Shown here piece after piece: positions 1 to 64,000 of a stretch of 64,000 bases of DNA; the first letter of the stretch is position 1; every line of letters starts with the position of its first letter. Below the pieces are notes generated by a model. That model was not told the origin of the DNA. It ran no database searches and saw only the letters and a list, made by a program, of their open reading frames with translations. Source of the stretch: Sialis fuliginosa (Eukaryota; Arthropoda; Insecta; Megaloptera; Sialidae); the NCBI GenBank assembly GCA_961205875.1, contig OY540814.1, forward strand, positions 23,504,151 to 23,568,150, given 5' to 3'. Made by a program: the position numbers and the translations under genes.

Positions 1-297
1 TCACAAAACATCAAATCCACATTTAAACAAGACAACTAGAGTGACATATAACGTTTTACTAACTGAAATTCAAAACAAACAGAAAATATGGTCACAGAAG
101 GGTTAAATAGCAATAAAACACAATCAAAATTTTAACAAATAAATGGTATTTATTTGATCTGTGACATACAATATATAAAATAGTTACAATCACTCCAGCT
201 CATTGTGGATTTCTAATAAAGATATTTTGTGAATCTGTCAATTTAATGTCACAGACAAAACCGGAAACGGAAGTATAGAATGTCAGAATATGTCAAC
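1..297. other. AT-rich intergenic DNA, no gene seen
   Basis: I see no exon, RNA gene or recognisable repeat here. The last eight bases (290-297, ATGTCAAC) are the left target duplication of the element that follows. Confidence 0.6.
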
Positions 298-969
298 TAG
301 TAGCATACGCAGGATTCTATTATGGGGGGGGGGGGTCAAAGATTACTAAAAATTGACCACGACTGTTTTTATTATACGATGTTTTTAAAAGACTTTAAGG
401 GAAAAAGTAAGCAACTTTTCTCTGAAACATTTTTTCCTGAAAATGTCTATTTTCTATGATATGTAGTAAAACAAACAAATATCGTGATTTTCAATAATTA
501 TTTACTCGAAAACAACCAAAGGATTCTCGTATAATTGTTTTTCAAATTTATTATTAATTTTCTTTATGCAACTTTTTTATAAAAAAAAATCTGAAATGAA
601 AAAAATAAATTACAAATAAAAATAAATTCTCAGAAAATCCATACATAAATCTACGCCTTTTTGCCTCGTGATTATTTGAAAAAATAAATAGTTTTTGAGT
701 AAAAAATTATTGAAAATACCATATCCATATCATAAAAAATGGAAATTTTCAGAAAAAAAATTTCAGACAAGACATGCTCATTTTTCCCCATAAATTACGA
801 ATCTGCGACAAAAAATATGGGTTTAGTTTTGAAAAAGGAAAGTTAAATCTAAAAACCTATCAAAGTAACCTCGAAACCATGAAAATTTTGACTGTTTCTG
901 AAAAATCGTTACTGGTATATAAACATAATAAGTTCTGCCCCCTTCCCCCTCCACCCGCGTACGCCACTG
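298..969. mobile_element. hAT-type non-autonomous element with 8-bp target duplication
   Basis: The right end reads, on the minus strand, CAGTGGCGTACGCGGGTGG. The left end is a diverged copy of the same terminus (TAGTAGCATACGCAGG). The element is flanked by perfect 8-bp direct repeats ATGTCAAC at 290-297 and 970-977, which is the target-duplication length of hAT transposons. A G-run follows the left end and a C-rich run precedes the right end. A small open frame at 774-1121 lies inside it and resembles no transposase I know. No autonomous copy is present in the window. Confidence 0.75.
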
Positions 970-977
970 ATGTCAAC

Positions 978-1630
978 AACACTGTTACGTTGTTATTAGC
1001 TTTAGAATACATCAAACTGACAGATTCTTCGTTCCTCTTCCATATTTACCATTATTATACAAATTGTTTTCTCATTCGACTCGTACTGTTTTTACAAGAA
1101 TATTGTAGTATATTACATTAACTATATTTACACATATTTATACATACTAAATATTATCTAACGCTCATTTTAAATCTATAAAAATATATAGAAATCAATC
1201 AAATACTTACAAACTATAAAGTATCTTAAATAAAATCAAGTCAAAATAAAAAAGTCACATTTAAAAAACACTGCACATGATTTCTCGTATATATTATGTA
1301 TATTTGTTGTCCTTATAATTAATTCCAGTATCTATATCGTTCAAACTCATCAAATATATCCTTGAAATATTAAAATAATCAGTAAACTGTAAAAGAAAAA
1401 TCAGCTGCAATTTTAACTATGTATGTACTTTGGTTTTTTGTTAATATCAAGTTTATTCTTTCAACTCATTGAAAATAGTTTTAAATAAATAGTACATTGG
1501 CGGAAGAAATCTTAAACCAAATAAGCTCAAAACGTGATTAATTTGAGTAGATAAAAAAACAAAAACTAAAAAATTGTGTGATAAGTGTGGTTTATTTGGT
1601 TTCAGTTTTCCATTGTCAATATAAAATTAC
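978..1630. other. AT-rich intergenic DNA, no gene seen
   Basis: A low-complexity AT-rich stretch between two transposons. No exon, hairpin or conserved motif could be supported. Confidence 0.5.
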
Positions 1631-2222
1631 TTAAAGCAGAAAGCCACTGTGACGGAAAAAATCGTTTTTGTTACATTTTTTTTTAAAGAATACATATTCG
1701 AAAATATGTAAAAAAAAAAGTTAAAATTTCGAAAATTGCTTGAGGTACAGTCAATTTACCGCGTTTTTTTCACAAAACGACATTTTTTCGACCTTGTTCC
1801 AGCGATTTCTCAAAAACTAATGAACCGATTGAAAAAAATGTTCTCTAAATTTTCGTAATTGCAGTGGCTAGTCTGTGCACAAACGTTTTTTTGAAATTTT
1901 GGTATTTACTATTTATTAAGACCACTTGAATTAGAAAAATGAAAAGAAATACATCGCAATTTTGTGAAAAAAAAATTTTTTTTCCGATAACCCATCCCGA
2001 AATTTCAATGGGACAATAGAGAAAAATTGGATTGTCACATCGAGGCTCATAACTTTATAAATTTGTAATATTTTTCAATAAAAACTGGTACCTATTTAAT
2101 AAATTGAATATATACTTAATAAAATGTCTTCTACCCGATTCTAAAATAATTAATTATACCTGTGAAACAAATTCCCAAATATTGACAATTTTTTGACACG
2201 TCACATTGGCTTTCACCCTTAA
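1631..2222. mobile_element. TTAA-flanked MITE, family 1, copy A
   Basis: The termini form an inverted repeat: TTAAAGCAGAAAGCCACTGT on the left, and on the right the reverse complement of TTAAGGGTGAAAGCCAATGT. TTAA stands at both outer ends (1631-1634 and 2219-2222). The same termini and interior recur at 4450-4935 (same orientation) and 36120-36494 (inverted). No coding capacity is visible. TTAA target sites are known for piggyBac and Kolobok transposons, but the terminal bases do not let me choose between them. Confidence 0.75.
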
Positions 2223-3448
2223 ATCATTATGTGTATTATCCGATCTATATATTTAAAAAATAAATAAACATCGAATCTCTATTTAAATTTTCTAAAAAAA
2301 TTAATAATCAGATCTGTTAAATTAGTGGTTAATTTAAAAACATGTATATTTCAAGTCAACACTTCCCAAAGTGTTGTTCAGTTGCCAAAACAATCAATTC
2401 CACTGAAAAGATGTCCTACAAAAACAGGTAGTGGGGGAATAATATTAAATATTGAGCAAAAGAGGAGTTAATTCTTTTGGCAGCTTAAATTACATCTTAC
2501 CCAGTTTGGGAAACGCTTATTCTTCTTCTAATTTTAACTGTACAAAAATATATATTATCTTAGAAAATCATATAATATATATTAATTACTACATAATAAT
2601 AAATATTTTTAAAATTATGCCTGTTTCACATTTGGCAATTTTACGTAAAAAATTAAATGTGTTCTGTATCCAGTGGATTTCTAGGGTATATTAACGATTG
2701 CTAACTGTACAAGGTTTCTGCTTTAAATTGTAAAATGGGGATTTGATTTCTTAACCTTTAAAAACGCAAAATTAATTTTGAGAGCCGTGATAAATTTTTA
2801 TGATCAAATCTAATAAATTGTAGATAAGACTTTTCACTTCAATTTGCTTTTTTTTGTATCGCTGTACAACAATTTTTGACTGATTTATTTGCAATCAAAG
2901 CTAAACCCAAATTTTTAACTTTGAATTAACTAAGAAAAAATATTTTCTTCATAACTCAATTAAAAAAAGCCATATGGTGATACAAAAAAAGTAAATTGAA
3001 GAGAAAAGACTGATCTACAAAAGTCATTCATTAGATTTGATCAAAAAAATTTATCACAGCTCGTGGAGGTTCTCAAAATTGATATAAATTTACGTTTTTA
3101 TCACAACAGTATTAATTTCTCCAAGTTGGCATCGAGTAAAACTGACAAGTGTAATAAAACAGGCTTGAAATGTAAACGATGAAATGCTAACATGAGTTAA
3201 ATACAACATTGTGTCGCTAAACGACACGATGTTCATGAACTATTATGATTATAAAACACGTACTTTATAAATATTTAAATAATACTAAGTATAGTTTAAA
3301 ATGATATTCTTCTTACTTATAAACCTACGAAACTATAATATTATACATAATCAATAAATATTATAGATATATATTATTGGATTATTCTTACAACGTTTTT
3401 TGGTAAATTTAATTCGCTAATGATTTGTTATTTTAAAATAATTCCACC
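2223..3448. repeat. AT-rich spacer containing a palindromic repeat (about 2758-3103)
   Basis: From about 2758 to 3103 the sequence is a long imperfect palindrome. The left arm, through 'ttttgagagccgtgataaat', is repeated in reverse complement on the right through 'atttatcacagctcgtgg'. The arms are about 150 bases around a centre near 2925. It looks like a foldback element. The rest of the interval is AT-rich with no exon seen. Confidence 0.6.
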
Positions 3449-4120
3449 TTAAGGAGGAATGGGAGGTACAATCGGAGATAAAAGTAGCTAAATTTTAAAA
3501 TTCACAAATATATGCACTGTAAATTTTGTAATAGAAGTAATAAATTATAGATAGTCGTTTACTTACATATTTGAAGCTAATTTTCCCTTCCCTATGACTA
3601 TTTTGGTTAAATTTGTAAAAATTTTAATATAATAAACGTATTTTTGACTATAGCAGATTCAACTTAACATAAATATAGTTTATATAATTAATAAAAGAAA
3701 CACGACCCAGTATTATAAATACAACAATTGTTGAAATTTAATCATTATTGATGTAAATATATAATATCAGTTTTGGCAACGACAAAACATTTTCAAGTTG
3801 GTAATTAAAACTGTCAAACAATAATAGAATAATCATGATGTTCTATTATTTATGGATATTTAATTGCACTATGTACTTAACTTATCATTAATTTTCTATA
3901 AGAAACATATAATAAAATCCTAATTATATAAACAAAGATCTTTCATAATTGATTTGCAAAAAATATGCAAAAATATTCGCAGAGCGGGAAATTTAAAATT
4001 TTGTTGTATTATGTGAATCAATTCAATATTTTGTTTATTGCATTAGAATGCTAATGAGAACATTCTACCCAATTTTCATGCATTTGGTAATGTTCTGATA
4101 GTACTCCCATTCCTCCTTAA
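3449..4120. mobile_element. TTAA-flanked MITE, family 2
   Basis: A perfect 17-bp terminal inverted repeat, TTAAGGAGGAATGGGAG, occupies 3449-3465 and 4104-4120, and TTAA is included at both ends. The 672-bp interior is AT-rich and non-coding. It shares the TTAA-purine-rich type of terminus with the other TTAA families in the window but not their interior. Confidence 0.75.
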
Positions 4121-4449
4121 ATAATAAATTGAGATCTGATATTCGGGTGTGGAATTATTGAAGAAACTTGTACATTTTGCATAAATATTTAGTTTCGTAT
4201 ACAACCAGCCTATTAACGATTATTATTCAGAGTGTAGTTATTTATTTCTATATTAAATTTAACTTTTGTCTGTATTTTACATCAGGCACTAAATATTTTG
4301 GAGCAGAACAAATTAACAAGCTTTCTTTCAACTTTACGGTTTAAATAGTTGGATATAAATTGAAATCCAATCTAACATTTCTTGTAAAGAATTTAATTAG
4401 CTTTAATTTCATATGTACCTATTTACAGCATCCCTGGAAGGGGGGAACT

Positions 4450-4935
4450 TTAAAGGGAAAGCCACTGTAATGGGAAAAAAATCGATTTTTTTTATACATT
4501 TTTTTAAAGTATACATATTCTAAAATATGTAAAATAATTTAAGTTAAAATTCCGAAAGTTGCCTGAGGTACAGTCAATTTAGTGAGAGCAGGCAACGTGG
4601 CCAGTTATGACCTTTAGAAAACTTTAAATGTGTTTTTTTCTAAATGACTTTTTTTGACCTTGTTCAAGCGATTCCTCAAAGACTAATGAACCAATTACAA
4701 ATAAGTTTTTGTAATTGCAGTCTGTGCATAGCCGGTTTTTGAAATTTTGATATTTACTACTTACTCATAACTTTGTAAATTTGTAATATTTTTTAATAAA
4801 AATTAGTATTGAATAAGTTGAATATATACTAATAAAATGTTCTTTACCCAATCCTAAAATAATTAGTAATACCTGTGAAAAAAATTCCCAAATATTGAAA
4901 AATTTTTGACCTGTCACATTGGCTTTCCCCCTTAA
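4450..4935. mobile_element. TTAA-flanked MITE, family 1, copy B
   Basis: This is a second copy of the element at 1631-2222 in the same orientation. It begins TTAAAGGGAAAGCCACTGTA and ends with the inverted terminus before TTAA at 4932-4935. Interior motifs such as 'gaggtacagtcaattta' are shared with copy A, with small indels. Confidence 0.75.
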
Positions 4936-5187
4936 GTGAACTTTGCTTCTGGCCTATAAATGAAAAAAAATAAAAAATCTGCACTCTAAATAAATAAAGA
5001 TTGAAGCAGAAGAATGATATGTAATAAATAACATATCGTTGTCCCTATAATATATTCACATACACAGTTCCATACAAAAAGTATACAGTTGTAAATAAAA
5101 CTACTACCTAAATACTTTATAAAAACTCAGTGCATCGGACAAGCAGAAAAAAACCAAAGCGAGAATAAAAAATATAATAAAAACTAA

Positions 5188-6225
5188 CTAGCGACCTGGA
5201 GAATCTTTACTGTGATTTATAAGTAAACTCGGACGGCGCACGGCCATCGGAACTGATTGATTGCCTACCTTCTCCTCAGCGTCAGACTCCTCGTTTGATC
5301 CTGCGCCTTCCGAACCCCCTTCAGATGCAGCCTCGTCCCGTGCCGTCGTCAGCTTGCGGGCCTGTTTATCCATCAAACTAGTCCGCGTACGGGTCTTCTT
5401 CCACGAATAGTAATACTTTACCAAACTGGCAATGCTCTTATCCGGCAACTGGAAAATTTAATTTATTATATTACAAAAATACATGTTTTTCTAGCAGAAC
5501 TTACCATCTGACGAATTCTGTGGAAGCTCTTGCCGTGGAATTGAAACGCCTGTTCGAATAGTACTTTATCTTCTACGGACCACTCGTCCGGGAACGGGGT
5601 AAAGTTGGCCAGATCTAAAATGGCACGTTCCAAATCGTGTTTATGCCAAAACAACATCCCCAATGCTTGCTCTCCGTTGTATCCATATTTTTCTTTTGCT
5701 AGTTTGATATAGTCATCCACTGTAAATAAAAGTGTAATTATTTAATACCAGAAATGTAATGTGTAAGTTAGAGAATGAATACTAACATTTTTTCTCCGGA
5801 ATATCTATGGTCGGAGACCACACAAGCAAGGCGCGGTCAGCGAGTTGATCGGGTCGCCGCGCTTCCAAAGGCTGCAGTGCTGGACATATTGCTTGATAAT
5901 CGCGACCAACACGGATTTTGTCAACAGGCACTAATAAAAAAACAATTTTATATAGGCTGATATTCCAAGCCATACCTGAGCCAAGGTTAAATTAATTCTG
6001 TAGCTTGCCTTAAGCTATTACACATCAATATAACCGTTTGTACCTCGATTATTTACGTTCAATAAAAATAAGCGATTTATATTTTGTTTAATTTTAAAAA
6101 ATACAAATTTCCTTACCACTTTCATCTTCACTAGTTGACTCTGCAGCGACATGGCCGTTGGGACTGGGACCTCTACTTCTACGTCCATTTCGAGCATTCT
6201 CGTTGCCTTTCTCTGCTAAAACCAT
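5188..6225 (-). CDS. CoREST: CoREST (REST corepressor), 5' exons
   Basis: CoREST links the demethylase LSD1 to HDAC1/2 and to nucleosomes in the nucleus. Exons on the minus strand are 6225-6117 (start codon, [14 protein letters not shown]), 5930-5787, 5719-5505 and 5448-5269 or longer. Splice phases agree throughout. The ELM2 domain (RVGRDYQ...ALLVWSP, then [20 protein letters not shown]) is followed by the first SANT domain ([20 protein letters not shown] to [18 protein letters not shown]). The last exon has a good donor after residue 216 (GAGAAG/GTAGGC, cut after 5269), but its frame stays open to a stop at 5188, giving 242 residues. The second SANT domain and coiled coil of the family are not found leftward in the window. 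The full gene probably splices over an intron longer than 5 kb, and the read-through form would be a short isoform. The gene is divergent from NAA20. Confidence 0.93.
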
Positions 6226-6970
6226 ATTTCCAGCAATACACGAGCGCTTGTTATTACAATTTCAAACAGTATATATTTTAAATAAAATATATTCAAACAG
6301 AAACGACACCACAGAAACGAAGTGACTATAGATGCCGTCTGTCACAAATCTACTGTGCCAAGACACGAAAAGTACGCTTTATGTTTGCAACCGGTCACTT
6401 TTTCAGAGCAACGTAGTTTTTACCTGAGGGCAAATTTGTTTACTCATTTCACAATCTGACACTACGGGACGCCACCGTTTTAAAGCGCTGGATTGATATA
6501 AGTCAAAACAAAAGGTTGAAATTAAACGTTCGCTAAGAACCAAAACAGAATGTGCGCATGCGTCACCGGAAAACATTAAAATTCAAATTTATTGTTAGAT
6601 ATATGAATAATACATACAAATACAATTGTATCTCAATTACAATAAATACCAATCAATATACAAATGCCTACACTTTACTAATTTAATTAAAAAAAACATA
6701 TCACTATTAATTAAAATAGATTTCAGTGCACATTACGCGCATGCGCACAAGTGAAACAGGTTTTGAAAATTGATTATCCGGTTTAATAACAAAATTCTTC
6801 CATTGGCATCCGCAATCCAGAATGATACCAAAGATTAGTGGTTAAAACGAAAATGTCCGAGTAGAAGATTATTCTCACGAAAATTTTAAAATGGTATGTT
6901 TTGTTTGTTTAATAGCAGGAATATCATTCGGCATCATTTTTTGTATTAAAAAATACTCTCCTTGCTCAAA
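6226..6970. promoter_or_regulatory. Bidirectional promoter region of CoREST and NAA20 with NRF-1-like palindromes
   Basis: This is the 745-bp gap between the divergent start codons of CoREST (6225) and NAA20 (6971). It contains GCGCATGCG at 6554-6562 and the full palindrome GCGCATGCGC at 6737-6746. These match the NRF-1 binding consensus (the insect homologue is erect wing). G+C is higher near these sites than in the surroundings. The transcription starts themselves are not identifiable. Confidence 0.5.
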
Positions 6971-7731
6971 ATGACAACACTCAGACCATTTACGTGTGAT
7001 GACATGTTAAAATTTAATAACCTGTAAGTAAATTAACTAATATTTATAGTATTTAAAATAAATACATTAATGTTGTCAATATTTCAGAAATTTAGATCCG
7101 TTAACAGAAACTTATGGCCTATCATTCTATATGCAATATTTAGCCCATTGGCCGGAATACTTTCAAGTAGCTGAATCTCCATCGGGTGATATCATGGGCT
7201 ACAGTAAGTAGATTTATTATAAACAGTATGTTTACCATTCACTACATTTTAAATTATTTTATTGCAGTTATGGGAAAAGCTGAAGGACATGGTGAAAATT
7301 GGCACGGACATGTTACTGCTTTGACCGTAGCTCCTGAATTTAGACGACTTGGTTTAGCAGCTACTCTTATGTCATTTCTAGAGGAAGTTTCCGAAAAGTA
7401 CGTTCTTATTTTTATAGATTGATTAAATATTAATTTGTATTTCTTTTTAGGAAAAGAGCGTATTTTGTAGACTTGTTTGTACGAGTCAGTAACAAAGTAG
7501 CGATTAAAATGTACACAAATCTGGGCTATATTGTGTATCGAACTGTTCTTGAATATTATTCTGGAGATCCAGATGAAGATGCTTATGGTATTTTTACCAT
7601 ATTATTTACGTTATTTTTTTATTATAACATAATTCTTTTTTGCAGATATGAGGAAAGCATGTTCAAGAGATGTAGAAAAGAAATCAGTGGTACCTTTAAC
7701 ACATCCAGTCAGACCTGAAGATATTGATTAA
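6971..7731 (+). CDS. Naa20: N-alpha-acetyltransferase 20, NatB catalytic subunit
   Basis: NAA20 with NAA25 forms NatB, which acetylates the N-termini of cytosolic proteins starting Met-Asp, Met-Glu, Met-Asn or Met-Gln. Five exons are 6971-7023, 7088-7203, 7268-7397, 7451-7587 and 7646-7731. They join in frame to give 173 residues, close to the family's usual 178. The N-terminus MTTLRPFTCDDMLKFNN, the block LDPLTETYGLSFYMQYLAHW, the acetyl-CoA loop EFRRLGLAA and the C-terminus HPVRPEDID are all characteristic. The introns are very short (about 50-65 bases). A poly(A) signal-like AATAAAATA follows near 7806. MTG1 begins 344 bases downstream on the same strand. Confidence 0.97.
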
Positions 7732-8074
7732 TATTATCAATATTATTGTTGATTATTTTACAAATTTTTGTGACTTATCACAATTGTTATTTATTTATTT
7801 TAAAAATAAAATACTTTTATAAACATTATCGTTTAATATTTATTTATATGTATGTAACAGTTATAATTTTTCAGATATACAGTACAAGAAAAGTATTAAT
7901 ACATAAACGTTTTTAATTTGTTAGTTTATAGGTTAAGTTAGTCAATCAAACAATAACAATTTTTTGTTAAACAAATCAGTGGTGTTTTTGATTAAACTCG
8001 AAAATTATATCAAATATTAAATCGACGTCTGTATTTATTGTAAATTCTCAATTATATTCAAATAAATTAATAAA

Positions 8075-9037
8075 ATGTCTCAAATAGTAAAAAATATAAC
8101 CTCAAAACCATTCAGAAAATCTTTTCGAGTAATTCACAAAGAAACTCTACAATGGTTTCCAGGCCACATGGGAAAAGGTTTAAAACAAATGCAACAGAAA
8201 CTAAGATCTGTTGACTGTATAATAGAAGTCCACGATGCAAGAATACCATTCTCAGGTCGAAACATTGAGTTCAAATATAAAATAAGTGGCATAAAACCGC
8301 ACATATTAATGTTAAATAAAAAAGACTTGATCGAAAGAAAGACACAGTCATTAATCACATCAAAATTAAGTGAAGAAAACATAAATGTCCTATACACAAA
8401 CTGTAAAGACCAAAGATGTGACGGAGTAAAAAAACTAATTCCATTAGCAATCGATTTAATAACAAATTCAAATCGGTTCAATCGAGCTGAACAGCGGGAA
8501 TACTCAATCATGGTGATAGGTGTACCAAATGTAGGAAAGTCATCGCTAGTAAACATCCTACGGAGTAAAAATCTTCATAAACCTAGAGCGACGCAAGTCG
8601 GAGCGATTCCTGGGATAACTCGAAGCGTACTCACCCGAATCAAAATATCTGAAGACCCATTAGTGTATCTGCTAGATACGCCAGGGATCTTGACACCTTC
8701 AGTCCGTGATACTGAATCAGGTTTTAAATTAGCTCTCTGTGCTTGTTTACAAGATCATTTAGTTGGCGAAGATATAATAGCAGATTATTTATTATATTGG
8801 ATGAATAAGCAAAATAAATTTCAGTACGTTAATTTTATGGGACTAGATAAACCTTCGGATGAAATAAGCATGGTATTAGCGAATTATGCTTTTAAAAATA
8901 ATAAAATCAAAATGATCAAAAGTTATGATGGCAGACTTGTACAAAAACCAGACTTAACTCTTGCTGCTTTACAAATGATAAGAGCATTTAGAAATGGTGA
9001 TTTTGGGAAAATTTGTTTAGATGAAAATTTATTGTAA
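8075..9037 (+). CDS. Mtg1: Mitochondrial ribosome-associated GTPase 1 (MTG1)
   Basis: MTG1 is a circularly permuted GTPase of the YlqF/RbgA family that assists late assembly of the mitochondrial large ribosomal subunit. This intact, intronless frame encodes 320 residues. The motif order is permuted as expected: G4 NKKD (81-84) comes first, then G1 GVPNVGKSS (149-157), G2 in GITRS (about 181-184) and G3 DTPG (201-204). The family signature QWFPGHMGKGLKQMQQKL is near residue 27. The start at 8075 is preceded by AT-rich DNA and gives an N-terminus rich in Lys, Arg and Ser, consistent with mitochondrial import. The lack of introns, unlike all neighbours except DNAAF3 and the SNARE, is notable. 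Confidence 0.96.
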   Translation: MSQIVKNITSKPFRKSFRVIHKETLQWFPGHMGKGLKQMQQKLRSVDCIIEVHDARIPFSGRNIEFKYKISGIKPHILMLNKKDLIERKTQSLITSKLSEENINVLYTNCKDQRCDGVKKLIPLAIDLITNSNRFNRAEQREYSIMVIGVPNVGKSSLVNILRSKNLHKPRATQVGAIPGITRSVLTRIKISEDPLVYLLDTPGILTPSVRDTESGFKLALCACLQDHLVGEDIIADYLLYWMNKQNKFQYVNFMGLDKPSDEISMVLANYAFKNNKIKMIKSYDGRLVQKPDLTLAALQMIRAFRNGDFGKICLDENLL

Positions 9038-11390
9038 ATAATGTACCTATAATATTATAGTTCACGTATAAGTTTTATATTAAAATATATATATTAAAAT
9101 TAAATAAATAAATAATGAAAATAAATGTCGTATGTTTTATTTGAAATATTTGAGGTTATATTCTGATAAGAAAATTGCGTTATGTAAAATGTTCAGTAGT
9201 TCAATTATATTAAAAAAACGTAAATGTGGATAGGTAATATAAGTTGATAAGACGTTTTAATTTGTTCTACTTATTTCAATAAATACCTATACGTAATTTA
9301 AAAAACGAATGGAAATATCTTGTCTAACATAACCTCTACATAATTTTTTGTTATTTCATATTTTTAATATTATATTTTTCTATCAAAACACAAAAAAAGT
9401 CAAAATGATCGGTGTGGTTTATCAGGTAAGTTTTTATTTATTTTTTATAGTAATTCGTATAAATTTGAAATAATTTTCAAATTCAAAAAATTCAAATACA
9501 TAAGTGTGTTGTTATTCTTTTCTATTACAAACCGTTTCCGGTTAAATAATTTTCAATATGTACTAATTCTTCATTTTTATTATTATATGTAATATCTTTT
9601 TACTATTTGTATCATTGAAATAATACTTTTATCAAGACTTTTATTATATTACTTTTTATGTTTATAAAAAGAAAAATACGTAATATAGTATAGGAAACCG
9701 AATATCCGGTGTGGTGGAAGGAGGGGGAGGTCAATTTTTCATCATCAAAGAATCAATTTGAAAATATAAATATGAATTATTTAGTATTTTTAATATCAAA
9801 TGTAAATTTGAAAAAAATATTATTAAAAATATTTAATAAAATTAAATTTATCGTCGGAAGGAGGGAAAACCCTTATCAAATAAAAATTATTAGCAAACGA
9901 ATAACTCAAACGCATCACTTCTACTATAGAAGTTTCGTCCTCTTGCATCTTCAAGATCTACTACTTCATTTAGTAAATTGAATACCAAATTGTTAGCATG
10001 ATTAAACGCCATAGTTGTTTAATTAATGCTGTAAATAATAATAACATTACAATATTTAAGTATACATTTTTAACTGTCAGCATGGTCAGCATATTATAAG
10101 CTTGACATTTTTTAATGCCATTAAACATTTTAAATTAAAAGTATAAATTTTATCTAATTTTATAAGTTTGTTAATTTAATTTTAATAACATATTAAAATT
10201 ATTAAAATTCCAATACTTACATTTATTTATTTGCAATTACTATGTAGCCTAGTATGTAGGTAGTAGTAGGTACATATATTAAAACATATAACCAAACAAA
10301 TAACAAAGTCGAACGACGATCGAGAGAGATTTATAATCTCGCATACAAAAGACCATTCTAGATTTTTCATTCGACTTTTTACACATTTTTACGAACGAAA
10401 AGTCGAATCGAGATTCAAGAATACGCTATTTTCGTTGCGTTCGAAATTTTAGGGAATAATCTAGTTACTTACTAGAAAGTCGAACGAAAAAAAAGTCGAG
10501 CGAACTCGAGAATAGGGGCCCAGGATCTTCGCTAGATCCAAAACTCTTTCAAAGAAAGAGTGGGGGAATTTAAATGGTTAAATGGTTAATTTAAATTCTT
10601 CGTACGTTAGAAACTATTTTAGGGGGATCTTTTTTTATTTAAAATGTATATTGAGCATGTTAACACTTCAATACATATTATAAGCAAAAATATAGATAAA
10701 AATATTTGAAATGACGTATTTTACAAAAGTTCACTTCGCTCCTGACAATACTGAAGATGATCTAACCAGATTGCGCCTATTCATTATTCATGAGTTCATA
10801 ACAACGCGGAAAATACTATCTGTATTCAACAATACAGCATCTCCGTCCTTCGAAAATAATCACACCTGTTAAAAAGACACGTTGTAGGTAAATAATAAGT
10901 GAAACCGCACGTCTACACACATTCACCTTCATTTATAAAAGTAGGACGGTACCGGATTTCTTCGGCATCAATATTCCAAGAGAAATGAATAAAACTTGCC
11001 TGTGGATGACTCGGTCGCGTTCATCGAACTGAACAGGAAAAAAACACAACGAAAATGTTTGTTAAAATGAAATATTATTTGATTGTTGTTAATACTATGC
11101 GGAAAATATTCAAATCATTGCGTTAGTGTTTTGTTCGTGAAGTGAATTTTAAATGTTGTGTTGTGTTTTATTTTATTCTGCAACAATAAACTATTAATTG
11201 AATTTTACTCATATAAATATAAAAATTATTATATATATGATTTTACTCGATAAAGGTAATAATTTTTGTAATATATTTAATGTCTAGTTGAATAATAATA
11301 TACAAAATAGAATATTACAAAATTATCAATTTAGGTATGATCGTATGATAGAGAGAAATTACTTTTTAAGAGCGCGGTTACTCAAGGTTA
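9038..11390. other. Intergenic region between MTG1 and PTPMT1
   Basis: Mostly AT-rich with no recognised gene. The stretch 10300-10520 carries repeated CGTTCGACTT-type motifs in both orientations and ends in 'gaataggggccc', probably the edge of an unidentified repeat. A 53-codon open frame starts at 10711 (see separate entry). The 130 bases after that frame are richer in G+C than the surroundings and could be promoter or 5' leader DNA, but nothing proves it. Confidence 0.4.
10711..10872 (+). CDS. Small open frame, 53 residues, function unknown
   Basis: ATG at 10711 to TAA at 10870-10872 encodes MTYFTKVHFAPDNTEDDLTR and continues with a mixed, protein-like composition that stands out from the AT-rich surroundings. 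I do not recognise it. No splice partner is obvious. It could be a real small gene, a fragment of a transposon gene, or chance. Confidence 0.2.
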   Translation: MTYFTKVHFAPDNTEDDLTRLRLFIIHEFITTRKILSVFNNTASPSFENNHTC

Positions 11391-11398
11391 CTTTCTTA

Positions 11399-11565
11399 CA
11401 GTGGCGTAATAAAAAAAATTCGGGGTAGGGGTAAATATATGAGTTAAATTTTTTGAAGGTATTTTGAATTGATGTTATCTCTCAAAACATACGTTTTTTT
11501 AAAACTGTATATTTCGGGGAAGGGGATTTCGCCCTCTCCCCCCACCCTCCATTACTACGCCAATG
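11399..11565. mobile_element. Short hAT-type MITE with perfect 8-bp target duplication
   Basis: The left end is CAGTGGCGTAATA and the right end is TATTACTACGCCAATG-like in the inverted sense (CATTGGCGTAGTAAT). Both ends are bordered by CTTTCTTA, at 11391-11398 and 11566-11573. The 167-bp interior has a G-run near the left end and a C-run near the right end. The termini match the elements at 298-969, 14576-15657 and 29114-29970. Confidence 0.8.
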
Positions 11566-11937
11566 CTTTCTTAATACATAAATGTACACTATAATGCAAG
11601 TAACTGCGCCTAAAAATTCATTTAATACTTACTCTTAAATTTAAAGACCTGCTATTTCAGAATATCATAATATTCAATATCTTTCTGTTGACATTAAAAA
11701 ATATTCTTTATATCAATCTGAAAGATTTTGCTGCCTGGGAATATTAATAATCAATAAAAAAAAAATTGTGTTGTTATTTCAATTAAATTATAATCAATCT
11801 TTATCCATGCATTTTGTAACAGATATATTTGATACACGAAGTAATAATTTTAAATATTATGCCTATTATCCCTACAAGGAAGAAAAATTCACAAAAAGTA
11901 CCCATACAAAAAAACAACTAAAAGGGGGACTTACAAC

Positions 11938-12296
11938 CAGAGCTTCGAACCGGAACTGAAACGAAAACCGGAAAAACCGTTATTTTTGCCGAATCGAAAA
12001 CCGGAACTGAACCGAAAAAAAATATCGTTTTTTTTCGATTCGGTACATGCTTAAATATGATCTTACCTCAGTTGTTCAGGGCTATCATACAAGTTCCATA
12101 AAATGTTCTAAATTATGGTAGAAAAGAAATATTTAAAACATAAATTTTTTTTAATTAATCACTCGGAGCTGAACCAGAAACCGTAAAAACCGTTATTATT
12201 TTCGGAACAAAAACCGGAACCAAACCGATATTATATATGTTTTTACTCGAACCGGAACGAAAAACGAAACGAAAAAAATAACGGTTCGAAACCCTG
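11938..12296. mobile_element. hAT-type MITE with AACCGGAAC subrepeats
   Basis: Terminal inverted repeats CAGAGCTTCGAACCG (11938-11952) and CGGTTCGAAACCCTG (12282-12296) are flanked by perfect 8-bp duplications CTTACAAC at 11930-11937 and 12297-12304. The interior is built of degenerate 'gaaccgaa/ccggaac' subrepeats in both orientations. No coding capacity is visible. Confidence 0.85.
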
Positions 12297-12495
12297 CTTA
12301 CAACAACATACTTGACCGAATTAATTATTACAATTAATTTTTCTTATCATAGCGTGACTTATATCCGTTTTACTTTCTTTACAAATTTACGTAAATTACG
12401 AGAAAATAAATACTGTGTCGCAATACAGTCAATTTTCAATAAAAAAAACGTATTAATAAATATCATTATTAAAAAAAAAATTCCACTGTCTGAAG

Positions 12496-15400
12496 ATGTT
12501 CGCGAGGATCACGTTCTACCCCACGTTGGTGTACAATGTCTTCATGGAGAGGGTCTCTAGCAGAAGATGGTACGACCGTATCGATGATCATGTTATTCTT
12601 GGTGCCTTACCTTTTCCCAGTATGACAATGAGGGTGAGTACAAAAATATGTTTTAACTATCCCTAGTTGGAAAGAAACTAATTTAATATTTTACAAATAA
12701 ATAGTTATTTGACTACAGCTAAAAATGATATAAGTCCTTTTCAAAAAATTAAAATTTGTAGACTTTTTTTACGGTTTGATCCACAACTTTAAAAAGGTTA
12801 TTCAAATAATATATTATATTTTATGTCGAATATTACAAATATATGAATAACCAGTTTTAGACCAATCAAATTAGATTTTTAAATGTAATTAATATTCGCT
12901 TAGATTATTATAGCGCCAATCGATGTCTAGTTTAAACGTGAATTTTTTTGAAATTTTTATTAGCTGTTGAATATTGATATTACATTTTATAAATATCGGT
13001 ATGGAGAACCATACATGACTTCCATGTTCTTTCTATCTTTTTAAATAATTTTTAAATATACATTTTTTTAAATATTTTATTTATATAACCTACTACTATG
13101 AATATACATATCGTAATACATTAAAAAAACATATATACTTACAACGGTTACAGCTCTTTTTGCAATTTGTATATAAATATTAGTTTTCTAATGTCAAAAA
13201 CATAATACACATTCGTAGAAAAACTAATTTGACAATTTGAATTTAGTTGCATTTGTTTCCAAGGCAACATGAATTAATGACATATTAGTATTTAAAATTC
13301 AAATTTTAAGTGTGTTTTTCATCCCTTTAATGGCTGTTTAGGCACGTACAAATAATAAATGTCCCTTAGATTCAATTGAACTGCAAATGTACCAAATCTT
13401 ATCAAAATTAGTGAGATAATACTCGCAATATTCACTTTTTAGACCAAAAAAGTTACAAAATTTCGAATATTTCCAAAACCCCTAATCCGATTAGCACCAA
13501 AATCAATAGGTCTGGAGTACTCATTGAAACAAACATTTTCCCCAAAAATAATTCAGATCGGTACATTTTTACGGTAGTTATCGTGAACGAAAAAAAAATC
13601 TACATCCTGACACACAGACACACGCACAACCGCCATGCGGAAATTAACTTTTCTTTACGTTTTGAAGTTAGTACAATCAGAATTTGTCATTTTCTCGGAC
13701 ACGATTTTTCGATGGTATTACAATACTTCCATTTCCTTCGGAACATGGAAGTAAAAAACCGAGGCAATTGCGACATTTTCAAAAAACTACATTTTGGTCT
13801 CTAGTTTTGAACGACTCTCACTTCTGAAGTATTAATTTAAGTTATAAATCGGAGTACCATTCTTATAAGAAATGTTCTTATCTGTAAAATTGATTCTGTT
13901 CAGTTTTACTCTTTCTTACATCCTTTTCACTGCATCGACGAATTAAGCACAACCGGCACTCAATTTTTTTTGTTTTTATTTTTTTTTGTGAATTTTATTT
14001 TTAATTATAGAACAAGAATATAAACTCATTTTGTGTAATTTGAAGCATCCGTATTAAGTAAAATTCTACAGTACCTACTTTCTTTTTTTTGAAAACGGTT
14101 GATCTCATGTCAAATGAACAAAGTATATTTTTGTGTATTTTGTATCATATAATCTTCTATACAAGAACCCAACTCAGGAAAAAATTCAAAAACAAAAAAA
14201 TACTTGATAAAAATCGGTGGGCACACTGGTCCCATACACTCCTGGTCTAAATTATTATTATTTGATACTGGAAATCGATAACACTTATTAATACCAAACC
14301 CTGTATCAAGTTTCATAACTGTATCACAATCCAGAGCAGTGCTTCTTAAACTTAATTTTTTTTTTGGAACCCAAGTTTATTAAAAAAAATTATTTGTTTA
14401 ACGTTCACTCCTGTACAACTGTAGTTCTATCTAGCCGTAAAGGAAGTATTTAAGATTCTCGCCAACAGTTTAAAATTTTTGATTTAAAAAAAGCAGTTGT
14501 AAAAATATAATCATTTTAACATTTCAGCATTTTAACAAAATTTCATATAATCATAATTTAAGCAAGTATGTACATCAGTGGCGAGGCGTGAAATTTTTAA
14601 TAAGGGAAACATATTTTGTCAATCCTCCCCCTCCTATTAAAAACAAACTAGTTATGAAACACTTTAAGTACAAGCTTTTACTTTTTTAAATAAATTCTTA
14701 TATATTTATATAGTAACTAAATTCTACATCTTATTCTCTTGTACATTTAGTCGATATTTGTATGACGAGTTGAAGTTCACTGCAGGAAATTTCACTAAAA
14801 AATTTCGAATTTTTGATTTCGTTAAAAGTTTATTGTATAGAAAATGACGTGAAAAGTTGTTTGTTTCAAACCGCAGGTCTGTATCTCAAACCGTTCTCGA
14901 GATATAGCCTCTCAAAGTTTTAGTTTTTTCAAATTTTTGGAGAAAAAAGGCCATAACTTTTGAACGCGTGGTCGGAATTGATTTTAGTTGACGGATTTGA
15001 AATCAGCGTGTCAAAATCTATATAATGACATGTACAATACCTTAAAACTCGGAAAAAAAAATTTCGCGAAAAATCGAAAAAATTCAAAGGGGTATACCTT
15101 AAAAAAATGTCGATTTTTGACCAAATTTTTTTTGTCGGTTTTTAAAGTATTATACATGTCATTATATAGATTTTGACACGCTGATTCCAAATCCGTCAAC
15201 TAAAATCAATTCCGACCACGCATTCAAAAGTTAGGGCCATTTTTCTTAAAAAAATTTAAAAAACTAAAACTTTGAGAGGCTATATCTCGAGAACGGTTTG
15301 AGATACAGACCTGCGGTTTGAAACATTCAACTTTTCACGTCATTTTCTATACAATAAACATACTTTTAACGAAATCAAAAATTTGAAATTTTTTAGTGAA

Positions 15401-17008
15401 ATTTCCTGCAGTGAACTTCAACTCATCATACAAATATCCACTAAAAAACAAGAAAATAAGACGTAGAGGTATTATAGTTTTATAATTGAGCGTGTAAATT
15501 AAAATTAAATACTATTTTTGGTTAAAATGTTTGAGTTGCGCATAAAGATGAATATTCTAATAATATTTTTAAATTATTTATTAACTGAAAACACAGATTA
15601 GTATAAATTTACCAATAAAGAAAGGGAAGCACTGCCTCCATGGACGCTTCACCACTGATGTACAATATATTAAATTTTATTGAAGAAAATAATTATTTTT
15701 GCGTATAAATGATAACAATCGCATGTTAATGTTTCATTGTTAAATTATGGAAAGAATAAATTAGCAAATGATCTTTTTGTCATTTTGAAAATCAGATAAA
15801 TCTACTTTTTTGTGTGAATAATCCATAAAAAGTCGGTTAAAAATACAAAACTGTTTGTTTTTCAGTTATTGAAAGAAGAAAATGTTAAAGGTGTCGTTTC
15901 TATGAATGAAGATTATGAACTTTGGTTTTCAAACAATGAAAAGGTAAAAATGTAGTTTTTTTAAAATTTTAGTATGAATAAACACAATTGAAATAATTTT
16001 AAATAATAAAAACGGCCATGTGTGTGTTGGGCACGCACTTGGTCGAGTTCCGTAGTCATTCTCACTAACATTCTTTTTCGAAATGAACTACATTTCTACA
16101 ATATAAAGTAAAAAAAAGCTACATTCTGGATTTTATTCAGATTTTTTGCATCGATAGTTTAGAAATTAGAGGGGGGGAGACACTCTGATAATAAAACCAA
16201 ATATCTCTTGACTGAAGGATTAAAATCAAAGGGTCCTTAGACATTTTTAGTTGCCTTTTAGGATACCTATCTAAAGATACCCCACTCAATGGGGTAAGTG
16301 AAAATACATTTTTTTTGAGTACTTTTCAATTTATGGGAGGGGAGTACAAAAAATTTCTGCAGTTTGTTATAATTTTCATTGAAAGTACTAATTAAAAGCT
16401 ACATTCTGGAATTTTTTCAGATTTTTTGCATCGATAGTTTAGAAATTAGAGGGGGGAGAGACACCGATAACAAAACCAAATATCTCGTAACTGAAAGGTT
16501 AAAATCAAAAGATCATTAGACATTTTTAGTCGCATTTTAGGAGACCTATCTAAAGATATCCCCCACTCCCCCTTCTGCTATTCAACATACATACAAAATA
16601 ACATTTTTTAGCGATGGACTCAACAAGGTGTAGAATTTTTGCAACTAGCGACCACGGATATATTCGAATCACCAAATCAAGAGAAACTTCTAACTGGTGT
16701 TAATTTCATTAAGAAATTCAAATCGCGTTACAACAACGGCATAGGAGACACCGTGTACGTACATTGCAAAGCCGGAAGGACTAGAAGCGCCACGCTGGTC
16801 GGCTGTTACCTTATGCTTGTAAGTATCGCACAAATACAAAACAATTTGCACAATATTATCACCATCATTACAGATAAACGGTTGGACTCCAGAACAAGCC
16901 GTCGACCACATGCAGAACAGACGACCCCATATATTGCTGCATTCACCCCAATGGGCAGCACTCAAAATATTCTACAAGGATAACGTTAGAAAAACGTCAT
17001 TCCAATGA
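12496..17008 (+). CDS. Ptpmt1: Mitochondrial phosphatidylglycerophosphatase PTPMT1
   Basis: PTPMT1 is a dual-specificity-type phosphatase on the mitochondrial inner membrane. It removes phosphate from phosphatidylglycerophosphate in cardiolipin synthesis. Exons are 12496-12633, 15866-15943, 16612-16818 and 16874-17008, all in phase 0, encoding 185 residues (family about 200). Diagnostic blocks are [40 protein letters not shown] and the catalytic P-loop [10 protein letters not shown] with Cys124 and Arg130 (C-X5-R). Asp87 in TTDIF is the likely general acid by position. The N-terminus is short and hydrophobic, as in relatives. Intron 1 (3.2 kb) has taken a large foldback element, and intron 2 holds a dispersed repeat. 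A possible upstream mini-exon (9405-9425, ending CAG/GTAAG) could extend the N-terminus but is unproven. Confidence 0.95.
12985..13820. repeat. Dispersed repeat in PTPMT1 intron 1
   Basis: The segments 'ggtatggagaaccatacatg' (about 13000) and 'tttgtttccaaggcaacatg' (about 13254) recur in reverse complement around 52150-52420, so this is an interspersed repeat. The right part contains 'gacacacagacacacgcaca'. An open frame at 13583-13804 lies inside it and has no recognisable product. Confidence 0.5.
14576..15657. mobile_element. Large foldback hAT-type element, copy D
   Basis: The left end CAGTGGCGAGGCGTG and right end (inverted) CAGTGGTGAAGCGTCC are flanked by ATGTACAT (14568-14575) and ATGTACAA (15658-15665), a 7/8 target duplication. 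From about 14755 to 15450 it is an almost perfect palindrome with arms of about 340 bases. The sequence 'tttgagaggctatatctcga' occurs on the right and its reverse complement on the left. Because of the palindrome, nearly the same 62-residue frame appears on both strands (14988-15176 and 15011-15199). These are not genes. A second copy lies at 29970-30925. Confidence 0.8.
15999..16600. repeat. Dispersed repeat with two tandem partial units, PTPMT1 intron 2
   Basis: A block containing 'gcatcgatagtttagaaatt', a G-run and 'gacctatctaaagata' occurs twice (about 16120-16320 and 16390-16570). The same block, again twice, lies inside the TTAA element at 17884-19244, next to the shared start 'ataataaaa-cggccat'. 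This copy has lost its ends. Confidence 0.6.
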
Positions 17009-17598
17009 AACTCGATTTATATGAATTTATTGTAAGTTTATATTTTGAATATTAATGTATTATTTTTATTTTGTTTAGGGTAATAGAGAAATCAAAGAAT
17101 AGATTATTGAATGAAATATTGAGTTACCAATAGTCATTTTTATATTTTATTAAGTCGTATGCATTTTGTGTAAATAATGCAGAATCGGAAACGTTTCATT
17201 CAGGAAAACACTTTCTGAATGGAACATTATACAACCTATAAGATAAAATAAATAATGTTAAAAGTAGTGCAATAAATGTGCGAATTATAATTATAATTAG
17301 ATGATTTAATAAAGTCAAAATAATGAACAAACGAATTTTATTTATTTAATTTACAAAAAATAATTTTATTATTACAGAAAAAGAATCGATTTGGTTTTTA
17401 AATACAAATCAATTCAATAATTACTTTATTACTTTAAGAACACGGGGTACTATGTGACGTATCAAACATAAACGAAACTTTCATTACAATACCCTTATTT
17501 TGATAATAAACTTGGGCAGAATACGTACACTATTAAATAAAAACCTTTAATCCCACATAGAACCTTGTGATTCTAGAACAACAATTAAATATTCAAAC

Positions 17599-19702
17599 TC
17601 ATTTCTTCTTCCCAGGAACTGGATCAGGAGGGGGTGGGGGTGGTTCGCTACCATCCTTTCCTTTAAGAGCCCAAAACTCACGAATCGCATTTCCCAGCCC
17701 GATATTATTGTAGATGAAATAAAAGAATCCTCCGATAGTTGCCAGATTCAGTAAAACAACAATCACCAAACCGATTTTAGGTATCGTGTTGCCGAAAATA
17801 ATCGGCCGGACGTAATCTTTACAAATGTGTTCCATTCCCCTGAATAAAAATATTTGTTTTAATTCAAATGACTTTAATTATTATTAAGGGGTCTGCATAA
17901 TCTTGAAATTTTAAATAATAAAACGGCCATATTCGTGCTGTAACGATTTGTAAAAAGTTATTTCAAAATATTTCATAAACTATTTTTGCTAGTGTGTTCT
18001 TTCATTGAAAAAACTAATTAAAACATTTTCAGATTTTTTGAATTGATAGTTTAGAAAATAGAGGAGGGGGGCAGTCTGATAACGACATTTAAAAGCAAAT
18101 AATTCATGACTGAAGGGTTAAAAAAAATTTGACAGTGTTCGTTATAATTTTCATTGAAAGTACTAATTAAAAAACTACATTCTCGAATTTTTTTCAGATT
18201 TTTTGAATTGATAGTGTAGAAATTAGAGGAGGGGGTGCTCTGATAAGGACATTTAAAAGCAAATATATCGTGACTGAAGGGTTAAAATCAAAATGTCATA
18301 AAACATTTTTTGTTGCATTTTAAGAGACCTATCTAAAGACACCCCACTTAATGGATTAAGTGAAAAAAAATTTTTGAATATACTTTTCAGTCTATGGAAA
18401 GAGGATCCAAAATTTTTTTTTCAAAAATCCAATCATTTCTGTTTTTGGGTTATCAGTCTTCACCCGTATACAAAATTTCATCTTAATCAGTATAAAATTT
18501 ATATAGATAGACAGACGGACAGAAAGAGCGAAACTATAAGAATTCTTAATTTTCTATGGAACCCTAAAAATAGATTTTTGTGTGTTTATCTTGAAACTAT
18601 GTTTTATAAAACGGTGGGTCGTATCTCAAAATCTATTCGTCCGAATCACTTCAAATTTGGACAGAACATAGTTTATAACATTTTCTTTCGTATGATTGGA
18701 TGATTTTTTGAAATATGTTTAATCATTTGTTAATTACAAATTTTTTTGTTCAAAAATTGATTTTTTTTCTACAACTTGCAATTTTTGTAATTTTCAAAAT
18801 TTCAAAAAAAGTGTCCGTTCATGCTAAAGTTTTATTATTATACTACAAGTACATTATTTTATTTTCTATTTCAAATCATCCTAGTTGCAAGAATCACCTA
18901 AACCGATTGGCCATACAACACTGTTTGTATAATAATAACATAATTGTTTATCAATATTTTTCAATAAAAAAAAATCAAACTTGACAAACTTACGTATTAA
19001 TAGTGTTTAAAATCCTGACCTTGTAATCCTAATGCCGTGTTCAGACCGAAAAAACAAAACAGCAACATCGTGTCTTTTTGACAAAAGTGCAATAAAGCCT
19101 ATGCATTTTTAAATACGACGTGTTTTCAAACACCGTGTTGCTGTTTTGTTTTCTTTGGTGTGAACACCGCATAATACTCTCATCATAAAAAAATATTGAA
19201 AATCAACCTGTTTTTTGTGCTACAAACTTATGCAGACCCCTTAAGTCAAATCAAGCAACTCTACAAATTACAAATATACATATACCAATATTGATGCAAG
19301 ACAACAAAGACAGCAAAAACTCCATCCATGTATTGAGACGGGAACATAATAGCAGCTGGAACTATACCAGCTAAAGACAGTGAAACTAATCGCTCTGTCA
19401 TCCATACTTTTGTGTAATCACCTGAGCTCATTTTACGTACAGATATTTGTGAATTAATGCCATTCAATTTGTTTTTGTTATACAAAAATAATGGTTTGGG
19501 ATTTACTATTTTGATTTTACTATTGAGGTTTAAGACAGCCAGAGTTGTGAGTTTTTTACTGTTCAATATTATTTTTTCAGAGCATCCTGAAATGCGAGTC
19601 ATAAAATCATACAATCAAATTATGTCATTATAATAAAAATTAACAATTATAACACTTACTTGTTAATTTCAATGCACTGCTTCGAAGTAATGATAAAGAC
19701 AT
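17599..19702 (-). CDS. SdhD: Succinate dehydrogenase cytochrome b small subunit, copy 1 (SDHD)
   Basis: SDHD, with SDHC, anchors complex II in the mitochondrial inner membrane and helps bind haem b and ubiquinone. Exons on the minus strand are 19702-19660, 19586-19286 and 17839-17599, with intron phases 1 and 2 (in frame), encoding 194 residues. After a basic presequence (MSLSLLRSS...) come WMTERLVSLSLAGIVPAAIM, the haem-ligand His in VVLHQYW and the quinone-site Asp-Tyr in CKDYVRPIIFG. Three hydrophobic segments follow the family pattern. The tail is unusual: after FWALKGK it adds DGSEPPPPPPDPVPGKKK, which copy 2 lacks. Intron 2 contains a 1.36-kb TTAA element. Copy 2 lies immediately upstream in the same orientation with the same splice phases. 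Confidence 0.93.
17884..19244. mobile_element. TTAA-flanked element, family 3, in SDHD copy 1 intron
   Basis: Perfect 17-bp terminal inverted repeats TTAAGGGGTCTGCATAA occupy 17884-17900 and, inverted, 19228-19244, with TTAA at both ends. The 1361-bp interior includes two units of the repeat also seen at 15999-16600 and the phrase 'gatagacagacggacagaaa'. Frames at 18374-18703 and 18715-18984 are Phe/Ile/Lys-rich and do not resemble a transposase. It lies wholly within intron 2 of SDHD copy 1. Confidence 0.85.
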
Positions 19703-20485
19703 GTTGTTTTAAATTATAATTAAATTAATTATAACACAGGTTTACCTATCTGTTTTTAATATGAAAAAAAATGCACTCTAGATCAAATTACTGTGACTGA
19801 AAGGTTGATTTTTTTTTTTTTTTTTGATTGTCAAATTCACTTTTCAAATAATTGTTTTGATTGTTGACTAAATGAGTTTTCATTAGATTTTATTCAAAAC
19901 ATATTATAGTTGTATTATTAAATGTGAATGGTAAGTACTACCTATTCTGAATTTATTGCTTTAATTAAGAAATATTTATAAATTTAATTAGTTCAATTCA
20001 ATTTGCTGAATACTTGACAAATTTCAAATTAAAAAGTAGGATAGGTACTTGTTAATTATACCCTCACAAATGAACATAATTTCATAATAAGTCTTGTAAC
20101 CCTCTAGACTATTTTTGTAGAGAATTAAATTCTCTACAAAAATATATAATGTTTTCAAAAATTTGACAACAATTGTGATAAATCAATAATACTCATCTTA
20201 ATATTGAATTGCAGCTTAATACATATTTGTAGTCTATATTCATTCGTTGGGGTATAATAAAGTGGTTTAGGAATTCTTATGGTATTTGTAATAAAAAAAT
20301 TGTTTATAAAATACATCTATATTTCGATTTTAAAAATTTACATTGTTGTAAACAAAAATACTTTATAAACTTTATATTATGAAAAACAAGGAAATAAATA
20401 CTCCACAGCAACATAATACGAAAAGCAGAGAGAATAAGTATAATCTATATATACTTAACATTCATAATAGATTCTAACAAACTTG
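19703..20485. other. Spacer between the two SDHD genes
   Basis: About 780 AT-rich bases between the start of copy 1 and the stop of copy 2. A short hairpin occurs at 20117-20141 (TAGAGAATTAAATTCTCTA core). No exon is seen. Confidence 0.5.
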
Positions 20486-21514
20486 TTACTTTCCTTGGAG
20501 AGCCCAGAACTTACGGATAGCATTTCCAATTCCAATATCGTTATAGATAAAGTAGAACAAACCTCCTAATGTAGCAAATGCCAAAACAACTACAGACACT
20601 AGAGAAGCTTTGGCAATGAAATTACCAAAAATAATGGCTCTTAAGTAATCCCTGCAGATGGCTTCTAAGCCCCTAAAAATTAATTTACGCAATAGTTTTG
20701 TAACATTTAATATAAAAACAAAAATACTCACCAATACTGATGCATAACAATAGAAAGTGCGAAAATGGAATCTAAGTACGGAGATGGATACATGACAGTC
20801 AGAGGGAGGGTGAAAAGCATTGAGGTAGCGAGCAAACGTTCAATCTTCCATGTTGTACTGTGGTCTCCGGAGCTCATTGTACGTACAGGTACATTTAGGT
20901 TAGCAGCACTGATTGACGCAGTCAGCGATGTGTAGTTGTTCTTAAGCAAACTGTTGTTGCCTTTATTACATAGAAATTGTCTCTGAGTTTCTGCAGATAG
21001 TTTGTCGTTGAATTTTGTTACTGAAACAGTCGTGAACCTTTTCAGGTTCGATACCATCAGTTTTCCGGGGCATCCTGAAATAGAATATTTTAATTTTATC
21101 ATGCACAAGTTAGATTTAGATAATAACTCTTGTACATAAATTTGCAAAATGATTGTAAATAAAAATAAAAAGTCAACATAATTTATTTAGGCTATTAAAA
21201 TTAATTAATTAAATTATTCAGACCAATTGATTAACTTAAAAATAGTTCATTTATAAATAATTTTCTAAATGCATTCTCACGTGACGATTTATAAAAATAA
21301 TACTTTTAAATTTTATAATAACAAAATTAAACATAATCAATAAAAATTCAATTAGTGATTAGTTATAAACGTTATAAATAAGTTTAATCATTTTGTATAA
21401 GGTAAGTACATACGTGCAATTTCTATATGTACTAAAGGAAGGGAAATCAAATGCCGGTAGAAAACATTTACCTGTTAACTTTGTTGAAGCATTTCGGAAT
21501 AGTGATAAAGCCAT
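20486..21514 (-). CDS. SdhD: Succinate dehydrogenase cytochrome b small subunit, copy 2 (SDHD)
   Basis: This is the second complex II membrane-anchor gene. Minus-strand exons are 21514-21472, 21074-20732 and 20672-20486, encoding 190 residues with the same two intron positions and phases as copy 1. It starts MALSLFRNASTKLTG and keeps the MSSGDHSTTWKIERLLATSM block, the haem His in IVMHQYW and the Asp-Tyr of CRDYLRAIIFG. It ends FWALQGK with no Pro-rich tail. The linker between presequence and core is longer and differs from copy 1. Neither copy shows a frameshift or stop, so both look functional. Which is the housekeeping gene and which might be tissue-restricted cannot be told from sequence. 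Confidence 0.93.
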
Positions 21515-21540
21515 GTTCTCCAATTCAGATAACGATTTTT

Positions 21541-21732
21541 ACAAGTAAATCAAACACTTCAATAATTATACCGAATTATAATAGATTCGGTCGATCCGGC
21601 TTTCGATTTCTTCCGTATTTAGTTACTTTTGTAATCGTTCTAATGGTTGGTGTCACTGTTTCTGTCACAATTTATAGAAAGAGAGGCAAACATTATGATT
21701 TTAAGGAAAGCCTATTTGGCATCGCTTTTTAA
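21541..21732 (+). CDS. Possible small membrane protein, divergent from SDHD copy 2
   Basis: An open frame ends at 21732 with NRFGRSGFRFLPYLVTFVIV and then a hydrophobic run and a basic tail (YRKRGKHYDF). This resembles a single-pass inner-membrane assembly factor. The only in-frame ATG giving the whole segment (21451) lies antisense within SDHD exon 1, so the true start is unknown, and 21541 is only the approximate left edge of the plausible part. It has some likeness to the small protein SMIM4/UQCC5 (Arg-Phe-Gly then Phe-Leu-Pro), but this is weak. It may be chance. Confidence 0.2.
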   Translation, partial: TSKSNTSIIIPNYNRFGRSGFRFLPYLVTFVIVLMVGVTVSVTIYRKRGKHYDFKESLFGIAF

Positions 21733-21995
21733 TGAGTACTCCTAAATTCGCAAATGTTGGGATAGGAACAAAAATAAAATTCAATGTCATTGAAGTCAAT
21801 GAATTATGCAATCTGGTATACTTATCCTCTTCCTGTAATATCAAGGTCACTATTTAAAATTAAAAAAGGACAAAAGGACATGTTGAATTAGCGTATCCCT
21901 TTACATATGATATTTAAAAATCGAAAAAAAATTTGTTTCAACTTTCGACTCAAAAATTAACTTAATTTTTTTTATGTCCAAATTTTTTGTATCGT

Positions 21996-22256
21996 ATGTA
22001 TTAGGGCACCCTGATTTCAAATATGGCCATAAAAAGTTGTGCTCGAAACGATAACACGGTTTTTTTTTATCAACTTTTGTCTTCGAAATTTTCGTGGAAA
22101 TTTAAATCATCTGATATCATTTAAACTAGATTAAAAATGTTTTCACTTGCTCAAAATTTCAAGTAAATTTTTTAGACAAAAGATGAAAAAAAAAACAGTT
22201 TTATCGATACGAGCGAATCTTTTTAAGCTCATTTTTAAATTCATGATACCCTAATA
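21996..22256. mobile_element. Inverted-repeat element with about 80-bp arms
   Basis: The left arm starts GTATTAGGGCACCCTGATTT and the right arm ends CCCTAATAC (22248-22256). The two pair over roughly 80 bases, through 'gctcgaaacgataac' and its counterpart 'atcgatacgagc'. It abuts the next element directly. Confidence 0.6.
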
Positions 22257-22533
22257 CAGGACCGGAGGAAGGCGGGTACGATACGTGATTTTCACGCAGG
22301 CGCCAATCACCGAAGGCGGCGAAATTTTAATAAAATGCGTGAGAATAGCATTATCAGGATTAAATAAAAAGTAATATGAGGAGTAAAAAAAAGAAAGAGA
22401 GCTCAAAAGTAAATTTAAGAGGCGGCAAAATCGTAATGACAACCAAAAAATAGCAGAGCCGCAAAAGTGTGGGAAAAAAAGACGGCAATATGAATTTTTC
22501 ACACACCAACTGAATCCATAGCGTCGGTCCTGT
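22256..22533. mobile_element. Short MITE with ACAGGACCG termini
   Basis: The 9-bp terminal inverted repeat ACAGGACCG occupies 22256-22264 and, inverted, 22525-22533. The interior repeats 'ggcggc'/'aggcg'-type motifs and is richer in G+C than the flanks. The 83-residue minus-strand frame inside it (22251-22502) is unlikely to be a gene. Confidence 0.5.
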
Positions 22534-22643
22534 CCAATATTGGATTGGTATCACTGTATTGAGATTGTCAAAATTTCACCGACATAACCTAGCTTTTTTA
22601 TAAATAAAATCTCATAAATCGTCTTGATTATTAATAATACATA

Positions 22644-23656
22644 ATGGCAAATCACACAGTAGATAAAGCATTAAAATTATTACGAACGCTTCCTCGCGTG
22701 TCTTTAGCAAACATCCGAGATAACCCTGGCTCTAAGAAATACGTAAGTTTTACATATCTACAAGAGTATTTATTATTATAGAACACAAATTAAATAAATC
22801 GTGCTTTATTTTAGTCAAAAAGAGGACGAGCTCAACACGGTGGTGACAAACATGGGGCTGGTAATAAAGGTTCAGGTCAGCGACAGAATTACATGCGACT
22901 AGGTTACGAAACAGGAAATAATCCTTTCTATTTAAGATTCTCTTATGAAAACTACTACAAAGGTCATCAGTATGTATTTAAACATATAAAATCAACATTA
23001 TTGCAGTGTCATTAACATTTATTTTTAGCTTACGGCGCCAATATCCACCAATATCGATGCACCAAATACAAACTCTGATTGATACCGATAGAATCGATAT
23101 TTCAAAGCCTATTGATTTAGTTTCCCTTATAAATACTGGTTTATTTAACATACACCCAGATCAGAAACATTTTGGAGTGAATTTAACAGATGAAGGTGCT
23201 GATAGTTTCAAAGCGAAAATAAACATTGAAGTGCAACATGCAAGTGAAACAGCCATAGCTGCAGTGGAACGTAACGGTGGCTTCATAACGACAGCCTATT
23301 ATGATATTCACAGCTTATGGTGCATGTTGAATCCCAAGAAATTTTTTGAAAAAGGGGACCCAATTCCTAAAAGAATGATCCCCCCTGCAGACGCTATTGA
23401 TTATTATACAGATCCAGAAAAAAGAGGCTATCTTGCAGATCCTGATAAAATATCGGAAGAAAGATTTGCCTTAGCACAAAAATTAGGTTATGTTTTACCA
23501 AAAATTGAAGAAGATAAAGATTATGAAATGATGACGTTTAGAAAAGACCCTAGGCAAATATTCTATGGCCTCGACCCAGGTTGGGTTGTGAATTTAAAAA
23601 ATAAATGTATATTGAAACCGAAAGACAGTGAATTACTTGAATATTATGCAAATTAG
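22644..23656 (+). CDS. mRpL15: Mitochondrial ribosomal protein L15 (uL15m)
   Basis: This is a component of the mitochondrial large ribosomal subunit, encoded in the nucleus. Exons 22644-22742, 22815-22969 and 23029-23656 join in frame to give 293 residues (human 296). The N-terminal block LRTLPRVSLANIRDNPGSKK, the Gly/Arg-rich stretch after it (RGRAQHGGDKHGAGNKGSGQ), INIEVQHASETAIAAVERNG, GDPIPKRMIPP, RGYLADPDKISEERFALAQK and KDPRQIFYGLDPGWVVN are family-typical. The gene is divergent from SDHD copy 2, with about 1.1 kb between starts, most of it transposon DNA. XBP1 follows on the same strand, about 530 bases further on. Confidence 0.97.
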
Positions 23657-23956
23657 TGATTTCTTTTTGTAATAAGTTATAGAATAAATAAATAGTTTTT
23701 AAAAATTTTATTTGTTAATTACAATAATAAACACCCCAGAACAGACTATACTTATTATTCTGTGGAACAGACCGTCAATTTTGAATTCCTAATATTTATA
23801 CTGTACAAGGACAATCTATAACACATCTTTGAATATTTTATGAGTATTCCACATTATTATTTACATTTTTCGATTGGATGATGCAATACTACGAAATTAT
23901 TTAAATACGTCAATAATAACATTTAAATGTAGCGGTACAACGGGGATAATAGGTTA

Positions 23957-23991
23957 TGACGTCAAGAACCGACCAATCAGAAATCACCACA
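23957..23991 (+). promoter_or_regulatory. CRE and ERSE-like element upstream of XBP1
   Basis: A perfect CRE/ATF palindrome TGACGTCA lies at 23957-23964. It is followed by CCAAT (23973-23977), nine bases, then CCACA (23987-23991). The ER-stress response element consensus is CCAAT-N9-CCACG, so this differs at one base. It is about 190-225 bases before the XBP1 start codon. In mammals ATF6 and XBP1 act on XBP1 itself through an ERSE. A similar feedback loop here is inference. Confidence 0.55.
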
Positions 23992-24182
23992 TCAGGAACT
24001 GACATAAGCAGTATTTCCCATATGTATTTCATCAGATTTTCTAGAAAGTAATGAGACCTAAACGCAAAAGAAGGGATGAAATCAAAGAGTTTGTGTATCT
24101 TCATTTAACAGTTTATCGGTAACCAGCGTATCGATAAGTGTTTTTTTTTTAATTATAACGGATATAAATAAATAAATGTAAA

Positions 24183-25727
24183 ATGAGTGCGCCTATCTAT
24201 ATATCTATACCAAAATACCTGACTGGGGCCCAAAGCCCCGTCAGCCCCGATTCTGTCAATTCTAGTGACGATTGTTACAGTGATTCTGCCAAGTCTCGCA
24301 TCAAAAGGAAACGATTGGATCATCTGTCATGGGAAGAAAAAATGTTGAGGAAGTGAGTAAATAATAACAATATAATGATAAATACAGAAATATTCACATA
24401 TCTGTTTATTAGGAAATTGAAAAATCGAGTTGCAGCACAAACATCTCGTGACCGCAAGAAAGCAAAGATGGACGAAATGGAAAAGAACTTAAATATTATC
24501 AAACAACAAAATGAAGTTTTGATTCGTGAATGCCAGTGTCTCAGAAAACTCAACGAGAAACTGCTTGCAGAAAACAGCATGCTGAAGCAACAAAACAAAT
24601 GTAAGTATTGATGAATATATTAATGTAGGTATATATAATATATAAATGTGTTTTTTTCCGGCAGGTCTAGACAAAGACGACAGCACAGCCCCACAGAGCT
24701 GCTCTGTCTGGCGCGTCCCTGAACAAGGACCCGCAGTGTCCCACAGACTCCCTCTGCCGCAGGGACAGGGCACGCGCCAGGCAGCCGCTCTATGGCTAGC
24801 GATGGCCTGTTTACTCTGTCGGACGTCCTCGCAGAGTTCGACACCACGGACCTTGAGCGTTTTGCAGAAAGCCTTCTCGACGAGATCATTACGGACTCTG
24901 GAGATCTTGAAAACAAAGCTGATAAGGTAACTGATGCACTAACTCAGTGTTTACCAAGGTGTTTCAAGGGGTACTTCTCAATATTTTTTATGTGAATAAC
25001 GTCTAATGTTTAACTCCAGAAACTGGAGTAAAACATTAACAGAGTTAAAACTGCAATATTAACTCTCAAAAGGGGTAGATGGGGATTTGAACTTTGGTAA
25101 ATACTGCTGACTAACTTAATAAAAAAAACATGAGCATTTACTATTTTTTTTTCTTCACAGCGGTCAACTACATATTCCACAACTGAGCAACCTCCCCGAC
25201 TGGTGGGGCCGCCACCAGAACAACTGGAACCCTGTCGAGATGACAGCATAGACGTGCATGCAGCGATACGGCCGCACAGTGAGGAAACCACAGAACACAG
25301 CTACAGCGCACATTCCACACAAGAAAACATCGAAACGGAAGTGATCTATGGAACTTACGACGAGTCTACAAACTCAGTGACGATATTGTCTGCAGACGAA
25401 GACGACCTGATGCTGGGGGAAGCAGTTGAGGAGGTCCACACTGAGAGGATAAGCCCCTTGGCCGAGTTCATCTCGAGTTATAATGATGGAGATGAGTGTT
25501 CGAACGATGATGTTAAATACGTTGATTTGTTGTCACCTATACCGAGTACAGTGAGCATAGCATCGCCTCTGTCCAGTCGAGACAGTCTCGTGTCTTCACC
25601 ATCTCCTGTCAAGTCTGATATATCTCTGTCTGATTGCGGGTATGAGTCTTTCGGATCTGCGTCAGATTTGTGCGATTTTGAGATGTGGGATGAAAGTTTG
25701 AACGAATTATTTCCAAATTTATTATAA
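24183..25727 (+). CDS. Xbp1: X-box binding protein 1, bZIP factor of the unfolded-protein response
   Basis: XBP1 is activated when ER-membrane IRE1 removes a short cytoplasmic intron from its mRNA. Nuclear-spliced exons are 24183-24352, 24413-24600, 24665-24926 and 25161-25727. Removing the additional 23 nt (24737-24759) joins the bZIP frame to the activation-domain frame and gives 387 residues. The basic region is KLKNRVAAQTSRDRKKAKMD, with a leucine zipper after it. The spliced C-terminus (EFDTTDLERFAESLLDEIIT, then acidic and Ser-rich to NELFPNLL) is the activation domain. Without the cytoplasmic splice the frame ends at 25249-25251, giving 236 residues with a hydrophobic segment and a terminal WWGRHQNNWNP motif. 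The final exon is therefore coding in two frames. Confidence 0.96.
24727..24765 (+). promoter_or_regulatory. IRE1 target twin stem-loops and 23-nt cytoplasmic intron of XBP1
   Basis: The first hairpin is GGAC-CCGCAGU-GUCC (24727-24741), with cleavage expected after 24736. The second is UCCCU-CUGCCGC-AGGGA (24749-24765), with cleavage after 24759. Both seven-base loops fit the IRE1 consensus CNGCNG/N and both stems pair perfectly. The excised piece, 24737-24759, is 23 nt and shifts the frame exactly as needed to enter MASDGLFTLSDVLAEF. The flanks do not match GT-AG, so the spliceosome would not remove it. Confidence 0.93.
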
Positions 25728-26389
25728 ACCAAAACGTAAAAAAATGGACTTGTCATGAACTGAACTATGTTTTATAGGACTCGTCGTTGGTTGTTTCCAG
25801 AGAGTTGTATTTTGTACATGTTTTATTTTATAGTTACCGTTTGTAAGTTATTTTAGTGTAGGCTGTTTTCTGTATTTCTTACTATGCACAAATGTATTTA
25901 ATTGTATGCAAATAAAAATATATTAGGTATATTTAAACTTTTTTTTATTTTACAGAAAGTTTTTTTCCATTAAAAAAAATAGACAAATTCAAATAGTCAC
26001 ATCTTCGGTAAAAATACCCTGGTGAACCCATTTTTGCATAAAATAAAACATTGTACACGAAATAAAAAAAAAAGGTTTTAAATTGGCAGCAAGGTTTTTC
26101 TCAGCAGTTGAATTTTGTCAAGAAGTCAAATAAATAAATATATTTATGTTAGATATATTATTTTATTAAATTATTTTTCATACATAATTCCACATAATAG
26201 AAACTGTTTACTGATTTTTAATTATTATTTTACAAATACTAATATTTTGTATGACCAGTAATCAGTAGAGATATAAACTTTATAAATATAAAATAATAAA
26301 AATAAAATAATTACTAATTTATCACAATAATTGTATATCAGTACTTTTTTAGTAAAGTTAGAAATTAAATTAGACTTTTAAGCTACAAA

Positions 26390-26740
26390 TTATTTAGGTT
26401 TAAAAAATTTAAGATATACAACAGCACCTAATATAATTATTTCCGATAAGATTATCATAATCAATATAAGCTTATTATATAAAACATGACGGCTCATTTT
26501 CTTAAAAATATTTCTAGATTTGTCCAACTGATCATTAGCATCAGTAAGTCTATGTTTACTTCGTAATAACGTTTCCCTTTGTTCTTCAAGTTCAGAAACA
26601 ACTTGTGTGCTGATTTCTTCGGTTTCAATTGCGACACGATTTGTTCTTGACAAACTTTCTGCTGTTCGTTCCAATGCTGATCTTCCTGCCATTACTGTTG
26701 AACGATTATGGTTATCCCAATCGTATTCTACTGGATTCAT
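26390..26740 (-). CDS. Vti1b: Vti1b-like SNARE lacking the N-terminal Habc domain
   Basis: Vti1 proteins are Qb-SNAREs that drive fusion among Golgi, endosome and lysosome membranes. This single-exon frame encodes 116 residues. The SNARE motif runs from about residue 25 to 87 (IETEEISTQVVSELEEQRET, with Gln54 where the central-layer Gln is expected, then LDKSRNIFKKMSRHVLYNK). A C-terminal anchor at about 90-111 is followed by KFFKPK. It resembles the C-terminal half of human VTI1B (232 residues). The Habc half is absent, and an in-frame stop precedes the ATG with no acceptor between, so the short form appears genuine. The gene is divergent from STT3B, about 590 bases from its start. Confidence 0.88.
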   Translation of the reverse strand: MNPVEYDWDNHNRSTVMAGRSALERTAESLSRTNRVAIETEEISTQVVSELEEQRETLLRSKHRLTDANDQLDKSRNIFKKMSRHVLYNKLILIMIILSEIIILGAVVYLKFFKPK

Positions 26741-27329
26741 TTTGATTAGTTTTTTGAGAAAATATTAATTACGTGAATTGAATTATATATAACCATATAT
26801 TTTGGCCGTTATTTTCTCATTTATAAATGTAATCACATATAAATAAATCAAAATGATGATAACAGATATTTCAATTAATTAATTAAAAAACAATTACAAA
26901 AAAAACGTAAATAAATCTACTTTTGAAGTTTCTCTAATTTATTTTCCACAAATCTCAGAAAATTACCAACTGTATAAAAATGTACTGATGAAAACAAAAT
27001 AAAAATTATATTAGAAAATATTTAGTGATTATCAACGAAAATATTAATATTTAAGATAATATAGACTGATTTGATATAATAACTTTTTAAAATAATAATT
27101 GAACTGATTTTTCTATGAATATTTAATATCTGAGAAATGACAATTGAATTTGTAGTACGAAATAATTCATGAATAGAAATGAGTTTATTGTTTAGGGACC
27201 ATCGGCGCACGGTGGGCGCACGATAGTTTTATAGTGTAATTTGGATTCAGTGTTGTGGAAACGTGATGCGACGTGTCAAACTTGTCACGTTCAGTTTGAT
27301 TCAGTTAAATTGTCGGGAGCCGAATAAAA

Positions 27330-30300
27330 ATGGTCGGCCAAACCGGCATTAGGCATAAATCACATAGCATTAATAATAAAGCAGGTTTGAGTAGCTTATT
27401 GATATTTACGATTCTTTTACTAGCTTGGATATCAGGCTTCTCGTCCCGTCTTTTCGCTGTCATTAGGTTTGAAAGTATCATTCATGAATTCGATCCATGG
27501 TAAGTAAAATGTGTTTTTAAAATATAATTACTAGATGGGGCGTTGTGGTTATCGAATATCTAGTCAATACAGAAAACAAGCAATCGTTATTCAATGATTC
27601 TGTTTTCATGATATGCGTAGATATTTTAGTATTTCATTGTTTGAAACTCTTAACCTCTAAAATGGTTACACAGTAGTTTTGTATTTTTTTCCAGGTTTAA
27701 CTATCGCGCCACGGCGTACATGGTACAGCATGGATTCTACAATTTCCTCAATTGGTTCGACGAGAGAGCGTGGTATCCGCTGGGAAGAATTGTGGGCGGT
27801 ACGGTGTACCCTGGGCTCATGATTACTTCCGGTGCCATACATTATGTACTGCACTCACTTAATATCCCCGTCCATATCAGAGATATTTGTGTTTTTCTTG
27901 CCCCCGTCTTTAGGTATGTTTTGAAACAATCAATAGTGTGTTTCAATTATTACTTATTTTTTTATATATTTTTTTAACAGTGGGCTAACAGCGATTTCCA
28001 CATATTTATTAACAAAAGAATTATGGTCATCTGGTGCAGGATTATTTGCGGCCTGCTTTATTGCGATCGTGCCCGGTTACATTAGTCGATCAGTTGCTGG
28101 TAGCTACGACAATGAGGGTATTGCAATTTTCGCATTACAGTTTACTTACTACTTGTGGGTTAAGTCTGTGAAGACTGGATCTATATTTTGGGCTACCGTT
28201 ACTGCCTTATCATACTTTTATATGGTAAGTACTAATTTAATTTTTTATATTAATGTAAATAAGTTATTTTATGTTACGTTGAAATTACAACAATTAACAT
28301 TTCCTGTTTGATTTTTATGTACAAATACTAGATAACAGAGGTAATTATTGTATGGGTTATTAACTTTGAATAGATAATGGATTTGTGCATTATTTCAATT
28401 ATATGATGTTATTAACTCATAAAAAAATCAATTGGTTATATTATCTCTATGTAAAAATGAATGTTCATTTGTATGGGGATTATAGATTCGAGAATTACTG
28501 AACTGATTTCAATGTGGTTTTCACCAATAGTTAGATAATTTTTCAGTGGGTGTTCTTAACTATTAATATTTTATGAAAAAATAAGTTTTAACAGAAAAAG
28601 ACTAAAAAATCTAGCCATGGAATAAATAATTTTATAATTTATCGTTTAAATATTATATTAATTTAGGTCACTATGATTACGTTTTTTTCAAATATTTTGT
28701 CGAACAATTTGATTCCTACTATATTCTTAGTTAGTTAACTAAAGTGTTTTAGTGCAGTACCGAGAGTTTTAGCATATACAAGGGTAGTCAGCATGCCTGA
28801 CTATGTAACTATTTTTGTTGCGCTTTGATCTATTGTGTTAATAATTCTTGTAAGAATTAGTGGTTATATTTTATGAGCATGTATTATATTTTGCCTAATT
28901 TCAGAAATATAGACTTAAGGTACTGGCACCAATAATGGCCACTATAAGAGCAAGGTTTACTGTTTTTGTAGAAGTGTTAGTGAGAGGGCAATATGAGCGC
29001 GCAGAGTAGAAAAACGCACATATTTTTGGTTTGGTTATTGGAAATTTACATAATACGTACCTAGTGACCTTTTTTTATCAATATGGTCAGGTCTAGCTTT
29101 AGGAGATCACCCTTAGTGGTGTAACCAGTGGGTGGGGGGATAAGGGGGCGTTGCCCCCCCACAGTTTTGTAACCAATGAGGTGACAATTTGTTATACCAT
29201 ATAATATATATGTAAAATATGTTTTTTGTCAATGATCTCCATAAAAAAATGTGTTCTCCATAAATAAATATTGGTTACGCCACTGATCCCCACAATTTTC
29301 AGCATCTTTCCTACTAACAGGTTTGGACGTTGCAATATGTATTCTAGAAATTGTAATAATCCTGCAAAAATTTAAATTTTATTTTGTTTATAATCTTCAT
29401 TACTACATTAACTAACTGTAGTATTTTTATAACAGTGGCGCCGAAGGAGGGAGGGGTGGTAGTACGAACCTCGGACCTTATACTTGTATAAAAATATTTT
29501 AAGTCTTATTGTATTATTGAGGATATGTTTTTTTACGAACATACAAGATTTATGTTATTAATAAAACAATAAATGATATAAATCGCAGTTGACCCCCCCC
29601 TTCCGCCCTCAGCTTCGGCGCCACTGCTTTATAGTAGTCTGTTTGTTGTTTATTAAATTTAAATATTATTTATTTATCAACGATATTTGTGTCTTCGCTC
29701 GCTTAAATATAAAAGTTAAAAGAGCGCAGTGGCGTAGATAGGGGGGGGGGATCAAGGAGATCAATCCCCTCCATGAGTCTACGAAAATTATAAGTTGATC
29801 AAAAGAATTTATAATACTACACGAATTTAGTTGCCAGATTTCTAAAATGCTCCGGCGGGGCAGTCTCGGACCGAGGGGGGGGAGGGTAATTTTTAGGTTG
29901 CAGAATTTTTATTTTTTTTTATTTTTTAACATACAAATAAATTCATCTACTAGTTATATACTTCTATATCAGTGGCGAAGCGTCCATGGAAGCAGGGGAA
30001 GCAGTGCTTGTCGTACTTAAGGGTAAATTAATACAAATCTGTGTTTTCAGTTAATAAATAATTAAAAAATATTATTAGAATATTCGTCTTTATGCGCAAC
30101 TCAAACATTTTAATCAAAAATAGCATTAATATTAATTTACACGCTCAGTTATAAAACTATAATACCTCTACGTCTTATTTTCTTGTATTTTAGTCGATAT
30201 TTGTATGACGAGTTGAAGTTCACTGCATGAAATTTTACTAAAAAATTTTATTTTTTTTATTTCGTTAAAAGTATGTTTATTGTATAGAAAATGACGTGAA

Positions 30301-33300
30301 AAGTTGAAATTTTCAAACCGCAGATCTGTATCTCAAACCGTTCTCGAGATATAGCCTCTCAAAGTTTTAGTTTTTTCAAATTTTTGGAGAAAAAAGGCCA
30401 TAACTTTTGAACGCGTGGTCGGAATTGATTTTAGTTGACGGATTTGAAATCAGCGTGTCAAAATCTATATAATGACATGTATAATACATTAAAACTCGAA
30501 AAAAAAAAATTCACGAAAAATCGAAAAAATTCAAAGGGGTATACCTTAAAAAAATGTTGATTTTTGGCCAAAATTTTTTTGCCGGATTTTAAAGTATTAT
30601 ATATGTCATTATATAGATTTTGACACGCCGATTTTAAATCCGTCAACTAAAATCAATTCCGACCACGCGTTCAAAAGTTATGGCCTTTTTTCTCCAAAAA
30701 TTTGAAAAAACTAAAACTTTGAGAGGCTATATCTCGAGAACGGTTTGAGATACAGACCTGCGGTTTGAAACAAACAACTTTTCACGTCATTTTCTATACA
30801 ATAAACATACTTTTAACAAAATAAAAAATTCAAAAATTTTTAGTGAAATTTCCTGCAGTGAACTTCAACTCGTCATACAAATATCGACTAAAATACAAGA
30901 AAATAAGACGTAGAGGTATTATGGTTAGTATTATATATAGTTCTCGAGTGAAAAGCGCACTAACGGACAGACAGACAGATACGTTGCGTTTTATAATATG
31001 TAGGTTAATTGTATTTTCTCAGGAGAGTAAAATAAGAGTTTGAAATAAATGTACCTATTTTATTCAGGTATGATATTAGAATTTATTGAAACGTATTTGT
31101 TGAATGAATAGACGCGTGACAGAACCGTAACTAGAGGCTCTGCGGACCCGGGGCAGCAAGTGACTGAGGGAAGGGGCCCTTGGGCTAACGTGTGATGTGT
31201 GATTAAATTGTGTGTTTGATACGATAGGTGTCGGCGTGGGGCGGCTACGTGTTCATCATAAACTTAATCCCGCTGCACGTATTCGTTCTGTTGCTGATGG
31301 GTCGATTCTCACACCGCCTGTTCACGAGTTATACGACGTTCTACATCCTCGGGCTGCTGCTGTCGATGCAGATCCCGTTCGTCGGGTTCCAGCCAATCAG
31401 GACGAGCGAGCACATGGCCGCGTCCGGAGTGTTCGCGCTACTGGTCGCGGTCGGCACGCTCAAGTATCTGCAGAGTATGCTGTCTAAGTCTGAGTTCAAG
31501 CTGCTGTTCACAGCGGGTGTGTTGATCGCGGCGGCCGTCGTCTTCCTGACGGTCGTGCTGCTCACGTACGCCGGCTTTATTGCACCTTGGAGCGGCAGGT
31601 GCGTGCCTAACTCTCTTTATCTCCAACTCCACGCCGATGTCTAAATGTGATGTATTAATTATCTTTTAGGTTTTATTCGTTGTGGGACACAGGCTACGCT
31701 AAAATACATATCCCGATCATTGCTTCGGTCTCGGAACACCAGCCCACCACCTGGTTCTCGTTTTTCTTTGATCTCCACGTTTTGATCACAACATTCCCCG
31801 CCGGTCTTTGGTACGTCATAAAGAACATCAATGATGAAAGAGTGTTTGGTAAGTATTAGTGAAAATGGTTTGTTACATCAATATATAATTGATTATAATT
31901 GTTGTTTTTCAGTTGTACTATACGCGTTGAGCGCGGTGTACTTTGCAGGCGTCATGGTCCGTCTGATGCTGACTCTGACTCCAGTCGTGTGCATGTTAAG
32001 CGGAGTCGCGTTCTCAGGACTGCTCGAACTGTACCTGAAGGAGGAAGACACGGCACTGACATCCGAGGACAGTGATGAAGGGAACGCAGGTGCCGGGATG
32101 TACGACAAAGCGGGCAAACTGCGACGCATGAAGCACGAGCAGCGCAGGGCCGACGGGGTTCCGGGGGCTGACGGTACGGACGGCCAGGGTGTCGGCGTCA
32201 ACGTGCGCAGCATAGTCGTCGTAGCTGTTCTTATTCTTCTGATGATGTTCGCCGTTCACTGCACGTGGGTCACGAGCAACGCGTACTCGAGCCCGAGCAT
32301 CGTGCTCGCTTCGTACGCGGGCGACGGCTCTCGTCAGATACTGGACGACTTCCGCGAAGCGTACTACTGGCTGTCGCAGAACACGGCCGACGACGCCCGC
32401 GTCATGAGCTGGTGGGACTACGGCTACCAGATAGCCGGGATGGCGAATCGGACGACCCTGGTCGACAACAACACTTGGAACAACAGCCACATTGCGTTGG
32501 TCGGCAAGGCGATGTCCTCGAACGAAAGCGCCGCGTACAAAATAATGACAGCGCTCGACGTAGATTACGTTCTAGTGATATTCGGCGGAGTTATCGGATA
32601 TTCCGGAGACGATATCAACAAGTTCCTCTGGATGGTTCGCATAGCCGAAGGCGAACACCCGAAAGATATCCGCGAGGCTGATTACTTTACAGAACACGGC
32701 GAGTTCCGCGTTGACGCCGAAGGTTCTCCGACTCTGCTGAACTCTCTGATGTACAAGCTGAGCTATTACAGGTTCGGCGAGCTCAAGCTGGACTATCGCA
32801 GCGCAGCCGGGTACGACCGCACGCGCAGCGCAGTCATAGGTAATCGTAACTTTGAGCTGACGTATCTGGAGGAGGCGTACACGACCGAGCACTGGCTCGT
32901 CAGAGTCTACCGTGTCAAGAAACCTCACGAGTTCAACCGACCCAGGATTCCTGTAACCGATCGCGCTGTTCGAAGGTCGCAAACGTTCATCACTAAAAAA
33001 GTAAGTTTAATCTAAACCTAATAAGATTGTGATTAAAATTATTACATTAAGTGATATTTAAGGCCCCTACTGTAAAAATAATTAAAATCAACTGGAAAAA
33101 ATAGTCCAGATGCGTATTAAGTAATATTTAAAGCCCCTACTGTAAAAATAACAATATCAGATAAACTAAATAAAAACCTTGAATATAATTTAATCAACTA
33201 AAAAAGCAGTACTCCAGATGCGTATTAAGTGATATTTAAGGCCCCTACTGTAAAATTATCAAAATCACATAAACTAAATAGAAACCTTGAATATAATTTA

Positions 33301-34708
33301 ATCAGTTTAAAAAAAAGTCCAGATACGTATTAAGTGATATTTTAGGCCCCTACTGTAAAAATAACAAAATCACATAAAATAAATATAAACCTTGAATATA
33401 ATTTAATCAACTAAAAAAGCAATACTCCAGATGCGTATTAAGTGATATTTAAGGCCCCTACTGTAAAATTATCAAAATCACATAAACTAAATAGAAACCT
33501 TGAATATAATTTAATCAGTTTAAAAAAAAGTCCAGATACGTATTAAGTGATATTTAAGGCCCCTTCTGTAAAATTATCAAAATCACATAAACTAAATATA
33601 AACCTTGAATATAATTTAATCAACTAAAAAAGCAATACTCCAGATGCGTATTAAGTGATATTTAAGGCCCCTACTGTAAAATTATCAAAATCACATAAAC
33701 TAAATATAAACCTTGAATATAATTTAATCAACTAAAAAGCAATACTCCAGATGCGTGTTAAGTTATATTTAAGGCCCCTACTGTAAAATTATCAAAATCA
33801 CATAAACTAAATAGAAACCTTGAATATAATTTAATCAGTTTAAAAAAAGTCCAGATACGTATTAAGTGATATTTTAGGCCCCTACTGTAAAAATAACAAA
33901 ATCACAAACTAAATATAAACCTTGAATATAATTTAATCAACTAAAAAAGCAATACTCCAGATGCGTATTAAGTGATATTTAAGGCCCCTACTGTAAAGTT
34001 AACAAAATCACATAAACTAAATAGAAACCTTGAATATAATTTAATCAGTTTTAAAAAAGTCCAGATACGTATTAAGTGATATTTTAGGCCCCTACTGTAA
34101 AAATAACAAAATCACATAAACTAAATATAAACCTTGAATATAATTTAACCAACCAAAAAAAAATAGAACAGATGTGTATTAAGTGATATTTGAGACCCAT
34201 ATTGTGAAAATAACAAATCCTCATATATGTATGTATAATATTTTGGACTATATTATCTGGACTATTTTTTTAAATTTAATAATTATTCATTTTAATATTA
34301 AAAGTAATAAAACAAGAGGCGCATATCTAGGTTTCCAATTTGTGGAGGTTCCTAATCAGAAATGACAATTTGGGGGGGGGGGGGGGGGGGTCATGGACTG
34401 TGACACAAACAAAAAAATTACTTTAGTATATTTAATACGCATTTTCTACCTAATTTGCTTTAATTTTTGAGGTTTGGGGGTGTCATGTCCCCCATGAACC
34501 CCCCCCCCCCACCCCTACATCCACGCTTGTGAAACAATAATATATAAGTAATGCATTACTTAAAAGTGTTGTTACTTAATATAGTAGGCAAGAATGTTTA
34601 GTGATGAGAGTAAATTTGTTGCAGAATTCAAGACGTAAAAAAGGAACATTAAAAAATAAACCAGTAATAGTTAAAGGGAAGAGAAGTGCTGTGAAACAAA
34701 CATCCTAG
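27330..34708 (+). CDS. Stt3B: Oligosaccharyltransferase catalytic subunit STT3B
   Basis: STT3B transfers the preassembled glycan from dolichol to Asn in N-X-S/T sequons in the ER lumen. Seven exons, 27330-27499, 27695-27913, 27981-28224, 31228-31598, 31670-31848, 31913-33000 and 34625-34708, join in frame to 784 residues. Exon 1 ends at the conserved EFDPW. Exon 2 has [10 protein letters not shown], exon 3 [21 protein letters not shown], and exon 5 the [10 protein letters not shown] loop. Exon 6 has the WWDYG signature (about 561-565) with [17 protein letters not shown]. The acidic insert between the membrane and luminal parts ([20 protein letters not shown]) and the basic tail [10 protein letters not shown] favour STT3B over STT3A. 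Exons 4-6 are markedly G+C-rich, while 1-3 and 7 are not. Intron 3 holds a transposon cluster and intron 6 a satellite array. Confidence 0.97.
29114..29285. mobile_element. hAT-type MITE in STT3B intron 3
   Basis: Ends TAGTGGTGTAACCAGTG and (inverted) CAGTGGCGTAACCAA, bordered by ATCACCCT (29106-29113) and ATCCCCAC (29286-29293), a 6/8 target duplication. The left half carries G-runs and 'gcccccccac'. Confidence 0.7.
29433..29626. mobile_element. hAT-type MITE in STT3B intron 3
   Basis: Terminal inverted repeats CAGTGGCGCCGAAG and CTTCGGCGCCACTG are perfect over 14 bp. The flanks TTTTATAA and CTTTATAG agree at 6 of 8 bases. The interior again begins with a G-rich and ends with a C-rich run. 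Confidence 0.75.
29728..29920. mobile_element. One-ended hAT-type fragment with G-runs
   Basis: A terminus CAGTGGCGTAGATAGGGGGG begins near 29728, but no matching right end is seen before the next element starts at 29970. The right boundary given is arbitrary. G-runs recur around 29875-29885. Confidence 0.4.
29970..30925. mobile_element. Large foldback hAT-type element, copy E
   Basis: The left end CAGTGGCGAAGCGTCCATGG and the following 200 bases match, inverted, the right part of copy D (14576-15657). The central palindrome (about 30185-30915) is shared. The right terminus is missing: similarity stops near 30925, so the copy is truncated. It lies in STT3B intron 3. Confidence 0.75.
33046..34210. 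repeat. Minisatellite in STT3B intron 6, about 106-bp units, 12 copies
   Basis: The core 'gatatttaaggcccctactg' recurs about every 105-110 bases (near 33053, 33124, 33231, 33337, 33445, 33548, 33657, 33765, 33868, 33974, 34078, 34186), the first interval being only about 71. Units alternate between a version with 'caactaaaaaagcaatactc' and one with 'cagtttaaaaaaaagtccag'. This makes a higher-order dimer of about 212 bp. The array starts some 45 bases after the exon 6 donor. Confidence 0.9.
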
Positions 34709-35056
34709 TCTTGGACACGACCCAGTTTACAAAATGATTCACCACCGCGTAGTGTATCTGTCTGTGCTGTGCTAGGTTGATGATTCCTAAACGTATAAAT
34801 CTATTTGCTATCTTGAATATATTAGGCAATAAATAAATAATTCACCGTTCAATCGATTTACTACAAATGTTTGTCAAAATTATTATAATACATTTTTTTT
34901 TTAAATAATATTAATTGTATTTAATTAAAAGTGAATCTTAACCTCAACTTTTGAATTTAGTTTTTGTTATTTAATTAAATAAAGCTAATGTTTTAATAAC
35001 ATAAAATTATACAGGTTGACATCATTATTTTGTCCTTACTTTTTTTGTTAGTACCT
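34709..35056. other. STT3B 3' flank
   Basis: AT-rich sequence after the STT3B stop with several AATAAA-like motifs (near 34829), the probable 3' UTR and poly(A) region. No other gene is seen. Confidence 0.4.
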
Positions 35057-35675
35057 CATGTCAGGTTTTTGAGATAACCTAATTTAAAGTGTCAAAAATG
35101 ATGATTTTAGTAATGTTTAAGAATTTTTTACCAAGTAAGTAATTTGTTTTCTCAAGTTTTTATTCATGGTAATAAATAGTTCATTCCTCTCTTTAAAATG
35201 AATTTTTATTTTTTACTTTACGATTTTGTTTCACCGAGATATACAAGTTTGAATATATAATATTTTTATTAATAGGGAAGACTTTAAACTAGTATATTTT
35301 GGTGAAAAAAAAAACGTACAATAAAATATGAAAATTTACTTTTTTGTTGTTTTTGTATAATATTAAATTTATCATTAATAAATGTTTTGATTTTTACTTG
35401 TACCTCGTAGATCTAGTCAAGATCCATAATTTGAGACCAAAACCCACATGTTAGCAGCTCTGAGTGTCGAGATATACTGATTATAAATTTATGCTAGCGT
35501 GCAAACTGATCTCTGAGTGTTACATCAAGTTTCTGAAATAACCACCCAGTATCTGGCCTAAAACTCTAGATGTTATTCACATCAAAATTACCCACTAGGT
35601 AATAAAATCTTAACCATTGCCAAAAATCATCATTTTTAGGACATTTAAATTAGGTTATCTCAAAAACCTGACATG
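35057..35675. mobile_element. Inverted-repeat element with 31-bp perfect ends
   Basis: The ends (35057-35087 and 35645-35675) start CATGTCAGGTTTTTGAGATA and are perfect inverse copies over 31 bases. Inner motifs ('accaagtaagtaatttg', 'caccgagatatacaagtttg') recur in the element at 42680-43331, so the two belong to one family. Confidence 0.7.
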
Positions 35676-36119
35676 ATGAAACAATTTGTACAACAGATTT
35701 GATTTCAGTATGACAAAAACCTCCTAATTCACCTATTCTCAAGTAAAGACAATGAAGTGATGAAGTTTATGACATTCTAAAATAAAATACAATTAATATT
35801 GATTTGATAAATGTTTGATTGCCTTAATGAATATAAGAATGTCAATTAATGAATGAATATTGATAAAAAATAAATATGTTAAAGTCTAAAAGACTTGATT
35901 GTTAATTTACAAATACAAAATTTATTTCCTTGGCCATATTTTATTGTAGGGTAAATTGATGCCAAATGTATATAAAATTGAAAACTTTGTATGGCGAGTT
36001 AAGGATATTTTCAATACTTATGGTAAGCGTCATATGAAGTTAGGCTATGATTTATAAACACACTCACTCGCAAAGATAAAAGCTGCTTTTATTTTATATT
36101 AGATGTTTGCCCCGTACAC

Positions 36120-36494
36120 TTAAGAGGAAAAGCTACTGCGACTGATAAAAAAATTGTCAATGTTTGGGAAGTTTTTTAACAGGTAACTAATTATTTTAGG
36201 ATTGAGTAAGGACATTTTATTAAGTAGGTATATATTCAACTTATTCAATAGCAATTTTTATTGAAAAAAATAAAAAAAATTTGAGCCTCGATGCGACAAT
36301 CAAAAAAAAAATTCTTTATTGTTCCATCGAAATTTCGGGATTCACGTTACCTGCTATCATTATATTGACTGTAACTCAGGAAATTTTCGGAATTTTAAGT
36401 TAAATTTTTGTCTCCGTATTTTTGAATATGTATACTTTAAAAAAATGTATAGCAAAAATCGTTTTTTTTCCGTTGCAGTGGCTTTCCCTCTTAA
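36120..36494. mobile_element. TTAA-flanked MITE, family 1, copy C (inverted, internally deleted)
   Basis: TTAA at 36120-36123 and 36491-36494 brackets a 375-bp copy of the family at 1631-2222, in the opposite orientation. Motifs such as 'gtatatattcaacttattca' pair with copies A and B in reverse complement. About 200 bp of the interior is missing. Confidence 0.75.
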
Positions 36495-39414
36495 TTATCT
36501 CTTGTTGTGCTTTTGACCGGCATTATTACATAGAAGATTTCTGATATATGAAAACACAAGCTAACCAGTGACCGGTCAACAATGTGTTAATAGTTATTAA
36601 ACTAATATTTTTCTTGTGGATTTTACCAGCAATAAAAATGGTGCTAACAAATATTAAATATATATTGTAATTTAACATTTAACCATTTAAAATACTTTAA
36701 TTTTTGCATTGGGTGTAAATAAATCAAATGAATGTTATATAAGTAGAATATTGTACTTTTATTATTGGTATAAAAATACTTAGTTTGTTGCATTTAATTT
36801 ACTAAAGTAGAAACATTTACACTGGCCAAATGTACTTTATTATTAAACAAAGGGGGGAGATTCATTTAGGCAGCTGATTTGTGTCGAAACTATTAATTCT
36901 ACATAATTAAAATTATATGTGTATATTATTATAACTTTTAATTTTCAAAAATAATTTTTTTTAATATTTAAAATGGTGGCTGTCAGACACTTGCTTTAGA
37001 GATGTGAGTTATTCAACGGTGTATAACCTAACGTCTGCTACATTCATTGGAAACACACTCTATGTGAACTGAAAAAAATCCAAACAAAAGTGATAATTCT
37101 AAAAATGGTATATGTTTGATTTTTCATGAAATTTGTACTATATTTGCTAATGAAAAAGTAGTTTTTTTTTTTAAATAAATTTCAAGAAACTTTAGGTTCA
37201 CATAGAAGGTTATCTAATAAGTTATGTTATCTAAAAGTGTGCAAAAATTCAAAATGATTTATCAAATAGTTTTTGAGTTATCTTTTACGAGGTTTGGTTT
37301 TTGGAAAAACGCGTTTAAAGTTTCAAGACTCAAATGGTAGAATTGATAACTCAGTAGCTATAACTTCTGAAGGAGTGCAAATTTCGCTCTGATATTTTAG
37401 AATGATATTTCGCACGTGTGACTAACAGGTTATAAATGGACCCCCCCCCCCCCCCCTTAATGTATTGAACTTTGTGTTATTGAAGAATGAAAACCTACAT
37501 GATTTCATTTAAACTCGGTGTTGGATTTTAGTTTGCAACGAGATTAAATACAATTGTAGGTGTTGGCATCTTCGATGATGCTAAGAACTAGAAAATATTC
37601 CACGCCGTATTTTTAATTACACTCATCAAAATAATCGTAGCAAAAAATAGGTAATTATCATAAAAATTCATTCTACACGTTTTGATAAATGTCCTACGTT
37701 GATTTGTTAACCCTTTACAAGCCCACAAACTCAAAATGACAATTTTACTTAGAATTGTGAAAAAACTGTAAATAAAATTTTCAAAAAGCATTGAAAAATA
37801 GAGAATTTTGATGAAAGTTACTATTTTCTTTTTGTTATGAATATTTTGATCGAATAGTTAATTTGATGGGTGTATATTAATAAAAATGTATATACTTATA
37901 ATTGTTTTATGTTTGTATATATAGAACATCCTGTATCATTTAAATAAAAATGTATATTTAAATAATATGAATCTGAGATAGCAAAACTTAGCATAATTAT
38001 TGACTCATCAACCTAGCTTAAATAAAACAAAAAAATAATAAAAAATGTATTTTGTATTTGTTATATTTTAATTTTAAGTTGATTGTGAATTAATGAGAAT
38101 GAATCGTAATTGGATTTAGTTGTATGTAATTCATGTATTTATATAGAATGGCGCATTTAAGTTTAGAAGAGTTTTTAAGGGATCAAAATCATTATTTTTA
38201 TAAATCTCATCAAATTATTTATTTTGATTAGTAAATGCAAAAAATGTAGCACAAGAAATTTTGTAAATGTGTTGTCCAAAATTTAATTCAAATTTGTGAA
38301 CTGACTGACTTTAGCATAACATCTTGTTACTGTATATAATATGAATACAGATTGGTTAAAAATCATGCATTGTTTTATTTAATATTTTATTACAGGTGGT
38401 TTAAAATTAATTCTTTTTAAAAACACAAAACATACAAGTTTAACAAAATGACATTAATATCAGTCATTTTGTTAAATTTGTATGTTTTGTGTTTTTAATA
38501 TCAAACTTACAATTAGTACAAGTATATTGTTATAATAATTAGAAAATAGGCAGTTGTTAATTGTATTAATAATTGCAATGAATGTGAAAATTCGATTTAA
38601 ATAAGTCGCGCTACTATTTTCGTATTGTTGTTTATATGCCAGGCTGCCACAAACAACAGAAAAAGCGTCTAAATTTAAAATTCCCTAAATAGCGCGGCCA
38701 TTTGCTGTATGCTGTCAAACTTTTCTTTTATATTAAATTTTTCGTATGTATACAAAATAAAATAAATACAAATAATTACCAGTACGTTTTAAATACCTTT
38801 TACTTTAATTGAATGTTTTATTTTATTAGTTTCTCATAAAGAGTATTATAAATAAATAATGTTTACTCAGGTAATAAAATCTGTTATTTAATTACATTTT
38901 TCCCACATAATTATAAATATTTTAATTTATTACCGAAATGCTACGAAAATAAATTAAACACATTGCTTTACATAATATATAAATTAATTGTGTAGGTGTA
39001 AATGAAATGTGTTGATTGAAAAAAATACAAATACAGTGATGTTGGGTTAGGTTTTTGTATTTATTAATATTAATTAGATTTGTGTTGGTTTATAGGAATT
39101 ATGTTTTCGATTTGTTGTGATAATATCATTAATATCTAGCTTGTGGTGTGTGATTTTTATATTTGCTGTTTTCTTGAATGCATTTTGATGTAAATGTCAG
39201 ATTCATATTGATGTGTCTCTTGTCCAAGTTCTCGATGAAATTTAAAGTTTAATATTTATACTAAAGTGGTGTTAATTTTACGTTTTTACTTATAATAATG
39301 TATATTTCTAGGTATAATATATTGGCATTAATGATAATATGGCAATAATAACCAGTTATCAAGTTATATCACACAAAATATTTATTTCACCAATGAATTC
39401 AAAATGAACCAAAC
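36495..39414. other. Intergenic region upstream of INO80D
   Basis: AT-rich, without a recognised gene. It holds a run of about 19 C at 37440, a strong hairpin at 38419-38496 (separate entry), and a slightly G+C-richer patch at 38605-38720 ('agcgcggccatttgctg') that could be the INO80D promoter or 5' leader. Confidence 0.4.
38419..38496. repeat. Near-perfect 34-bp hairpin
   Basis: Arms 38419-38452 and 38463-38496 pair over 34 bases with one mismatch, around a 10-base loop (ATTAATATCA). The length and tight loop resemble a small-RNA precursor or a minimal inverted-repeat element. There is no evidence of expression. Confidence 0.6.
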
Positions 39415-42400
39415 ATGTTTAGCTTGAGTGCCCCTGGCAATAACAGGTATGTGTTTATATTTATAAGTATATTCATTAATAGACTTTCTTATTATAACCG
39501 TATTATTTGTTATCGAGAGATAATAATAATCACATAAACATTTTATTACCTATACTCTATTTCATTAAAGAATGCAGTGGTTGCCGTGGTTTTTGATGGT
39601 AAAATGCACGATTTGTACCGTCAAAACCCCGGTAACCACTGCATTCTTAAATGAAATAGAGTATAGTATATCGTTAAAGGAGTAAATATTTCATAATCAT
39701 AGAACATTTATTAGGTAAAGAGCAAGTATTTGACATAAATGCAATATTACAACCAGTAACTAAGTTAGTGTAATACAGCTTCATATTATTATGTTTCCAA
39801 AATGTTAAATTAGCAAAAAGTTACATTGTGATTAATAACATTATTAATTAATTCTATATGTCTATTTATTTACAAATAATATATATAAAAATGATAATAT
39901 TTTGTAATAGATGTAATGGAGTGGTGGAGAATGGAAACCGCCAACTGGGGCGATCTCAAAAAACCTCCCTAGCTGTAAATTCACCGTATGAATGTGGTAA
40001 AATAAAACTGTCTGATCGGTGTCGGACAAGCTTTGTTGTTCATGAGTCTACGATCAAAACAGAGCCTGTCGATGATCCGTACATGTTTAACGATTCTGAA
40101 TTTCAAGCGAATCAGAACAATGGAAGTCCTGTACAGCGCAAGTCTGTCCAGTTCAAATCGGAACTAGATTGGAAAACTATAAACAGACTTCAGGCACAGA
40201 TAGCTCGGAACAAAGTGATTGTGAAGCATAACAAAGAAACGGCCGAGGTAAATCAAAGTGTTGCGGTGAACGAGGACAACAAAACAGACACCAAGAGCAG
40301 TATTATAGTTGATAATAATGTAGCGAGGAGAAGCAATCGTGTCGATGTTAAGCGCACGCACCACGAGGCTCTGCAGCGGATACGAAAGAAGCGGCGGCGG
40401 CCGTGGCACGCGCCAGGGACGTACGGCAGTCTGGCAGAGATAGTTGGTGTGTCAGACAACGACTCGTCTGACGAGTGGACAAACGTCAGGGTACGACCTC
40501 CTTGTACGGTGTCAAGACCTGACACGGACTGGGCGGACACAGAATCAAACGAGAGGCGGAGAGAGGAACGTATCAGACGTAGCGTAGCCCGCATGCGACG
40601 GTTGTGCGCAAGGCTGAAGCCGTCCGAGGCAACAATCTCTTCTGCCACATCTGTGTCGGCTTTGCTCACTTCTGTCTCTTCATTGGGGAAGTGTGCACGG
40701 CCTAAAAACAACAGGTGTGTTTATTGCAGAACTGCTGTGTACAAGTAAAAAAAAAAGTACTTGAGTCACTACAAGTACATTGCCAAAAAAATGTACTTAC
40801 GTGCAAACATAAGTACATTCTGTACTTAAATTTATGTTATTATACAATTACATTTGCATAAATTTGAAACTGAAAAAGTATTTGTATTTATAATATAAAA
40901 GTACTTAATTACATTGATGTACTTTAAAAGTACTTAATTACATTGATGTACTTTAAAAGTACTTAAGTATATTTGTATGACGTATCTTAAGTACATCAAT
41001 ACAATTACTTTTACTGAGCGATGATTTACATTTCAGCGGAAGCAGTAGGACGGAGTGCGTGTACGTGGAGACGGGTCAAGAGAACGGCGAGGCGGTGGCA
41101 TGTGGGCAGACTGCGCTGCCTTGCACTCGTCACTGCACACGGCACATAATGCACAACACGGACCAGCTGTTGTTCCATCACTGCACTGCCAAGTTTGCTG
41201 ACAATACGCAATGTTGTGCGCCCGTGCTCCACCTCGGCCTGGACCTCCCGCTTTGTGCCGAGCACGCAAGGAAAAGAGTAAGTATCATCGGAGTTTAATC
41301 CACAACTGATAGCTAAACAGTAAATATATTTCAGGATAATTACAATCGCATGTGTCAAGAAACTAAACCTAAAAAACCTCGGAAAAAAGTTAAACCTTCT
41401 GCTATGATTCGACCACAGAAAAGGAACAAGAAACGGAAAAGAGCTGCTCAGTCAAAACCGGTAGAACTGTCTCCGAAACCTGCTACTTTGCCTGATGTCA
41501 ATTCAGATAACGTTAATGACGGTAATTACAAATCGTTTTACGATACACTTGCGATATTAAAATGATATATATTTTCCGTAGAACCTGTAGCAGCCGAACC
41601 TTCAGTTGCAAGCGACTCATCTCAGCATCTGAAAATAAATGTTATGGCTAATTCATCTGAACTTGAAACTGAGACGCGATTCGGTAAGTATTTATATCTG
41701 TTCGTAAAGCGATTACTTTATTCTGTGTTTTTTACATTAAAGTCCCAGTGCCTTCATTTTTTCCAATCTATACTCCAATTAGATTCGAGACTTTGCATCA
41801 TAATTACATTTATTTGAAATGTAATTAATTACAAGTACATTTACTCTAGATTCAGAGGTTAGCTTGAAATATAGATAGATATATAGTAGGTACTTTCTTT
41901 GAGATAAAATTCCCTGACTTTCCAGGAAGTGGACATCCTGAAAAGCGAGTAGTCTTTGGGAATCTGTGATACAACTATTGTTAAATTGAGATTACTTATG
42001 TTTGTTGTTGTAGAAATAATATGACTTGTGATAATAATTTCAGTTGGACCCGAAGAGGAACCAGACGAATACATGGTGGCACAAGTACTTGGCGTTGTGG
42101 AAGACTTACCTTTAGTGACGCAGGCTTCGCGACTGTTGGAAGAAACAGATTTTACAACAGTTCTGAATCAAATTCCACCAGACGCATTCAATGATCTCTT
42201 CACTAGTAAGTTCTGCTTTCATATTACTGTTGTATTAACTGACAACAGAATTATAATTATATAATTATTTGTAGTTGATCGTAACGGTTCATACGAGCCA
42301 ACACGTGAAGAAACCGAAGAGCTTGAGCGTGCCCTGGAAGCGGTCGACCAGGATGTGAAGTCGTTGGAGAAGATGTCGCAGACTCAGGGTCTACTGGATG

Positions 42401-42465
42401 CACTGTTGGACGAGACGGACCTGGCGGACGTGATCCACACACTGAATGCTCACACGCCAACGTAG
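39415..42465 (+). CDS. Ino80D: INO80 complex subunit D
   Basis: INO80D is an accessory subunit of the INO80 chromatin remodeller. Exons 39415-39446, 39911-40714, 41037-41277, 41335-41521, 41582-41683, 42044-42205 and 42275-42465 join in frame to 572 residues. Most diagnostic are the C-terminal Cys/His domain (CTRHCTRHIMHNTDQLLF, CTAKFADNTQC, LPLCAEHARKR), the basic stretch KPRKKVKPSAMIRPQKRNKK and the PTREETEELERALEAV block near the end. The segment DDPYMFND followed by LQAQIARNKVIVKHNKETAE also fits. The first Cys/His domain of vertebrate INO80D is not found. The proposed 10-codon first exon (MFSLSAPGNN) is inferred from phase alone, so the true N-terminus may lie elsewhere. KANSL2 is the alternative family, but it fits less well. 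Confidence 0.88.
39551..39665. repeat. Long hairpin in INO80D intron 1
   Basis: Arms of about 52 bases (39551-39603 and 39614-39665) share 'agaatgcagtggtt-ccg-gg' with few mismatches, around a short loop. It could be a minimal MITE or a structured RNA. It lies on the sense strand of the INO80D intron. Confidence 0.6.
40742..41020. repeat. AGTACTT-rich repeat in INO80D intron 2
   Basis: The motif 'aaaagtacttaattacattg' is repeated in tandem near 40900-40945, and the surrounding intron is dominated by 'aagtac' and 'gtactt' in both orientations. No function is evident. Confidence 0.55.
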
Positions 42466-42679
42466 CCTCTTTGCTACCGTCTAAGTTAATGTTCTATGTA
42501 TGTTAATAGTGTGTGTGTGTGAGAAGCAACACATACTTGAGAGTTAGCCGATAGATAGTGAAATTGTAAATGTAGAAAACAATGGCTTTAATACAATCTA
42601 TGATAAGGTAATATTTATACTTTAAATGGTTTAATTACTCTGCATTTTATTTACACTTGACATCAAACTGTTCTATTCT

Positions 42680-43331
42680 ATTTAATTACTAGCGATTTAG
42701 TCCAACAAGTATGTATTTAATCTTGGCAGAATGGACCACATTCTTATCTTTAATAACACAGGCCAACATTATTTTATTGTCTTTACTTGAATAAGTATTT
42801 AGGAGGTTTTTGATGTGCTAAAATGAAGATTTTGATAATGTTCAAGAATTTATTACCAAGTAGGTAATTTTTTTGTAAAGTTTTTGTTCACGGTAATAAA
42901 TAGTTCTATCTTTCCTCTTTGATATGAATTTTTAATTTTTACTGTAGGATTGTTTTTCACCGAGATATACTAGTTTGAAGTTATTATAATATTTATTTGT
43001 AAAAATATCATCTTCAAACTAGCATATCTTGGTGAAAAAAATTGTAAAGTAAAAAGTAAAAATTCATTTTAAAGAGGAAAGATAGTTTTATTTCTTATCA
43101 TGAATGAAAACTTTACAAAAAAATTATCAACTAAGCAATATATTTTTTTTAATTTTTATAAATCGTCATTTTCAGGACTTAAATTAGGTTATCTCAAAAA
43201 ACTGACGTTCTTCAAACTAGTATATATCAGTGAAAAAAAACGTATAGTAAAAAATTAAAGTTCATTTTAGAGAGGAAAAATAGTTCTTTATTAAATATAT
43301 ACTTGTTGGACTAAATCGCTAGTAATTAAAT
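42680..43331. mobile_element. Foldback element with ATTTAATTACTAGCG ends
   Basis: The left end ATTTAATTACTAGCGATTTA (42680 on) and the right end ending 43331 are inverted copies over about 40 bases. Inner arms pair through 'caccgagatatactagtttg' and 'caaactagcatatcttggtg'. Internal sequences match the element at 35057-35675. Confidence 0.7.
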
Positions 43332-43603
43332 AAAAATCATTTTTTGAACTGAATAGAAGTAATTAAAGCATTTGAAAATGTACAGACAAATTAGGTAGAT
43401 TATTTATTATATGAAATAACGAATAGTGAATATTTATTTTTAAAACTGTTGTGTAATAAAACTACTGACTAATATAGTGTTAAAGTGTCAGTGGCACAAA
43501 AGTAAGTTTGATTTGACGACATGTATGAAATTATTTAAACAAAATGTACATCAATAGTGCATTATTACTACTGCAGAAAATGTGGTTTCTAAGTCACTTA
43601 AAC

Positions 43604-43732
43604 TACACCTTAACCACAATAAAATAATGTCACTCAACACGTGTTTCAACTTCACACAGAGCCTAACAGTTCCAGATTTGTGAAGTTGAAACACGTATCG
43701 AGTGACATTGTTTTACTATGGTTAAGGTGCAT
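43604..43732. repeat. 53-bp-stem hairpin
   Basis: Arms 43604-43656 and 43679-43732 pair with few mismatches through 'gtgtttcaacttcaca' and its complement, leaving a 22-base loop. The sequence is unrelated to the other two hairpins. A MITE or a hairpin RNA are both possible. Confidence 0.55.
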
Positions 43733-44289
43733 AAATAGTTGAGTGGGTTTAGTTGAGTAGATTTATACCAATACTACTGCCATTTAATTCAGACTCGTTG
43801 GTTTCACTCACATAGACATGGACTGCGTCATCTGTATCTCATGAGTGTAATAAAGTGGCCACAGATACAGCTGGTTTAAACCAGCTTCTGTCTCCTAAGC
43901 TCATAATGGCACCATGTAAGAAAGAGATTGTTTAAACACACTGCTATCTTAAAATGCAGATCACGCTGTCCAGTTCTATATGTCTATGGTTTCAAGAAAC
44001 TGTTATTTCTAACAATTAGAAGTGTGTCTATTTGAAAATTTACAATGGCTTCTGGGTGTAAACCGCGCCAGTTCGGTCATGTTATCTTCCAACGTTTCGT
44101 CACACGGCTCTTCTAAAGTAAAACACTTTTAGAAGATTCCTGATGTTAGAAATAACAGACTTTGGGGTGAAACCGAGTGCAATTTTTTTTATATCAGTTA
44201 TGGTTTATTTTATACAAAACATTCAGAATTTAATCGATTTTTTTTATGCAATAATTGAATTAGATTGTATATTAATTTTTTTTTCATTT

Positions 44290-44831
44290 TTTTTCCTTGG
44301 TCCCATTGGTTAATGTTTTAGGTTTGGATCTAAAGAAACTTTTCCCAAAATTTCATATTTGTAGAACGGTGCAAACAGAGTCTTATTTCCGTTTAATTAA
44401 TATGAGAAAAATGACTTTTTTACTTACACTTGTTGAAATTTTTTTTTTTAATTTCTTACAGCAACATTTTGTAGAGAATTATTTACTCAATTCATAAATC
44501 CAGTAACTTTTAAGGTATGTTTGCTTAAACATTATCATAAAAATTGGATTTTACTTTTTATGATAATGTTTAAAGAAACATATCTTTAAAAATACTAGAT
44601 CTATGAATTGATCTTTTTGTAGGAAATTTAATTATCTACAAAATGTTGCTGTGAAAAATTAAAAAAAAATTTTTTTTCAACAGACTTCACGCATAAGTCA
44701 AAAAGTCATTTTTCCCATGTTAATTAAATGGAAATAAGACTCTGTTTGTGCCGTTCTACAAGTATGAAATTTTGGGAAAGTTTTCTTTAGATCCAGAGTT
44801 AAAACATAGGCCAATGGAACCGAGAAAAAAT
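44290..44831. mobile_element. Palindromic foldback element, about 270-bp arms
   Basis: The left arm, from 'ccattggttaatgttttagg', is matched in reverse complement on the right up to 'aaacataggccaatgg'. Pairing continues through 'tggatctaaagaaactttt' and 'agaacggtgcaaacagag' to a centre near 44560. The frame at 44297-44497 is a by-product of the arm. Confidence 0.7.
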
Positions 44832-45462
44832 AATAAAAAAACACTGTATTGAATACATTTAGTCGTGTGTGTCTCTTTGCTATCGTAATTAATATTTTGA
44901 AAACTTTTTTGCAATATATAAAAGTCGAATTAGCAGAATATTGAATTTCTATTTACAGATATTTTATATATTATTTAACAAACCGTTTTTTAAATCAATA
45001 ATTGTGATATAATCATGGAATATTTAGGTTAGGGCAGCACTGATAATTTTTATCTGCTGATTTTCAATACATACAAATTAAATCATGGAAGTTTAGGTTA
45101 AGTTATATTCTTTTGTAGATCAATTTCTGTTCCTGGTATTTACATAAATTATTTATCTAATTGGGTACGAATTATCTCAATTATGGTTTTAAATATATTT
45201 TTAAAAAAATGGAAAAAAAAATGTTTATTTTCAAAGAAATTGTTTAATTAAAATAGACAATAGATTATTTTAAATAAAAAATTGGGTTGTGTTAATTGCC
45301 ATTTTAAAAATATATATTTGTAGGGCTGGCTTTCTGGTTATTTTAAACTAAATATCGATGGTCTTAGGCAAAAAATGCAATAACTGTGATTTCTCTCGGG
45401 ACTCAGGAGAGTGAAATATCAAACTAAAGAATAGTAGAAACACAGTGGAACACCATCGATAT
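44832..45462. other. AT-rich spacer
   Basis: No exon, RNA gene or clear repeat was seen between the two foldback elements. Confidence 0.4.
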
Positions 45463-46049
45463 ATAGGGTGTTCCGTTTTAAAACCTCCACATGAATATCT
45501 CTTCTCACATAAAGATGCTAGTAGAAAATTTCAAGAGGGAAGTAAAATTATCTTAGGTTGAGGGTTTACATGAAAAATAAGAAACATTTTGAAATATTTT
45601 TTCAAAAAATTTCAATTTTTTTAAAATAATTAGTAAAATTTGTAGAAACTTTTGAATTTTCATAAATGTTTTACTCCAAAACTAAAACTTTTTTATGTTT
45701 AAGCAAGAACTGAATATGTAAATCAATTTTTATAAAAAAATTAATTTAAATATCCTCTAAGAATCCTTGCTCAAATTTAAGCATTTTTTATGTCTTGCGA
45801 CTACTCTTAAAAAGTTTTGCTTTTCGAGTAAAACATTTTTAAAAATCCAAAAGTTTCTACAAATTTTACTAATTTAAAAAAAAATTTGAAAAATCTAGTT
45901 TCTTATTTTTCATATAAAATAAAAATCTGCAAAAAAATATTAAGTTCTTTTAAAAACCTAAGATAATTTTACTTCTCCCTTGAAATTTTCTGTCAGTGTC
46001 TTTATCTGAGATATTCATGCATAGGTTTTAAAATGGGACATTCTGTATT
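45463..46049. mobile_element. Palindromic foldback element, about 280-bp arms
   Basis: Ends 'tagggtgttccgttttaaaa' and, inverted, 'ttttaaaatgggacattct' frame a long imperfect palindrome. Shared arm motifs are 'agtaaaatttgtagaaactt' and 'taaaattatcttagg'. The 'ta-agggtg' type of terminus is common in mariner-like MITEs. Confidence 0.65.
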
Positions 46050-46506
46050 AGAAGAGCTGGTCAAATGAGAAACAAACAAACATTGACTAGATCTAGGTTG
46101 TAATATTTCTGTACGGAGAACTTATAGAAATATTAGAATGTATATGGCTGCTGTATTAATCAATCAATAAATCATAAAGCCAGCGGCAACGAAACACCAT
46201 ATTCTAAAATATAAAGTGTTATATTTCTCTTGTCGTCTGTATTGCATTTGAAAGTGTTAATAATGTATGTAGTAAAGGCAGTGAATGAATAAGTGTTAAT
46301 GTTTCTGTAATATAAGCTTGTAGTGTGTTTATAGGCGCTCCGAGGCTCACTAAGGTGTTATTATATAATACAAGTACAAATCAATAAAACTATAGTAACG
46401 ATAAGTGTTCTGTGTTATGTTGGCAGTGGTTACGTATTACGTTTCTTTTGGTGAATGTTCGGTAACGTTAAATGTGAATGAAATATATTCTATTATAAAT
46501 AAACTA

Positions 46507-46707
46507 TATACAGTGTGTGATAAAAGTTTGGAAACGGTCAAATGTTACGAAAACCATCACCTGATTTTTTATCACAAAGATGACAGCGAGACGTTTTCAA
46601 AACACTACTTGATTTTAACCTCTTACTGAATAGAACTTTATAACCCTACAACTTTGAAACAATTTTTCTCATTTGACCATTTCCATACTTAAATCACACC
46701 CTGTATA
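46507..46707. mobile_element. Mariner-like MITE, TATACAG ends
   Basis: Ends TATACAGTGTGTGATAAAAG and (inverted) TATACAGGGTGTGATTTAAG are followed by matching GGAAA-GGTCAAATG. The 201-bp length, TA at the outer edge and the TATACAGGGTG start fit Tc1/mariner derivatives. Confidence 0.7.
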
Positions 46708-46971
46708 TAATACAATAATGTCCAGTGCATTTAGATGAATTTGTGAATAAACAAGAGTCCTATTGTACGCATAATTAGTTATGTAATTTAATTTTTTTAA
46801 AGAAGTAGTAACGAACAAGGGTGTAAGATCTTTGTTAATTTTTATATTTAATAATTTAACTATTTTATAGAACCAATATATTTACTTAACACTAATTGTT
46901 AGCACTTACCGTTATGCCGTACAAAAATAGGGACTTTTGGCAGTTTGTTTAAACATGTGTATACATATACT

Positions 46972-47511
46972 AGGGTGTTCATTGAAATTGAAATATTAAC
47001 AGGCCATGCCCTCAATCTGTTCTTTGTGATAAGGTAGCCGCAAAATCAGTGTTGATGATTAATATTTAGGCTTTTCTCAATACACTTTAAATTTTATCTT
47101 GTATTTTAAATAGCAATTTGCACGTTTTTCCTGTATATTATAACTTTTTCTGATAGCTGGCAAATTTCTATAGAAGACTATAGTTTTTTTTTTTGATTTA
47201 TTTATATTATTCCATCTCTGCAGAAAATTGAATTTTTATTAAATTTAACTAATTTGTTTGTTTAATCAATTTTCTGCGGAGGTGTATTCTTTATAAATTT
47301 GCCAGTTACCAAAAAAAGTCTTAATATACAGTAAAAACTGAGAGAAAAATAATATTTTGAGAAAAACGTGAAAATTGCTATTTAAAATACACGTTATATT
47401 TAAAGTGCATTGAGCATAGCCTAAGTATTAATTATCAATGCTGAGTTTGTGACTACCATATTTTTTGGTCACAGGGGGTATTCTGTTAATATTTCAATAT
47501 GAACAGACAGC
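46972..47511. mobile_element. Palindromic foldback element, about 250-bp arms
   Basis: The left 'gaaattgaaatattaacagg' and the right 'ctgttaatatttcaatatga' mark the outer arms. Inner pairing includes 'ttttaaatagcaatttgcac' with 'gaaaattgctatttaaaat', and it is centred near 47240. Confidence 0.65.
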
Positions 47512-49633
47512 CTAATATATAGAAACTTTGTAAAAACGTTAAGTAGTTTAGAGAAATATGAAACATTTCACTGGTTTTATAATTAATGTGTATATATTGA
47601 TTAACACAAGTTGTAAATTAATGAACGGTGATGATTTAGGAATATATAATTATTCAGGTTTAAATGTTACCTCATTTGCGTAGATGAATTATTTAGTTAG
47701 ATCTATAATTCTGAGAGAGATGAAGTTACAAGTACGTATATTTGTATATTATATTTGTCACTAGTTGATTTGTTCTTAAATAACTAATGTAATGTTTTAA
47801 TTTTTTGTACGGACCAACAGAATTATTAGTGAAATATTTATTTATTTATACACATTATTGTATATTTTTCAAGCACTTTATTTTTTATAAACCCAATAAT
47901 GACAGTTCAAATATAGAAGTTATTATTTTATGTAGACACACGTACTGTCATCATATTTTATTGTTTATTGTATGTTGTATATATTAAATATTTGCTAGTT
48001 TTTATTTATGAAAAGCATGAATACTTTAATAAATTGTACATAATTTTTTACTCTTAAATTTATTCAATAATTAATCCTGATATTTAAATATTTATGTTTA
48101 ATAATAAATATGTGTATTTTCTACTAGTATTATAATTTATTATAGTTAAAAAATTTGTTTCTGCTATTTTCTGTGTAGCATTTTTAATAGGATGAAGAGA
48201 CTTGAGGAGGTTTTGCTTTCTGACAAAACATATTTTTTTTTTTTTTTTTACTGTTTTAGCGTCCCAAATTATTTTATATTATTTTTTATAAATTCGTATT
48301 TATCTATGGTTTCTAATATTCTAAATTCAAATAAACGTAAAAAAAAATTAAATATATGTGGCTGCAAAGTATCTGCACAAAAATGAAAAAATAAAATATT
48401 GAAATAAATTCTTTATTACGTTTTATTTTCATGTTACAAAATGTATATATAGAAAAACAATGTTTATACACTTTTTAGGAAATTATACAATAACTAGCTC
48501 TGTTTGAACTGTTTTCACATCAACAATTTTTGGTAATTTGGACTTTTTAACGATGTGGATTCTTTTATTTGACAAACATATATAAATGTAAGTGTAACAA
48601 TGGTTTTCGTATGTAATTGATAACTTGTGATAAGCACGGCCTGTAACAACGTTTATATATTAAAATAATGACTCGTATATTATAGTAATTTAAATTCACT
48701 AACCGTCTGATGGATTGAGACGATTTGTTATCGTTATTGATGAGTTAATTATTTCTGCGACCAACGTCGTTTGATAATTCTCCCCCTGTTTTCATAACAG
48801 CCCCGTCTGTGGTTAACAATAAGTAACCTGTTTGGTTAGGAATTCTCTCCATTAATAACAATAATATAAATTACAAAATAAATTAATAAATAGAGACACT
48901 TTAAATAAATGTACATTAGTGACAGCTGCATTGTTTGCTTGAACTAAAAATGATGATTCGGAATTAACCAATCAGATTGCTTTATTATTTTAATGAATTT
49001 TTCCAAAAGAAAAAAATTCATATCTCCGGCATAGATGATTGAATCGATGACATTCATTGTTTTTTGGAAACTTTTATAGTTTAAAGAGTAAAATATTATG
49101 TTGTGGTTTTTCGATATAAAGCGTCGTTTGGTTGGAATTTTTAAATTTACAAAAAATTAGAGTACATCTGGAAACACAAGAGTTTGCTGTTCGAATCCCA
49201 AGGTGATGTGTTTTATTTTATTTTTTTTATTATAAGTATACAATATTTTTTTTCTGAAAGTATGTATTAAAGAATGAATTTAAAATCTGGTGTAATGTAT
49301 GTTATCAGGGTGTATTTTTCAGGACAATAATCGATACACCCTTATATTGAATATATGTGATTTAATTTTATAATATACCTGCTTATCTGCACAGGTATAG
49401 TACGTATGCTTGTTAATTAACTAACTAAATTTATAACATCTATTTATCTACAATCTACATAGATGCTCTTAATTAGTTCTTTGTTACCTGTTTATATATA
49501 CAGGTATTAAGTATTGTATAATTGAAAATTACTTACCTTTTATTTATTAATATTATTATATACGTACTTAATACATGGCGTCATTGTTGAGACATACATA
49601 CTATGTATTATTGATTATTTATTGTTAAAATAC
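47512..49633. other. AT-rich intergenic DNA, no gene seen
   Basis: Over 2 kb of AT-rich sequence. Frames at 47805-47987 and 48192-48386 are Phe/Ile/Tyr-rich and look accidental. A B-box-like GTTCGAATCC at 49189-49198 may be left from a tRNA-derived SINE, but no A box or body was found. Confidence 0.45.
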
Positions 49634-49796
49634 TTTAGTCGGAATGGCATCTGAAAAAATATTGAAATTTGAAAGGTATATGTGGCGCAATCTAGCAAAA
49701 ACAGCATGAACTAACAAGTTTTTGATAGTTCAAGTTTGTTCCGCTAGTTGGTGCTATATATACCTACATATTTTTTCAGATGCCATTTCGACTAAA
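49634..49796. mobile_element. Short MITE, TTTAGTCG ends
   Basis: Ends TTTAGTCGGAATGGCATCTG and (inverted) TTTAGTCGAAATGGCATCTG pair, and pairing continues inward through 'tatgtggcgcaatctagc' for about 70 bases. The 163-bp element could fold as one hairpin. Confidence 0.65.
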
Positions 49797-50056
49797 TCAT
49801 TTTTTTTAGAGACGCTATTATATCATGATTAAGTACACTATTGTATGATTGTATGCATTGTATGTATTAGGACAGGACCCAAGGTTATTATATATAAACC
49901 TTGCCCTTACCGCCCATGCGTCTGATATCCCAACACCCGGTAATGTCAAACTGAGTTTCCAGTTTTAGCACCAGAGTGACACCCCCGTGCTATGAACCCA
50001 CGTGTTTTTGTTGACAGTTGTTTTTAAGGTTATGAAATTGATATAAAATAATTAAA

Positions 50057-50534
50057 ATGACTGCAAAAATAAATAAAATAAACAGCAACACTAGAAATAA
50101 AAATACATTAGTTGATAAAGAAGACAAAATAACGATTCCGAGAGGTAAACCAAAATCAGGGCGTATGTGGAAAAGTGAAAAAACTAGGTAATATACATAA
50201 ATTGTTTTTATGTGTATAATATTTTATTAATGAAGTATTTATTTATAGATGTAAGTCAATGATAAAATCCAGAGGTTTAAAATTATCATTCGATAAAAAA
50301 CAGAAGCTAAAGGAAGATCTCAAGAGAGTAAAAGAAGCTTCGAAAGCAATTGTAGAAACACGAAAACAGCAAAAAGAATTATTAAAAGAACGAAGACGCG
50401 AGAACCTGAAAAAACAGAAAGAGAACGAGAAAAAATCAGAAATCGTTCAGGTTATTAAGAACCCATCCAAAATTAAAAAGATGAAACGGAAACAGCTGCG
50501 AAGTATAGAAAAAAGAGACACGACTAACATGTAA
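50057..50534 (+). CDS. Ccdc86: CCDC86/Cgr1-family nucleolar protein
   Basis: The Cgr1/CCDC86 family acts in the nucleolus in large-subunit rRNA processing. Exons 50057-50187 and 50249-50534 join in frame to 138 residues. The family signature IPRGKPKSGRMWKSEKTR is at about residues 27-44, followed by LKLSFDKKQKLKEDLKRVKE and a long Lys/Arg/Glu-rich helix (KQQKELLKERRRENLKKQKE) that probably forms a coiled coil. It ends KRKQLRSIEKRDTTNM. The vertebrate protein has a long N-terminal extension, while this one is close to the compact yeast form. The stop lies 21 bases from the DNAAF3 stop on the other strand, so the two 3' ends converge and their 3' UTRs must overlap. Confidence 0.88.
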
Positions 50535-50555
50535 ATTATTTTTATTATACTGTAT

Positions 50556-51896
50556 CTATTTTTCGTTAATAAATTTTACATAATTATTCTTCTGTGAGTG
50601 TTCATTCTCTATTATAACTAAACCCAATGATTTTGCCTTTTCCGATACGTTTTCTTCATATTTTTTAACCACTTCTCTCTGCAAATTCACAAGAAACCGT
50701 TTGGTTTCGACTATAACCATACAATCTGAATTCAGATTCTTGAGAATATCGTCTATGAAGAACTCTTCATAAAAGTCATGTGCGATATATAAAACATCGA
50801 AGAACTGTAAATGCTGTTCCAAAAATAACGATACCCTATTTACAGAAATGAGATTTACTTCAACATTTTTTACATCGATCATTTCTTCATAATCATATTT
50901 AATCTTATCCTTCTTTTCTTCTAAACAGTTTGCATCGACTACAGGATTTTGATTAATTTTCATCACCCTTACCCCCGAAAATTCCTGTTCATTTTGCAAA
51001 ACAAACTCCTCTTTATTTGCTAATTCGTAAAAATACTGCATCAAATTGTATTCAGTTATATCAGTCGCCCTTTTAATATATTGATCATTAGCTTTCTTCA
51101 ACAAGTCCTGATTATTGCATTCGATGCCATATGATATGAAAGGGCCTGTAATAATATCTCCCAAATACCCATGATTGTAAAGGGCAGTGCCTTGAGGTAA
51201 AACACCAGCACTAAATGATAAATTAGGTCTTGTTGATTCCGTTTCGATCCACGTAAATGCAACTCCTGTATTTCTCCAGTTAGTATATTCCTGTGGCTGT
51301 ATCTTTCCGTCAACGAGTTCTCTCAGTCTCATATGGTAATCCCAATCAAACGCTCCAATCCTTGAGTCATACCTTGTTCCAAGATATCGCCTCAGCCTCA
51401 AATCCCAGAAGTTGACGATATCGAAATTGATCGTTCGTAAATGTCCCCAGAATTTGAACAAGTTTTCGAGATAATCTCTTTCTTTGTATTTTAACCTGTT
51501 AAGTTTGAATATAGGGAACACCTTTTCGCAGTATTGCAGGTTCGTGATTAGGTTTACTAACATTTGTGACTTGTTCGTTAAGTAATTGAACACGCTAGGG
51601 CGTAGAAGAGAGTTGGCATATATTTCCATGAAGGTCCGTGTTTTCTGGAATAAACCCAGCTTGTTTTGAGATTCGAGTGCGATTGTAAGCAATAATATCT
51701 GGCGCCCGATTTGTTCTAGGTGTCTTTCGACCATGTAGAAATTAAGTTTGACATTGTCATAGTTATGTAGACGGGATATAGTCTTTAGAACGTGTCTGAT
51801 GTCTGTGCAGCCGAATATTAAAATATTTACTGTTTTTTTCTTACTGTTTGGGAGTTCGTTTAATATGTTTAATGCAGGAGTTGTCCCCCAAAACAT
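50556..51896 (-). CDS. Dnaaf3: Dynein axonemal assembly factor 3
   Basis: DNAAF3 helps preassemble axonemal dynein arms in the cytoplasm before they enter cilia or sperm flagella. This single-exon frame encodes 446 residues beginning MFWGTTPALNILNEL. Recognisable blocks are VNILIFGCTDIRHVLKTISR, FYMVERHLEQIGRQILLL, NALLRPSVFNYL, RYLGTRYDSRIGAFDWDYHM, WRNTGVAFTW and GYLGDIITGPFISYGIE, in the same order as human DNAAF3. The C-terminal part is more diverged. The absence of introns is unusual for the region. An RFX X-box-like site lies 69 bases before the start. In an insect, expression would be expected in sensory neurons with cilia and in testis. Confidence 0.94.
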   Translation of the reverse strand: MFWGTTPALNILNELPNSKKKTVNILIFGCTDIRHVLKTISRLHNYDNVKLNFYMVERHLEQIGRQILLLTIALESQNKLGLFQKTRTFMEIYANSLLRPSVFNYLTNKSQMLVNLITNLQYCEKVFPIFKLNRLKYKERDYLENLFKFWGHLRTINFDIVNFWDLRLRRYLGTRYDSRIGAFDWDYHMRLRELVDGKIQPQEYTNWRNTGVAFTWIETESTRPNLSFSAGVLPQGTALYNHGYLGDIITGPFISYGIECNNQDLLKKANDQYIKRATDITEYNLMQYFYELANKEEFVLQNEQEFSGVRVMKINQNPVVDANCLEEKKDKIKYDYEEMIDVKNVEVNLISVNRVSLFLEQHLQFFDVLYIAHDFYEEFFIDDILKNLNSDCMVIVETKRFLVNLQREVVKKYEENVSEKAKSLGLVIIENEHSQKNNYVKFINEK

Positions 51897-51964
51897 TTCT
51901 TTATGTTTTGATTTAATTGAAGCTGTATTTAAGGTTTGACCTGTTACGGAAACTAAATAAATAA

Positions 51965-51978
51965 GTTGCTATGGTTAC
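51965..51978 (-). promoter_or_regulatory. RFX X-box-like site upstream of DNAAF3
   Basis: In the gene's orientation the sequence is GTAACC-AT-AGCAAC. The X-box consensus is RYYNYY-N1-3-RRNRAC. The second half fits fully and the first differs at one position. RFX factors control ciliary genes in insects and nematodes, and the distance of about 70 bases from the start codon is typical. Confidence 0.5.
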
Positions 51979-52108
51979 TTGTTGTAAAGCAGGGATTGTC
52001 AAACTTTATTTGAGTTCTTTAAAATTATGGCAAAAAATGGACAAAGAAAAGAATTTTAAAGATTGAAATCTCTTCTTTCTGTAGTGTTACAGTTTTATTT
52101 TTTTAGAT

Positions 52109-52600
52109 TTGTTCCATGATACAAATATACAAGGTAAGATTGACAGCTCTGACCTTGAATGTTGTGACGTCATCGAAATTGCAGAATTCATGTTGCCTTG
52201 GAAACAAATGCAACTAAATTTAAGTGTCAAATTAGTTATTCTACGAATATGTATTATATTTTTAACATTAGGGCATTATAGGACTAATATTTTTAATACA
52301 AAGGTGAGTTTTATATCTGACAAATTCCTATTAAATTTTTCATATATTAAAAATTATTTAAAAAGATATTATAGAACATGGAAGTCATGTATGGTTCTCC
52401 ATACCGGTATTTTATGTTCTAGTTTTAATTAAAATATTATAAATCGATGTAGATTTAAAAGAAGCAAATGAAGACGTAATAGAAACCGCTTAGAAGAATC
52501 TAAATTTGTAATAAAAACTCCAGAGGAAGAACCTATACTAGATACCAATGAAGTAACCATAATTGTCAGTGCAAACTGAAAAATAAAATGATAATCGTTT
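52109..52600 (+). pseudogene. Repeat copy followed by an orphan coding-like tail
   Basis: 52150-52420 is an inverted copy of the repeat at 12985-13275 ('catgttgccttggaaacaaa', 'tctccataccggtatttt'), so the 107-residue frame there is not a gene. Next to it, 52455-52579 reads in one frame RNRNRLEESKFVIKTPEEEP and on to a stop at 52577-52579, then AATAAAATG. It looks like the last exon or a relic of an unidentified gene. The upstream frame has a stop (at 52490), so it may be broken. Confidence 0.3.
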
Positions 52601-52970
52601 ATATAAATGAAAAGAACAAGTGTTGTTTTTATGTTATAGTTTTAATAAATTTTCTTTTTTGAGATTTATGATACATTAGCTACTTATTTAATTTACGTAA
52701 TCTAAAATATAATCTGCATCTAAAAAATGATTGCTTAGCTTTTTCAGGTATGTTAATGTTATTACATTGACTTTTAAGAAATGATAGCGTATGCTTAACT
52801 TAAACTATTTAAATTAATTTAAAAAAAACCTTTTTCTAAATCTAAAAGTTTTATTGAAAGCAAAGCATTTGGATTTAGTAACCTCTTGATGACAGGATTA
52901 TTTAAAATAATATATTTGAGTCGCCAATCTTTGTCAGTAAAATTCAGTGAGCAAACTCTGCTTGACTTTA

Positions 52971-53239
52971 TAAGGTATTGGCACAAGTCTTGGACGCTTT
53001 AATAGCAAGTAAAGCAGATGCTATGATTATATAATAATTAATAAATAGATTACACTAATAATTACTTTAAATTAGCCGATTGTCATCAAATTAAGCTGTT
53101 TTACAGTCAAGTGTTTATAGATTATGATTCAATAATGGCAGTATGTAATCAAATATCAACAAACATTTCTAATTTAGTACATTTAATTAAACAAGAATCC
53201 AGCACTAGGGTATGATCTAAGACTGGTGACAGTACCTTA
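52971..53239. mobile_element. MITE with AAGGTACTGGCACC ends, copy Y
   Basis: Ends TAAGGTATTGGCACAAGTCT and (inverted) TAAGGTACTGTCACCAGTCT. The interior ('gattatgattcaataatggc', 'gccgattgtcatcaaattaa') matches, inverted, the larger copy at 54485-54957. It lies at the 3' edge of the THAP-like fragment. Confidence 0.75.
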
Positions 53240-53391
53240 TTGATATTTTTAGTCTCGCATGCTTTCAACCACAATTCACGCACTTCTCTATTTTTGGGAA
53301 TTAACAAAAACTTAATATGTTCAGAATCCTTTTTCTTATTAAGATAACTTGAAGTTTTATAATTTTCCACTGCACAATAAACACCCGGCAT
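53236..53391 (-). pseudogene. THAP-like domain fragment cut off by a MITE
   Basis: From ATG at 53391 the minus strand reads MPGVYCAVENYKTSSYLNKK, then a segment with FLLIPKNREVRELWLKAC. This matches the start of a THAP zinc-binding DNA-binding domain (Met-Pro at the N-terminus, Pro, and Trp with Cys). The second zinc Cys expected a few residues after the first is Tyr here, and the C-terminal Cys-X2-His part is missing because the frame runs into MITE copy Y. The MITE end supplies AAG/GTACTG, which could act as a splice donor, but no further exons were found. Either a decayed gene or transposon relic, or the first exon of a gene I could not complete. Confidence 0.45.
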
Positions 53392-54166
53392 TCTATATTA
53401 TTTACTTTTCACCATATATCAAAGCGAATTCTACACAACAACAATACACGAATTTTCCATCTGACACATAAAGTACTTCACGTGACGTCACAATAGTAGA
53501 TGTCATTTGTTTATCGAGCTCACCTTGTAATCTTTCCACCATGGATTTGTTCTATGATTTTTTTCAGTTATTCGACATCAAATAAAAAATCTGTTATTTT
53601 ACAAAATTAAATTTTTGATTAGGTGAATGGATAAATGATAGAATGGTATTTCAATAAATATTATTCACAATTTTTATTAATCCCAAACAATTATCCAAAT
53701 TTAACAATTACAGGCGCTACTGCACTTTCAAACAATAGTAGGTACAATACTTATATAAATAATCATTTCTGGACGACAATTGGATCTATAACAATTACAA
53801 AATATTATTCTCTGTTCTTCTCATGCTCTTTGGGTCATTTTTTTATAACTTATGAACCCATTTATCACCACTGCAGTTAATAAATTTTTAGATTTTTGTT
53901 TATTTACGATATTTAATAAAATTTAATTATACAAAACAATGAAAAAGGTTTAATATTTAGATAATTTTTGTTTAGTAAAATTATTTCAATTTACTTTTCA
54001 AATACAAAATTTAAAATATATATTTTATATATTTTTTTTTATACTCAAAATTCTTGTTGATATTTTTAGATTATTTATATTTTCTAATACAACTTTTCAA
54101 TCTTATGTTTTTATTCTATCTTTTTCGACCCCTTTTTTAACACTGAGAAGAAATAATTAAATTGTT
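53392..54166. other. AT-rich spacer, no gene seen
   Basis: It contains an 81-residue frame at 53635-53880 with no recognisable feature. A CCACCATGG context at 53539-53547 opens only a short frame. Confidence 0.4.
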
Positions 54167-54256
54167 ATTCATGTCGTATGCACCACCACCTTTAAAAACC
54201 CCAGCTTCACTTTCAACATGATATATAAGCAATCGTAGACTGCATACGACATGAAT
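54167..54256. mobile_element. 90-bp MITE with perfect 16-bp ends
   Basis: ATTCATGTCGTATGCA at 54167-54182 is perfectly inverted at 54241-54256. It is one of the shortest elements in the window, and the interior is unrelated to the others. Confidence 0.7.
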
Positions 54257-54484
54257 ATCATCTGCTTATTTTCAAAATTATTGTTTTTTACTAAAATTAA
54301 TTGTATATTTAATTTCCTCCAATCGTCTCAAATTTACAATACTAATATTAGTGGCAGTACAATAAAAATAAATTTTATTTTGGTATGAAACTTATTAATA
54401 AAAATAAAAATTTAAACATAACTACTCTGCAACCAATAATCTGTCATTTGTACTAAAAAAGAAAAGTCTAGATAAAAAAATACG

Positions 54485-54957
54485 TAAGGTACTGGCACCA
54501 GTCTTGGATCATACCCATACCCATTGGATTCTTGTACTAAATTAGAAACATTTGTTGATATTTGATAACCGTCATTATTGAATCATAATCTATACACTTA
54601 ACTCTAAAACAGTTTAATTTGATGACAATCAGTCAATGGGTGTCAAAATGGTGGACATTTAAACTAATTATTAATGTAATATATTTATTAATTATATTAT
54701 CATAGCATCTGTTTTACATTTTTTAAATTTTACCATTCTTTATTTTATAACTTTTGTGTGTTCATCACTGGGTGCCCATTACTAGTTTTACTTTGTCCTT
54801 ACTGGAGAAAAACAAAATAAAAGGCTATAATTTAAAAAAACCAACTATATTTGCAGACTTTGGAAATTAAATTGATTTAAACAAAAAATAAGCCCATCAA
54901 TCCCTAAAAACAGTATACCTTGATCTTAAAGCGTTCAAGACTGGTGCCAGTACCTTA
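54485..54957. mobile_element. MITE with AAGGTACTGGCACC ends, copy X
   Basis: A perfect 22-bp inverted repeat starting TAAGGTACTGGCACCAGTCT occupies the two ends (the right end is 54936-54957). The interior is shared, inverted, with copy Y at 52971-53239. A lone end (TAAGGTACTGGCACCA) also occurs at 28916-28931 in STT3B intron 3. Confidence 0.8.
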
Positions 54958-55345
54958 TACACATAAGCATGAAATGCATGGGTTTTTCCTAAATGGTAAG
55001 AAATACAGATTTGGTTAAATGAGATGAATTATTTGTAAGGGGTGGGTATTACTACATAAAAAAATATTAATTTTATGTGGTTTACCCAAAAATCTGAAAA
55101 TTCGGAATTTCTTTAAATTTGTAAAAGTAGATTTTACTTTTACAAAAAAGTTATAGCCATTTAAAGAAATTCCGAATTTTCAGATGTTTGGTTACACTGT
55201 CTAAACCACATAAAATTATTAATATTTTTTGGTGTAGTAATACTCACCCCTTCCTTACAAATAATTAATCTCTTTAACCGAATCTGTATCTCTCAACATT
55301 TTAGGAAATCCCTATGCATTTCACGCTTATCTTGGACAACCTGTA
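54958..55345. mobile_element. Palindromic foldback element, about 180-bp arms
   Basis: The left 'taagcatgaaatgcatgggt' and right 'atgcatttcacgcttatctt' ends and the inner 'gaaattccgaattttcaga' pairing give an imperfect palindrome centred near 55155. It abuts MITE copy X directly. Confidence 0.65.
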
Positions 55346-56412
55346 TACAAATATGGTATTTATAACTAAATTCATAGACATAGAGACATGGACTGCATAT
55401 TCTGTACTATTGTAATGTGTCAAATTTGATCACATAAGTGATCTTTTTTCACTCATGTTTTAGTATAAAAAAATATAGATTTAATTATTTATAAATAATT
55501 ATGATATGTTATATAAATATATGTTTTTTACCAATTGACAAAATTATTAGAAGGATTACGCCATTTTAATAATGATCTAAATTTAATATTACTTTTAAAA
55601 TATCCGTTTTATTTTAGAGTTTATATTTACAATATTTAAAATATAACATCATAATTAATACACACATTCCATAACATGTACGCGTTTCTTTTGTTTACAA
55701 AAAGGGCCAACAATTACATAAATTATTATTATTAATTCTAATGATAAATCTAAAAATAACAAAATTAAACTAAATTATGTAAATAGGGCTCTTTTTGCTG
55801 TACAAAGAAACTATCCATGCTATATCATGCATGTATTAATATACAGGGTGCAAGAAAAGTAAGAGACATCGATTACACAGAATTCTCTAATTCTTTACTG
55901 TTATTTGGCTATTATCTCAAAAACGAGTGAACTGATTTCGATGGGATTATAACCATTGGAAAGCCTAAGACTTTTTGGGCTAGATTTCAATTGTATACTA
56001 AACTGATCTTGATGGGATTTTCAATAGCTAAATTACAGTAAATTATCAGTTGCACACGACATAAAGTCAGTATTTTAGGCTTTAGAATCAATGCTCCTTA
56101 CTTTGTATCCAATCTGTAGATAAGATTACACATTTAACACATATAATCTGACAAAGCACCTCATTTCTATTTTGTACTCGATATCTTTTATTTATATACA
56201 CAAAAAAATCAGTACGATATTGTCTATGTATACAATAATAAATTAACTCCTCTTTTAAATAATAATTTAAATATATATATATATATGTATATATTTAACA
56301 GCGATTTGTCTAAATAAAAAGCAGTGTACGGCTCAATGTTTTTTTTTTCGTTTAATTTTTTGTAACGTATATATATTACTATATTAAAGCAAGGTTTAAA
56401 ATACCCGACTGA
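55346..56412. other. AT-rich intergenic DNA
   Basis: No gene seen. A mariner-like terminus (TATACAGGGTGCAAGAAAAG, from about 55842) occurs without a partner. 'acatagagacatggactgca' near 55378 also occurs near 43810, so part of this is repeated. Confidence 0.4.
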
Positions 56413-56762
56413 TAAAAAAGAACATCTCCTGTTTGGCGACATACAACTGTTGAACTATAAATTATAGGGTCTTTGGAATGGTCTTCATATGTTTTTTGTA
56501 TAGTCTAGTTATACGTATTAAAACTTCAAATCATTCCGGTGAATCTTTTATTAGTTACAGCCATTTAAGTAACGTTTATCAAAAACTACGCTGACAATTT
56601 ACTTTACGTAAAAGGCTGTAAATTTTAAACAATTCAATGAAATGATTTAATACTTCAATAAGTAAAACTAGACTATATAACGCACATTTTAAACTATTCT
56701 GAAGTTTGTGTGGTTTATAGATCCATAGTTCTATGTCATCAAACAGGAGACTTTTTTTTTAA
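56413..56762. mobile_element. Palindromic foldback element, about 160-bp arms
   Basis: 'ctcctgtttggcgacataca' on the left pairs with 'atgtcatcaaacaggag' on the right, and pairing runs inward to a centre near 56590 ('gttacagcc' / 'ggctgtaa'). Confidence 0.6.
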
Positions 56763-57204
56763 ATCAGTCCAGAATATTTCCATTGTTTACAATTTTTCTT
56801 TATCAAGGGTTGAACAAATAGGCACCAATAAAGAAGCAAGGTTCAACATTCCTTTTTTTAATATAATATTTTACAAAAATCTTAAATACATATCTACAAG
56901 TTACAAAATAAAACTTTGTTCAAAAAAATGAAATAAAATACATACAATTACAAAAATATCTTTTAAAGATATTTTTAAAAATAACCCCCTATAATTTAAA
57001 CATTCAATTCAATAATAAAAAAATGCAATTTTTTTTAAATCTACATTTGTTTTTAACCCTCGCTATCTGTGTTTCAAAAAGCAACTACTAATTTATGGAC
57101 TAAACAGTGACGATTGTAAATACGACAGCTATTCTCAAATATTCATATAAGTTTTTATATCACACATGAAGAAGAACGGTTGATAAAGTGTTTAGTACAG
57201 TTTA

Positions 57205-57730
57205 CAGACTTCGAAAATGTTTAAAAAAACAGGCAATATTCAAAGTTCTGTAATTTTGATAAAAATGGTTGTAAGTGGTTCGAAAAAAAAAAGCATTGTA
57301 AAGATTGAAATCTCTTCTTTTCGATACCTTTTGCAGATTGAAATTTCATTCAGTTTCTGGAGAGTTATAGGATTAGAAAGCAGATAAAAATAAAAAATAC
57401 ACTTTTTTTGTAACCTCGTAGATCAAATCTAAAAAATCATTCTGAAACTGAAGCTACGCACTATACTAATAGCATCAACAAATTTTATTCAAAAAAATTT
57501 TTAATCCGATGGATCCCCGCAAAGTTTATAAAAAATTATGTTTTTCTTTCTTGCTTTATAATCCTGTAACTATTAAAAAAATATAAAGAAATTAAATCTG
57601 CAAAAATCATAAGAAAAAAGAGATTTCAATCTATAAAATGCTTTTTTTTAGGCTACAAATGACCGTTTTTACCATAATTACAGAACTTTGAATATTGCTC
57701 TTTCTTCCTAGAAAAATTCGAAAATACATT
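57205..57730. mobile_element. Palindromic foldback element, about 240-bp arms
   Basis: 'caatattcaaagttctgtaa' pairs with 'ttacagaactttgaatattg', and 'aaagattgaaatctcttctt' pairs with 'agatttcaatctataaaatg'. Fragments of the 'aaagattgaaatctct' motif also occur at about 52060 and 62080. Confidence 0.65.
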
Positions 57731-58265
57731 CGTTTAAACATTATTATTATTTATTAATTTACCACACAGTACATTTGAAATCTGTACACTTTACTAAAAC
57801 TAACCCCTCCTCCCCCACCTAAAATACCACATTATTTTTGTAAATACAATTAAAAAAATATTTTCACAAAAACTCAGATCACAGTTAAAGGGTTAAAAAA
57901 ATATCCGCATTTTAATTATTAATTTCAATTGTCAAAATTACCTACAATATAAATTTACAAGAAACCTACATTTCGATGATGAAAGAAATATAACCAAGAG
58001 TATCCCCGTTCTTTACAATAAAGGCGATGTTTCTCTCTATTAAACAACATTAGCGGTTAGACGTTACACATCTAGATATATTAAAGTACATATTAAACCT
58101 ACCATCCGCGCGTCATTTCCCTAAGTCGTCCGGTTTCAGCCACGACGACAACGCGGTCTTCAACGATCAAACTCACTCCGGCCGAGTGATAAACATTCGG
58201 TAGACGAACGTGTGTGTGTGTGTGTGTATTCAATCCCGTCTGTCCTTGCAGCGCGGTCGAGCGGG
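57731..58265. other. PRDM10 3' flank
   Basis: The region downstream of the PRDM10 stop on the minus strand. It includes a short (GT)n run at 58210-58227. The 3' UTR is probably within it, but its end is not defined. Confidence 0.4.
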
Positions 58266-61200
58266 TCAGCGCGGAGGATAAGGGGCCAGTGTTAGCAGGG
58301 ACTGAAGGATAGACGCATTTACAGACACCTGCGTATCCTGTGTCTGTTGCTCCACTCGCAAGTAAGTGTTGCCGTTCTCTGTAGCTGTTGCTGTCGTCGT
58401 CGTGAACGTATCCACCAGCTCTTGTTGGAGAGGGTCATCGTCAGGACACTGAACAAACCACACAGCGATTAGAAACTATGTAATGCTGCAGTTCAATCTC
58501 GCGCTTACCTGTTTGATATCAGCCATGCTCCTGGGCGTGACGTGTTCTGGGTGCTTCTTCCTCTGGTGCTGCAGCAGCTTGGCCTTACTGGCGTATTGCT
58601 TGTGGCACCAGCGACAGTTGTGCGGGTCAGTCGTCACGCTGCCGACCGTCTGCGAGAACGTTGGATCTGGTGTGTCTGCGCCTACTTCACGGTTACGGTT
58701 GCTGGCTGGCAATGTCGCGCCCGGGTGGTTCTTGATTATGTGCGCTTTACGTTTCGAGCTGCTCTTGTAAACCTTGTCACAATACTGGCAGTAATAGTCG
58801 CGGGTCGTCCTCAGGATTGGAAGGTTGAGCTCCGGCACGGTATCAGGCCTGATGTCTGGGTGTCTCTTGGCCAGGTGGTTCACAAGCATGCCCCTGCGCT
58901 TGAACCCCTGCATGCATGCGTGACACTTGTAGATGAAACGGTGGTAGTCAGTAGGTGAAACCTACACACAAACAAACATTAACTCACACAATGAGAACTT
59001 CCTCAACGACACAATTGAGTCCACAGTTGTAAATAATGCATTATTTGGTATTACGAAAAGTATTGCAATATCTTTAGCAATCCATTATCAATTACTAAAA
59101 AATAAGTAATGTAAAATTGCGTTCATCAATTCATTACTTTGAAATATCGAATGCAATAAATCATCATTATTTCATTACTTTTAACTTTTAATAATGAATA
59201 ATTATGAAATTTTTGCATTGTTCATTAAACTATTTTCCTCTGCATCATCCATTATTATTTCAAAATTTGAATTTGTAAAAAAAAAAAATTTGAAAAAAGT
59301 TCATGTAAACAATATAGAAACCTAAGATATTAAATTTAACCATTTAAAAAAATAATCCAGATAACATTTTAAAAGTAATGCAATAATGCAAAAATATACA
59401 TTACTTATTTTTTTAGTAATGAATAATGCATTATTTTTTCATTGATACTTTTACAACACTGGCACTGACCTTTGGTATAAATCTTTTTGAGCCAGCGGTC
59501 GCGTCTGCTACTGTTGGTCTGAAGGCACCTGTGTGCGTGGCAGCTCCAGCATCCCCGGCAGTAGTTCCGGTGCCGTGCATGCGTTTCGTGTGCTCCTTTA
59601 GCTTGTCCTTACGTTTAAACTGCTTGCCACACGATGCACACAGGAACTCCCTGTGGTCCGAATGCTTGAGCAGGTGCATGCGCAGCTTGTCAAGCGTCGG
59701 GAACGGCTTGCCACAGTGCAGGCACTTGTGCTTGCGGTCGCAGTGGAATGCGCGGATGTGCTTGCGGATCACGCTGTACTCCTTGAAGTCCTACGAGATA
59801 TAAATTAGCGTGTTACGTTTTGTCTGACGCTGAACAGTATTCATACCTTTTTGCAGTGAGGACACGTGTATGTGCCATTGACGCAATGGGTCTTGACGTG
59901 CTCCTTGTGGGGAAGGACCTGGTCAAACGTCTGGCGGCAGATGGGACACTCGAATATCTGCCTGTCCAGCTTGTGTGTCTTGACATGGCAGATCAGTGCA
60001 GAGTTGTTGACGAAACGCTTGCTGCAGGTCGTGCATTGCAGAGGTTTGGATTCATCTGATCCGTGGACCAGCATGTGTCTCTGGGGAACAAACCGACAAT
60101 GCAGATTATATCTTTAAGGGGTTACATCTAATGTATTAATTAATTTTTGACAATTTTTTTATTGGCTTAAATGACGTATAAACATTTTTAAAATGATATT
60201 CAAAAGGAACTATTAGCAAAAAAATTTAATTTGATTTTTAGAGCTCACTTTCCAAAATGTCTCTGAACAATGAAACAACCTAGATGGTAAAAGTGGTGAA
60301 AAATGAGTAATAATGAGTATATGGTAACATTAAACAATTTAAGTTTTTTTTTTTTATCAAAAACGCAATTTTTTGTTCAAAGTGGTACAAAATTTGCAAA
60401 AATCGATATTTTTTACATAATCGCATGTACTTTGATGGGGAAAACTCATGTAAACAACAAGGAATTTTTTTTTGTTCTGGATGTTGATCTATGGAAGTCC
60501 TGTTTTCTGCAGTGGAGTACATAACAAAAAAGATGCACTCAGTGTAGCAATGCTCAAGTCACCATTTTGTTTTATATTTAATTTAAAAAAAATTGTTTGT
60601 ATGTTTTGAGACATGTACAATAAACCCTAGAAATTTCATTTGATTGCTTAATTTATTATTCTAATAAAAATTCCTAAAAAAAGTCTCATTTTCCGAAGTG
60701 ATGACTAGATGTAACCCCTTAATAAGTTCAAGGATCAATTCAACTAACCTCCAATCTCTCATCGGTGGCAAACGACTTGTAGCACAGGGGACACTTGTTC
60801 TTGGGCTTTATTCCTGCGACTGCATGCTCTGCGACGTGGAGCACGAGTGCGTACTGGCTCGCAAAGTGAGCAACGCAGCGAGGGCACCGCCACTCAGACG
60901 AGGAGACGGCCTCCTCCAACAATTCAGGTTGGTGGAACAGTGAGTGAGATTCGAGCAGGGCGCGGCCGTCAAATACCAAATCACAAGAGCTGCAAGCGTG
61001 CTGTTGTTGCTGTTGCTGCTCTGCGGTGGGCTGGCTCGTCTGTTCTGTCGTCGTGCTGCGGAGAACAATAAATATAGTCACAATCAACAGAGACCAAATA
61101 TAACTCACCCTTCAGTCGAAGTCTTCACATTACACTCTGAATACTTCCAGTCGGTATCTTTGGCGGCCATGAAGTGATCGTGGTCGCTGGCCTGCTCTGA

Positions 61201-64000
61201 AGACGACACAAAATCATCAGGCGAAGGTGTATCAACGTCTTTACCATCGCTCGGTTCGTTTTCCTTCTTCACTGGATTGCGTTTCTTTGTTCGACATTTC
61301 TTTGATTTTAATTTCTTATCATCATTCTATAAATACATATTTTTATATTATCTTAAAAATACACCCAATAAAAAAATTAAAGGGTTTCCTTTCTTCCATA
61401 AAAGTATATACAAAATTTAAATCATCACATCAACTGAATTTAAATCAAGGAAACAAAAACCAAATAATTCAAACAAAATACAGTTTTTAGCCTCATGCTA
61501 GTGCCATTTTTGATTTAGAAGAAAGCAAATGTTTTTTTAATGATCATTCTGTGACTATTTTTAACAAACATACGATGATTTAAATTTTACCTATATTTCA
61601 AATAATAATCATACCTTATCATGTATACATAAATGTTTCTGCAAATCTTTATAGAGGGTAAATGTCATCGTACACTCAAAACAAGACCAAATCGAAGTGA
61701 CCTCACGTTCTAGAAGCTTTAAATCTCTCTTATCTGCGTAACTGGTGCTGTATCCGACCTGTAAACAAACACAGAGCGATGATTCACAACAGTTGATACT
61801 TCAACTTGATCATAAAATAACTTACCCTCAGTTCTTGGCGCGGTAGAATGTTACAAGTTGTAATGTAATACAGAGATGAACCGATCTGATTCAAAAGCAA
61901 GTTCTGATTCTTGACAGTCGTTGCTTTTCTCACAAACCTCATCCAGTTGGACATATCTATGCAAAATAATTACAAAATAATCATCTGAAGCAAAAATATA
62001 TTTCTAGGAAAGAAAGATGTCGAGACTCTATAACTCTAGTACAAATGATTGCATGTAAATAAATAAAAAAACATTTTAAAGATTGAAATCTCTACTTTAC
62101 AATGCTTTTTTCAGTTTGGACATTTAAAATATATCCATAGTTATAGGATTATAAGTATATGTCGATATAAATATTATCGATATTGGCATGATTTATCAAG
62201 AAAAATTCTCAGCGTGAGCACGGTGCTCTGGAAGCCTACCTAAATTAAAAAATTGATAACATCTGATCTGTTTATACATTTGAAGGTTGACTTCCAGAGC
62301 ACCGTGTAAAGTTTTAATTTAATTTAATTATTTCACTTTAGAGATTATCTCAAACAGCTACACTTCCAAAATGTATACTTGTTAGCACGTTCGTGGACAC
62401 ATATTTCTTATTGGACTTACTAGTATAGACATATACCATAAATTTCTTATGTTTTGGTTTTTTTGAATCGTTATTGACGACATTTGAGACATTTTATTGC
62501 AGACTTTTTTTTATAGGGACACAATACTTACTAGTATCATATAATTACTTTAGTTTTAATACATAACAGTCTTTTTACTACAAATGTCTCTTTTTGACCT
62601 ACGGTTATAGCTGTCATTTCCTGAATAAGAGATATGATTTTGACGGATATAGCATTAGAAGGCAAAGCAGTCCCTAAAAGTTTCATAGAAAAGACTTACT
62701 TTCATCACTGACGTCAAGCCTGTACATTTCCCCTGAGTCGCTCTCAAGCACGAGTTCAATGTCATACTTTTTGTCTATGTTCAGTGGCACCATCACACCC
62801 TCTATTGGCCCAAACTGAGTTCTCTTTGGTATCAGCTTCCTTGCAAACACTCCTTGAACTGTAATAGGTAGCACGGGTTATAGTAATGTCACGTGTTTAG
62901 CTCACTTCGCTAAGTCCTTACTTGGCTCTCCGTTTTCATCATTGCCAACCTTGTTGATTGACAGATAAGACGCTGGGAGGGTCGCCCGTGCTCTTGATGG
63001 GACAGGCTTGTCGCTGATGCTCTGTACACGGTGCCGGGGACACACTAGCTCATCTGTTCCGTCTAGAGGGCAGTCCGGACAGTTTACAGCTGGAAATATA
63101 AATGATAATTCATTTTAATAAAAAAGAAACATCTGTAGTTATGGTAAAAATGTTCGTGAACACAAATACTAAGCCTTTCTCCCAAATTATCCCCATTTCT
63201 GAAACATACTGTATAGCTCTGTACCGTCGTCAATGATCTCATCATCACACAGATCGTCTCTTCCGAAGAACTGTCTCTTTGACTGTCTCCGTGCCGGAGT
63301 GTCTGCATTTTCCATCTTGTCGGTAATGTACTCATCGGTCTCTATCTTTGGCAATGGCTCGTTCTCCTGGTTCAGGATCTCACTGAGCTCGCTTGCATTG
63401 CAAACTTCTTTAAAAGTGTCTGGTAGCGGGTCGGTTATACTCGGTTCTATGTTGATGTCGATGTGCTGAACGACCTGGACAAATATAGGAAGTTACATCC
63501 TGGAACTATTAATCATAGAATGATAAAATACCAACCTGAGGTAGATCATTAGTCAAATTAGACTTCATCAGCACAAGCTCGTCGAGGCCTATCATATTAG
63601 AGTCCAATGCCAAACCCTGCGCGTCAAGGAGCCTGTCTTCGGGCAGCCTCTGATCAATGCTGCTCAGCAACCCGGACAGGTCTGTCTGGTCTGTCAGACT
63701 TGCCGCCAGGTTCTCCTGGGTCCGAGTGTAGGAGATCCCATTCTGGTCGGTTATGAGGAACTCTACTGACTCTGATTCGCGCTTCATGTTATTTTTCTGC
63801 AGACTTGGCTGTTGGTTCAAGCGACTTGAAACTACCTGTCTTAAAAAATACATTCCGTCAACGGGTATCGAGATGTTATCGTTCCCATCTGATGTCTTAG
63901 GAAGTAGTACTATGGGGTTCTGGTTGTACTGCGTACTGTCTGAGGTGTAGACGGGAGAATACTGAGCTGTAGAGCCCATATTGGGGTCCAAGGCGCTGAC
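58266..64000 (-). CDS. Prdm10: PRDM10-like PR/SET and C2H2 zinc-finger protein (5' end outside window)
   Basis: PRDM10 is a nuclear DNA-binding regulator. Twelve minus-strand exons join in frame: 64000-63536 (partial), 63474-63210, 63089-62922, 62858-62700, 61956-61826, 61758-61615, 61326-61109, 61055-60749, 60080-59847, 59790-59470, 58961-58509 and 58448-58266, giving 1015 visible residues. The order fits PRDM10: a Cys-rich knuckle ([17 protein letters not shown]), a PR/SET domain ([20 protein letters not shown] to NWMRFV), then about 12 C2H2 fingers. The clearest are [38 protein letters not shown] and [19 protein letters not shown]. Three fingers are split by introns. A Gln run precedes the finger array. 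The N-terminus and promoter lie to the right of the window. Confidence 0.95.
60115..60722. mobile_element. TTAA-flanked MITE, family 4, in a PRDM10 intron
   Basis: TTAAGGGGTTACATCTA at 60115-60131 is perfectly inverted at 60706-60722, with TTAA at both ends. The 608-bp interior is AT-rich and partly self-complementary. The right end lies only about 27 bases from the PRDM10 exon at 60749. Confidence 0.8.
62210..62310. repeat. Inverted repeat in a PRDM10 intron
   Basis: CACGGTGCTCTGGAAG near 62219 is inverted at CTTCCAGAGCACCGTG near 62290, around about 55 bases of AT-rich DNA. It is probably a small MITE. Confidence 0.55.

Follow-up and report, generated by a model that had tools for sequence, protein, structure and literature searches.

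An XBP1 gene of Sialis fuliginosa whose unspliced frame carries a hydrophobic segment and a C-terminal tail resembling the mammalian ribosome-arrest peptide

Within the window, the stretch of 64,000 nucleotides of the Sialis fuliginosa genome that was analysed, the gene at 24183–25727 on the forward strand is XBP1. Its four exons join at GT..AG borders: the coding part of exon 1 runs from the ATG (24183–24352) and its frame continues into exon 2 with the bZIP domain (24413–24600), followed by exon 3 (24665–24926), which holds the IRE1 site as well as a hydrophobic segment, and by exon 4 (25161–25727), to which exon 3 is joined in the unspliced and in the spliced frame. Searched with the joined protein, the bZIP domain, located in the N-terminal part common to both products, scores above the curated cut-off of PF00170 (E 1.6e-8), and this segment finds a single match in the species' own assembly (392 Mb, 20 contigs), while the same query against viral and prokaryote collections, which are without animals, gave 5 and 57 pattern matches respectively and 0 confirmed relatives. 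As the sequence-only reading had proposed, the unspliced frame passes from exon 3 into exon 4 and stops at 25249–25251, which is reproduced exactly upon joining the four exons. The unspliced product of 236 amino acids includes QAAALWLAMACLLC and has LPDWWGRHQNNWNPVEMTA as its C-terminal end; the spliced frame ends at 25727, and the third frame of the joined exons is full of stops. Retention of the intron between exons 3 and 4 would give the unspliced frame an earlier stop, 24928–24930, which would cost the putative arrest tail and spare the hydrophobic segment. The G+C content of the two-frame part of the gene is 0.58 (24665–24926) and 0.56 (25161–25251), compared with 0.46 in the remainder of exon 4 and 0.31 in the whole window.

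XBP1 is flanked by genes for a mitochondrial-type ribosomal protein L15 (22982–23656, forward strand; PF00828), a V-SNARE on the opposite strand (26390–26764, reverse strand; PF12352) and, in several exons, the oligosaccharyltransferase STT3 (27330–33012, forward strand; PF02516 and PF21436). The window also holds further conserved genes, for a ribosome-binding GTPase (8066–9034, forward strand; PF01926) and a dual-specificity phosphatase (16612–16980, forward strand; PF00782), and a 470-codon open frame on the reverse strand (50559–51968) with DUF4471 (E 2.9e-85) and DUF4470, the domain pair of the axonemal assembly factor DNAAF3.

The exon 3 stretch 24700–24790 (forward strand) is predicted to fold into an IRE1-type double hairpin, in which a long stem carries a pair of small hairpins. 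The predicted energy is −45.3 kcal/mol (z −3.04), a stability that 0 of 200 shuffles reached. The small 5' hairpin (24727–24741) presents the loop CCGCAGU (24731–24737) and the small 3' hairpin (24749–24765), as we read the fold, the loop CUGCCGC (24754–24760); an extra inner pair in the predicted structure narrows this second loop to 4 nt, and the 7-nt loop requires that pair to be open. Folded without the long outer stem, 24721–24773 adopts another structure (z 0.19, 119 of 200 shuffles as stable), and neither 24724–24746 (z −1.14, 35 of 200) nor 24745–24770 (z −0.06, 85 of 200) is significantly stable when folded alone. If both 7-nt loops are cut behind their third base, the double hairpin suggests a 23-nt intron, 24734–24756, whose removal opens a spliced frame of 387 amino acids ending in NELFPNLL. 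An intron of 26 nt, the length of the mammalian XBP1 IRE1 intron, had been the initial assumption; removal up to 24759 leads into the same frame (386 amino acids), but fits worse than 23 nt given the second loop CUGCCGC in the fold. The xbp-1 intron is likewise 23 nt long in work on Aedes aegypti (PMC3645755) and in an assay with Drosophila S2 cells (PMC3776770).

In the unspliced frame, 24778–24819 (forward strand) encodes QAAALWLAMACLLC, which has the top hydrophobicity among all 14-residue stretches of unspliced XBP1 and, with a Kyte-Doolittle mean of 1.91 as compared with 1.81 for human HR2, is a candidate HR2 counterpart. Over 19 residues the mean is 1.01 versus 1.62 in human, hence the hydrophobic stretch is shorter than human HR2. 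From the segment it is 50 residues to the tryptophan that opens the core of the C-terminal tail and 62 to the position of human N261, a spacing that would place the segment beyond the ribosomal tunnel at a pause. Human XBP1u also has its hydrophobic segment upstream of the core at a comparable distance.

The tail itself contains WGRHQNNWNP (25204–25233, forward strand), equivalent to human residues 249–258, and with it both elements that had been claimed for the unspliced frame, hydrophobic segment and arrest-like tail, are located. When the tail was compared with PDB sequences at E up to 10, the one match, spanning 12 residues with an E of 0.48, was the ribosome-bound human XBP1u peptide; this is weak taken alone and nevertheless telling because of its location. 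Human XBP1u structures for comparison are 6R5Q, 6R6G, 6R6P and 6R7Q (PMC6624018). The human reference at the DNA level, the sole other species at that level, was the construct described in the same paper, and since this carries an engineered change at codon 255, that codon was left out of the core counts. Identity to human XBP1u then amounts to 7 of 9 over residues 249–258 without 255, to 1 of 12 over residues 237–248 and to 0 of 3 over residues 259–261. All six turn residues (W249, G250, R251, H252, W256 and P258) are kept, whereas the human upstream contacts Y241, P244 and L246 are, in the ungapped register, Q, N and P, with a leucine at 245, one residue off the position of human L246. The tail further differs from the human one by Asn-Asn at 254–255, by Asp at 247, by the absence of M260-N261 in the ungapped alignment and by two extra codons (Thr, Ala) between the N261-aligned residue and the stop. 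Given that the A site of the stalled human ribosome is described as holding N261, the last sense codon (PMC6624018), the wording of a pause at the stop in the sequence-only reading was loose, as Thr and Ala follow the aligned residue here. The combination of the WGRHQxxWxP core with overlapping IRE1-shifted frames is the same as in human XBP1u, and the comparison supports orthology of the tail with the mammalian arrest peptide.

A ribosome-pausing XBP1u mechanism is already published for insects and thus not new in them, as conservation of HR2 and the C-terminal pausing region in Drosophila was reported by Coelho and others (PMC4138184) and ribosome profiling gave peaks near the Xbp1u end in fly, zebrafish, mouse and human, with the fly stall at the same aligned position (PMC8152447). 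Like the gene described here, Drosophila Xbp1u combines a hydrophobic segment and a tail (PMC4138184, PMC8152447), a precedent that the sequence-only reading leaves unmentioned. Five stall residues are listed as common to fly and vertebrates, namely Pro at −2, Trp at −4, position −7, Gly at −10 and Trp at −11 (PMC8152447); position −7 is printed there as Glu while the human peptide has Gln, and with Gln taken for it all five agree in S. fuliginosa. R251 and H252 are outside that shared set and kept here, with the fly presumably differing at both; on the other hand, L246 and W256 are said to be kept in the Drosophila tail, which has Ala at 255 (PMC4138184), whereas the present tail has Asn at 255 and does not keep L246. 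What appears new is hence the retention of R251 and H252 in an insect in which the human upstream contacts are not kept, and for this reason the fly tail may represent insects incompletely. No arrest peptide of a non-Drosophila insect was found among the literature matches listed, which covered titles and abstract openings and few subscription journals.

Our main reading, to which we assign a probability of roughly 85%, is that of an insect XBP1 whose unspliced product acts as its mammalian and probably also its Drosophila counterpart does, and whose tail is very probably a functional arrest peptide of XBP1u. For this gene we infer a pause, membrane recruitment and a cleavage, including its length, in the following order. 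While the tail is made, the WGRHQxxWxP turn would form in the ribosome exit tunnel and would slow translation close to the end of the unspliced frame; the hydrophobic segment, 50 to 62 residues upstream and by then outside the tunnel, would draw the ribosome together with its mRNA to the ER membrane. There, active IRE1 would remove the 23 nt and translation would shift to the activator frame. The earlier proposal of the same pausing mechanism as in mammals thus stands with respect to orthology, the non-chance core, the inferred role and the fly stall, and is qualified by the upstream half of the peptide, which is not kept. The fly also qualifies it, as deletion of both elements merely lowered splicing: 9 of 38 clones were spliced in the mutant versus 15 of 37 in the control (PMC4138184), thus a reduction, not an abolition.

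A distinctly less probable, though by no means negligible, explanation is a conserved tail with a weak or absent pause and targeting via the hydrophobic segment or other elements. The mutagenesis described in PMC6624018 points to the importance of Y241, P244 and residue 255: of the eight residues found there to be optimal for arrest, six are kept here and precisely Y241 and P244 are missing. S255 is reported as completely conserved among natural sequences, in a logo built on 90 BLAST hits, and any change of A255 in the P254V/S255A construct, even back to Ser, led to full-length product only, that is, to no arrest under pulling force (PMC6624018). L246 is missing as well, and L246A is reported to abolish pausing; in the fly, splicing continues after HR2 and tail have both been deleted (PMC4138184). 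Asn at 254–255 points in the same direction, and the shorter hydrophobic stretch, as seen in its 19-residue mean, counts against the main reading. On the other hand, the tail retains the turn residues of the optimal set, and polar or charged residues at 247, where S. fuliginosa has Asp, are reported to strengthen arrest, as are nine of the changes at 254 (PMC6624018), which may apply to the Asp and Asn present here, while the fly stalls at the same position with just five residues in common with vertebrates (PMC8152447). Simulation work also has 247, 254 and 255 setting arrest strength (PMC8908735). With Y241, P244 and L246 lost and Asn-Asn at 254–255, arrest strength may differ from that of the human peptide, and a functional pause is still our preferred reading.

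The bases of the core are common to both frames, so that the tail might also be a relic or by-product, with selection holding the spliced protein and the unspliced peptide merely following from it, in agreement with which the spliced residues VG and LE also match human. The odds of the motif argue against this. Upon fixing the spliced protein, WGRHQxxWxP arises at this register in 32 of 393216 synonymous codon choices (8e-5), and the looser WGxxQxxWxP, which occurs once in the window, at this very site (six-frame translation, 127996 positions), in 512 of 393216; the claim that the motif is too specific for chance is thereby borne out. Sampling of the whole overlap produced the motif in 16 of 200000 cases with uniform codons or 59 of 200000 with the gene's own usage, the latter figure being biased upward because that usage includes this stretch. 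The unspliced frame was open in 4464 (uniform) or 13118 (own usage) of 200000 samples, the observed hydrophobicity was reached in 905 or 789 of 40000, and both together, an open and equally hydrophobic frame, in 21 or 80 of 40000; taken singly, openness of the frame and hydrophobicity of the stretch are just moderately unlikely, each with a chance of about 2 to 7 per cent.

The differences from human DNA also speak against a by-product. Six of the 8 base differences in the nine core codons fall on third positions of the unspliced frame; put singly into the window sequence, 4 of the 8 are silent in the unspliced and 0 in the spliced frame, and put singly into the human sequence, 5 and 1 respectively. 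The spliced core changed from VGTSS in human to VGPPP while WGRHQ in the unspliced frame stayed identical, and 4 of 11 spliced-frame core residues (VG and LE) match human, a count in which up to 2 of the 11 are affected by the engineered codon 255 of the human construct. In Fisher tests, differences at position 3 versus positions 1 and 2 gave p 0.006 in the core and p 0.72 upstream, and core versus upstream gave p 0.0004 for positions 1 and 2 and p 0.024 for the spliced wobble; these results agree with the pattern, but involve some circularity, conservation having been the criterion by which the core was chosen. Since the differences are mostly at third positions and each alters the spliced protein, it looks as if the core block is preserved on account of the unspliced frame, as judged from one species pair, and a by-product is highly improbable. 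The expectation that both frames are under constraint consequently finds support for the unspliced frame with its third-position pattern and less so for the spliced frame, which with so few core residues matching human makes constraint over the core look mainly one-sided. Least probable of all, a tail kept for another job such as the instability of an inhibitory XBP1u, in line with the description of mammalian XBP1u as an unstable protein that antagonises XBP1s and ATF6 (PMC4138184), has against it that the residues kept belong to the set found optimal for arrest (PMC6624018) and that a stall has been observed in the fly (PMC8152447).

A tentative extension, to which we give rather less than even odds, is that the arrest peptides of insect XBP1u form a set re-tuned by nature, of which the present one keeps the turn with R251/H252, discards L246 and the contacts at the tunnel constriction in human, Y241 and P244, and has Asn-Asn in the turn. 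If this tail pauses, the turn alone would in that case be enough in this lineage, and stall strength would be a trait evolving between animal groups. By parsimony, from the two species compared, the WGRHQxxWxP core would predate the split of insects and vertebrates. As the turn occurs in the present copy without the upstream contacts, the minimal arrest determinant becomes testable with natural variants. To our knowledge, there are few natural cases of animal nascent-chain arrest peptides read from an overlapping frame.

As to the wider genome context, a 25-mer of TTAGG, the common insect telomere repeat, matched the assembly 2537 times in forward and 3660 times in reverse orientation (reversed control, 0 and 0), in keeping with an insect, and TTAGG arrays are scattered along one contig, not just at its ends (3172183 to 47091182, among the matches listed).
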